This document shows positions 1-36,768 of a stretch of DNA of 36,768 bases, in pieces. Both the position numbers and the translations under genes were made by a program. The DNA lies in the NCBI GenBank assembly GCA_944323735.1, contig CALUTO010000018.1, positions 1 through 36,768 of the forward strand, given 5' to 3'. The notes under the pieces were generated by a model, which saw nothing but the letters and a program-made list of their open reading frames with translations, was not told where the DNA came from and ran no database searches. How positions within the stretch are numbered: the first letter of the stretch is position 1; each line of letters begins with the position of its first letter. The DNA comes from Candidatus Gastranaerophilales bacterium. GTDB lineage: Bacteria; Cyanobacteriota; Vampirovibrionia; Gastranaerophilales; Gastranaerophilaceae.

Positions 1-448
1 TAAGAAAACTTACAAGAAAAACATGGGCTTGATGAGTATGTCATACGGCTATGTTTATGTTGCATCAGTTGCTCTCGGTGCTGACAGAGCACAAACTCTT
101 AAAGCATTCCAGGAAGCTGAAGCATACAACGGCCCGTCTATCATCTTTGCTTATGCACCTTGTATTGCTCACGGTATCGACATGTCTAAAACACAGACAG
201 AACAAAAACGTGCAGTCGAAGCCGGTTACTATCCGCTTTACAGATACAATCCTGCTAATGAACAGCCCTTCACTTGGGACGCAAAAGACCCGAAAGGCAG
301 CTATCAGGACTTCATCAAGAGCGAAGGACGTTACAAATCACTGGTCAAAACAAACCCTGACCACGCTGAAGAACTCTACGCTCAGGCTGAAAAAGACGCT
401 GCTAACAGAATGGCTGTATTCAAAGCAATCGGCGAACTCGTTAAGTAG
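1..448 (+). CDS. nifJ: Pyruvate:ferredoxin (flavodoxin) oxidoreductase, C-terminal part
   Basis: The reading frame is open from base 2, so the gene begins outside the window; the first Met at 23 is internal. About 149 residues remain. They match the end of the thiamine-diphosphate domain of PFOR: a segment SYGYVYVASVALGAD, then YAPCIAHG with a conserved Cys, then the tail GYYPLYRYNP. PFOR oxidises pyruvate to acetyl-CoA and CO2 and passes electrons to ferredoxin in the cytoplasm of anaerobes. A clear terminator follows the stop by about 20 bases, so this is the last gene of its transcript. Codon choice looks biased as in a highly expressed gene, similar to the ADP-forming acetyl-CoA synthetase near 33-35 kb, which would use the acetyl-CoA made here. 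Family identification is secure; domain order upstream cannot be seen. Confidence 0.93.
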   Translation, partial: KKTYKKNMGLMSMSYGYVYVASVALGADRAQTLKAFQEAEAYNGPSIIFAYAPCIAHGIDMSKTQTEQKRAVEAGYYPLYRYNPANEQPFTWDAKDPKGSYQDFIKSEGRYKSLVKTNPDHAEELYAQAEKDAANRMAVFKAIGELVK

Positions 449-469
449 TTTGGGATTAGATAAAACAAA

Positions 470-497
470 AGAGGCATCGGAAACGGTGCCTCTTTTT
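470..497 (+). terminator. Intrinsic terminator after PFOR gene
   Basis: Ten-base arms AGAGGCATCG (470-479) and CGGTGCCTCT (484-493) pair with one T-G wobble around a GAAA tetraloop. Five T follow (493-497). It ends the PFOR transcript. Confidence 0.88.
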
Positions 498-525
498 ATA
501 TGATTTTAAACCTTCAGGAATATAT

Positions 526-558
526 GGAAAAAGCCCCGGGTTATAAGGGGGCTTTTCC
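526..558 (-). terminator. Terminator after lemA operon
   Basis: Perfect arms AAAAGCCCC (529-537) and GGGGCTTTT (548-556). Read on the minus strand the hairpin ends in a run of T and lies 30 bases past the lemA stop. It may also act weakly on the plus strand. Confidence 0.75.
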
Positions 559-587
559 TTGTATAAATATAATCAAAAACCGTTAAT

Positions 588-1163
588 TTAAAATTTTACC
601 TGCGGTACAGCTTTTTCAGCTTCACTGATCTCAAAGTATTCTCTGGATTTAATGCCGGAAATTGCGGCAACTATCGATGTCGGGAATGTTCTGATTTTTG
701 AATTAAGTGCTTTTACGCTTTCATTGTAGTCCATTCTTGCGACAGCCAGTCTGTTCTCTGTTCCTGCAAGTTCATCCTGCAGTGCGGTAAAAGACTTATC
801 AGCTTTTAGCTGCGGATAACGTTCAACAACAAGCAGCAGTCTGGACAGGGCTCCTGTCAATTCATTGTTGCTGTTTTGTATTGCTTTTACATCGTTGCTG
901 TTCATTGCGCCCGATAGTTTTGAGCGGGCCTCTGCAATGTTAGTAAATACTGCTTTCTCATGTGCGGCATAACCTTTTACTGTTTCAACAAGATTAGGTA
1001 TCAGGTCATTTCTTCTCTTTAGCTGGTTTTCTACCTGCGCCCATTGTCCGTTTATCTGTTCGTCCATAATCTGCAAGCTGTTATAGCTTCCTATGAACGA
1101 GCTAAAAATCATTACTGCCAGAATAGCAATAATACCTAAAATAATCCATACATTTCTATGCAT
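588..1163 (-). CDS. lemA: LemA family protein
   Basis: A 191-residue protein of usual LemA length. Residues 5-25 form one N-terminal membrane helix. They are followed by the family signature around residues 35-65 (INGQWAQVENQLKRRNDLIPN) and a long helical body with LSRLLLVVERYPQLKADKSF and a C-terminal SREYFE. LemA proteins are membrane-anchored helical proteins of poorly defined function; the family is often encoded beside TPM-domain proteins, as here. The start is supported by AAGGAG eight bases upstream. It is the last gene of the operon 2591-588, 16 bases after the nucleotidyltransferase-like gene, and a terminator follows. Identity is firm; cellular role is not known. Confidence 0.93.
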   Translation of the reverse strand: MHRNVWIILGIIAILAVMIFSSFIGSYNSLQIMDEQINGQWAQVENQLKRRNDLIPNLVETVKGYAAHEKAVFTNIAEARSKLSGAMNSNDVKAIQNSNNELTGALSRLLLVVERYPQLKADKSFTALQDELAGTENRLAVARMDYNESVKALNSKIRTFPTSIVAAISGIKSREYFEISEAEKAVPQVKF

Positions 1164-1179
1164 TTTTTTCTCCTTTATA

Positions 1180-1872
1180 TTACATGTTGTTTATATAGTT
1201 TAATAATACCGTTAATGATTTTACTATTTTATCCGAAAAATCAATAGTTTCGTGGTTGTTCATTCTGCACTGTTTTCTTTTATAGCAGAGTAATTTTTCA
1301 TAAACTTCTGTATCAAGTCCGGTAATCTCTTTTACTTTTAAGATTATATCCGACTTTTCCTCCGGCACTTCAACAAATTTCAGTCTTAATATCGCTTTAA
1401 AAACAGCATTGAATGTTTTGGCAAGCGGGATAAAGCTGTCTTTAAGTCTGGAAGGCGAATTTGCGTTTTCCAGATAGAACTGCCTGAATCGCATGAGAAG
1501 ATTTTTTGTTTCAAGCTCGCACTGAAGTCTGATATTGTCTGGTTCGACTTTTATTTCGGATACAAAATCCTGACCGTACAAAATTCTATGTGCTGCTTTT
1601 ATATCCGCATACTCCATTGCGTATACATCGGCAGACTGAAACCATTCTGTTTTGTCCATAAATACGGGCGGCGGATTTCCTTTCTTGCACCACTGCTTCA
1701 CAGCACGGGAACAATTCCTCAAATCCTGACCGCATAATCTGTCAACAATAACCATTATGTTAATATCGGATTTCTGTGTGTACTGTTCATATTTGACTTT
1801 TGAACCGTACATAAAAATGCTTAAAAGTCTTTCGTTTAGAATAGTTTTTAATTCGTTTATAAATTTATACAT
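1180..1872 (-). CDS. Nucleotidyltransferase-fold protein, probably degenerate
   Basis: A 230-residue protein whose first 45 residues look like the polymerase-beta-type nucleotidyltransferase core: FMYGSK (G23, S24) followed by SDINIMVIV. In active members the two metal ligands form D-x-D; here they are D36 and N38, so the second carboxylate is replaced. A middle part with YADIKAAHRILYGQDF (about residues 88-103) resembles the Dxk...LYG segment of related bacterial proteins. The C-terminal half is helical and charged. Its ATG overlaps the stop of the TPM gene (TAATG), which implies translational coupling. No substrate can be inferred. It may be a non-catalytic binding protein; alternatively a metal-poor active enzyme. 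Confidence is moderate for the fold, low for activity. Confidence 0.7.
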   Translation of the reverse strand: MYKFINELKTILNERLLSIFMYGSKVKYEQYTQKSDINIMVIVDRLCGQDLRNCSRAVKQWCKKGNPPPVFMDKTEWFQSADVYAMEYADIKAAHRILYGQDFVSEIKVEPDNIRLQCELETKNLLMRFRQFYLENANSPSRLKDSFIPLAKTFNAVFKAILRLKFVEVPEEKSDIILKVKEITGLDTEVYEKLLCYKRKQCRMNNHETIDFSDKIVKSLTVLLNYINNM

Positions 1873-2591
1873 TACCAGCCTCCTGATGCTCCTCCGCCGC
1901 CAAAGCCGCCGCCTCCGCCGAAGCCGCCGAAGCCGCCGCCCGAAAATCCTCTTCCCGAAGAAAATCCGCTGCCGATAAAAATCGGGAAAAATCCGCCCCG
2001 GAAACTAAGTGATATTATTACTATTAAAATGATTAGAAACAGTAAGTCAGTATCGTTGCCCGAAGCTGCCGGCGGGGGGATATTTTCTGATGAGCTTATT
2101 GTTTCTCCGTATGATTTTGCTATATCAGAGGCCAGAGTGTAGCTGCCTCTTAAAATTCCATTTTCATATTCGCCTCTTGCAAAATACGGGAGCATATCAT
2201 TGTCTCGTATACGTCCGGCATGAGCGTCTGTTATCGCACCTTCAAGTCCGTATCCGATTTCTATGCGCATTTTTCTTTCATTCGGCGCAACAAGAATAAC
2301 AGCACCGTTGTTTTTTCCTTTTGCTCCGATTTTATTGTTTCTGCCTATATTGAGTGCAGTTTCTTCAATTGAACGTCCGTCAAGAGAATTCAGGGTAACA
2401 ACTGCGACATCTGCGGTTGTCTTTTTTTGTAAATCCAGCAAAAATGAGTTTATTTCATTTTCAACAGCAGGTGTGAGTAAATTCGCATTGTCGCAGATAA
2501 ATCCGTTAAATTCTATTTTGCTGTCGGCAAAAACAATGCCTCCGGCAAGGAGCAAAAATACAAAAACTATTGAAATAATAAGTTTTTTCAT
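1872..2591 (-). CDS. TPM domain protein (YgcG family), membrane-anchored
   Basis: A 239-residue exported protein. Residues 1-22 are a signal peptide ending in a hydrophobic LLLAGGIVFA. A TPM (DUF477) domain spans about residues 28-160, with VAVVTLNSL, NNGAVILVAPNERKMRIEIGYGLEG and the conserved RIRDNDMLPYF. A membrane helix follows at about 182-197. The C-terminus is the usual Gly-rich tail (GGFGGFGGGGGFGGGG) ending SGGW. TPM proteins are linked to photosystem repair or to envelope functions in different lineages; in non-photosynthetic bacteria the role is unclear. It is first in the operon with the nucleotidyltransferase-like gene and lemA. There is no Shine-Dalgarno (SD) sequence, but a strong promoter sits so close that the message may be nearly leaderless. 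Confidence 0.9.
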   Translation of the reverse strand: MKKLIISIVFVFLLLAGGIVFADSKIEFNGFICDNANLLTPAVENEINSFLLDLQKKTTADVAVVTLNSLDGRSIEETALNIGRNNKIGAKGKNNGAVILVAPNERKMRIEIGYGLEGAITDAHAGRIRDNDMLPYFARGEYENGILRGSYTLASDIAKSYGETISSSENIPPPAASGNDTDLLFLIILIVIISLSFRGGFFPIFIGSGFSSGRGFSGGGFGGFGGGGGFGGGGASGGW

Positions 2592-2600
2592 CTTAAAAAA

Positions 2601-2629
2601 ATTATAAAGCCTTTTATCTCATTTTACAA
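2601..2629 (-). promoter_or_regulatory. Promoter of TPM-lemA operon
   Basis: On the minus strand TTGTAA (2629-2624), a 17-base spacer, then TATAAT (2606-2601). The predicted start site is near 2594, only about three bases before the ATG at 2591. Confidence 0.6.
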
Positions 2630-2744
2630 TTAAACTTTATATACAAAAAAGTTATATACCGGATTAAAAGAAAATGTTTGTAGTATATTTTTTTCCCGAA
2701 TAGTAATATCCTGATAGTTACGGAATGTAAATATTTGTTTATTA

Positions 2745-3506
2745 GTGGCAAAAAAAGTGTTTTTTCGCTTTAATAAAAATAGGACAATGATAAGCTCAGT
2801 TAAACATACAGATAATCATAATAAATATAACACAGTGCCGAAGCGGAATGTATTTAAAAAGTTTCAACATTCAGCAAATCTTCATCAGCCGGCTCATGGC
2901 GGGCTTAGAGAAATGCGTGTAAAATCCACCTCGCACAAACTGGGTTTCTGGGAAAAAAGCGGTGTTATCATAGGTGCTGCTGCCGGAACTATTCTCCCCA
3001 TGCTGTATTTTGCCGGAAGGCAGAAAGCAAAAATTTACAATCTTAATTTCGGACTGAAAGAAATGATAACAGTCGGTGCTGGCTCTATTATGGGCGGTGT
3101 AGCAGGAGGGATTGCTTCTGACAGGTCAAAAAATCACCGCAGCAAAATAAATGAAGGTATCTTCCAGTTTTTCAACGCAACAGTACCGCCGCTTGTGTAT
3201 GCTGGACTTTCAAAAATTCAGGAAAAAACAAAATTCGCAAAAAATAAAGCAATAAGCATTGCCAACACTTTAGTCGGACTCACCGGCGGTATGTTTCTTG
3301 CCGCAAAGGCGTCTAACCTTGTGATAGACCCCCATGACAAAATTCCGGACAGAAAGCTTACCATGAAAGATGCGGTTGTTAATATTGATGATGCACTCGG
3401 TGTTTTTGCGCTTGCGAAATTTCCGCTGATTGACAAACTTCATCCTGAAAAAGTCCTGCCTGCTATTTATGCATGGTGCGGATACAGAGCAGGTCAGAGC
3501 AACTAG
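2745..3506 (+). CDS. Unrecognised glycine-rich membrane-associated protein
   Basis: A 253-residue protein that I do not recognise. The first 65 residues are basic and His/Asn-rich with no signal peptide. Then come hydrophobic, small-residue-rich segments: about residues 75-90 (SGVIIGAAAGTILPMLYFAG), 107-122 (TVGAGSIMGGVAGGIA), 145-155 and 175-190 (LVGLTGGMFLAAKAS). The Gly spacing resembles glycine-zipper membrane helices. The C-terminal 45 residues are soluble. The listed start is a GTG without an SD sequence; an in-frame ATG at 2787 with a weak AGG just upstream is an alternative and would remove 14 residues. The gene stands alone, divergent from the TPM operon. Possibly a pore-like or envelope protein, but nothing in the sequence proves it. 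Confidence 0.72.
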   Translation: MAKKVFFRFNKNRTMISSVKHTDNHNKYNTVPKRNVFKKFQHSANLHQPAHGGLREMRVKSTSHKLGFWEKSGVIIGAAAGTILPMLYFAGRQKAKIYNLNFGLKEMITVGAGSIMGGVAGGIASDRSKNHRSKINEGIFQFFNATVPPLVYAGLSKIQEKTKFAKNKAISIANTLVGLTGGMFLAAKASNLVIDPHDKIPDRKLTMKDAVVNIDDALGVFALAKFPLIDKLHPEKVLPAIYAWCGYRAGQSN

Positions 3507-3562
3507 CTGTTTTGTCTTATATATTTTTATAAAATTGTCTTTTAGTCTGATGATTTGACAGG

Positions 3563-3604
3563 CATCCTTCCTGTATTATGCAGAAGATAGATAACAGAAG
3601 GATG
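3563..3604 (+). promoter_or_regulatory. Hairpin covering the cupin ribosome-binding site
   Basis: CATCCTTCCTG (3563-3573) can pair with CAGAAGGATG (3595-3604), leaving one bulged C. The right arm contains the Shine-Dalgarno AAGGA of the cupin gene at 3610. If the leader forms this hairpin, ribosome access would be blocked. Confidence 0.45.
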
Positions 3605-3609
3605 AAAAA

Positions 3610-3927
3610 ATGACACATCACAGCGTTGAAGAACTGGCAAAACTCATTGATTTTAATGACGGTAAAATTAATTCGAAAATTCTGCTCGAAAACGGAGAAA
3701 GCAAAGCTGTTCTTTTTGCAATGAAAAAAGAACAATTTATGCCGGAACATGTTTCTCCGAGAAATGCCTTTGTGTATCTGATTGAGGGCGAAATCGATTT
3801 TCAGCTGAACAACGATGCTTCTGAAAAATACAAAGTCAAAAAAGGCGAAATATTCTTTTTTGATTCAGATGAAAAACATATTGTTGCCGCACAGAAGGAT
3901 ACAAAATTGCTGGTCGTAAGGATATAA
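3610..3927 (+). CDS. Small cupin-domain protein
   Basis: A 105-residue protein that is one cupin beta-barrel. Cupin motif 1 is recognisable as MPEHVSPRNAFVYLIEGEIDF (residues 44-64) and motif 2 as VKKGEIFFFDSDEKH (76-90). The usual metal ligands of motif 1 are H-x-H plus E; here H47 is kept, but the second His is S49 and the Glu position is not obvious. H90 of motif 2 is kept. Metal binding may therefore be altered or lost. Small cupins bind sugars, small acids or metals, and the ligand cannot be told. The start is supported by AAGGA seven bases upstream, inside a possible hairpin. A terminator follows the gene, so it is probably monocistronic. Confidence 0.85.
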   Translation: MTHHSVEELAKLIDFNDGKINSKILLENGESKAVLFAMKKEQFMPEHVSPRNAFVYLIEGEIDFQLNNDASEKYKVKKGEIFFFDSDEKHIVAAQKDTKLLVVRI

Positions 3928-4003
3928 GTAAAGAGTCTTTTTTAAATATAAATAATGACTTTTTATAAAAATAACGGAAATTTTTTTTGTAAATAATTGT
4001 TAA

Positions 4004-4036
4004 AGAACCCGTAAAAATTATATTTACGGGTTTTCT
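4004..4036 (+). terminator. Terminator after cupin gene
   Basis: Perfect ten-base arms AACCCGTAAA (4006-4015) and TTTACGGGTT (4023-4032), seven-base loop, followed by TTCT. The stem can extend outward with A-T and G-T pairs. Confidence 0.78.
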
Positions 4037-4105
4037 GGTTAGTATTACAATTTTATTAACAAATTAATTCAAAAGAATGTGTATATGGCTTTTATCTGCA
4101 TTTTA

Positions 4106-4133
4106 TTGTGACTTAAATTATAAACTATAAAAT
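4106..4133 (+). promoter_or_regulatory. Candidate promoter of the 4172 gene
   Basis: TTGTGA (4106-4111), 16-base spacer, TAAAAT (4128-4133) within an AT-rich stretch, giving a leader of about 30 bases. Confidence 0.38.
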
Positions 4134-4171
4134 AGTGTTTATTTGTACATTTAACAGAACAGGAGAGAAAA

Positions 4172-4705
4172 ATGAACGTAAAAAAGCTTTCACCGGTTGC
4201 AAAATACCTCAGGGAAAATCATGCAATAGCTAAAAACCACAATACATACAGAGCCTATCCGACCGGAGAGACTGTTCATTCCTGCCAGTTTTTTGACCCG
4301 GCCGGCAATTATCTCGGTAAAATGTCAAGAACAGTTCCATATAAATCAAAAACACCTTCTTTTGCTATTTTAAAATCCTATATAGAAACAGTAGAGAAGG
4401 GATATGCAGGATTTAGACAGGTTAAAGAAAATGTAATAAATTATGCCAAAATTCTCGGTGTAAACGGAAAAAAAGAAACATATCTGCCTGAAAAAATGGT
4501 AAAAACCCAAACTGTTATAGACAAAAATGGTATAAAAACCGAAGATAAATTCGAAAGAACAATCAGCAGCAAAATGAAGCTGGTTAAAGCAGCTGATAAA
4601 AAAGCCTACGGATATGTTCCGCAAAATACTTACCTTGCTGAAGAACCGGTGCAGTTTAAGGAGGTTCAAACAGCTCACAACATTGTAAAATCAGATAAAT
4701 TTTAA
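4172..4705 (+). CDS. Unrecognised 177-residue protein
   Basis: I do not recognise this protein. It has no signal peptide or membrane helix and is basic and Lys-rich. The N-terminal third has a mixed pattern (TYRAYPTGETVHSCQFFDP, then GNYLGKMSRTVPY). The middle (residues 70-100) is likely helical, and the C-terminal third is rich in Lys, Thr and Glu. The start is well supported by AGGAGAG six bases upstream. It lies between its own candidate promoter and its own terminator, so it is a single-gene unit. The gene looks real from the ribosome site, codon use and flanking signals; the function is unknown. Confidence 0.72.
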   Translation: MNVKKLSPVAKYLRENHAIAKNHNTYRAYPTGETVHSCQFFDPAGNYLGKMSRTVPYKSKTPSFAILKSYIETVEKGYAGFRQVKENVINYAKILGVNGKKETYLPEKMVKTQTVIDKNGIKTEDKFERTISSKMKLVKAADKKAYGYVPQNTYLAEEPVQFKEVQTAHNIVKSDKF

Positions 4706-4714
4706 TTTACTATT

Positions 4715-4749
4715 AAAGAGGATTTTGTATAATTCAAAGTCCTCTTTTT
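4715..4749 (+). terminator. Terminator after the 4172 gene
   Basis: Arms AAAGAGGA (4715-4722) and TCCTCTTT (4740-4747), with an inner TTTG/CAAA stem across a T-G pair, then T to 4749. Confidence 0.8.
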
Positions 4750-4790
4750 GATAATAAAATATTAAATTTTGAACAGTTTTTTGTAAAATA

Positions 4791-4818
4791 CAAATTGTAA
4801 CATTGTCTTTACAATTTG
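4791..4818 (+). repeat. Perfect 10-base dyad upstream of the 4892 gene
   Basis: CAAATTGTAA (4791-4800) and TTACAATTTG (4809-4818) are exact reverse complements separated by eight bases. There is no T run, so it is not a terminator. It lies 73 bases before the start codon and could be an operator. Confidence 0.6.
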
Positions 4819-4891
4819 AGGTAAAAAGGCAATTTTTTTTACTTGCTTAACTTAATATAAATGTAGATTACAATGTGTGAGGTAGATAAAT

Positions 4892-5251
4892 ATGACAATG
4901 GAAACAGTTACAGGTGCTGCTAAAGCCGGTGCACAAAGAGCCGGGGAATTTTTTAGAAACGGTGCAGCAAAAGCAGAAGAACTCGGAAAAGAAGGTTATA
5001 ATACAGCAAAAGAATATGCCAAAAAAGGTTTTGAATCATTAAAAGATTTTGGTGTAAAAGCAGGCGAAAAACTTAAACCGCTTGCCGATGATACAGTTGC
5101 TTTAGGAAAAGATGCTGTTAAATATGCAAAAGCAAATCCCGGAAAAACTGCTCTTATTGTAGCAGGTGCATTAACTCTTGTAGCGGGAGTTACAGCATTT
5201 ATACACACAATTACTCACAAAACACCTGAAAAAACAACAGAAAAAGCTTAA
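4892..5251 (+). CDS. Amphipathic Ala/Lys-rich protein with C-terminal membrane helix
   Basis: A 119-residue protein. Residues 5-80 are an Ala, Lys, Glu and Gly-rich amphipathic helix with repeated short units (GAAKAGAQRAGEFF, GAAKAEELGKEGYN, KAGEKLKPL). Residues 85-105 are a membrane helix (TALIVAGALTLVAGVTAFIH), followed by a short polar tail. This layout resembles the ElaB/YqjD (DUF883) ribosome- or membrane-associated proteins and LEA-like stress proteins, but the similarity is only of architecture. The start has GAGG about ten bases upstream. A very strong terminator follows. Alone in its transcript. Function not known; stress protection or envelope association are possibilities only. Confidence 0.72.
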   Translation: MTMETVTGAAKAGAQRAGEFFRNGAAKAEELGKEGYNTAKEYAKKGFESLKDFGVKAGEKLKPLADDTVALGKDAVKYAKANPGKTALIVAGALTLVAGVTAFIHTITHKTPEKTTEKA

Positions 5252-5264
5252 ATAAAAAAGATTT

Positions 5265-5300
5265 AAAAAAAGCCGGTTAAAATTTTAACCGGCTTTTTGG
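5265..5300. terminator. Bidirectional terminator between convergent genes
   Basis: A perfect palindrome with AAAAAGCCGGTTAA (5267-5280) and TTAACCGGCTTTTT (5285-5298). It gives A-rich and T-rich flanks on both strands and sits between the 4892 gene and the minus-strand gene ending at 5301. Confidence 0.92.
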
Positions 5301-6287
5301 CTATATATTTATATCTTCTCTCAACTGTATTACAAAATCAGCATTCTTTGGAATGGTAATTGAGCCTCCTTTTGAAAATATAGCGAGCAGCGGAGAAGCC
5401 GCAATGTTAAGGACATAAACTACAGTACCGCTTACAAAAGTAATCGGGGTTAAAAGGATTTCTACTCCGTTGTCGTTTTTCCAGTATTTGCAAGTGCATC
5501 GCCACATTTTTTTGAAAAATTTATATCCCGGAGTGGTTGATTTAACAAGCCCTTTCCAGAACTGATGTTTGCCTTTTATATTATTGAAAAATATTCTTTT
5601 TTCATTGGCAACGCTGATTTTTGCGTCTATTTTATAAGTTTTTCCTTTGTAAACCATTTCATCAACTTCTATAACAATAAGCCCTCCGTTTCCTGTAATA
5701 TTGGGCGGGTGAGAGTCCGTGACTTTCCCTTTAAAAACTGTTCCCGAGGGTATGGTTACATATGTTGCAGTTTCAGGGTACCGGCTGACAAACGAAAGTC
5801 TCGTGCCGGCAGGAGTTCTGTCTGAGACCTGAGATGTTATTCGTACTTTGAATTTTTTGCCTTTTGGCATTTTTATTGATATTTTTGGAGCTGTTGCAGC
5901 TGTTTTCTGTGTTGTTTTCGTTACCGCAGGTTTTGTCTGAACAGCAGGCTTTTCTTGCACAGCCGGTGGTGTGGCAGGTGTTTTAGAAACATTTGTCACA
6001 GGCGGTTTCTGTGTTTGTTCTGCCTCTGCAGGCATGTCGGCTGCTTTTTGCGGCGGAGCTGCTGACGGAGCAAATATGTCGGCGTCTGACTGAATATTGT
6101 CATCAAAGTCGGGCAGATTTTTTGGCAGTTCCGGAAGCAAATCAGTTTCTATCTTTTTTGTATCATATTTGTCCCTCAGACCTTTATCAATGGAGTCATC
6201 AATGTATTCCAGCGAAAAACAGGTGCCGGAATTTAAATAAAGCACCATAAACAGCAGTGATAAAACCTTTTTCATAATATTTCCCAT
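5301..6287 (-). CDS. Secreted protein with VirB10/TrbI-like C-terminal domain
   Basis: A 328-residue exported protein of no firm family. Residues 5-25 are a signal peptide (KKVLSLLFMVLYLNSGTCFS). Residues 75-145 are a Pro, Ala, Thr and Lys-rich linker. The C-terminal domain is rich in beta strands, with VTIPSGTVFKGKVTD then KGKTYKIDAKI, and ends SITIPKNADFVIQLREDINI. The pattern IP-x-G-x...GK-x-Y-x-D recalls the outer-membrane-cap beta domain of VirB10/TrbI, and the protein at 30279 has the same layout. Two hydrophobic stretches near residues 275-300 may be barrel or membrane segments. The start could be the Met four codons later (6275), which has GGGA six bases upstream. No secretion-system genes are nearby, so a role in conjugation is not supported. 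More likely an envelope protein. Confidence 0.72.
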   Translation of the reverse strand: MGNIMKKVLSLLFMVLYLNSGTCFSLEYIDDSIDKGLRDKYDTKKIETDLLPELPKNLPDFDDNIQSDADIFAPSAAPPQKAADMPAEAEQTQKPPVTNVSKTPATPPAVQEKPAVQTKPAVTKTTQKTAATAPKISIKMPKGKKFKVRITSQVSDRTPAGTRLSFVSRYPETATYVTIPSGTVFKGKVTDSHPPNITGNGGLIVIEVDEMVYKGKTYKIDAKISVANEKRIFFNNIKGKHQFWKGLVKSTTPGYKFFKKMWRCTCKYWKNDNGVEILLTPITFVSGTVVYVLNIAASPLLAIFSKGGSITIPKNADFVIQLREDINI

Positions 6288-6337
6288 ATTATAATTTTAT
6301 CACCTGTATAAAGCATCACATCGGACAGAAATATTAT

Positions 6338-7090
6338 TTAGTGCAAAACTGTCAGAGGTTCCGGCCCGTCATCCGTAACAAGGATGGTGTGCTCAAAATG
6401 TGCAGAAGGCTTGTCGTCATTAGTAACAACAGTCCAGTTGTCCTCAAGAGTGTGTACATCATCACAGCCGAGATTAAGCATTGGTTCAACAGCAATAGTC
6501 ATTCCTGACTTCAAAACGAAACTGCTGCCGACTCTGTAATTGAACACAAACGGCTCTTCATGCATGGAGTGACCGACACCGTGTCCGCCGTATTGTCTGA
6601 CTATGCCGAGATTTTTCTCTTTTGCAACATCTTCAACAACACCGGACACTTCTTCCAGCAATGCGCCGTCTCTCATTTTACTCATACCTGCCATGAGAGA
6701 TTTTTCGGTTGTTTCAAGAAGCATTTTACATTCATCTGTGATATTGCCGACCGGATATGTCCAGGCACCGTCTCCGACCAGCCCGTGATATGTTGCGCCG
6801 ACGTCAATGCTGATGATATCGCCCTCTTTTAAAATACAATCGTCAGACGGAATTCCGTGAACTACCTGAGAATTTACGGAGGCACAAATTGTTGCGGGAA
6901 AACCATTGTAGCCTAAGAAAGTGGGAATGCATTTGTTTTCCTTTATTATTCTTGCTGCAGCAGCATCGAGGTATGCGGTAGAAACACCCGGCTCAATTAT
7001 TCTTGCCATTTCCTGATGCACCAGCGCAACTACATTTCCGGCATAGCGCATTAATTTTATTTCTTCACGGGATTTTTTATGAACTGACAT
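6338..7090 (-). CDS. map: Methionine aminopeptidase, type I
   Basis: A 250-residue cytoplasmic metalloenzyme that removes the initiator Met from new proteins. All catalytic and metal residues of the type I enzyme are present: H78 (VVHG), D96 (SIDVG), D107 (VGDGAW), H170 (YGGHGVG), H177 (HSMHEEP), E202 (AVEPML) and E233 (HFEHT). Length is normal. The start codon directly follows the adk stop (TAG then ATG), so translation is probably coupled, with AGAAGTG inside the end of adk as ribosome site. The adk-map pair is commonly part of the secY-adk-map-infA cluster; here it is detached from ribosomal genes. Confidence 0.97.
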   Translation of the reverse strand: MSVHKKSREEIKLMRYAGNVVALVHQEMARIIEPGVSTAYLDAAAARIIKENKCIPTFLGYNGFPATICASVNSQVVHGIPSDDCILKEGDIISIDVGATYHGLVGDGAWTYPVGNITDECKMLLETTEKSLMAGMSKMRDGALLEEVSGVVEDVAKEKNLGIVRQYGGHGVGHSMHEEPFVFNYRVGSSFVLKSGMTIAVEPMLNLGCDDVHTLEDNWTVVTNDDKPSAHFEHTILVTDDGPEPLTVLH

Positions 7091-7744
7091 CTAAATCACT
7101 TCTTTCAATCTGTTATATATTTCGTCGATTGTTCCTACTGCATTTATTTTTTTCAGTATGCCTCTTTCTTCATAAAAATTTATCAGGGGAGCTGTCTGTG
7201 AAAAATATGTTTCGAAACGTTTTTTAGCTATTTCTTCTGTGTCATCTTTTCTCTGTACAAGCTCTGTCTGGCAGTAATCACATATTCCTTCTTTTATGAT
7301 AGGCATTGTCTTTATATTAAAAATAGCACCGCAGGCAGGACAGGAACGTCTGTATACTATTCTTTCCATAAGATTGTCTATCGGAATATCAAAATAGATA
7401 ACTTTTGTTTCTGCATCAACACCTTTGTCAATTTTTTCAAGCATTTCATCAAGAATTTCAGCCTGCTCAAGACTTCTAGGAAAACCGTCAAGAATAAAAC
7501 CTTTTTCGCAATCAGGCTGTCTGAGTCTGTCTTCTATAATTGCAGCCACAACTTCAACGGGAACAAGCTGTCCGTTTTCTACAAATCCTTTTGCGATTTT
7601 TCCGGCTTCTGTTCCGTCTGCCATAGCAGCACGCAGCAGTGAACCTGTATCAACATGGACGAGACCTGTTTCCTGCGCAAGTTTTGTAGTTTGTGTACCT
7701 TTTCCGCTTGCAGGAGGTCCCATAAAAATTAATTCTTTTTTCAT
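7091..7744 (-). CDS. adk: Adenylate kinase with zinc-type LID
   Basis: A 217-residue enzyme converting AMP and ATP to two ADP in the cytoplasm. The P-loop GPPASGKGT is at residues 9-17, DTGSLLRAA near 32-40 and GFILDGFPRS at 82-91. The LID carries four Cys (C135, C138, C155, C158) in CPAC and CDYC, the zinc-binding form found in many Gram-positive and some other bacteria. An open frame extends 21 codons upstream to 7807, but the Met at 7744 gives the conserved N-terminus and has AAGAAG eight bases upstream, so I chose it. Promoter elements lie inside the upstream extension, which argues against the longer form. First gene of adk-map. Confidence 0.97.
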   Translation of the reverse strand: MKKELIFMGPPASGKGTQTTKLAQETGLVHVDTGSLLRAAMADGTEAGKIAKGFVENGQLVPVEVVAAIIEDRLRQPDCEKGFILDGFPRSLEQAEILDEMLEKIDKGVDAETKVIYFDIPIDNLMERIVYRRSCPACGAIFNIKTMPIIKEGICDYCQTELVQRKDDTEEIAKKRFETYFSQTAPLINFYEERGILKKINAVGTIDEIYNRLKEVI

Positions 7745-7778
7745 ATAAACTCTTCTTTCCTTGTTATTAGATGAAATA

Positions 7779-7807
7779 ATTCTATCACACGCAAATTTGT
7801 TATTCAA
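7779..7807 (-). promoter_or_regulatory. Promoter of adk-map
   Basis: On the minus strand TTGAAT (7807-7802), 17-base spacer, TAGAAT (7784-7779), with TGA just upstream making an extended -10. Leader of about 28 bases to the adk start at 7744. Confidence 0.65.
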
Positions 7808-7824
7808 CAGAATTGTGTTATAAT
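7797..7824 (+). promoter_or_regulatory. Promoter of the ROK kinase gene
   Basis: TTGTTA (7797-7802), 16-base spacer, TATAAT (7819-7824) preceded by TGT, an extended -10. Leader of about 20 bases. Its -35 shares one base with the -35 of the adk promoter. Confidence 0.68.
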
Positions 7825-7850
7825 TTTTTTAAACTGTCAGGAGTCAGGTT

Positions 7851-8849
7851 ATGCCCGATTATGCTATAGGAATTGATTTAGGCGGCACAAAAATACTAGC
7901 AGGCCTTGTTAACAGAACAAACGGTGAAGTTCTGTTCTCTGTTAAGCACAAAACAAGAAGTGAAAACGGATGTGACTACGTTATCGGAAAAATAAAACAA
8001 TCTATAACGGAAGTCATTGAAGAATCGAGGCTTGACACGTCACAGATATCCTGTATCGGCATAGGTGCGCCGGGGCAGGTCAACAGGACTAAAGGTATAT
8101 TGCTTTCCGCCCCTAATCTTGACTGTAATAATGTTAATTTAAAAGCAATTCTGGAGCGGGAATTTTATATTCCTGCATTCATCGGAAATGACGTTGAAAT
8201 AGCCGCAATCGGAGAATACAAATTCGGTGCGGGCCGGGATTGCAGCAATATGGTGTGCGTTTTTGTAGGCACCGGTATAGGCTCCGGTATTATCAGAGAC
8301 GGCAGGGTGTATTACGGAAACAGCGGTACTGCAGGAGAAATAGGACATATTATTGTGGATGCCGGCGGACGTCCCTGCGGCTGCGGAGGAAACGGATGTC
8401 TTGAGGCGTATGCTTCAAGGAGTGCTATTGAAAAAAGAATTACAGGTGCTTTAAAAAAGGGCAGAACTTCAATAATTACGGAATTTATGAAAGGCTCCAG
8501 ACAAATAAGCTCTAAAATGATTAGAAAAGCACTGGAGCACAATGATGAGCTGGTTATGCAGGTTCTTTTAGAAGCGTCTGATTATCTTTCAAACGGACTT
8601 GCTACCATAATAAATTTTTATAATCCTGAAGCTATCATCATGGGTGGCGGATTGATTGATGCAATTGACGAGTTTTATCAGCGTTCAATAAAGAAAGCAA
8701 AACTAAAAGCTCTTCCCACGCCGGCGCAGACCACAATCTTTAAAAAAGCAGAACTCGGAGATTTTTCAGGGGTTATAGGTGCGTGTTTTCTAGAGGAGCA
8801 GAACAAATTTCTGAAGCCGAAGCTTTCATTTATGAAAGAGCTGCGTTAG
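7851..8849 (+). CDS. ROK family sugar kinase (glucokinase-like)
   Basis: A 332-residue cytoplasmic kinase that probably phosphorylates glucose or a related hexose. The ATP-binding phosphate-1 motif IGIDLGGTK is at residues 6-14, the catalytic base D114 sits in GNDVEIAA, and the phosphate-2 segment VGTGIGSGII is at 139-148. The ROK zinc signature runs GEIGH (H166) then CGCGGNGC (C176, C178, C183). Length fits bacterial ROK glucokinases. The start is supported by AGGAGT nine bases upstream. It is transcribed away from adk-map. Substrate is inferred from family resemblance; N-acetylmannosamine or fructose kinases of the same family are alternatives. Confidence 0.93.
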   Translation: MPDYAIGIDLGGTKILAGLVNRTNGEVLFSVKHKTRSENGCDYVIGKIKQSITEVIEESRLDTSQISCIGIGAPGQVNRTKGILLSAPNLDCNNVNLKAILEREFYIPAFIGNDVEIAAIGEYKFGAGRDCSNMVCVFVGTGIGSGIIRDGRVYYGNSGTAGEIGHIIVDAGGRPCGCGGNGCLEAYASRSAIEKRITGALKKGRTSIITEFMKGSRQISSKMIRKALEHNDELVMQVLLEASDYLSNGLATIINFYNPEAIIMGGGLIDAIDEFYQRSIKKAKLKALPTPAQTTIFKKAELGDFSGVIGACFLEEQNKFLKPKLSFMKELR

Positions 8850-8901
8850 CACGGGCTGTCTTTTTGTGACTTTCTGCGACCGTAAAACAGTTGCATTTCT
8901 G

Positions 8902-8930
8902 TTGTCATATTCAAAAAAAAATTATAAAAT
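8902..8930 (+). promoter_or_regulatory. Candidate promoter of the 8955-tcdA unit
   Basis: TTGTCA (8902-8907), 17-base spacer, TAAAAT (8925-8930), leader of about 18 bases. Confidence 0.5.
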
Positions 8931-8954
8931 ATTATATATGCGGGAGGATAAAAG

Positions 8955-9281
8955 GTGAATAACAAACGCTGGAATGACAAATACAAAGAAACAAATCTTG
9001 CGCTTGAGATGCTGAAAAAGCTAAGTTCTAAAAATCAGACAAAGCTTTCTAATGATATAATCGATGTCGCAGCGGCAATAAAAACAGTGCACAGAGAAAA
9101 CGATACAGCACCTTTGAGTCTGGGTATAGAACGTGTTCTCGGTCTGTATCAGGCAAACAGAGGACGCCGCTGGTATGACAGAATTCCGCACCTTTCTACA
9201 GCAATGAAAACCATATCGACTTTGCCGGAAAACGATTATACAAACATAATGGAAGGCGTTTATATGTCGCTGAAAGGTTAA
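8955..9281 (+). CDS. Unrecognised 108-residue helical protein
   Basis: I do not recognise this protein. It is predicted all-helical from its residue pattern, without signal peptide or membrane segment. Features are a basic N-terminus (NNKRWNDKYKETN), a helix LALEMLKKLS, and a central RENDTAPLSLGIERVLGLYQANRGRRWY split by turns. The start is GTG with GGGAGG seven bases upstream, a strong ribosome site. The tcdA start follows only nine bases after the stop, so the two probably share a transcript. A link to tRNA modification is possible from that position but not shown. Confidence 0.72.
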   Translation: MNNKRWNDKYKETNLALEMLKKLSSKNQTKLSNDIIDVAAAIKTVHRENDTAPLSLGIERVLGLYQANRGRRWYDRIPHLSTAMKTISTLPENDYTNIMEGVYMSLKG

Positions 9282-9290
9282 ATATTTGAT

Positions 9291-10043
9291 ATGGACGGCA
9301 TATATTCCAGAAATGAAATAATATGGGGTAAAGAATTTCAGGCTCTTCTCGGTGAAAAGCATGTTGCTGTATTCGGACTTGGCGGGGTCGGCGGGTTCGC
9401 TCTGGAGGCTCTTGCAAGAGCCGGGGTAGGAAAATTTACAATCGTGGATTTTGACAGAGTTTCAAAATCCAATATAAACCGGCAGATTATTGCACTGCAA
9501 TCTACAATCGGCAAAAGTAAAACAGAGCTGTTTAAAGAAAGACTCGCAGAAATAAATCCTAAAATAAAAATTACAGCTTTTGAAAATTTTTATGACAACA
9601 GACTGGATAGAGATATTTTTTCACAAAAACCTGATTTTGTTGTAGATGCAATTGATACACTGCGTTCAAAGATTGAACTTCTTGTCTATTGTAAAAAGCA
9701 CAATATACGGGTTGTTACATCAATGGGCGCAGGAAATCGTAAAAACCCGACGCTGCTTTATATTTGTGATATTAAAGATATTGAAAATAAAAAAGATGTG
9801 TTTGTTAAAAATGTTTTATACAGGCTGAAGCAAAATGGAATAGATACAGGCATAAAAGCTGTTGTCAGCAGAGAAAAACCGCACTCGCTTGAGAAAATTC
9901 AAAACACTGAAAGAATAGAAACTCCGGACGGAGAAGTATATGAATTCAATAAAATCTCTCCGGGCTCTACTCCTTTTGTGCCTGCTGTCGCAGGTTATTA
10001 TATGGCATACACTGTAATTGAAGAATTTTTAAATAATTTGTAA
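9291..10043 (+). CDS. tcdA: tRNA threonylcarbamoyladenosine dehydratase (ThiF/E1-like)
   Basis: A 250-residue E1-like ATP-dependent enzyme. The nucleotide-binding loop AVFGLGGVGGFALEALARAG is at residues 26-45, DFDRVSKSNINRQI at about 53-66 carries the conserved Asp and Arg, and VVDAIDTLRSK at about 116-126 follows. The length and the C-terminal SPGSTPFVPAVAGYYMA match TcdA/CsdL rather than MoeB or ThiF. The zinc Cys pairs of MoeB are absent. TcdA cyclises t6A at position 37 of ANN-decoding tRNAs to ct6A, usually with a CsdA/CsdE sulfur relay that is not visible here. Second in a two-gene unit after the 8955 gene. Confidence 0.9.
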   Translation: MDGIYSRNEIIWGKEFQALLGEKHVAVFGLGGVGGFALEALARAGVGKFTIVDFDRVSKSNINRQIIALQSTIGKSKTELFKERLAEINPKIKITAFENFYDNRLDRDIFSQKPDFVVDAIDTLRSKIELLVYCKKHNIRVVTSMGAGNRKNPTLLYICDIKDIENKKDVFVKNVLYRLKQNGIDTGIKAVVSREKPHSLEKIQNTERIETPDGEVYEFNKISPGSTPFVPAVAGYYMAYTVIEEFLNNL

Positions 10044-10064
10044 TACTGTATTACAAAATTTTTC

Positions 10065-10106
10065 TTGCAAAATAGCGGAAAAATCGCCATAATAAAAATT
10101 ATTATG
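10065..10106 (+). promoter_or_regulatory. Candidate ilvE promoter with overlapping dyad
   Basis: TTGCAA (10065-10070), 17-base spacer, CATAAT (10088-10093). A perfect dyad CATAATAA/TTATTATG (10088-10095 and 10099-10106) begins exactly at the -10, so a bound regulator there would block transcription. Confidence 0.45.
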
Positions 10107-10110
10107 CAGG

Positions 10111-10137
10111 TTGATTTTTTCCGATTTGAAAAATCAA
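10111..10137 (+). repeat. Dyad in ilvE leader
   Basis: TTGATTTTT (10111-10119) and AAAAATCAA (10129-10137) are exact reverse complements around a nine-base loop. No T run follows, so it is a leader hairpin or operator and not a terminator. Confidence 0.45.
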
Positions 10138-10173
10138 ATGCACTGCATATACGGCAATAGCAAAGGAGTATTT

Positions 10174-11091
10174 ATGACAGAATATGTATTTTTAGACGGC
10201 AAATATGTTGATGCACAAACAGCCTCTATTCCGGTCAGAACACATGCATTTTTGTACGGAACATCTGTATTCGAGGGTATTCGTGCATACTACAACAAAG
10301 AAGAAGATCAATTGTATGCATTCAGAATGAAAGAGCACTTTGAGCGGCTGATAAACAGCGGAAAAATTATGCATATGGCATCAAAATATTCTGTCGATGA
10401 ATGGTGCGGGCTAGTTAAAGAACTTTTAAAGAAAAATAATTACAAAACTGATGCATATATAAGACCTCAGATTTTTAAAAGTGCCTGCAAAATCGGCCCC
10501 GGCTTGATTGACAATCCTGATTCCGTTTTGATATTTTCATTCGCAATGGGTGAATATATTGATCTGTCAAAAGGCTTGAATATTTGTGTTTCAAACTGGA
10601 GAAGAGTAGATGAAAATGCTATTCCGCCCAGAGCAAAAGTCAGCGGTTCTTATGCAAACACAGCACTTATTATAACCGATGCAAGACTTGCCGGATTTGA
10701 TGACGCTATTGTTCTCTCGCAGCAGGGATTTGTCACAGAAGGTTCTGCTATGAATTTCTTCCTTGTTGAAGGAAATACACTTGTTACAACGGAGACGACC
10801 GACAATATTCTTGTCGGAATTACAAGAAACACGGTTATTGAACTTGCCCGTGATGTAATGGGTATGGAAATAGAAGAAAGAGAAATCTCAAGGACTGAAT
10901 TATATATTGCTGATGAAGCGTTTTACTGCGGTACCGGCGCACAGATAAGTCCGATTACCAGAATAGACAACAGACCAATCGGCACGGGCTCAGTCGGCGA
11001 ACACACAAAAGACCTGCAAAAACTATACTTTGATGTTGTTAAAGGTAAAGTGGAAAAATATAAAAAATGGTGCACACCTGTTTATGATTAA
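10174..11091 (+). CDS. ilvE: Branched-chain amino acid aminotransferase
   Basis: A 305-residue class IV PLP enzyme that interconverts Leu, Ile and Val with their 2-oxo acids using glutamate. Family marks are FEGIRAYY (residues 33-40), RPQIF (97-101), the PLP lysine K155 in PPRAKVSGSYAN and E189 in VTEGSAMNFF. An in-frame TTG at 10111 gives a longer open frame, but the Met at 10174 has AAAGGAG five bases upstream and matches the family N-terminus (EYVFLDGKYV). The gene overlaps the following mlaE by eight bases. Class IV D-amino-acid transaminase is less likely given length and the SGSYANTALI segment. Confidence 0.95.
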   Translation: MTEYVFLDGKYVDAQTASIPVRTHAFLYGTSVFEGIRAYYNKEEDQLYAFRMKEHFERLINSGKIMHMASKYSVDEWCGLVKELLKKNNYKTDAYIRPQIFKSACKIGPGLIDNPDSVLIFSFAMGEYIDLSKGLNICVSNWRRVDENAIPPRAKVSGSYANTALIITDARLAGFDDAIVLSQQGFVTEGSAMNFFLVEGNTLVTTETTDNILVGITRNTVIELARDVMGMEIEEREISRTELYIADEAFYCGTGAQISPITRIDNRPIGTGSVGEHTKDLQKLYFDVVKGKVEKYKKWCTPVYD

Positions 11092-11815
11092 TTTTCTCGG
11101 AAAATGTGTACAGAATTTTATACGAACAATGAAATATATATTGAGCGGAAACGCAAACTTCCGCTCAATTATTTCACAGGCTGCAATGATTAGTTATGAT
11201 TCTTTGTCTATTTCATTAATCATTGTATTTATTGCCTCTGCGGTAATAACTCTTCAGGTTTCAAAGCAGTTTTTGATGAGCGGTGCGGAGAGTTATGTCG
11301 GAGGATTTATTGCAGTAGCACTTATCCGGGAAATTGCTCCCGGGTTTGCTGCTCTGGCTATAGGTGCACGTGCAGGCACTGCTATCTGTGCGCAGGTCGC
11401 TAATATGCAGGTTACGGAACAAATAGATGCCATTAAAACACTTGGAGTCGACCCTGTCGGGTATTACTTTGCCCCCAGACTTATTGCATCCGCTGTGACC
11501 GTACCTATGGTTGTTGTTATTGCTGAATTTCTCGGAATTGTCGGAGGTATTGTCGTTGCATTTTTTGCGATAGGACTTCATCCCAACAGATTTGTACACG
11601 CAATCGGTATTTTAATTGCAGCAAAAGACATTTATATCAGCCTTTTTAAAGCTTTTATTTTTGGTATTTTAATCACACTTGTGTGTGCAACACAGGGATA
11701 TTTAACAAAAGGCGGCGCAAAGGACGTTGGTATATCAACAACACAGTCTGCAATCAAATGTACTTTTTATCTTCTTGCCGCTGATTTTTTGATTAACCTT
11801 TTATTTTATCTGTAA
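11084..11815 (+). CDS. mlaE: MlaE-type lipid ABC transporter permease
   Basis: A 243-residue inner-membrane permease of the MlaE/TGD1 family, which moves phospholipids between inner and outer membranes with an MlaF ATPase and an MlaD binding protein. Family segments are GGFIAVALIREIAPGFAAL, IGARAGTAICAQVANMQVTEQIDA and ALKTLGVDP-like IKTLGVDPVGYYFAPR. There are about five membrane helices. The open frame extends back to 11030, but that part is a shadow of ilvE; the Met at 11084 matches the family start. It overlaps the ilvE stop by eight bases, suggesting coupling. No mlaF or mlaD gene is adjacent, so the partners lie elsewhere. A complex terminator follows. Confidence 0.92.
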   Translation: MINFLGKCVQNFIRTMKYILSGNANFRSIISQAAMISYDSLSISLIIVFIASAVITLQVSKQFLMSGAESYVGGFIAVALIREIAPGFAALAIGARAGTAICAQVANMQVTEQIDAIKTLGVDPVGYYFAPRLIASAVTVPMVVVIAEFLGIVGGIVVAFFAIGLHPNRFVHAIGILIAAKDIYISLFKAFIFGILITLVCATQGYLTKGGAKDVGISTTQSAIKCTFYLLAADFLINLLFYL

Positions 11816-11842
11816 TCCGTATAAATCCTGACTCTGGAGTGC

Positions 11843-11901
11843 CGGCAATTTGCGGGTTCTGGATTTTAGAAAACCGCATATTTGTTTATTGCCGTTTTTT
11901 T
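11843..11901 (+). terminator. Terminator after mlaE
   Basis: Outer arms CGGCAAT (11843-11849) and ATTGCCG (11888-11894) enclose an inner GCGG/CCGC stem (11852-11855 and 11874-11877), followed by seven T (11895-11901). Confidence 0.72.
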
Positions 11902-11921
11902 GTTATACATCACTCTGATAA

Positions 11922-13280
11922 CTAACTACATAATTTTTTCTTCCAGAAATGGAAAACAGGAATACCGGCAAGTGTAATCAAAAGTCCGGGGATAGTATAA
12001 AGCGGCTTGAAAACTGTCAGGCAGATTATCACATATCCTGCACAAACAATAAAGGCAACCGGAAAAAAATTGTTTATTTTAAATTTAAACCTGCTCATAT
12101 CCGATTTTTTTCTGTAAATAAACAGACCTGCAGTTGTTATCAGATAAAAAATCAAAGATGCGTATATTACAAAATCCAGAAGCTGTGTATAATTTCCCCA
12201 GAGAATCAAAAGACATATCCACACGCACTGGGCAATCAGAGAATTAACCGGAACTTTTGTTTTTCTGTTAATTACGGCAAGCGGTCTGAAAAAAGCCCTG
12301 TCTTTTGCCATTTTATAATAGACTCTTGAGCCTGCCAGTATCATTCCGTTTGCACAGCCGAAGGCAGAAATCATGATTATTAAAGCCATTATATCCTTGC
12401 CTGCAGTGCCGAAAATACTCGACATAAGCTGTGCTCCGACTATGTCTTCGGGCGCATTTTGTATTAAATCAAGCGGAAGAACACCGAGATAAATTGTATT
12501 TATGAGCAAATACAAAAGAATAACAAGTCCGCTGCCGTATGCGAGTGCCCTCGGGATATTCAAGGAGGGGTTTTTTATTTCTCCGGCTATAAATGTAATA
12601 TTGTTCCAGGTTATAGACGCAAAAACAGCACCGACAACGGCTGTTGCAATTACATTAATATCTGAAAAAGCGAAATGAGCAGGTATCAGGGCATTCAAAT
12701 TCAGAGTATGTATGTTAAAGCCAAAAAAGAGTCCTGCGAGTATGACACCAATGATTGAAAGAACCTTCGTAACAGTAAAAAGATTCTGGGTAATAACGCC
12801 GTGTTTTATGCCTTTTGAATTTATGTAAGTCAGAAAAATTACCGTGGCTAAAGCACAAATCTGCTGGGTTGAGAGTTTTAGGACTCCGTATTGAAAAAGA
12901 TAATTGTTCGTGCTGATAAAGGGAATAAGTATTCCGAGAAATTTTGCAAAAGCCACACAGACAGCGGCTATCGTGCCTGTCTGTATAACAAGGAAAGTCG
13001 TCCAGCCGTATAAAAACGCAATTTTTTCAGAATAAATTTTCTTTAAATATATATACTGCCCGCCTTCTTCGGTTATGTTTGCAGCAAGCTCCGCAAATGA
13101 TAAAGCTCCACACATCGTAATAAATCCGGCAAGAATCCAGACCAGTATCATCAGAAAACCTGACTGAACCTGTCGTGAAATATCTGCGGATACAATAAAT
13201 ATCCCGCATCCTATCATTGAACCCGAAACGACAGAAATTGCGTCCCAGAGTGATAAAGTCCTTTTTAAATCCTGACTCAT
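11922..13280 (-). CDS. APC superfamily amino acid permease
   Basis: A 452-residue membrane protein with about 12 helices and the LeuT-type fold. The N-terminal helix 1 carries SGSMIGCGIFIVSADI, the unwound substrate site of APC carriers, and the conserved EEGGQYIYLKKIY follows at about residues 70-83. A further FAGEIKNP-like FIAGEIKNPSLNIPRA segment at about 228-243 is typical of the LAT/serine-threonine exchanger group (SteT, YkbA). It probably exchanges or imports neutral amino acids. No SD sequence is seen before the ATG. The TIGR02757 gene ends only 48 bases upstream, so it may be third in the tadA transcript. Specificity is not readable from sequence. Confidence 0.92.
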   Translation of the reverse strand: MSQDLKRTLSLWDAISVVSGSMIGCGIFIVSADISRQVQSGFLMILVWILAGFITMCGALSFAELAANITEEGGQYIYLKKIYSEKIAFLYGWTTFLVIQTGTIAAVCVAFAKFLGILIPFISTNNYLFQYGVLKLSTQQICALATVIFLTYINSKGIKHGVITQNLFTVTKVLSIIGVILAGLFFGFNIHTLNLNALIPAHFAFSDINVIATAVVGAVFASITWNNITFIAGEIKNPSLNIPRALAYGSGLVILLYLLINTIYLGVLPLDLIQNAPEDIVGAQLMSSIFGTAGKDIMALIIMISAFGCANGMILAGSRVYYKMAKDRAFFRPLAVINRKTKVPVNSLIAQCVWICLLILWGNYTQLLDFVIYASLIFYLITTAGLFIYRKKSDMSRFKFKINNFFPVAFIVCAGYVIICLTVFKPLYTIPGLLITLAGIPVFHFWKKKLCS

Positions 13281-13328
13281 AAAATTTATATTAACATAAA
13301 AATTCTATATTTGCCGTTGAGGATTTAT

Positions 13329-14081
13329 TCAGTTATTTACCCCGTAGCCGAACATTGCAAAATCGTATTTTACAGGGTCATCAGGACAAAATTCCTTTAG
13401 CTTTCCGGTAAGTTCCACCGCAGCCTGATAATCATTCTGTTTTCTGTTTAATATTCCAAGAGCTCTTGAAACTTTTGCAACATGCACATCCAGAGGAATA
13501 ATCAGTTCTGATTTGTCTATAAAATGCCAGAGCCCCAAATCTACACCTCCGTCTCTAACCATCCACCTTAAAAACATGTTCAGTCTCTTGCATGCGCTGT
13601 TTTTCGCTGGATCGGGCAGCAGGTGATAAAAACCTTTTGAAACAGGCAGAGTCACTCTTGCGTAGAAATAATCGACTGCATTCTGCAGCATTCCTTTTAT
13701 GGTATGCGTCTGTTGATAACCGTGTTTAAAAAGTGTTTCGAGTGTCTGACCTGACGAATAAAGCTCTTTTAAAATCAAAACAATCTGTGCTATATCCACG
13801 CCCGCAGAAAAACGATAATCAAAATCATCGAGAATATGATTGTCAGTGCTGTAAGAAAGCACAAAATCGAGCGGTTTTTCATTCATTTTTTCAAAAAGTA
13901 TATTCAGTTTTTTTATAAAAACTTCACGTTTTCCGTATGCAAACATTGACGCAATAAATGCTGCTATTTCAATGTCTTTTTTGTTTTTAAACCGGTGGAT
14001 GAACTGTATAGGGTCATCTTTTATAAAATCTTCGTTTTCATATTGTGATACAAGTTTGTCCAGATACAATTTTGTGTTCAT
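13329..14081 (-). CDS. TIGR02757 (DUF2400) family protein
   Basis: A 250-residue soluble helical protein of the TIGR02757 family, conserved but without assigned activity. Marks are FIASMFAYGKREVFIKKL near residues 42-59, RLNMFLRWMVRDGGVDLGLW at about 165-184 and PLDVHVAKVSRALGIL at about 195-210, followed by CPDDPVKYDFAMFGYGV at the C-terminus. The RWMVR...D...W and DVH motifs resemble helix-hairpin DNA glycosylase folds, but the catalytic residues of that group are not evident. The start overlaps the tadA stop (ATGA), with AGAGG upstream inside tadA, so it is translationally coupled. Confidence 0.9.
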   Translation of the reverse strand: MNTKLYLDKLVSQYENEDFIKDDPIQFIHRFKNKKDIEIAAFIASMFAYGKREVFIKKLNILFEKMNEKPLDFVLSYSTDNHILDDFDYRFSAGVDIAQIVLILKELYSSGQTLETLFKHGYQQTHTIKGMLQNAVDYFYARVTLPVSKGFYHLLPDPAKNSACKRLNMFLRWMVRDGGVDLGLWHFIDKSELIIPLDVHVAKVSRALGILNRKQNDYQAAVELTGKLKEFCPDDPVKYDFAMFGYGVNN

Positions 14082-14503
14082 CTCAGCCTCTTAAAATATT
14101 CTTTTAATATATTATCGCATTTTTCCTCAAGAATACCGCCTCTTATTTCAGTTTTTAAATGAGAGCTGAATTCTTTGAACACGGAAAATGCACCGTAATT
14201 TGAGTCATAAGCACCAAAATAAACAGACTTTATGCGTGCCTGTAAAATTGCCCACGCACACATCGGACAGGGTTCAAGCGTAACATACAGACTGCAGTCC
14301 TCCAGTCTCCAGGAGCCTGACTTTTTTGCGCCTTCTCTTATAACAAGGATTTCTGCATGTGCTGTCGGGTCGTTCAATTTTTCTTTTTTGTTGTGTGCCT
14401 GTGCCAGAATTTTTCCGTTTTTAACGAGCACCGCACCGACCGGAATGTCTTTTCCTGATTTTTGTGCGATTTCCAGTGCTTTTTCCATAAAATCTGTATT
14501 CAT
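14078..14503 (-). CDS. tadA: tRNA adenosine-34 deaminase
   Basis: A 141-residue zinc deaminase that converts A34 of tRNA-Arg(ACG) to inosine. The zinc and catalytic residues are H49 and E51 (TAHAEI) and C79 and C82 (PCPMC). IPVGAVLV (residues 20-27) and AIYFGA-like SVYFGAYD are also typical. Length is slightly shorter than E. coli TadA. There is no clear SD sequence; a dyad and -10-like TAATAT lie immediately upstream. First gene of the unit tadA - TIGR02757 - permease. Free cytosine or guanine deaminases share the fold, but the length and sequence favour TadA. Confidence 0.95.
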   Translation of the reverse strand: MNTDFMEKALEIAQKSGKDIPVGAVLVKNGKILAQAHNKKEKLNDPTAHAEILVIREGAKKSGSWRLEDCSLYVTLEPCPMCAWAILQARIKSVYFGAYDSNYGAFSVFKEFSSHLKTEIRGGILEEKCDNILKEYFKRLR

Positions 14504-14512
14504 ATATTACAG

Positions 14513-14555
14513 AATATTACAAAATGCAAAAAAAATCACAGGTTTTTGTAATATT
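14513..14555 (-). repeat. 12-base dyad in tadA upstream region
   Basis: AATATTACAAAA (14513-14524) and TTTTGTAATATT (14544-14555) are exact reverse complements. Extra half-site-like ATTAC and GTAAT copies flank both arms. It starts ten bases from the tadA start codon, overlapping the likely -10. Confidence 0.6.
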
Positions 14556-14674
14556 TCGTAATAAAGCACTTGAAATTTTATATACTAGATGATATATTAA
14601 ATATATCAGATAGGATATAAAAATTTACCTTGCCTTAAGTCTCCAGTGTACATTGCAGATAGACCTGTTCTATG

Positions 14675-14720
14675 CTGTCAATTTTTATGCAAAAAATTTG
14701 ACAGACAATGCTGATTATAA
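14675..14720 (+). promoter_or_regulatory. Sigma-gene promoter with dyad over the -35 region
   Basis: CTGTCAATTTTT (14675-14686) pairs with AAAAAATTTGACAG (14691-14704), apart from small bulges. Ten bases further is an extended -10, TGA then TTATAA (14715-14720). The dyad covers the -35 position and could be an operator controlling the sigma gene. Confidence 0.5.
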
Positions 14721-14753
14721 AAGTTAGGATTAAAAATAAATTAGGAGTAAGTT

Positions 14754-15656
14754 ATGACGAAATTCACATCCCCTGCCAGAAGTACAACAAAACCGGACAG
14801 TAATAACATTATGCCCGCAGTAAACGATGATGCACTAAACACCTACATCAGAAAAATTTCAAAAATACCGGTTCTTGGTGCAGCAGAAGAAAAAGAGCTT
14901 GCTAAACTGGCAAAAGAAGGCAATACTGAAGCAAGACGCAGACTTGTGCAGGCAAATCTCAGACTTGTTGTTAATATTACCAGAAAGACCGTACAGGTCA
15001 CCAATCTGCCTTTGATTGACCTTATTCAGGAGGGTAATCTGGGGCTTATGGTTGCTGTTGAAAAATTCGATTATACACTCGGATACAGATTTTCAACTTA
15101 TGCTGCATGGTGGATAAAGCAGGCTGTATTCAAAGCAATATCCGAACAGTCAAGATGCGTGAAAATACCTGTTTATATTCAGGAAACCCTGTCAAAATTT
15201 TCGAAAATAAAAGCAGAGCTTGAGCAGAAATACAATACTTCTGTAAAAAATGAAGAGGTTGCAAAAAAAATGAATATCTCTCCTGAAAAAATAGACACAT
15301 TTCTCTCTGCTTATAATAAATCCGTTTCTATTGATGCAAACTATGAACTTCAGGGCGGAAGCGAGGTTGCATTGGCTGATATACTGGTGGATGAAAGGGC
15401 TGATGTTTTTGCTTCGATTGAAAATCAGGGATTGAAAAAAGATTTGGAATATGTAATATCGCAGCTCAAGGAAAGGGAACAGAGTGTTGTCAGAATGAGA
15501 TACGGGCTCGGGCACTGGACAAGAAAAACGCTCGAAGAAATAGGTAATCTCTACGGTGTGACAAAAGAATGCATAAGACAGACAGAAAACCGTGCGTTGA
15601 AAAAAATAAGGGAAATAAACAACTCGACGAATTTGCTTACCGCATATGTTAACTGA
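14754..15656 (+). CDS. Primary-like (group 2) RNA polymerase sigma factor
   Basis: A 300-residue sigma-70 protein lacking region 1.1. Region 1.2 is DDALNTYIRKISKIPVL (residues 25-41). Region 2 has RLVQANLRLVVNI, DLIQEGNLGLMVAVEKFDY and the -10 recognition helix YRFSTYAAWWIKQAV. Region 3 follows. Region 4 has LKEREQSVVRMRYGL and the helix-turn-helix LEEIGNLYGVTKECIRQTE. Primary factors normally have TRERIRQIE there, so the -35 helix is altered (R to K and R to C). The size and lack of region 1.1 match cyanobacterial group 2 factors for stationary phase or stress. The start has AGGAG seven bases upstream. Single-gene unit with its own promoter dyad and terminator. Confidence 0.93.
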   Translation: MTKFTSPARSTTKPDSNNIMPAVNDDALNTYIRKISKIPVLGAAEEKELAKLAKEGNTEARRRLVQANLRLVVNITRKTVQVTNLPLIDLIQEGNLGLMVAVEKFDYTLGYRFSTYAAWWIKQAVFKAISEQSRCVKIPVYIQETLSKFSKIKAELEQKYNTSVKNEEVAKKMNISPEKIDTFLSAYNKSVSIDANYELQGGSEVALADILVDERADVFASIENQGLKKDLEYVISQLKEREQSVVRMRYGLGHWTRKTLEEIGNLYGVTKECIRQTENRALKKIREINNSTNLLTAYVN

Positions 15657-15678
15657 TACGACTACTCTGTTACTTCAG

Positions 15679-15708
15679 GGCGGCAATATGCCGCCTTTTA
15701 TTTTTTTT
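15679..15708 (+). terminator. Terminator after sigma factor gene
   Basis: Arms GGCGGCA (15679-15685) and TGCCGCC (15689-15695) with a three-base loop, then a T-rich run TTTTATTTTTTTT. Confidence 0.9.
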
Positions 15709-15718
15709 ATAACTGTTT

Positions 15719-16156
15719 TTATTTCAGCTTCAGCAGTGACTTAAAGTTTTCAATACAAATGACAGGTGTATCCTGATTTATTGTAAATTTAAAGGTTTTA
15801 GGCAATGAGGCAATTGTATCATTGAAATAAACGGCATTTACTGTATTTCCTTTTTTTATATACACAGAGTCGACAGAATCAGTAAGTTTGCTGCTTCTAA
15901 TCTGGGTTTTGTCGGGTTTTAAAATTTCTTTTAAGAGAAGTTTTCCTATGTTCAGGTTTTGCGTTACTTCATATTCCGAATGTATAAGCGTTCCGGAGGG
16001 CAGTTTTGTTTTTACAATAAGTGATTTGTTTTCGCCTGATGCTGTTTGTTTAACCCATTTGTAAAGTTTTTCTCCCTGCTTGTTTTGACCGGCGGGAAGC
16101 CTTTTATATCCGTAAAGACAATTGTTTACATAAGAAATTACATTATTTATTTTCAT
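15719..16156 (-). CDS. Unrecognised 145-residue protein
   Basis: I do not recognise this protein. It has no signal peptide or membrane helix. The residue pattern suggests a mostly beta fold: short alternating strands such as KSLIVKTKLPSGTLIHSEYEV (about residues 44-64) and SVDSVYIKKGNTVNAVYF (about 94-111), and a basic C-terminus. The start has AGGAT nine bases upstream. It ends close to the convergent sigma gene, and the stop of the gene lies 11 bases from the terminator T run. Its position upstream of ispE on the opposite side suggests a separate transcript. Confidence 0.65.
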   Translation of the reverse strand: MKINNVISYVNNCLYGYKRLPAGQNKQGEKLYKWVKQTASGENKSLIVKTKLPSGTLIHSEYEVTQNLNIGKLLLKEILKPDKTQIRSSKLTDSVDSVYIKKGNTVNAVYFNDTIASLPKTFKFTINQDTPVICIENFKSLLKLK

Positions 16157-16193
16157 TTTTATTTATCCTGTTTCGGCTCGAGACAATTGAATT

Positions 16194-17042
16194 TTAACAC
16201 ACTTCAACGCCTGTTGAAATAGTTTTTAGTCCGTTTATAACAATAAATCTGTCTGTAAATTCACGTTGTATCTGTTTTGCCGGCACAAAAAATGTCGGAC
16301 CGGAACCTGACATCATAGAATTTTTTATGCTGTTTTTTATTTCGATAAGTTCCGGATAGTCGTTAATAACAGCATGCTCAAGCGAATTGTAAAATAAGTT
16401 TGTATCAAAAAGTCCTTTTTTGAGAAGCTTTGCCATTTTGTGAGTGTTATCGGGATTTGATTTGTCCTTCATTTTGCTGAATTTTGAATAAGCTTCTTTT
16501 GCGGAAATACCAAAACCTACCGGTTTTATTAAGGAAATATCCAGATCCGGAGACGGAAGTTTTTCTGTTTTTTCCCCACGTGAAGTACAAAGAGCTGTGC
16601 CGCCGGAAAGACAAAAATTCAGGTCTGAGCCAAGACTTGCGCACAAATCCTGTATATCCTGTTCACTGAGTACACGGTCAAACACTTCATTCATTGCAAA
16701 AAACATACCCGCAGCATTCGTACTTCCGCCGGCAAGTCCTGCCTCAACCGGTATGTTTTTTTCAATGTACACGCTCAGTTCTTTATTTTTTATTCCTGTT
16801 TTTTTTAAATACAGCTCTGCTGCTTTCCACACCAGATTTCTTTCATCATAGGGTATTTGTTTTGAGGAGCCGCTTAAACTTATTTTTAATCTGTCTGAAT
16901 TTTTTACTGTAACATCAAGATAGTCATACAGGTTGATTGCCTGCATAATGCTTTGTATATTATGAAACCCATCCTCTCTTTTGTTTAAGACTTCGAGCGT
17001 AAGGTTTATTTTTGCCGGTGTTCTAACTTTTATGTGTCTCAT
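16194..17042 (-). CDS. ispE: 4-diphosphocytidyl-2-C-methyl-D-erythritol kinase
   Basis: A 282-residue GHMP kinase of the MEP isoprenoid pathway. It phosphorylates CDP-methylerythritol at the 2-hydroxyl in the cytoplasm. The catalytic pair is K11 (TPAKINLTL) and D140 (LGSDLNFCLSGG). The ATP loop is IPVEAGLAGGSTNAAG at residues 97-112; most IspE proteins have GLGGGSSDAA here, so Gly to Ala and Asp to Asn changes are present but outside the catalytic pair. The C-terminal motif MMSGSGPTFF is intact. The start overlaps the end of rsmA by 20 bases, and rsmA-ispE is a common bacterial gene pair. Confidence 0.95.
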   Translation of the reverse strand: MRHIKVRTPAKINLTLEVLNKREDGFHNIQSIMQAINLYDYLDVTVKNSDRLKISLSGSSKQIPYDERNLVWKAAELYLKKTGIKNKELSVYIEKNIPVEAGLAGGSTNAAGMFFAMNEVFDRVLSEQDIQDLCASLGSDLNFCLSGGTALCTSRGEKTEKLPSPDLDISLIKPVGFGISAKEAYSKFSKMKDKSNPDNTHKMAKLLKKGLFDTNLFYNSLEHAVINDYPELIEIKNSIKNSMMSGSGPTFFVPAKQIQREFTDRFIVINGLKTISTGVEVC

Positions 17043-17871
17043 AGTTTGATTTTAGCTCCGCAGATAAATCAGCAAGCTGTTGTATCGACAGAGTCTCTCC
17101 TCTTGCGTTTTCAGGTATGTTCAGCCTGTTTAATGCGGTTGTTGTTTGTTCTTTTGAAAATCCTCCGTTTAAGAGTGAATTTTTTATGTTTTTTCGCCGT
17201 GTTGAAAAACAGGCTTTTATGACTTTTCTGAAAAATTTGTAATCATCAAGTTTTATCAGCGGTTCTTTCCTTATTTTCAGCTTAACGAGTGCAGACTCGA
17301 CTTTCGGTGCCGGATAAAAAGATTTTGCCGGAACTTTTTGTATTATATCAACATCCGCATAGAACTGTGCAAGAATAGACAAAAGCCCGTACTGTTTAGA
17401 CGGAGAATTACTGTTTGCAGCAAGCCTCTGTGCAACTTCAAGCTGTACCATCAGTACAATTTCAGAAATCCTGCTGCGGTTTTCATTATTTAAATCATCA
17501 ATTTCTCCGAGCAGATGCAGAAGAATAGGGCTGGTTATATAGTAAGGAATATTTGCTATTATTTTAAATTTTTCTTCTTCAAAATCCTTGAGCTGTGTTT
17601 TTAAAATATCATTATGAATTATTTCAAGATTAGGTGCATCTATTTTTTGCAAAACAGATACAGCCTCCTCATCAATTTCCACTGCATAAACTTTTTTTGC
17701 TTTTTTTACAAGCTGTTCTGTTACAAACCCTGCGCCCGCACCGATTTCGAGAATAGTATCCTCCGGATTGACCTCCTGTAATATTCGGTTTATTACATTT
17801 TCGTCAACTAAAAAATTCTGACCGAGACGTTTTTTTGTTTTGAACTGTTTTGCTCTGATATAGTAATTCAT
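17023..17871 (-). CDS. rsmA: 16S rRNA dimethyladenosine transferase
   Basis: A 282-residue SAM-dependent methyltransferase that dimethylates A1518 and A1519 of 16S rRNA late in small-subunit assembly. KKRLGQNFLVD (residues 13-23) is the RsmA/KsgA signature, the SAM loop is LEIGAGAGFVT (41-51), with D88 (HND) and the catalytic NIPY (107-110). CFSTRRKNIKNSL near residue 222 is also diagnostic. No SD sequence is seen. The divergent neighbour starts only 28 bases away, so the leader must be very short. First gene of rsmA-ispE. Confidence 0.97.
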   Translation of the reverse strand: MNYYIRAKQFKTKKRLGQNFLVDENVINRILQEVNPEDTILEIGAGAGFVTEQLVKKAKKVYAVEIDEEAVSVLQKIDAPNLEIIHNDILKTQLKDFEEEKFKIIANIPYYITSPILLHLLGEIDDLNNENRSRISEIVLMVQLEVAQRLAANSNSPSKQYGLLSILAQFYADVDIIQKVPAKSFYPAPKVESALVKLKIRKEPLIKLDDYKFFRKVIKACFSTRRKNIKNSLLNGGFSKEQTTTALNRLNIPENARGETLSIQQLADLSAELKSNYETHKS

Positions 17872-17899
17872 ATTATAATTTATACTATAAAAAAACGGA
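17850..17899 (+). promoter_or_regulatory. Divergent promoter region between rsmA and the 17900 gene
   Basis: For the plus gene, TTGCTC (17850-17855), 18-base spacer, TATAAT (17874-17879). For rsmA, TATAGT on the minus strand (17889-17884) leaves a leader of about five bases. The 28-base gap must hold both -10 elements. Confidence 0.4.
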
Positions 17900-18802
17900 A
17901 TGCGAAATATGACAATAATACCCGAAGAACTCCAAATTCACGAACCTGATGAAAAGCTTCTGGATATAATTAACAGCAAAATTTTCAACGACAGGGTGCT
18001 GTACGAAAAACAGTCTGTTTTTCACAGTGTAAAGGTTGTTGAAAATGAAACAGGCCGTTTTATTCACTACAAAGATACCTATCAGGCAGGGAATATAAAA
18101 ACACAATATTACACCGGAAATCTGCCGTATATAAATTATTTTACCATTCCTTTTTTGATGAATAATAAAACAGAAAATGTTCTGCTCACAGGTTTTGGAA
18201 CGGGAAGGCTCGTAAACGACTTATACAAACTCTACTCAGGACTTAAATCAATTGATGTTATAGACATAGAAGAGAATATAGAATACATTGCAGAAAACTT
18301 TTTTGAATATGAAAAATCTGATAATACAAATTTTTATCTGCAAGACGGTATTGTATATCTCCGGAAATGCAAAAAGAAATATGACCTGATTATCACTGAT
18401 GTTGCTTCTGATGACGGAATAGACGAAAGATTTTTATCTGATGAATACTTTTCTCTTATTAACAGGCATCTTTCAAATAACGGAATTTTTGTCTCAAATC
18501 TATGTGCAAGTCCTGATTTTGAAAATAACAAAAATCATTTCATACGTGAATTGAAAAATATTTACACAAAACATTTTCAGAAAACTTTTGTGTTTAAAGG
18601 AAACACCTCGGATAAAGTTTATTACAAATGCTTTTTCGGACTGGATAAAAGGGTTATAGACGTAACAAACGTAATACTTATTTCAACAAATAACTTAAAT
18701 GTGGAAATTTCTAACAGCAAAATTGAAAATTACAGAACTATAAAACTGGATATAAGTCCGTATTTGCAGGATTTAACCGAAATCTGGCAAAAAAATTTGT
18801 AA
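17900..18802 (+). CDS. Spermidine-synthase-like methyltransferase-fold protein
   Basis: A 300-residue protein with the layout of spermidine synthase. An N-terminal beta region (residues 35-75) is followed by a nucleotide-binding fold with VLLTGFGTGRLVNDLYKL (about 94-111), SIDVIDIEENIEYIA (about 117-131), FYLQDGIVYLRK and the acidic motif LIITDVASDD. In true aminopropyltransferases the motifs are GGGDG and DxxDP; here the loop is GFGTG and the later Asp pair differs, so the polyamine site may not be conserved. The start could be the Met at 17909, which has GGAA about ten bases upstream. A C-terminal extension of about 70 residues is unusual. SAM-dependent methyltransferase or spermidine synthase homologue; activity uncertain. 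Confidence 0.78.
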   Translation: MRNMTIIPEELQIHEPDEKLLDIINSKIFNDRVLYEKQSVFHSVKVVENETGRFIHYKDTYQAGNIKTQYYTGNLPYINYFTIPFLMNNKTENVLLTGFGTGRLVNDLYKLYSGLKSIDVIDIEENIEYIAENFFEYEKSDNTNFYLQDGIVYLRKCKKKYDLIITDVASDDGIDERFLSDEYFSLINRHLSNNGIFVSNLCASPDFENNKNHFIRELKNIYTKHFQKTFVFKGNTSDKVYYKCFFGLDKRVIDVTNVILISTNNLNVEISNSKIENYRTIKLDISPYLQDLTEIWQKNL

Positions 18803-18940
18803 ACATTTTTGAATAAAATCAATATATTATATATAAAATTTATTAACATTATTTTTTTGCAGTCAATTTTGAATGTGTAATTGTTTTTATTAATATGAGG
18901 AATTTAGGATATTAAGTAATACACGGGAAAGGGGACTGCT

Positions 18941-21001
18941 ATGGCTTATCCGGTTGGAATACCATACGGCTTGAATAATTTCAATGATTTATACGCTATG
19001 CTCGGTGTCTGGGCAGGTCAAAATAAAACAAACACCGATTTGTTTAACATGTACAAACAGTATATGCAAAACCCGCAGTCAGCCGAACAATCTCCTGTCA
19101 AAAATAATAACAATAAACCGGTCGAACACAATAAAGAACAACAGCCGGCAGCTGAAACACAAACAGACGCTTCTGTCCGGGAAGAACCGGCATTGCTTGC
19201 ACAGCAGCAGGCATATCTGCAGCAGCTTGCACAGCAGCAGGCTGCTGCCCAAACTACAGTCCGGCAATCACAAGAACAAGAACAAAAAGCCGCACCGCCT
19301 CAGGCACCTGAATTAGATGCTGATGACGGAAAAATCAGCTGGAAAAGAAAACTTAAAAATTTCGGTAAAGGTATGCTGAATATGGCGAAGGGTCTTTTCT
19401 GCGATGAAGAGGGTTTTAGTATAAAAAGAACTCTTACGACAGTTGCTGTTGCCGGTGCTGCAGCTGCATTAACAGTGGCAACAGGCGGTGCTGCCGCTCC
19501 TTTCCTTGTTGCTGCAGGTGCGGCAATAGGTGCGGTACAGACCGGAAAAGGCATTTACAAAGCTGTAAAAGCAGAAACCGATGCGGAGGCAGAAGCTGCC
19601 TGGCAGGATATAGGTGCAGGAACACTTTCTATCGGCCTGTCCGCTGCCGGAGCAAAAGGCGCACTCGGAGCGGCAGGAAAAGCTGTACCTGAAGGCAGTA
19701 CCGTTACAGGTGCCGTAAAAGCAACGGCTGATTGCTTTAAAACAGTAAAGGACGGCGTTCAAACACTTGTAACAAGTCCTAAAGAAACGCTTGCGCCTCT
19801 GGCAAATTCTGAAACATGGTCTGTCGCTGCAGGAAATGTTGCCAGTGCAGCGAAGAATACGTTCTCGCCAAAATCTGCTCCGAAAACGACAAAAGAAGCT
19901 CTGGGCAAAGCTTATGACAAAGATATTTCAAAATTGAACAAAAATGCAGACAAACTTGCAAAAGAAATTTCAGAACTGCAGGCAAAACCTCAAACAGATG
20001 CATTGAAAGCAGAAATACAACAAAAAACAGCAAGACTTGAAAAAATTTACAGAGATATTAACAAAATAAAAGCACAAAAAGCTGATATCGGCAAAACAAC
20101 ATCAGAAAACGGACTGGTTTACACAGGTAATAACAGATACATTAATGCACAAAAAGCGGCTGCAGAAGCCAGAAAAGCTGCAGTTGACGGGCTTAAGAAC
20201 GAAATAAAAGACCTGAAATCAGCAAAGAAAAATGCTGAATCACCCGCACGAAAAGCAGTCTATGACAGACAGCTTGCAGCAGCAAAACGTAAACTCGCAG
20301 AAATGAAAAAGCTTAGCAAGGTTCATGAGCAGCTTGATGCAATAAAAACAGCGGAAGCAAAGAATGTAAAACTGAAAGAAGCATTGAAGAAAGTCGAAAA
20401 AAAGATTGATGATGTTAAAAAAGGCAACCTCCCTGAGGCGCAAAAATCAATTGAGCTTGCAAAACTCAACAGACATAAATCAAATGTGGAAAAACTCATT
20501 ATAAATAACAATGCAAGCGCAGCACGTGCAAGAGCCGGTTTGTTCAACACAAATTTGATAAATTCATACAAAAATATGCCGGCTTATGAAAAAGCACTGA
20601 CCGCAGGTATTACCGGCGGAATAAACAGCAATTCGAATGCGGAAAATACAGCAATAGATGAATATCAGCAGGCTCTGGAAGAATACAATCAAGCTTTGCT
20701 TGAAGAACAGCTCGCATACGAAGAACAGCTTGCACAGCAGCAGGCTGCAGCAGAAGCTCAGGCAGCCGCACAAGCTCAGGCAGCCGCACAAACACAAACA
20801 CAAACACAAACACAGGCTGCTCCTGCTGGGCAAAATACACAGGCAGGGCAGACTCCTTCTGCTCAGACGCAAGCCGCTTCTGAGGCAAACAATATGAATG
20901 ATATTTATAAAAAATATTATGACCGGCTGGAAGCTTTAAAAACAGAAGCAATGAGTGATTTTAATAAAATTGTTCTCTCTCCCGGCCCCGGTATTGTTTA
21001 A
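18941..21001 (+). CDS. 686-residue Q/A-rich coiled-coil protein with central hydrophobic domain
   Basis: No family recognised. No signal peptide. The N-terminus (1-45) is aromatic-rich. Residues 45-125 are Gln/Ala/Glu-rich with LAQQQA units. Residues 128-245 form a distinct domain: a basic helix SWKRKLKNFGKGMLNMAKGL, C154, then Ala/Gly-rich hydrophobic helices (TLTTVAVAGAAAALTVATGG and FLVAAGAAIGAV) and a TDAEAEAAWQDIGAGT segment. Residues 315-520 are Lys/Glu/Ala-rich and strongly coiled coil. Residues 575-650 are again Gln/Ala-rich with a TQTQTQTQTQ run. The C-terminus has a helix YKKYYDRLEALKTEAM and ends SPGPGIV. The start has AAAGGGGA seven bases upstream. It may be a secreted effector, adhesin or scaffold; no sequence mark decides. 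Confidence 0.75.
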   Translation: MAYPVGIPYGLNNFNDLYAMLGVWAGQNKTNTDLFNMYKQYMQNPQSAEQSPVKNNNNKPVEHNKEQQPAAETQTDASVREEPALLAQQQAYLQQLAQQQAAAQTTVRQSQEQEQKAAPPQAPELDADDGKISWKRKLKNFGKGMLNMAKGLFCDEEGFSIKRTLTTVAVAGAAAALTVATGGAAAPFLVAAGAAIGAVQTGKGIYKAVKAETDAEAEAAWQDIGAGTLSIGLSAAGAKGALGAAGKAVPEGSTVTGAVKATADCFKTVKDGVQTLVTSPKETLAPLANSETWSVAAGNVASAAKNTFSPKSAPKTTKEALGKAYDKDISKLNKNADKLAKEISELQAKPQTDALKAEIQQKTARLEKIYRDINKIKAQKADIGKTTSENGLVYTGNNRYINAQKAAAEARKAAVDGLKNEIKDLKSAKKNAESPARKAVYDRQLAAAKRKLAEMKKLSKVHEQLDAIKTAEAKNVKLKEALKKVEKKIDDVKKGNLPEAQKSIELAKLNRHKSNVEKLIINNNASAARARAGLFNTNLINSYKNMPAYEKALTAGITGGINSNSNAENTAIDEYQQALEEYNQALLEEQLAYEEQLAQQQAAAEAQAAAQAQAAAQTQTQTQTQAAPAGQNTQAGQTPSAQTQAASEANNMNDIYKKYYDRLEALKTEAMSDFNKIVLSPGPGIV
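19223..19245 (+). repeat. 23-base direct repeat, copy 1
   Basis: Begins CAGCTTGCACAGCAGC and ends AGGCTGC. It is identical to 20726-20748 and encodes the LAQQQA unit. The copies are 1,503 bases apart, a multiple of three. Confidence 0.8.
20726..20748 (+). repeat. 23-base direct repeat, copy 2
   Basis: Identical to 19223-19245, in the same reading frame of the 686-residue protein. Confidence 0.8.
20756..20815 (+). repeat. Tandem 18-base and 6-base repeats inside the gene
   Basis: Two exact 18-base units starting GCTCAGGCAGCC (20756-20773 and 20774-20791) are followed by about four copies of ACACAA (20792-20815), coding the Ala/Gln and Thr/Gln runs. Unit lengths are multiples of three. Confidence 0.85.
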
Positions 21002-21150
21002 TAAATGACTTGAGACAGAAGTCCTGTTCAATAAAAACTCTTTTTTCTTTTTGTAAAAATATGTTAAAGAAACACTTATTTTTGTAAATATTTCCTTAAA
21101 AAATTTGTTTATTAGAATAGGAACCGAAGGAAATACAGGAATAAAATATT

Positions 21151-22176
21151 TTGGCAACAGAAAAAGTGACACAGAGGCTTGTGCCCGATTTTCGACTTGA
21201 ATCGGACACGGGTAAAATAAAAAATAATTTTGCTGAAAGCGGAATTCAGCTGTTCGGCTCGCCTGTTATTGATTTTGCGGCGGGTGAACAGATTCAGTTC
21301 AATAAAAATTTGTTTGTTGATGTCCCTGACAGCTTCAAATCTGCTGAAGAAAAAACAGAAGGGAACAAAAACATTTTTGCAGCAAACATATTTCAAAAAT
21401 TGCCTGCAGCGCCTTCAGCACCGGCACTCCATTCTGTTGAAAAGATGAATACGGAAAAACTGGCTCCGCTTAAACAGGACAAATTTGAACAGGAAAATCC
21501 TGTTAATAATGACAGAAAATCTATTTTGTCGCACAGGCTTTTAAAATGGTTCAAAAGACCGAATGCACTATCGAAACTCTCTTCTGAAGAGGATATTAAA
21601 ACTGCAGTAGCATCAAATCCACGTATAGGACAAATTTTATACGAGGCCGGCGTGCCGCTTGTCATAAATTATGAAAACCTTAAAGGTATTAAAGAAGGGC
21701 ATCTTAACGATACTGTAGAATATTCACGTGCACTTGCAAAAAAACTCGGACTTTCTAAAGAACAAATAGAAACAGTAGAAGTTGCAGCTGCGTTTCATGA
21801 TATAGGAAAATCTCTTATTCCTGCTGAATATTTAAACAAAAACGGTGCTTTATCAAAAGATGAAAGAAGAATTGTAAACCTGCATGCGGTTATGGGCTAT
21901 GAGCTTATGAAATCACTCGGGTTCAAGCCGGAAATAGCAGAAGCTGTTCGTGACCACCACAATCCCAATTCAAAAAATGAACTTGCACAAATTTTGAGAA
22001 TGGCGGATATTTATTCGGCAATGACGGAGGAACGTCCCTACAAACCTGCCCGCTCCCACTACGATGCCATGAGGGTGCTTCGTGACTGTAAACTTCCTGA
22101 TAATTTAATAAAACTCGGAAATGTGTTAAAAGAAGCTCATGATGATTTACATGGGCCGGTTCCTGAAAGAGCTTAG
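21151..22176 (+). CDS. HD-domain phosphohydrolase lacking the GYP motif
   Basis: A 341-residue protein. The first 160 residues are unrecognised, low in complexity and hydrophilic. An HD domain spans about 180-312: HLNDTVEYSRALAKKLGLS (H184), FHDIGKSLIP (H216, D217, K220), HAVMGYELMKSLG (H245), DHHNPNS (H269, H270) and MADIYSAMTEERPYKPA (D286). This order is that of HD-GYP cyclic-di-GMP phosphodiesterases, but the HHE-x-x-DGxGYP loop is replaced by a short HHNPNSKNE, so about 17 residues are missing. Activity on c-di-GMP is therefore doubtful; other nucleotides are possible. The start is TTG with AGGA eleven bases upstream. A PilZ protein, a typical c-di-GMP receptor, is encoded 1 kb away. Confidence 0.85.
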   Translation: MATEKVTQRLVPDFRLESDTGKIKNNFAESGIQLFGSPVIDFAAGEQIQFNKNLFVDVPDSFKSAEEKTEGNKNIFAANIFQKLPAAPSAPALHSVEKMNTEKLAPLKQDKFEQENPVNNDRKSILSHRLLKWFKRPNALSKLSSEEDIKTAVASNPRIGQILYEAGVPLVINYENLKGIKEGHLNDTVEYSRALAKKLGLSKEQIETVEVAAAFHDIGKSLIPAEYLNKNGALSKDERRIVNLHAVMGYELMKSLGFKPEIAEAVRDHHNPNSKNELAQILRMADIYSAMTEERPYKPARSHYDAMRVLRDCKLPDNLIKLGNVLKEAHDDLHGPVPERA

Positions 22177-22270
22177 ATATTTATGTTACGAAATGTAAAT
22201 GTATAATTTTCAGACATAATTGCTTGCTGTATTTGAAATTTACAAAAAATGTTCCTGTAAGAGAGGCAAT

Positions 22271-22308
22271 ATTTTTCATTTGATTGTTTTTATAACAATA
22301 TGAAAAAT
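22271..22308 (+). repeat. Two-tier dyad before the 22333 gene
   Basis: Outer arms ATTTTTCAT (22271-22279) and ATGAAAAAT (22300-22308), inner arms TTGTT (22284-22288) and AACAA (22294-22298). It lies just upstream of the ribosome site. No T run follows. Confidence 0.55.
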
Positions 22309-22332
22309 TTATATCAAAAGAGGAGAGACAAT

Positions 22333-22761
22333 ATGACAGGCATTAACCAAGTAGGACAAAATTCAAATTCAATTTACTCAAACAAAAAACCGCAACAGCA
22401 AAATCCGTTGAAATCAGCACAACAATCTACCAGTATATTTAGTTCAGCCAGAGGAGCAGTAAATGAAGCAAAATCTGCTGATAATATATTTCGTTCAGCC
22501 GGAGATACATTTATGTCCGCAGATTCATTTAATAACAGAAATAATGTTTCAGTAAAGAATTTTAAAAACGGAAATAACACTGTAATTGGTTACGATGACA
22601 AGTTCAGCGGCAAAAGAATATCAACGACAGTGGTAACAGATAGCACCTTTACTACCACAACAAACCTGCATGATGGTACACAGTCTGTACATACATACAA
22701 TAGAAATACAGGTGAAACCTCCGATAAAATCGTTAAGGAACAAGCAAATAAAGCCGAATAA
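22333..22761 (+). CDS. Unrecognised 142-residue Ser/Asn/Thr-rich protein
   Basis: Not recognised. A hydrophilic protein with no signal peptide or membrane helix. The first 60 residues are Gln, Asn and Ser-rich (QVGQNSNSIYSNKKPQQQN, then STSIFSSARGAVNEAKSA). The last 70 residues look like regular beta hairpins rich in Thr (GKRISTTVVTDSTFTTTTNL, then GTQSVHTYNRNTGET). The open frame extends 11 codons upstream to 22300, but that part lies in a dyad; AGGAGAG five bases before the ATG at 22333 decides the start. The short SxSIFS motif also occurs in the 35781 protein. A structured terminator follows. Confidence 0.7.
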   Translation: MTGINQVGQNSNSIYSNKKPQQQNPLKSAQQSTSIFSSARGAVNEAKSADNIFRSAGDTFMSADSFNNRNNVSVKNFKNGNNTVIGYDDKFSGKRISTTVVTDSTFTTTTNLHDGTQSVHTYNRNTGETSDKIVKEQANKAE

Positions 22762-22785
22762 AACAAATTAATATCAAAAAATATC

Positions 22786-22850
22786 AAAAATACAGACACG
22801 AAATCTATTTGTGAGGATTTATGTACAGATTTTCGGCTCTGTATTTTTGT
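22786..22850 (+). terminator. Large structured terminator after the 22333 gene
   Basis: Outer arms AAAAATACAGA (22786-22796) and TCTGTATTTTT (22838-22848) are exact reverse complements. An inner CGAAATCT/AGATTTTCG stem with one bulge shortens the loop. T run at the end. Confidence 0.7.
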
Positions 22851-22904
22851 GTGTAAAAACAGACAGTATTTTTTAATATAAATTTGTCCTGCTAATCGAT
22901 TACA

Positions 22905-22938
22905 TTTTCGGGCGTACTAACCGGAAGTACTTTTCGGG
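22905..22938 (+). repeat. Direct repeats enclosing a small dyad
   Basis: TTTTCGGG occurs at 22905-22912 and 22931-22938; between them GTACT (22914-22918) and AGTAC (22926-22930) form a dyad. Confidence 0.45.
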
Positions 22939-22970
22939 TAAAAAACGCTGCTAAATTTATGCGGCAGGTG
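22938..22970 (-). terminator. Weak terminator candidate after the PilZ gene
   Basis: On the minus strand a short CTGC/GCAG stem (22967-22964 with 22951-22948) is followed by CGTTTTTT. Only four pairs, so weak. Confidence 0.35.
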
Positions 22971-22983
22971 TGTGTATATCAGA

Positions 22984-23595
22984 TTATATTTTTTTATTGA
23001 TTAGCCTGTCCAGTTCAACGCATTTTTTTATAATTTTTTCACGATTTTTTTCATCGATTTCCGTAAATTCTATGACGTATTCATCGGGTTTCAAAAAGCT
23101 TTTTTTATAAACTATTCCGGTGAAAAAAATCAAAGATTCAAATTTGTCCAGTCTTAGGCTGCCATTGTATATTTTTTTGTCCTCGAGTGTTTCACCGCAG
23201 GCAAAACGTATTCCTCCTCCGCTCACATCAAGTGTTTCTGACTTTTTGTTGCCTTCCGGCAGCGCAATAAATATTTCCGTATTCAAAGGTACTCTCAAAT
23301 ATTTTCTGCGCTGTATTGTTTGTGTATTTTCATGGTATTCTATTGTGAAATCTTCATCAAGAGGGGAGTTTAGCACAATAGAGTCCAGCACCTGTATTCC
23401 TCCGAATGTGTATATAAAAGCTTTAATCTCTGTTCCTTCGGTAAGATACGGAATAAACTCCTCTTTTGAAGCCGGAAACATAAGATCCAGTCTGTCCTCT
23501 TCAAAATTTGTGATAAAACAGTCAATGCGGGATTTTTTTTCGAAGCCGCTCTCAAATTCAATTTGTACTTTCAACCCTTTCTTAATCAATGTCAT
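22984..23595 (-). CDS. PilZ domain protein (YcgR-like)
   Basis: A 203-residue cytoplasmic protein. Residues 1-90 look like the YcgR N-terminal beta domain. The PilZ domain follows with the c-di-GMP-binding arginines in QRRKYLRVP (R97 and R101, RxxxR) and D123-x-S125-x-x-G128 in LDVSGGGI. Both ligand motifs are intact, so it should bind cyclic di-GMP and alter motility, adhesion or polysaccharide output. An upstream extension of the frame to 23670 is inside the peptidase gene; the Met at 23595 has GGAG eight bases upstream and follows the peptidase stop by one base, so the genes are coupled. Confidence 0.92.
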   Translation of the reverse strand: MTLIKKGLKVQIEFESGFEKKSRIDCFITNFEEDRLDLMFPASKEEFIPYLTEGTEIKAFIYTFGGIQVLDSIVLNSPLDEDFTIEYHENTQTIQRRKYLRVPLNTEIFIALPEGNKKSETLDVSGGGIRFACGETLEDKKIYNGSLRLDKFESLIFFTGIVYKKSFLKPDEYVIEFTEIDEKNREKIIKKCVELDRLINKKI

Positions 23596-23596
23596 T

Positions 23597-24823
23597 TTAA
23601 AACTCCAGATACTCTTCAGGTGCAAGTACAGTAAGGACATGCGGGTCTTTAAGATATTCATTTGCCGCACGCTGAATATCTTCTGCCGTGACTTTTTTCA
23701 CTGCAGCAATGAGTTTTTCTTCAAAATCATAACCGAGTCCTTTGTCTTCATAGAATGAATACAAACTTGACTGCTGGAGATTTGTTTCGGTGAAAAATTG
23801 TCTTTTTCCTATCAGATTATTCTTTGCATTCTCTAGTTCTGTTTCATCAACAGGTGTGGTTTTTATTCTGTTAATTTCATATTCGAATCCCTCAAGAGAG
23901 GTTTTTATATTTTTAGGTTCTGTCGCTATATAAACAGAAAATGCGGCTGCCCTGTCATACACTTCGTAACTGCTTCTGACTACATACGCAAGCCCCTTTT
24001 TGTCTCTGAGCTCTACAAATAGTCTGGAGGACAGTCCGCTGGCGCCGAGAATTGTATTTAAAAGCATTAAAACGGGATAGTCTTTTGCAAATATTGTCGG
24101 TACACGCCAGCCCTGAAAAATCTGGGCCTGAGACGCATCATTTTTTTTGACTTTGATTGTTGCATTTTTTGTCAGATGTTCTACATTGTCATCATTTGCT
24201 TCTTTCGGAGGATTTGAAAGAGTGCCGAAATGTTTGTTCAGTTTTTCCGTCATTTCTTTTTCATCAAAATCTCCGACAAGACTCATTACTTTGGGTGCTT
24301 TTTCCAGCAGGTTTTTGTAAGACTCTTTAACTTCTTCTTCTGTAATGCTGTCTGCTGCCTCAAGGGTCTTTGTATAAGTGTGTCCGTAGGAAAGTCCGTC
24401 GAAAATCGTTTTGTAAAAGGCATCTGCTGCTCTTGATTTTGGCGAGTCAAGCTCTGCTTCTATTTCGCCTTTCATTTTAACAACTTCTTTTGAAAAATCA
24501 TTCATAGTGGAATTTTTTACAACATCTTCCAGAATAGAGAGTGCTTTTTCAATATCTTCATTCAAACATATAACTTTAAAACGGACAAAATCATGTTTCA
24601 TTTCGCTGTAGCACTCAATTGCATTTTCATCCAGTTCCATAGCCAGTTCTTCTGCGCTGCGATTTGTTGTACCCTGCATAAGCAGCCGGTTCAAAATCGA
24701 ATACAGCCCTGCTTTTTTCTCCTGTTCCTCTATTTTAAAATACAGGCACAGAGCCATTCTCGGAGTGTTTTTGTTTTCTTTGAATATTACCGGTATTTTG
24801 TTGTGTAAATATATTTTTTTCAT
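23597..24823 (-). CDS. M16 peptidase family, non-catalytic subunit
   Basis: A 408-residue protein with the two-lobed M16 fold. At the place of the zinc motif HxxEH it has GLYSILNRLLMQGT (about residues 38-51), so both His and the Glu are missing and it cannot be a zinc peptidase. The C-terminal lobe keeps the R...Y pair of M16 partners in SSRLFVELRDKKGLAYVV, which positions substrate for the catalytic subunit. Downstream of the catalytic gene by five bases, with AGAAGGA in the end of that gene as ribosome site. Such pairs form heterodimers like mitochondrial processing peptidase and some bacterial M16 pairs. Confidence 0.92.
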   Translation of the reverse strand: MKKIYLHNKIPVIFKENKNTPRMALCLYFKIEEQEKKAGLYSILNRLLMQGTTNRSAEELAMELDENAIECYSEMKHDFVRFKVICLNEDIEKALSILEDVVKNSTMNDFSKEVVKMKGEIEAELDSPKSRAADAFYKTIFDGLSYGHTYTKTLEAADSITEEEVKESYKNLLEKAPKVMSLVGDFDEKEMTEKLNKHFGTLSNPPKEANDDNVEHLTKNATIKVKKNDASQAQIFQGWRVPTIFAKDYPVLMLLNTILGASGLSSRLFVELRDKKGLAYVVRSSYEVYDRAAAFSVYIATEPKNIKTSLEGFEYEINRIKTTPVDETELENAKNNLIGKRQFFTETNLQQSSLYSFYEDKGLGYDFEEKLIAAVKKVTAEDIQRAANEYLKDPHVLTVLAPEEYLEF

Positions 24824-24828
24824 AAATA

Positions 24829-26160
24829 TTAGTCCTTCTTCTCAGGCATCAATACTGATACTACCGCACTATCAAGCGGAAGATATTTTTTCACAAGATT
24901 TTTAAATTCGGATAAATTTATATTTTCCAGTTCTTTTTGATACTCTTCAACGAGTTCTATATTGTCGCATACTGTCATATAATATCCGATAGTATCAGCA
25001 ATGTCTGATACTGTTTCTGCGCTTTCTGCAAAACGAACTTTGAGCTTCTTCACTGCTTTTTTAAATTCTCTCTCTCCGGTTTCTGAGAGTTTTTCCACTT
25101 CATCTTTCAGCATTGAAACAGCTTCGTCTTTGTATTCCGGTTTAAAATTTGCCTGTACAAAAAAGTTTCCGCCGTCTCTGAAGCTGTAATAATCAGAAGC
25201 AACAACGTTAAAAACAGGTTTTTTCGCTTTTTCAATAAGGTTCTGATACAAACGTGAACTCTGTCCTTCACCAAGAATAATATTCGCAATCTCAAGAGCT
25301 ATATTTTCTTTTATGCTGCAGGCAACAGGACCGAGCCATCCGATTATTGAAAAGCCGGTATTTATATGTGCATAGTTTTCAATATATTTTGCTTCGGGTG
25401 TGTCAAGTTCAAAATGGTTTTTCTCTGTATTTTGTCTGCCTTTGAAATCAAAAGCCGATATAACTTTTTCAAGAATTTCTCCGCTGTCAAATTCGCCGGC
25501 CACAATAGTCGTTATGTTGTTCGGGGTGTAATATTTTCTGTAATAGTCCATTATGGTTTCCCGTGAAACAGATGCTATGATTTCTGCAAAACCTATTACA
25601 TCACGTTTATACGGGTGGGTTTTGTACATATTATAATTTGCTTCGTTATAAACTTTTGTCCATGGCTGGTCCTGACGCATTCTTATTTCTTCTATAACAA
25701 CGTGGCGTTCTCTTTTTTCCTTAACATTGTTGTCATCAAGGCTGAAAGCCGGCCCGATTTCTTCTTCCGGAATAACCGGGTCAAGCATCATATCACCGTG
25801 AAGCTCTATTGCTTCATAGAAATAGCTGTTTTCCGGCCCTTTGGGCAGAGTAACATAATAGTATGTGTAATCTTTCCATGTTGCAGCATTTACGATTGCG
25901 CCTTTAGCCTCCAGCGTTCTGTCAAAATAACCCGCAGGATGTTTATGGGTGCCTTTAAACATTAAATGTTCGAGAAAATGCGAAATACCGTTGATTTCAT
26001 CATTTTCGTTTATTGAGCCGGTTTTTACCCAGCTGCTGATATTAACAAGCCCGCCTTCTTTTTTTGCAAAAACTATTTTGTGTCCGTTTTCTCGTTCATA
26101 AACCTCAACAGGCGAAGGAAGAAAAGGATAGCGGATTTCCGTTTTCTTTATATTTTCCAC
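24829..26160 (-). CDS. M16 family zinc peptidase, catalytic subunit
   Basis: A 443-residue insulinase-family peptidase. The inverted zinc motif is H61-FL-E64-H65 in GISHFLEHLMFKGT, followed by the third ligand region RHVVIEEI (E157/E158). The spacing between H65 and this Glu is about 15 residues longer than the usual 74-76, caused by an inserted acidic stretch (GPAFSLDDNNVKEKR). NAATWKDYTYYYVTLP (91-106) is the usual strand after the helix. No signal peptide, so it may be cytoplasmic or periplasmic by another route. The start is GTG with GAGG ten bases upstream. It cuts peptides or presequences inside a closed chamber with the non-catalytic partner encoded next. Confidence 0.94.
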   Translation of the reverse strand: MENIKKTEIRYPFLPSPVEVYERENGHKIVFAKKEGGLVNISSWVKTGSINENDEINGISHFLEHLMFKGTHKHPAGYFDRTLEAKGAIVNAATWKDYTYYYVTLPKGPENSYFYEAIELHGDMMLDPVIPEEEIGPAFSLDDNNVKEKRERHVVIEEIRMRQDQPWTKVYNEANYNMYKTHPYKRDVIGFAEIIASVSRETIMDYYRKYYTPNNITTIVAGEFDSGEILEKVISAFDFKGRQNTEKNHFELDTPEAKYIENYAHINTGFSIIGWLGPVACSIKENIALEIANIILGEGQSSRLYQNLIEKAKKPVFNVVASDYYSFRDGGNFFVQANFKPEYKDEAVSMLKDEVEKLSETGEREFKKAVKKLKVRFAESAETVSDIADTIGYYMTVCDNIELVEEYQKELENINLSEFKNLVKKYLPLDSAVVSVLMPEKKD

Positions 26161-26200
26161 TTTATAAACCTCTATTTAACATCAGTATTACTATGGTTTT

Positions 26201-26228
26201 ATTGTACCAGAGTTAAGTCTATATTGCA
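26201..26228 (-). promoter_or_regulatory. Promoter of the M16-PilZ operon
   Basis: On the minus strand TGCAAT (26228-26223), 16-base spacer, TACAAT (26206-26201) preceded by TGG, an extended -10. Leader of about 35 bases. Confidence 0.48.
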
Positions 26229-26280
26229 CGCTAAATTTTGATTAATTAGTGTGTTTGGCGGTTTTGTAAGTCAAAAACAT

Positions 26281-26314
26281 TTATTGTGCAATAAACTTTT
26301 TCTTGTGCTATATT
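26281..26314 (+). promoter_or_regulatory. MATE gene promoter with palindrome at -35
   Basis: An extended -10, TGC then TATATT (26309-26314). The -35 region holds a palindrome TTATTG-TG-CAATAA (26281-26294), a likely binding site for a dimeric regulator. Confidence 0.45.
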
Positions 26315-26333
26315 TATTGGAAGCCGGAAACTT

Positions 26334-27668
26334 ATGAATATAACTGAGAAAATAAAGAATAATAAAAAATATATAACCGATATTATTACACTGTCTATCC
26401 CGTTGATAGCCGGAAATATCGGGCAGATTTTAATTGGTGCTACAGACGTTTTTATTGCAGCAAAACATGCCACCGACACTCTTGCTGCAATCAGCATTGC
26501 AAACTCTATTATTTTTTGTATTCTGGTTATCGGACTCGGACTCATGTCTGCTATTTCAATTGTCCTTTCTAACTACAGGGGCAATCGGAAACCGACAAAG
26601 AAATTTTTGATATCCTCGATAAATTATGCACTTGTGCTGGCTGTTATATTCTGTTTGATTACGCTGTTAATGGTGCCGTTGATTGACAGACTCGGTTTTG
26701 AGCAGCAACTTGTTCCGATGATAAAGGAATATATTTTCATCTGTTCGTTTTCTCTGTTCGGAATGTATATATACCAGTGCTTAAAAGAGTTTTTGCTGGC
26801 GCATGAAATAGTGAACTTTCCGAACTTAATACTTATTATAGGACTTGTTTTAAATGCGGTGCTTGCTTATTCACTGGTTTTCGGCTTTGGCCCCGTGCCT
26901 GCGCTCGGGGTTGTCGGACTGGCACTTGCAGCACTCATTGTAAGAACATTTATGGGTGTCGTACTTTTTATTTATACTTTCCGGTTCATCCGGTTTGAAA
27001 ATTTATTTGACACAGGGTATATAAAACAGCTTCTGAAAATAGGTTCGCCAATAGGCGCAGCAATGCTTCTTGAATTTCTCGGGTTCAATCTTATAACAAT
27101 ACTTGTGGGAAAAGAAGCAGGAATACTGGCTGCAACACACAACATAGCCGTCACAATAACCTCTACCGCCTATATGATACCCATGTCAGTTTCTGCGGCA
27201 ATAGCAATAAAAGTAGGCTATTACAACGGCGCAAAAATATTTTCGGAAATAAAAAAATATTCAATATCCGGTACCTTAATGTCTGTTCTGTTTATGTGGG
27301 TATTCGGACTGTTTCTGTTTTTCTTTCCGGATAAAATTTTTGGAATTTTTACCTCTGAAAGCAGAATGCTGCAGCTTGGTGTTCCGATAATGCATATTGC
27401 TGCACTGTATCTTATGTTTGACGGTTTTCAGGTTTGTCTGAGCGGAATTTTAAAAGGTCTTAAAATGACAAAAGTCGCATCATTATGTCTGATTTCCGGC
27501 TACTGGCTTTTCGGACTTCCGTTTGGTTTTGTGCTTGCATATCACTATCACATGTCGCTTATCGGCTTCTGGATAGGGCTTGCTGTTTCGTTTTTGTTTC
27601 TCAGTGTTATTTTTCTCAGCATTGTTGCGAAAAAATTTGCAAAACTCCGTGTGGAATTTAGTGGATAA
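26334..27668 (+). CDS. MATE family multidrug/cation antiporter
   Basis: A 444-residue inner-membrane protein with about 12 helices in two similar halves. Segments typical of the family are LSIPLIAGNIGQILIGATDV (residues 19-38) and ASISIANSI-like AAISIANSII in the first half, and LLKIGSPIGAAMLLEFLGFN plus ATHNIAVTITSTAYMIP in the second half. It exports drugs or metabolites using a sodium or proton gradient. The ribosome site is weak (GGAA upstream). It is first in a transcript with the exonuclease gene, which begins 35 bases later. NorM/DinF-type subfamily cannot be separated by eye. Confidence 0.92.
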   Translation: MNITEKIKNNKKYITDIITLSIPLIAGNIGQILIGATDVFIAAKHATDTLAAISIANSIIFCILVIGLGLMSAISIVLSNYRGNRKPTKKFLISSINYALVLAVIFCLITLLMVPLIDRLGFEQQLVPMIKEYIFICSFSLFGMYIYQCLKEFLLAHEIVNFPNLILIIGLVLNAVLAYSLVFGFGPVPALGVVGLALAALIVRTFMGVVLFIYTFRFIRFENLFDTGYIKQLLKIGSPIGAAMLLEFLGFNLITILVGKEAGILAATHNIAVTITSTAYMIPMSVSAAIAIKVGYYNGAKIFSEIKKYSISGTLMSVLFMWVFGLFLFFFPDKIFGIFTSESRMLQLGVPIMHIAALYLMFDGFQVCLSGILKGLKMTKVASLCLISGYWLFGLPFGFVLAYHYHMSLIGFWIGLAVSFLFLSVIFLSIVAKKFAKLRVEFSG

Positions 27669-27703
27669 TTATTGTAGAATACAAAACAGAGGAGGTTTTG
27701 TAA

Positions 27704-28312
27704 TTGCAATACAAATTAATACCGCAGACTGAAAACACAAACAAACGTGGCAAAAGCCTGAAAACCTTTCCGGACAGCTTCGTAGTTCTGGATATAGAAA
27801 CAACAGGACTGAATCCATCTGTTAATGAGATTATAGAACTATCTGCATTAAAAATAATAAACAACAGAGTTGTTAAAAAATTCAGCACCCTTGTAAAACC
27901 TGAAGGAAAAATCAGCTCCTATATTACACAGCTGACAGGTATAAGCATGTCAATGACAGATAACGCACCTGATATAAAAACTGCAATAAAAAATTTTTAT
28001 GATTTTTGTTCTGACAGTATTGTGGTCGGGCATAATGTTAAATTTGATATAGGTTTTATAAGTGCAAATTTATACAAACACCACAATATCCATTTTACAA
28101 ATGATTATGTGGACACACTCGGGCTGGCAAGAAAATACCTGCCAATGCTTCCGAATAAAAAACTGGGAACAATTGCCGGCTTCTTTAAATTAAATACGGA
28201 AGGCATGCACAGGGGGCTGAAAGACTGTGCCGTGACATACCTGTGTTTTCAGAAAATGAAGCAGATATCAAAAATGCATCACAACCCTTTTTTAAATAAT
28301 TCAAACAGCTAA
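27704..28312 (+). CDS. DnaQ-like DEDDh 3'-5' exonuclease
   Basis: A 202-residue exonuclease of the proofreading superfamily. Exo I is VVLDIETTGLNP (D30, E32), Exo II VVGHNVKFDIGF (D115), and Exo III HRGLKDCAVT (H169, D174), so all five catalytic residues are present. It resembles the stand-alone DNA polymerase III epsilon-type or PolC-type proofreading exonuclease. The start is TTG, chosen because GAGGAGG lies eight bases upstream, a near-perfect ribosome site. The stop overlaps the convergent tmk stop by 12 bases. A role in proofreading or DNA repair is inferred. Confidence 0.92.
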   Translation: MQYKLIPQTENTNKRGKSLKTFPDSFVVLDIETTGLNPSVNEIIELSALKIINNRVVKKFSTLVKPEGKISSYITQLTGISMSMTDNAPDIKTAIKNFYDFCSDSIVVGHNVKFDIGFISANLYKHHNIHFTNDYVDTLGLARKYLPMLPNKKLGTIAGFFKLNTEGMHRGLKDCAVTYLCFQKMKQISKMHHNPFLNNSNS

Positions 28313-28927
28313 AAAATTCTCCACAGCTTTTTTGGTATCTTCAAAAACCTGCTCTATTGAATTGTTTGCATTTATGATTTTTATGCGGTAGGGATATTCT
28401 TCGGCGAGTCTTAGATATCCGTAGCGGACTTTTTGATGAAATCCGGAGCCTTCTGACTCCATCCTGTCTTTGTCAGCCCCGACTCTTTTCTGTGCAATTT
28501 CTGAGTCCACATCGAACACGAGTGTCAGGTCAGGATAAAACTTTCCGGTTGCAAGGTCGTTCAGGTAATTAATACGTGTAATATCAATCCCTTTTCCATA
28601 TCCCTGGTATGCAACAGTAGAGTCTGTATAACGGTCACATAACACTATCATGCCGCTATCTACTGCGGGCTTTATTACCGTTTCAACGTGCTGTGCTCTG
28701 TCAGCAAGGAACAAAAAAGCTTCGCACTCCGGTGCAACATAGCCGTCATAATGCAAAAGTATCTTTCTTAGCTCTTTTCCGAGTTCTGCACCGCCGGGTT
28801 CTCTTGTCCAGAGCGTTTTTCGTCCCGTATCCTCTAGATATTTCTTAATGAGCTCTGACTGGGTGGTTTTACCGCAGCCATCTGCACCTTCAAATGTAAT
28901 AAAAAAACCTTTTTTCCTGTTTTCCAT
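28301..28927 (-). CDS. tmk: Thymidylate kinase
   Basis: A 208-residue cytoplasmic enzyme that makes dTDP from dTMP and ATP. The P-loop FEGADGCGKTT is at residues 12-22, the DRY motif at VLCDRYTDSTVAYQG, and the LID contains KDRMESEGSGFHQKVR. TREPGG near residue 41 binds dTMP. The start overlaps the serS stop (TAATG), so translation is coupled. Its 3' end overlaps the exonuclease gene on the other strand. Confidence 0.97.
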   Translation of the reverse strand: MENRKKGFFITFEGADGCGKTTQSELIKKYLEDTGRKTLWTREPGGAELGKELRKILLHYDGYVAPECEAFLFLADRAQHVETVIKPAVDSGMIVLCDRYTDSTVAYQGYGKGIDITRINYLNDLATGKFYPDLTLVFDVDSEIAQKRVGADKDRMESEGSGFHQKVRYGYLRLAEEYPYRIKIINANNSIEQVFEDTKKAVENFLAV

Positions 28928-30192
28928 TATAATCTGTCAAATCCTGTATACTGTCTTAAAACTTCAGGTATGATAACAGAGCCGTCCTCCTGCTGGAAGT
29001 TTTCTATTATTGCCGCAAAAGTACGTCCTACCGCCAGACCGGAACCGTTCATTGTGTAACAGTAATTAACCTTTCCGGTTGATTTGCTTCTGTATTTTAA
29101 ACCTGCTCTTCTTGCCTGAAAATCGCCGAATACCGAGCAGCTTGAGATTTCTTTATAATTATTGTAAGAGGGCATCCAGACTTCAAGGTCATAGCATTTT
29201 CTTGCTGAAAATCCTATATCTCCCGTGCACAGTTCAACTCTTCTGAACGGAAGCTCAAGAAGTTCCAGAGCGTGTTCGGCATCTCTTGTCAGTTTTTCAT
29301 GTTCTTCGGGTGCCTGTTCCGGAGTGGTGAGTTTTACCAGCTCAACTTTGTTAAACTGGTGTACACGAATAAGTCCTCTTGTATCTTTACCTGCAGAGCC
29401 TGCTTCTCTTCTGAAGCAGGGAGTGTATGCCGTCATGCAGCGGGGCAGGTCATCTTCTGAAAGTATTTCATTGCAGTAAATATTTGTCACTGGAACTTCC
29501 GCTGTCGGAATAAGATATAAGTCTTCATCCACACATTTATACATGTCTTCTGCGAATTTCGGAAGCTGTCCCGTGCCGGTCATTGCTGCGGAGTTAACAA
29601 GTACAGGAGGAAGAATTTCTTCGTATCCGTGTTCTTTTGTATGCAGGTCTAAGAAGAAGTTAATTATTGCTCTTTCCAGTCTTGCTCCTTTGTTTTTGTA
29701 AATATAAAATCTCGACTGGGAAATTTTTACCCCTCTTTCAAAATCTACTATATTCTTTTCTGTAACGATATCCCAGTGCGGTTTTTGTTCAAAAGCCGGT
29801 TTTGCAGGTTCGCCTACATATTTTTTTACGACATTATCTGCGTCGCTTGTGCCTGTTGCTATGTTTTCATCAGGGATATTCGGGATTGTAAGTAAGAGTT
29901 CTCTTTGTTTTGTGTCAAGTTCTGTTTCTTTTTCTTCGAGGATTTTTATTTTATCACCTATTTCTCTGACTTCTTCCTGAACTTTTGTTGTGTCCTGCCC
30001 CTGTTTTTTAAGTTCTCCTATTTTCTGGGATTCCGACTTTCTCAATGCACGCAGTTCATCAGCTTCTGTCTGGACTTTTCTTCTTTCAACATCTATTTCA
30101 AGAACTTTGTCTATAGAGAGTTCAGGATTTCTTCTTTTTAAAAGTTCATTTATTTTTTCGGGCATTTCTCTTACAAGTTTGATATCCAACAT
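28927..30192 (-). CDS. serS: Seryl-tRNA synthetase
   Basis: A 421-residue class II aminoacyl-tRNA synthetase. The N-terminal long coiled-coil arm (about residues 25-105) grips the tRNA long variable arm. Motif 2 is [22 protein letters not shown] and motif 3 is [19 protein letters not shown] near the C-terminus. Length and order are standard. GAGG lies ten bases before the ATG. First of a serS-tmk pair. Confidence 0.97.
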
Positions 30193-30244
30193 AATTCATA
30201 TCCTCAATTTCTACAATACTTGCCTTAATTTTATTAAAAACAGG

Positions 30245-30272
30245 TTGAAAAATCCAGAGAATTTATTATCAT
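30245..30272 (+). promoter_or_regulatory. Promoter directly before the 30279 start codon
   Basis: TTGAAA (30245-30250), 16-base spacer, TATCAT (30267-30272). Six bases separate the -10 from the ATG, which puts the predicted start site on the start codon. Confidence 0.45.
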
Positions 30273-30278
30273 TAAAGA

Positions 30279-30857
30279 ATGAAGCGTATTATTAGATATT
30301 TAACGGTTATAGTCCTTATGTTTTTCTGCTGCGGCATTTGTTTTGCGGAGGCGCAGCTCCGTGGATACAAACCTGTTTCACTTGCGCAGGGCACTTTTCT
30401 TAAAGCTGTCAGCCAGCGTGAAATTTCCACCTCAACCGTGCATGCAGGAGATCTGGAATATTTTATAAGCCCTGTTGATGTTTTTATGGGCGAATCAAAT
30501 ATAATCCCGAAAAACTCTGTCTACGTTGCAAGAATAGAATCTGTTGTCGAGGCGGTAGAAGGAATAAACGCTGCAATGAAAATCAGGGTGTTTAAGGTCG
30601 TTACTCCGAATGAAAAACAGTATACGCTGGATGCTTATCTGTACTGGAACAACACAACAACAGTCGGAGGAGACCTTGCAGAGGTTCAGTATTACACCAC
30701 AATGCCCCACTATCCCGGAACCTGGAAAAAGGGTGTTCTCCAGCTTGTTCCGACAAGCGTGAGATATTTTGGCAAGCCTACTGTTATCAAAGCAGGCGAA
30801 GAGGTTACTTTTGTAATTAACAAAGACATGAAGCTCTTCCCGTACAAGGATAAATAA
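30279..30857 (+). CDS. Secreted protein with VirB10/TrbI-like beta domain
   Basis: A 192-residue protein exported by a signal peptide (residues 1-23, hydrophobic core YLTVIVLMFFCCGICFA). The mature part is beta-rich: QGTFLKAVSQREISTSTV, then IIPKNSVYVARIESVVEAVEG and VTPNEKQYTLDAYL, ending in VIKAGEEVTFVINKDMKLF. The IP-x-x-S-x ... P-x-x-K-x-Y-x-L-D pattern recalls the VirB10/TrbI outer-membrane-cap domain. The gene at 5301-6287 shares this layout, with a long linker added. No SD sequence; the promoter suggests a leaderless message. The next gene starts directly after its stop. Family assignment is by pattern only. Confidence 0.75.
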   Translation: MKRIIRYLTVIVLMFFCCGICFAEAQLRGYKPVSLAQGTFLKAVSQREISTSTVHAGDLEYFISPVDVFMGESNIIPKNSVYVARIESVVEAVEGINAAMKIRVFKVVTPNEKQYTLDAYLYWNNTTTVGGDLAEVQYYTTMPHYPGTWKKGVLQLVPTSVRYFGKPTVIKAGEEVTFVINKDMKLFPYKDK

Positions 30858-32078
30858 ATGAAAAAATTTTTAATAATTTGTTTAATAGTGTTTTTATCAG
30901 CAGGTCTGTTTTTCCTGAAACCGGCAGGAAAAAACAATGAAGTTGTTTTCTGGACGCTTCAGATGGGAGCGTTTAGCGGGTATATGAACGGAGTTATTTC
31001 AGAGTTTGAAACACAGAACCCTGATATAAAAATAAAATGGATTGATGTACCGTATTCGGAAGGAGAAAAAAGAACACTTGCATCTATTTTGAGCAATACA
31101 CCGCCTGACCTTGTTAATCTTACTCCGGATTTTTCAAGCGTACTTGCACAAAAACAGGCTTTGCAATTTTTAGACTGCAATGAGCTGGAGGTTTACAACA
31201 AAGAAATTATAAACAGTTTAAAATATCGGGGTGAATGTTATGCAATACCGTTTTATGCAACCTCGTCCATTACTTTTTATAATAAAGAGCTGTTCAAAAA
31301 AACCGGATTAAAAAAACTGCCGGTGACTTTTGATGATTTGAATGCTAATGCGGCACAAATAAAATCGAAAACAGGTGCTTTTGCAACAATGCCCACTGTA
31401 TGTGAAAATGATACAATGCTGAAAATACTTAATAAATATAATATAAACACACCTGAAAAATTGGCTTCACAAAAGAGTGCCGATATTTTTTCAGAATACA
31501 AAAATCTTTACAGCAAAGACCTGATACCAAAAGAATCAATAACCCAGACGCACAGAGAAGCTCTTGAAAAATATATGTCGGGACAGCTTGTGTTCATTCA
31601 GTCAGGTGCAAATTTTTTGAATATAGTAAAGGAAAATGCTCCGCAGATTTATAAAAATACTGATGTAACATATCAGCTTACCGGAAGCAGCGGAAAATAC
31701 GATGTATCTATTATGAACCTTGTTATTCCGCTAAAAGCACGCCACAAAGAAGAAGCTCTCAAGTTTGCACTGTTTTTGACCAATAAAAATAATCAAACAG
31801 AACTTGCAAAACTTACTACAATTCTGCCAGTAAATAAAGAAGCACTGAAGGATGATTATTTTTTGAAGGCGGATGAAAAAGATACAATAGCAAAGTCCAG
31901 AAAAATAAGTGCTTCCCAGCTTAACAATCTTGAAGAGCAGATTCAATTCAACCGCAACAGAAAAGAGTTTTTGACTATGCTGAACACTTCTGTGCAGCAG
32001 ATTTTGCTCTCAGAAACCGGTGTAAAACAGGCACTTTCGCAGGCGGCAAAAAACTGGGAGCAGCTTGTGCGGGAATGA
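30858..32078 (+). CDS. Extracellular solute-binding protein, family 1
   Basis: A 406-residue protein of the sugar-type (MalE-like) substrate-binding fold. An N-terminal hydrophobic segment (residues 3-20) is followed by VVFWTLQMG and FETQNPDIKIKWIDVPY, then the typical YAIPFYATSSITFYNKELFKKTGL. No lipobox Cys is present, so it is either anchored by an uncleaved helix or freed into the periplasm. No ABC permease or ATPase gene is next to it. The ATG abuts the previous stop, with AAGGA eight bases upstream, and the stop overlaps the next gene (ATGA). Ligand unknown; sugars are usual for the family. Confidence 0.9.
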   Translation: MKKFLIICLIVFLSAGLFFLKPAGKNNEVVFWTLQMGAFSGYMNGVISEFETQNPDIKIKWIDVPYSEGEKRTLASILSNTPPDLVNLTPDFSSVLAQKQALQFLDCNELEVYNKEIINSLKYRGECYAIPFYATSSITFYNKELFKKTGLKKLPVTFDDLNANAAQIKSKTGAFATMPTVCENDTMLKILNKYNINTPEKLASQKSADIFSEYKNLYSKDLIPKESITQTHREALEKYMSGQLVFIQSGANFLNIVKENAPQIYKNTDVTYQLTGSSGKYDVSIMNLVIPLKARHKEEALKFALFLTNKNNQTELAKLTTILPVNKEALKDDYFLKADEKDTIAKSRKISASQLNNLEEQIQFNRNRKEFLTMLNTSVQQILLSETGVKQALSQAAKNWEQLVRE

Positions 32079-32770
32079 AGAACATGAAAATTTTAGAACA
32101 GGTTAAAACTCAATCAGGAAATACTGTTGATTTATTCTGCAAAGATGCAAAAAATAGAAATACACCGGAAGCAACCATACTCATAGCGGGATGTTTCCAC
32201 GGCGACGAGCCGTCCGGAAAATATCTAATTGAAAAGTATCTGGAAAAAGATATTGAACCGGATAACAGACTCCTGTTTATCCCCTGTCTTAATCCCGACG
32301 GACTCATTGCGGGCACAAGAGGAAATGCAGCGGGAGTAGACCTGAACAGAAATTTTCCCGCAAAGAACTGGGAGGCTTCGGCAAAAGACAAATATTACGG
32401 AGGAAAAGCACCCGCAAGCGAAGCAGAGACAAAATTTATGGTGGCCGTCATTGAAAAATATTGTCCTGACTTGATATTGACCCTGCATGAACCATACTGT
32501 ATAGTAAATTATGACGGGCCTGCATTCGATGCTGCAAAAAAAATCAGTGAAATTACCGGCTACAGGCTTGAGCAGAGTATAGGCTATCCGACACCGGGAA
32601 GTTTTGGAACATACTGCGGAATAGAACGAAACATCCCCGTTATTACACTGGAGCTGCCGCCGACAACAGAAAGCGAAGACGCTCAAACACCTGTAGTTTC
32701 AGCAGAGAGTCTGTATGAACCTTTTGAGAAAATTATGGATTTTTTAAATTTTTATAACATAAAAAATTAA
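32075..32770 (+). CDS. M14-family zinc carboxypeptidase, MpaA-like
   Basis: A 231-residue zinc peptidase of the M14 fold. Zinc ligands are H42 and E45 (GCFHGDEPSG) and H138 (LTLHEP). R82 (TRGNAAG) and N91-R92 (DLNRNFP) bind the substrate carboxylate, and the catalytic Glu is E193 (ITLELP). The short length and these motifs fit the murein-peptide amidase MpaA, which cuts the gamma-D-Glu to diaminopimelate bond of murein tripeptide, and also fit related desuccinylases. No signal peptide, so cytoplasmic. The ATG overlaps the stop of the binding-protein gene, so the two are co-translated. A second Met three codons later is possible. Confidence 0.88.
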   Translation: MKNMKILEQVKTQSGNTVDLFCKDAKNRNTPEATILIAGCFHGDEPSGKYLIEKYLEKDIEPDNRLLFIPCLNPDGLIAGTRGNAAGVDLNRNFPAKNWEASAKDKYYGGKAPASEAETKFMVAVIEKYCPDLILTLHEPYCIVNYDGPAFDAAKKISEITGYRLEQSIGYPTPGSFGTYCGIERNIPVITLELPPTTESEDAQTPVVSAESLYEPFEKIMDFLNFYNIKN

Positions 32771-32846
32771 AGAAAAATGTCTGTATTTCTTACCGGATAT
32801 ACTCTGCCTGTAAATATTTTTATGCATTTTTACATAACATTTGACT

Positions 32847-32874
32847 TTTACAAAAAATTTTTTTGCGTGATAAT
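32847..32874 (+). promoter_or_regulatory. Promoter of the ACD gene
   Basis: TTTACA (32847-32852), 16-base spacer, GATAAT (32869-32874). Leader of about 70 bases with a purine-rich GAGAGGAG not followed by a start codon. Confidence 0.42.
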
Positions 32875-32953
32875 TAAAATATAAGAGAGGAGCAACATCC
32901 CGATTTTTAATTATAATCGTGAAAAGTATTTATAAACTTAGAAAGGTGAAAAA

Positions 32954-35119
32954 ATGCTAAAAGAACAACTGGACAAAATTATGCGTCCGAAAGCTATTGC
33001 AGTAATCGGCGCATCAACAAAGGAACACACTATAGGTTCCGACATCATGAAAAGACTTAAAGAATACGAGTTTACCGGTAAAATTTATCCTGTAAACCCT
33101 AAAGGCGGAGAAATTCAAGGTTTCAAAGCTTATACAAACGTAAAAGAAATCCCCGGTGACGTTGATTTGGCAATAATTGTTATTGCACAAAAATTCGTTT
33201 TGAATGCAATTGATGAGTGCCATGAAAAATGTATCAAAGGTATATGTATCATATCTGCAGGCTTTAAAGAAGCAGGTGCGGAAGGTGCCGAGGCTGAAAA
33301 ACAGCTCGTTGCAAAATTAAAAGAATACGGTATGAGATGCGTAGGCCCTAACTGCTTAGGCGTTGTAAACACAGCTCCCGACATCAGAATGGACGGATGT
33401 TTTGCAGAATCTTTGCCTGAAAGAGGAAACATAGGTTTTGTTTCACAGTCAGGTGCATTAGGCGGCGGTATTTTAAATATATTAAAAGACCTGAATCTCG
33501 GTTTTGCACAGTTTATCTCAATAGGAAATCAGGCTGACATAAACGCTGAAACAGCAATGGAATACTGGGAAAATGAAGATGATGTAGAACAAATTCTTCT
33601 TTATATGGAATCTATTCAGAATCCTGCTAATTTCAGAAAACTGGCTTCCAGAATCACAAAGAAAAAACCTATCTTAGCTCTGAAAGCCGGACGTTCAGCA
33701 GCAGGTGCTTCTGCAGCATCATCTCACACAGGTTCTCTTGCAGGTGCAGATAAAGCTGCAAACGCACTTCTTATGCAATCAGGCGTAATCAGAGAATACT
33801 CTTTGAAAAACCTTTTTGCAACAGCTAAAGTTTTTGCTACATCTCCTATCCCGAAAGGCGACAGAGTAGCTATCATCACAAACTCCGGCGGCCCGGGAAT
33901 CATGGCAACAGACGCTGTTTGTGAATACGGAATGCAGATGGCAAAAATTTCCGATGCAACAAAAGAAAAATTAAGAAGCTTCCTGCCTGCTGCAGCAAGT
34001 GTTAAAAACCCGATTGACATGATTGCATCAGCTCCTATCGAACACTACAAGCAGACACTTGAAACCGTTATTGCTGATGAAAATGTTGATATGATAGCGG
34101 TAATCTATCTGCCGTTCCTCGGTTTGAAAGATATTGATGTTGCTAAAGCTTTGATGGAAATTAAAGCTAAAAATCCTGAAAAACCGATTATCGGTATTTT
34201 CATGACGAAAAATGAGTTCTTCACACAGCTTTCAAATATGGATGTCAACATGCCGTTCTTTATGTACGCAGAAGAAGCTGCAGATGGATTCAACAGACTC
34301 AACCAGCAGAGAAAATGGATGGAAAGACCGGAAGGCAAAATTCCTGTCTACGATGTGGATAAAGCAAAAGCTGAAAAGATTATTAAAGGTGCGGTGGCTG
34401 ACGGACGTGCACAGCTTACTACATTAGAGTCTATTGACGTACTGGACGCTTACGGTATCAGAGCTTGCAAATACGGTCTTGCAACTAATGAAGAAGAAGT
34501 TGTTGAACTCGGCAATTCAATCGGATATCCGGTTGTTATGAAAATGACTTCAAAAACAACTTCTCACAAAACCGATGTCGGCGGTGTAAGAGTAAATATT
34601 CAGTCAGAAGAACAGTTAAGAGCAGAATACAAAGACCTTATCCAAAAACTCACTGAAAAAGGACTTATAGACGGACTTGAAGGTGTTATCATTCAGGAAA
34701 TGGTTAAAGGCAACCGTGAAATGGTCTGCGGTATTGCAACAGATCCTCAGTACGGTCCGATGATGATGTTTGGCTTAGGCGGTGTATTCATTGAAACAAT
34801 GAAAGATGTAACCTTCAGAATTGCTCCGTTGACTGACGTTGACGCTGATGAAATGATTAAATCAGTTAAGGCATACGAACTTTTGAAAGGTGCCAGAGGT
34901 ACAAAACCGGCTAACATGGAACAGATTCAGGAAACTCTTCTGAGACTGTCACAGCTGGTTAATGATTTCAAATTCATTGATGAACTCGATATCAACCCGC
35001 TGCTCATCTCTGAAAAAACCGGTGAAGGCATTGCTGTAGACGGACGTATCAAAGTTCGTGTCGAAGAAGTGAAAGAATACTTCGGATGCGGTGCCGAATG
35101 CAGCCTTTGCAGCAAGTAA
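32954..35119 (+). CDS. Acetate-CoA ligase (ADP-forming), fused alpha and beta subunits
   Basis: A 721-residue enzyme that converts acetyl-CoA, ADP and phosphate to acetate, CoA and ATP. The N-terminal CoA-binding Rossmann domain has IAVIGASTKEHTIG (residues 15-28) and NPKGGEIQG. The ligase domain has FVSQSGALG and the phosphorylated His H258 in SSHTGSLAG. The C-terminal ATP-grasp domain (about 480-705) has YPVVMKMTSKTTSHKTDVGG with the second His H538 and DELDINPLL. Alpha and beta are fused, as in many anaerobes. The C-terminus GCGAECSLCSK adds C712, C716 and C719, not typical of the family. AAAGGTG lies six bases before the ATG. With PFOR it forms an ATP-yielding acetate route. Confidence 0.95.
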   Translation: MLKEQLDKIMRPKAIAVIGASTKEHTIGSDIMKRLKEYEFTGKIYPVNPKGGEIQGFKAYTNVKEIPGDVDLAIIVIAQKFVLNAIDECHEKCIKGICIISAGFKEAGAEGAEAEKQLVAKLKEYGMRCVGPNCLGVVNTAPDIRMDGCFAESLPERGNIGFVSQSGALGGGILNILKDLNLGFAQFISIGNQADINAETAMEYWENEDDVEQILLYMESIQNPANFRKLASRITKKKPILALKAGRSAAGASAASSHTGSLAGADKAANALLMQSGVIREYSLKNLFATAKVFATSPIPKGDRVAIITNSGGPGIMATDAVCEYGMQMAKISDATKEKLRSFLPAAASVKNPIDMIASAPIEHYKQTLETVIADENVDMIAVIYLPFLGLKDIDVAKALMEIKAKNPEKPIIGIFMTKNEFFTQLSNMDVNMPFFMYAEEAADGFNRLNQQRKWMERPEGKIPVYDVDKAKAEKIIKGAVADGRAQLTTLESIDVLDAYGIRACKYGLATNEEEVVELGNSIGYPVVMKMTSKTTSHKTDVGGVRVNIQSEEQLRAEYKDLIQKLTEKGLIDGLEGVIIQEMVKGNREMVCGIATDPQYGPMMMFGLGGVFIETMKDVTFRIAPLTDVDADEMIKSVKAYELLKGARGTKPANMEQIQETLLRLSQLVNDFKFIDELDINPLLISEKTGEGIAVDGRIKVRVEEVKEYFGCGAECSLCSK

Positions 35120-35137
35120 TCCCGTATAACAGACCTG

Positions 35138-35170
35138 AAAAAGAGATCCCGAAAAGGGGGTCTCTTTTTT
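35138..35170. terminator. Bidirectional terminator between ACD gene and the small minus-strand gene
   Basis: AAAAGAGATCCC (35139-35150) and GGGGTCTCTTTT (35157-35168) pair through a GAAAAG loop with one T-G wobble. It has T runs on both strands, so it can end both convergent genes. Confidence 0.88.
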
Positions 35171-35324
35171 ATATCATATGATTTTTAAAATACTCAAGTC
35201 TTTTTAAAATAACACGGAGCATTTCATCATTGGACATGTGTTCAAAAGGTTTGTTATACAAAAGTTCATCAGTCTCATTCGGATTCTGGATTTTATTACT
35301 TTTTTCTTCCTGATATTTTTCCAT
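35169..35324 (-). CDS. 51-residue unrecognised protein
   Basis: A short gene that fills most of the 340-base gap between ACD and the XRE gene. It reads ATG (35324) to TAA (35169) and gives a Glu/Lys/Asn-rich N-terminal half (EKYQEEKSNKIQNPNETDE) and an amphipathic helix at the C-terminus (SNDEMLRVILKRLEYFKN). No signal peptide or membrane helix. GAGG lies ten bases before the ATG. The stop is at the edge of a bidirectional terminator whose minus-strand T run suits this gene. It could be a partner or regulator of the adjacent XRE gene. Function unknown. Confidence 0.6.
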   Translation of the reverse strand: MEKYQEEKSNKIQNPNETDELLYNKPFEHMSNDEMLRVILKRLEYFKNHMI

Positions 35325-35342
35325 AACAGCATGCCTCATTAT

Positions 35343-35394
35343 TTGACGGTATTCTACTTTTGCCTAATAAAAATATAACACGTCAGGTATTCTA
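35343..35394 (+). promoter_or_regulatory. XRE gene promoter region with direct repeats
   Basis: TTGACG (35343-35348), 16-base spacer, TAATAA (35365-35370). GGTATTCTA occurs twice (35348-35356 and 35386-35394), 38 bases apart, one copy overlapping the -35. A second candidate, TTATCA/TACAAA (35423-35452), sits seven bases before the ATG. Confidence 0.4.
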
Positions 35395-35459
35395 TAGCAT
35401 ACTACACATAAGGGCTATTTTTTTATCATATTAAAAATACAGAATGTACAAAAATAGCT

Positions 35460-35699
35460 ATGCAATTTAAAATTTCTATTTGTAAAAGGATTAACGAGCT
35501 TCGTGAAATAAAAGGAATGTCCTGGGAGCAGCTTGTTTATGCAGCAGGTTATTCCAAAGGCATGATAACCGATTTAAAAAATGCAAAAGTGGAGCCCAGA
35601 CTCTCCACTGTTTGCAGAATAGCTGCCGCACTTGATATGAAGCCAAGTGAGCTTCTCGATTTTAACATTGATTTAAGTGAATTTGAAAAGGAAAAATAA
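35460..35699 (+). CDS. XRE-family helix-turn-helix regulator
   Basis: A 79-residue protein that is a single Cro/C1-type HTH domain. The pattern is ICKRINELREIKGMSWEQLVYAAGYSKGMITDLKNAKVEPRLSTVCRIAAALDMKPSELLDF: helix 2 (SWEQLVYAAG), recognition helix (KGMITDLKN) and the closing PSELL helix. It binds DNA as a dimer and probably represses its own or neighbouring promoters. No SD sequence; the start is fixed because helix 1 must be included. It is opposite to the 51-residue gene and beside direct repeats. The small size fits a lone regulator or an antitoxin-like protein. Confidence 0.9.
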   Translation: MQFKISICKRINELREIKGMSWEQLVYAAGYSKGMITDLKNAKVEPRLSTVCRIAAALDMKPSELLDFNIDLSEFEKEK

Positions 35700-35757
35700 G
35701 CTGAAAATGTTTATTGTTAACATTTGTAAAATAAGGGTTAAAAAATCTGACTGTTCA

Positions 35758-35782
35758 ATATTTTTTATTAAATAAAAAATAT
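35758..35782 (+). repeat. AT-only dyad covering the start codon of the 35781 gene
   Basis: ATATTTTTTATT (35758-35769) and AATAAAAAATAT (35771-35782) are exact reverse complements around one base. The right arm ends in the AT of the start codon. Being AT-only, it could be chance. Confidence 0.4.
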
Positions 35783-36038
35783 GAACAGCAATATGATAAA
35801 TCCGGCGAACTACTTTAATCCGTTTGCCAAATACAACACATTGAATAAGACAAGCAGGGGGGTCTATATCCCTAAAGACACTGAGCCGCTAATAAAAATG
35901 CAGGATACGCATGAAAAATCTTCAAGCATTTTCAGTGATAACTATGATCCCGAAGCCGATGTTGCGGCAGGCATGCAAAGTGCGTCAATGCATTCTCCTG
36001 TAAACTGGCTGAACAGATTTTTCGGCACGGGAAATTAG
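35781..36038 (+). CDS. Unrecognised 85-residue protein
   Basis: Not recognised. An Asn/Ser/Met-rich hydrophilic N-terminus (MNSNMINPANYFNPFAKY) leads to VYIPKDTEPLI, then a segment with SSSIFSDNYDPEADVAAGMQ, and a short aromatic C-terminus (NWLNRFFG). No signal peptide. No SD sequence before the ATG, and a second Met four codons on lacks one too. The SSSIFS motif recalls STSIFS in the 22333 protein, which is a weak link. Codon use and open frame support a real gene, but this is not certain. Confidence 0.6.
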   Translation: MNSNMINPANYFNPFAKYNTLNKTSRGVYIPKDTEPLIKMQDTHEKSSSIFSDNYDPEADVAAGMQSASMHSPVNWLNRFFGTGN

Positions 36039-36074
36039 TCCGGTATTCTGCTATACTGTTAACGGGAGAGAAAA

Positions 36075-36710
36075 ATGCTGAACGGATATATAAATTATCT
36101 GAAATTTTTAGATGAGAAACTGGAAAAATTCTTTAAAAGCCAGAAGCCATTCATATTTTGCAAAAAAGGCTGTGCAAGATGCTGCAAAAATGCCCAGTTT
36201 CCCTATTCAGTGACTGAAATGAAATATCTCCTTAGCGGGCTTTTGACTCTGGATAAAGATACGCTTTCTGTTATTGAAAAAAATCTCGAAAATGTACTCG
36301 GGCAGAAAAATTTGTTTAAGGGTAAAAAATTCAGATACGACTGCCCTTTTCTTATTGACAATCAGTGCAGTGTATATCAGTATAGAGGGGTTGTATGCAG
36401 AACCTTCGGGCTTATGACAAAATATGAAAACGATAAATTAAGAGCTCCGTTTTGTACTTTTCAGGGGTTGAATTATTCAAATGTGCTGAACCTGAAAAAA
36501 CGGACAATTTCACCGGTAAAATATAAAAAATTGAATGTCACGGAAGAGCCGCTGGGGTTTAATGTAAGCTACAAATATCTAACTGATGAAGATTTTGAAA
36601 AAGCGTTTTGTTTTAAATTCGGCGAAAAAAAACCGCTTATCGAATGGTTTATACCGTCTGCTGCAAGTGATAAAGGGTCTTTAAAAAAAAGAAAATCGGC
36701 TCAAATATAA
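36075..36710 (+). CDS. YkgJ-type cysteine-cluster protein (CxxxCxxC)
   Basis: A 211-residue cytoplasmic protein of the YkgJ family, named for an iron or zinc-chelating Cys cluster. The N-terminal CKKGCARCC (residues 29-37) is followed by CPFLIDNQCSVYQYRGVVCRTFG (about 90-112), the diagnostic pair, and one more Cys near 126 (APFCTF). The C-terminal third is basic and without recognised motif. The start has GGGAGAG six bases upstream. The family is often a maturation or metal-related factor; substrate is unknown. A next gene probably starts just beyond the window. Confidence 0.92.
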   Translation: MLNGYINYLKFLDEKLEKFFKSQKPFIFCKKGCARCCKNAQFPYSVTEMKYLLSGLLTLDKDTLSVIEKNLENVLGQKNLFKGKKFRYDCPFLIDNQCSVYQYRGVVCRTFGLMTKYENDKLRAPFCTFQGLNYSNVLNLKKRTISPVKYKKLNVTEEPLGFNVSYKYLTDEDFEKAFCFKFGEKKPLIEWFIPSAASDKGSLKKRKSAQI

Positions 36711-36754
36711 AATACTAGAGCCGAGATGGATAGAATTAGTATTACGGAGTTTAT

Positions 36755-36761
36755 AGAGGAG
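36755..36761 (+). promoter_or_regulatory. Ribosome-binding site of a gene beyond the right edge
   Basis: AGAGGAG lies seven bases before the end of the window. Its position suits a start codon at or just after base 36769. Confidence 0.4.
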
Positions 36762-36768
36762 TTTACTG

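Follow-up and report, generated by a model that had tools for sequence, protein, structure and literature searches.

Three tightly spaced genes in a Gastranaerophilales genome, TrbI1, SBP1 and an MpaA-like amidase gene (MpaA), encode three known kinds of protein and have been recently joined. They probably form no functional system, and would instead be a genus-specific run of three core genes, the products of which act in three different processes. Each gene is near-universal in related genomes, the three are separated in most of them, and genomes with intermediate arrangements exist.

The locus and the genomes compared

Gastranaerophilales are a non-photosynthetic sister group of cyanobacteria. 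According to PMC4040986, the cell wall of Melainabacteria is of the diderm type, and genes for lipid A are present. The window, meaning the whole stretch of 36,768 nucleotides that was analysed, corresponds to contig C18; the genome totals 2.06 Mb in 56 contigs and is 99.7% complete. It was compared with 59 related genomes sampled from 49 genera, with G000-G003 representing the window's own genus, and with a named collection, in which the relatives of the window's genes are mostly Candidatus Gastranaerophilales MAGs. Counts of SBP1 neighbourhoods refer to the best 80 of 345 named loci, and those of TrbI1 neighbourhoods to 20 fetched loci hand-chosen from 57; contig breaks in MAGs may conceal adjacency in all such gene-order counts. 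The alignments of TrbI1 (A1), SBP1 (A2) and MpaA (A3) used the best 30 relatives per search, with L012 and L026 left out of A1, L036, L050, L053, L054 and L059 out of A2, and L090 out of A3. Predicted structures were modelled without ligand or complex.

All three genes lie on the plus strand. TrbI1 (30279-30857, an ORF of 192 aa) encodes a secreted protein with the predicted fold of the VirB10 C-terminal domain and no outer-membrane helix hairpin; the product of SBP1 (30858-32078, 406 aa) is a solute-binding protein of the cluster-D sugar type, which lacks a lipobox and has a hydrophobic anchor at its N-terminus; and that of MpaA (32075-32770, 231 aa) is an M14 amidase that lacks a signal peptide and retains every catalytic position. 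The original prediction of a trio lacking any spacer was confirmed in the ORFs: the TAA of TrbI1 (30855-30857) is followed by the ATG of SBP1 at 30858 with zero bases between, and the SBP1 stop codon overlaps the amidase start (ATGA), with an alternative start codon, also ATG, three codons further on at 32084. All four genomes of the genus share the zero-base junction of TrbI1 and SBP1, which is therefore no accident of assembly.

Upstream, and divergent from TrbI1, are the genes for thymidylate kinase and seryl-tRNA synthetase (tmk and serS, 28301-30192, minus strand). Downstream is an ADP-forming acyl-CoA synthetase-like gene (32954-35119, plus strand), which stands where the genus's three other genomes have a gene for a secreted GH13 amylase in convergent orientation. 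Promoter and terminator signals were rejected as proof of an operon, with 11 promoter-like signals against 7.3 expected, and three terminator-like signals against 2.4. A phage origin for the trio was likewise discarded, the sole PHROGs match being to an unspecific carboxypeptidase.

Gene order across relatives

TrbI1 was present in 57 of the 59 genomes, SBP1 in 54 when weak matches are disregarded, and MpaA in 55. The complete trio was found in four of the 59, all in the window's genus (G000-G003), and the adjacency of SBP1 and MpaA in six, namely these four together with G008 and G022. Otherwise the genes were on separate contigs or, where two shared one, 18 kb or more apart, from 18 kb in G013, 22 kb in G025, 34 kb in G009 and 41 kb in G016 to the widest gaps of 253 kb in G046 and 554 kb in G035. 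The absence of spacers had been read as pointing to one function, but in the relatives the genes separate freely, the outcome named beforehand as refuting that reading, and each has other, unrelated regular neighbours. The same separation in most of the 59 genomes removes murein-peptide or muropeptide scavenging as a role common to all three.

The named loci give a similar picture. TrbI1 was directly upstream of SBP1 in two of the 80 best, both from the window's genus, and MpaA was directly downstream of SBP1 in 26. In 25 of these 26 the spacing was between -8 and +3 bases, with 22 overlapping and SBP1 identity extending down to 62%, although the start codon nearest the stop was taken, which favours short gaps. 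RarA was divergent from SBP1, within 3 kb, in 38 of the best 80 loci. The SBP1 gene is also divergent from RarA/MgsA in L095 and L104, an arrangement seen in many genera. Among the 20 fetched loci, the usual upstream genes of MpaA were those for FtsY (eight loci, with NusB nearby), TIM (two) and UPF0047 (two).

Two genomes, G008 and G022, are intermediates, in which TrbI1 lies beside serS-tmk and SBP1-MpaA-GH13 is found elsewhere. The order in the window's genus is serS-tmk, then TrbI1-SBP1-MpaA, then GH13 in three genomes or the acyl-CoA synthetase-like gene in the window. From these arrangements we infer the following order of joining events. Firstly, the genes for the solute-binding protein and the amidase would have become neighbours in one clade. 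Secondly, TrbI1 would have left a TonB operon and landed beside serS-tmk. Thirdly, the window's genus would have joined both segments to give TrbI1-SBP1-MpaA.

As these are core genes, usually apart, that have been joined in one genus, their close packing is probably, for the most part, a chance outcome of gene order. The SBP1-MpaA adjacency and the zero-base junction in four of four genomes count against accident, and the pair has been retained for long if it is meaningless. The one support for a shared role comes from SBP1 and MpaA, which have remained neighbours in 26 of the top 80 named loci, and selection for co-expression of the two is possible, judging from gene order.

TrbI1 and its usual TonB-ExbB-ExbD operon

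The first protein had been described as VirB10-like, and the predicted fold bears this out. By sequence, TrbI1 scored 16.5 bits against the Pfam TrbI family, under the cut-off of 35, and nine of 28 orthologues matched TrbI at an E value of 0.01 or better. The model built from these 28 orthologues (mean pLDDT 88.8) had a VirB10-type match in Foldseek (E 2.6e-5), and aligned to Xanthomonas citri VirB10 (6gyb_C) with a Z score of 14.0 over 124 residues at 3.1 A. It was followed by chains of TrwE, CagY, the Dot/Icm dome and ComB10, with the next unrelated match at Z 3.8; no other clear fold was found in the Foldseek and VIA lists. An assignment as an Omp33-36 porin was rejected at 18 bits against a cut-off of 400.

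VirB10/TrbI proteins have an N-terminal cytoplasmic segment, a membrane helix and a proline-rich stretch preceding the domain, from which VirB10 extends a two-helix outer-membrane antenna, or hairpin. TrbI1 shares the beta-rich C-terminal domain fold of TrwE, X. citri VirB10, CagY and ComB10, but has none of the N-terminal cytoplasmic, transmembrane and proline-rich parts: a short hydrophobic helix at residues 2-20 is all that comes before the domain. Helices past residue 20 are absent from the model, and the VirB10 outer-membrane hairpin therefore appears to be missing. The context differs too: TrbI1 orthologues sit with TonB-ExbBD, and no type IV secretion genes were found beside TrbI1 among the neighbours scanned with Pfam.

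In 16 of the 20 fetched loci, TrbI1 heads an operon of TrbI1-TrbI2-TonB-ExbB-ExbD, and in 14 of these 16 two ExbD genes were called. All 20 of these TrbI1 proteins hit the window protein best among the three TrbI-like proteins of its own genome, indicating orthology. That genome retains TrbI2-TonB-ExbB-ExbD-ExbD on contig C4 (L166:4717-8440), with TrbI1 gone. The TrbI2 model (mean pLDDT 72.1) contains the strands of TrbI1 and, within a Gly-zipper stretch, two further helices at 144-169 and 177-198; it matched TrwE with a Z score of 12.2 over 169 residues at 5.2 A, and VirB10 with a Z score of 13.2. These helices have a pLDDT of about 50, and hence the placement of the hairpin is tentative.

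Further TrbI-like secreted proteins occur away from the TonB operon. These include the third such gene of the window's genome, on contig C1 (L152:8202-8987), for which Pfam gave nothing at E 1e-5, as well as L118:11160-12266 and L112; one type adjoins the genes for EF-P and biotin carboxylase.

The usual operon of TrbI1 shares TonB, ExbB and ExbD, the last mostly in two copies, with ordinary TonB energy transduction systems. Unlike them, it includes two VirB10-like proteins, and no Plug-domain receptor was detected in the window's genome. The search for the Plug domain (PF07715) found none in G000-G003, with positive controls from E. coli, Caulobacter and Bacteroides; the domain was detected in 11 of the 59 genomes and not in the other 48. 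TonB-ExbBD operons were thus present in 16 of 20 fetched loci, against a Plug-domain receptor in just 11 of 59 genomes.

In the role most likely for TrbI1, it would be a periplasmic ring or plug subunit, acting with the hairpin-bearing TrbI2 and the TonB-ExbB-ExbD motor encoded on C4. A bolder proposal, which we put forward tentatively and regard as somewhat unlikely, is that TrbI1 is a subunit of an undescribed TonB-powered outer-membrane machine, in which TrbI2 would form a ring, TrbI1 would be its hairpin-less periplasmic partner, and TonB-ExbB-ExbD-ExbD would open or drive the assembly, replacing TonB-dependent receptors, apparently missing from most of these genomes. No description of a TonB/VirB10-like operon was found in the open-licence papers searched.

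SBP1, an orphan sugar-type binding protein

SBP1 scored 100.6 and 99.1 bits against SBP_bac_8 and SBP_bac_1, with cut-offs of 27 and 26 respectively. It had been predicted to lack both a lipobox and a nearby permease, and both features hold at the locus: SBP1 of the window has no lipobox, with two of 26 aligned orthologues carrying one, and no MalF/MalG-like permease lies beside SBP1 in the loci read. The nearest solved relative is 6WPM (E 7e-50, with the next at 9e-22). PMC8938411 identifies 6WPM and 6WPN as MsBP, an orphan solute-binding protein of Synechococcus MITS9220 whose gene adjoins mreBCD, and reports that it binds zinc and, when zinc is present, fructose-1,6-bisphosphate.

The numbering of the MsBP paper was transferred to SBP1 with an offset of 19 residues, which was taken from the alignment and fits all seven residues. 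The MsBP site residues D173 and R228 are each kept in 25 of 26 aligned sequences and F248 in all 26; the Q227 position holds H in 23 and Q in three; S174 is replaced by T in 24 of 26; and W49 becomes F/Y and R125 A/S in the aligned orthologues. The alignment therefore places SBP1 and MsBP in a common family, with sites that appear alike but not identical. The two resemble each other as best solved match, in being encoded by orphan genes, and in the D173, R228 and F248 retained across the SBP1 family; they differ in that SBP1 adjoins RarA or MpaA rather than mreBCD, and in the replacement of R125 and W49.

The window's genome contains MalF-, MalG- and MalK-type parts of a MalEFGK-type importer: MalF1 and MalG1 are paired on C14, MalF2 and another single permease are on C47 and C7 respectively, and the one MalK-type ATPase is on C3. 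Unlike a MalEFGK operon, these genes are scattered over at least four contigs, and neither MalF1-MalG1, MalF2, MalG2 nor MalK is linked to a binding protein. A binding protein that travels with a permease elsewhere had been named as evidence against the shared role, and this holds by half: the genome encodes one MalK and two MalF/MalG-type sets, all of them unlinked. A Dpp-type permease pair, its family named by eye, is on C8.

A second orphan sugar-type binding protein, SBP2 (L151:7300-8541), is encoded on C17, and MalF2 is at L165:5847-6704 of C47. In the 37 genomes at least 95% complete, with the window's own included and G058 left out, both genes were present in 32, SBP2 alone in none, MalF2 alone in one and neither in four (G005, G011, G024 and G029), a co-loss with a Fisher p of 7.6e-5 when shared ancestry is ignored. 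Against the pattern, G028 has MalF2 and no SBP2, and G054 has SBP2 and no MalF2. SBP1 and MalF1 gave no co-loss signal (p = 1). As SBP2 would pair with MalF2, SBP1 is left with MalF1 by elimination.

Among the 80 best named loci, a GH13 gene is found no more than four genes from SBP1 in 19 of the 26 that have the SBP1-MpaA pair, and in eight of the 54 unpaired ones. With the window and G002 added (82 loci), GH13 was near or not near in 20 and six paired loci, and in eight and 48 unpaired ones; L188 is missing from the neighbourhood listing, yet has the SBP1-MpaA pair. The GH13 enzyme is secreted, scores 31.1 bits against the Pfam alpha-amylase family and has the alpha-amylase 3DHU as its best solved relative (E 1.2e-17). 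This amylase-like gene, at L169:9885-11426 and equivalents, is found near SBP1 in two arrangements, and does not adjoin it in the window. SBP1 would most likely hand an oligosaccharide, possibly phosphorylated or derived from alpha-glucan, to MalF1/MalG1 (C14) and MalK (C3).

The MpaA-like amidase

The amidase scored 51.1 bits against Peptidase_M14 (cut-off 21.6) and 117 bits against MpaA PRK10602, under the curated NCBIfam equivalog cut-off of 157. Its nearest solved relative is E. coli MpaA (5HXD). All 29 aligned sequences have H42, E45, R82, N91, R92, H138 and E193 without variation, and these are presumably the M14 zinc ligands and the catalytic Arg, Asn-Arg and Glu. The claim that all MpaA residues are present is upheld by alignment to 5HXD and 4AXV, which predicts an intact active site; the TPGSFG and DLNR-FP motifs are common to both structures and the amidase. 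It departs from the MpaA family standard in its score under the cut-off, and in an operon context of housekeeping genes.

No export signal is visible in the amidase, and TrbI1 and SBP1 have hydrophobic N-termini, hence the proteins would be in different compartments. The substrate of MpaA is the free tripeptide, according to PMC11980594. In its most likely role, the M14 enzyme would act in the cytoplasm and cut murein tripeptide (L-Ala-gamma-D-Glu-meso-Dap) at the gamma-D-Glu-diaminopimelate bond. The genome also has genes for a peptidase of the LdcA type and a binding protein of the OppA type, and ordinary murein-peptide recycling is therefore plausible without SBP1.

Other readings of the three genes

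SBP1 and MpaA could alternatively form a module for scavenging wall fragments, in which SBP1 would bind a sugar-containing muropeptide, a MalFGK-type importer would transport it and MpaA would trim the peptide, with TrbI1 a late passenger. This is improbable, though it retains some weight through the adjacency, overlapping or nearly so, of the two genes in 26 of the top 80 named loci, the zinc-site-like positions of SBP1 and its common family with MsBP, which binds a modified sugar, and the LdcA-type peptidase and OppA-type binding protein in the genome. However, outside the clade with the pair the two genes are never adjacent in the sampled genomes, though both are near-universal, and in four named loci (L218, L239, L245 and L247) MpaA lies within 8 kb of SBP1 on the opposite strand without being adjacent. 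The free tripeptide that PMC11980594 gives as the MpaA substrate does not call for a binding protein of the sugar type, the genome has OppA and a pair of DppBC-like permeases, both unlinked, and the GH13 amylase is a more telling neighbour of SBP1.

It is very unlikely that SBP1 is a stand-alone sensor or buffer for zinc or another ligand, outside any importer. No locus examined had SBP1 beside a MalF/MalG-like permease, and MsBP is likewise a zinc-binding Synechococcus orphan in PMC8938411, but the genome has two MalF/MalG sets and one MalK, and the loss of SBP2 along with one MalF fits dispersed importers. There is equally little to recommend the trio as a single envelope-remodelling machine of the genus, kept together by translational coupling, as the zero-base and overlapping junctions of all four genomes would suggest, given that it is limited to one genus of 49 sampled, that the nearest genera have the genes apart, and that MpaA, which has no export signal, would act in another compartment than TrbI1 and SBP1, which have N-terminal hydrophobic segments.

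Implications

Our preferred reading of the trio, as core genes of separate processes that were joined in one genus, carries a caution: genes that abut to the base in a single genome are weak grounds for assuming a shared function, and comparing relatives settles the question. SBP1 provides a non-photosynthetic relative in which the true ligand of the MsBP family can be tested. The part worth following up is the TonB/VirB10-like operon. Were a VirB10-type fold coupled to a TonB-ExbBD motor in these diderms, which mostly lack detectable TonB-dependent receptors, TonB would gain a partner besides its usual receptor, and the finding would bear on the origin of type IV secretion cores.
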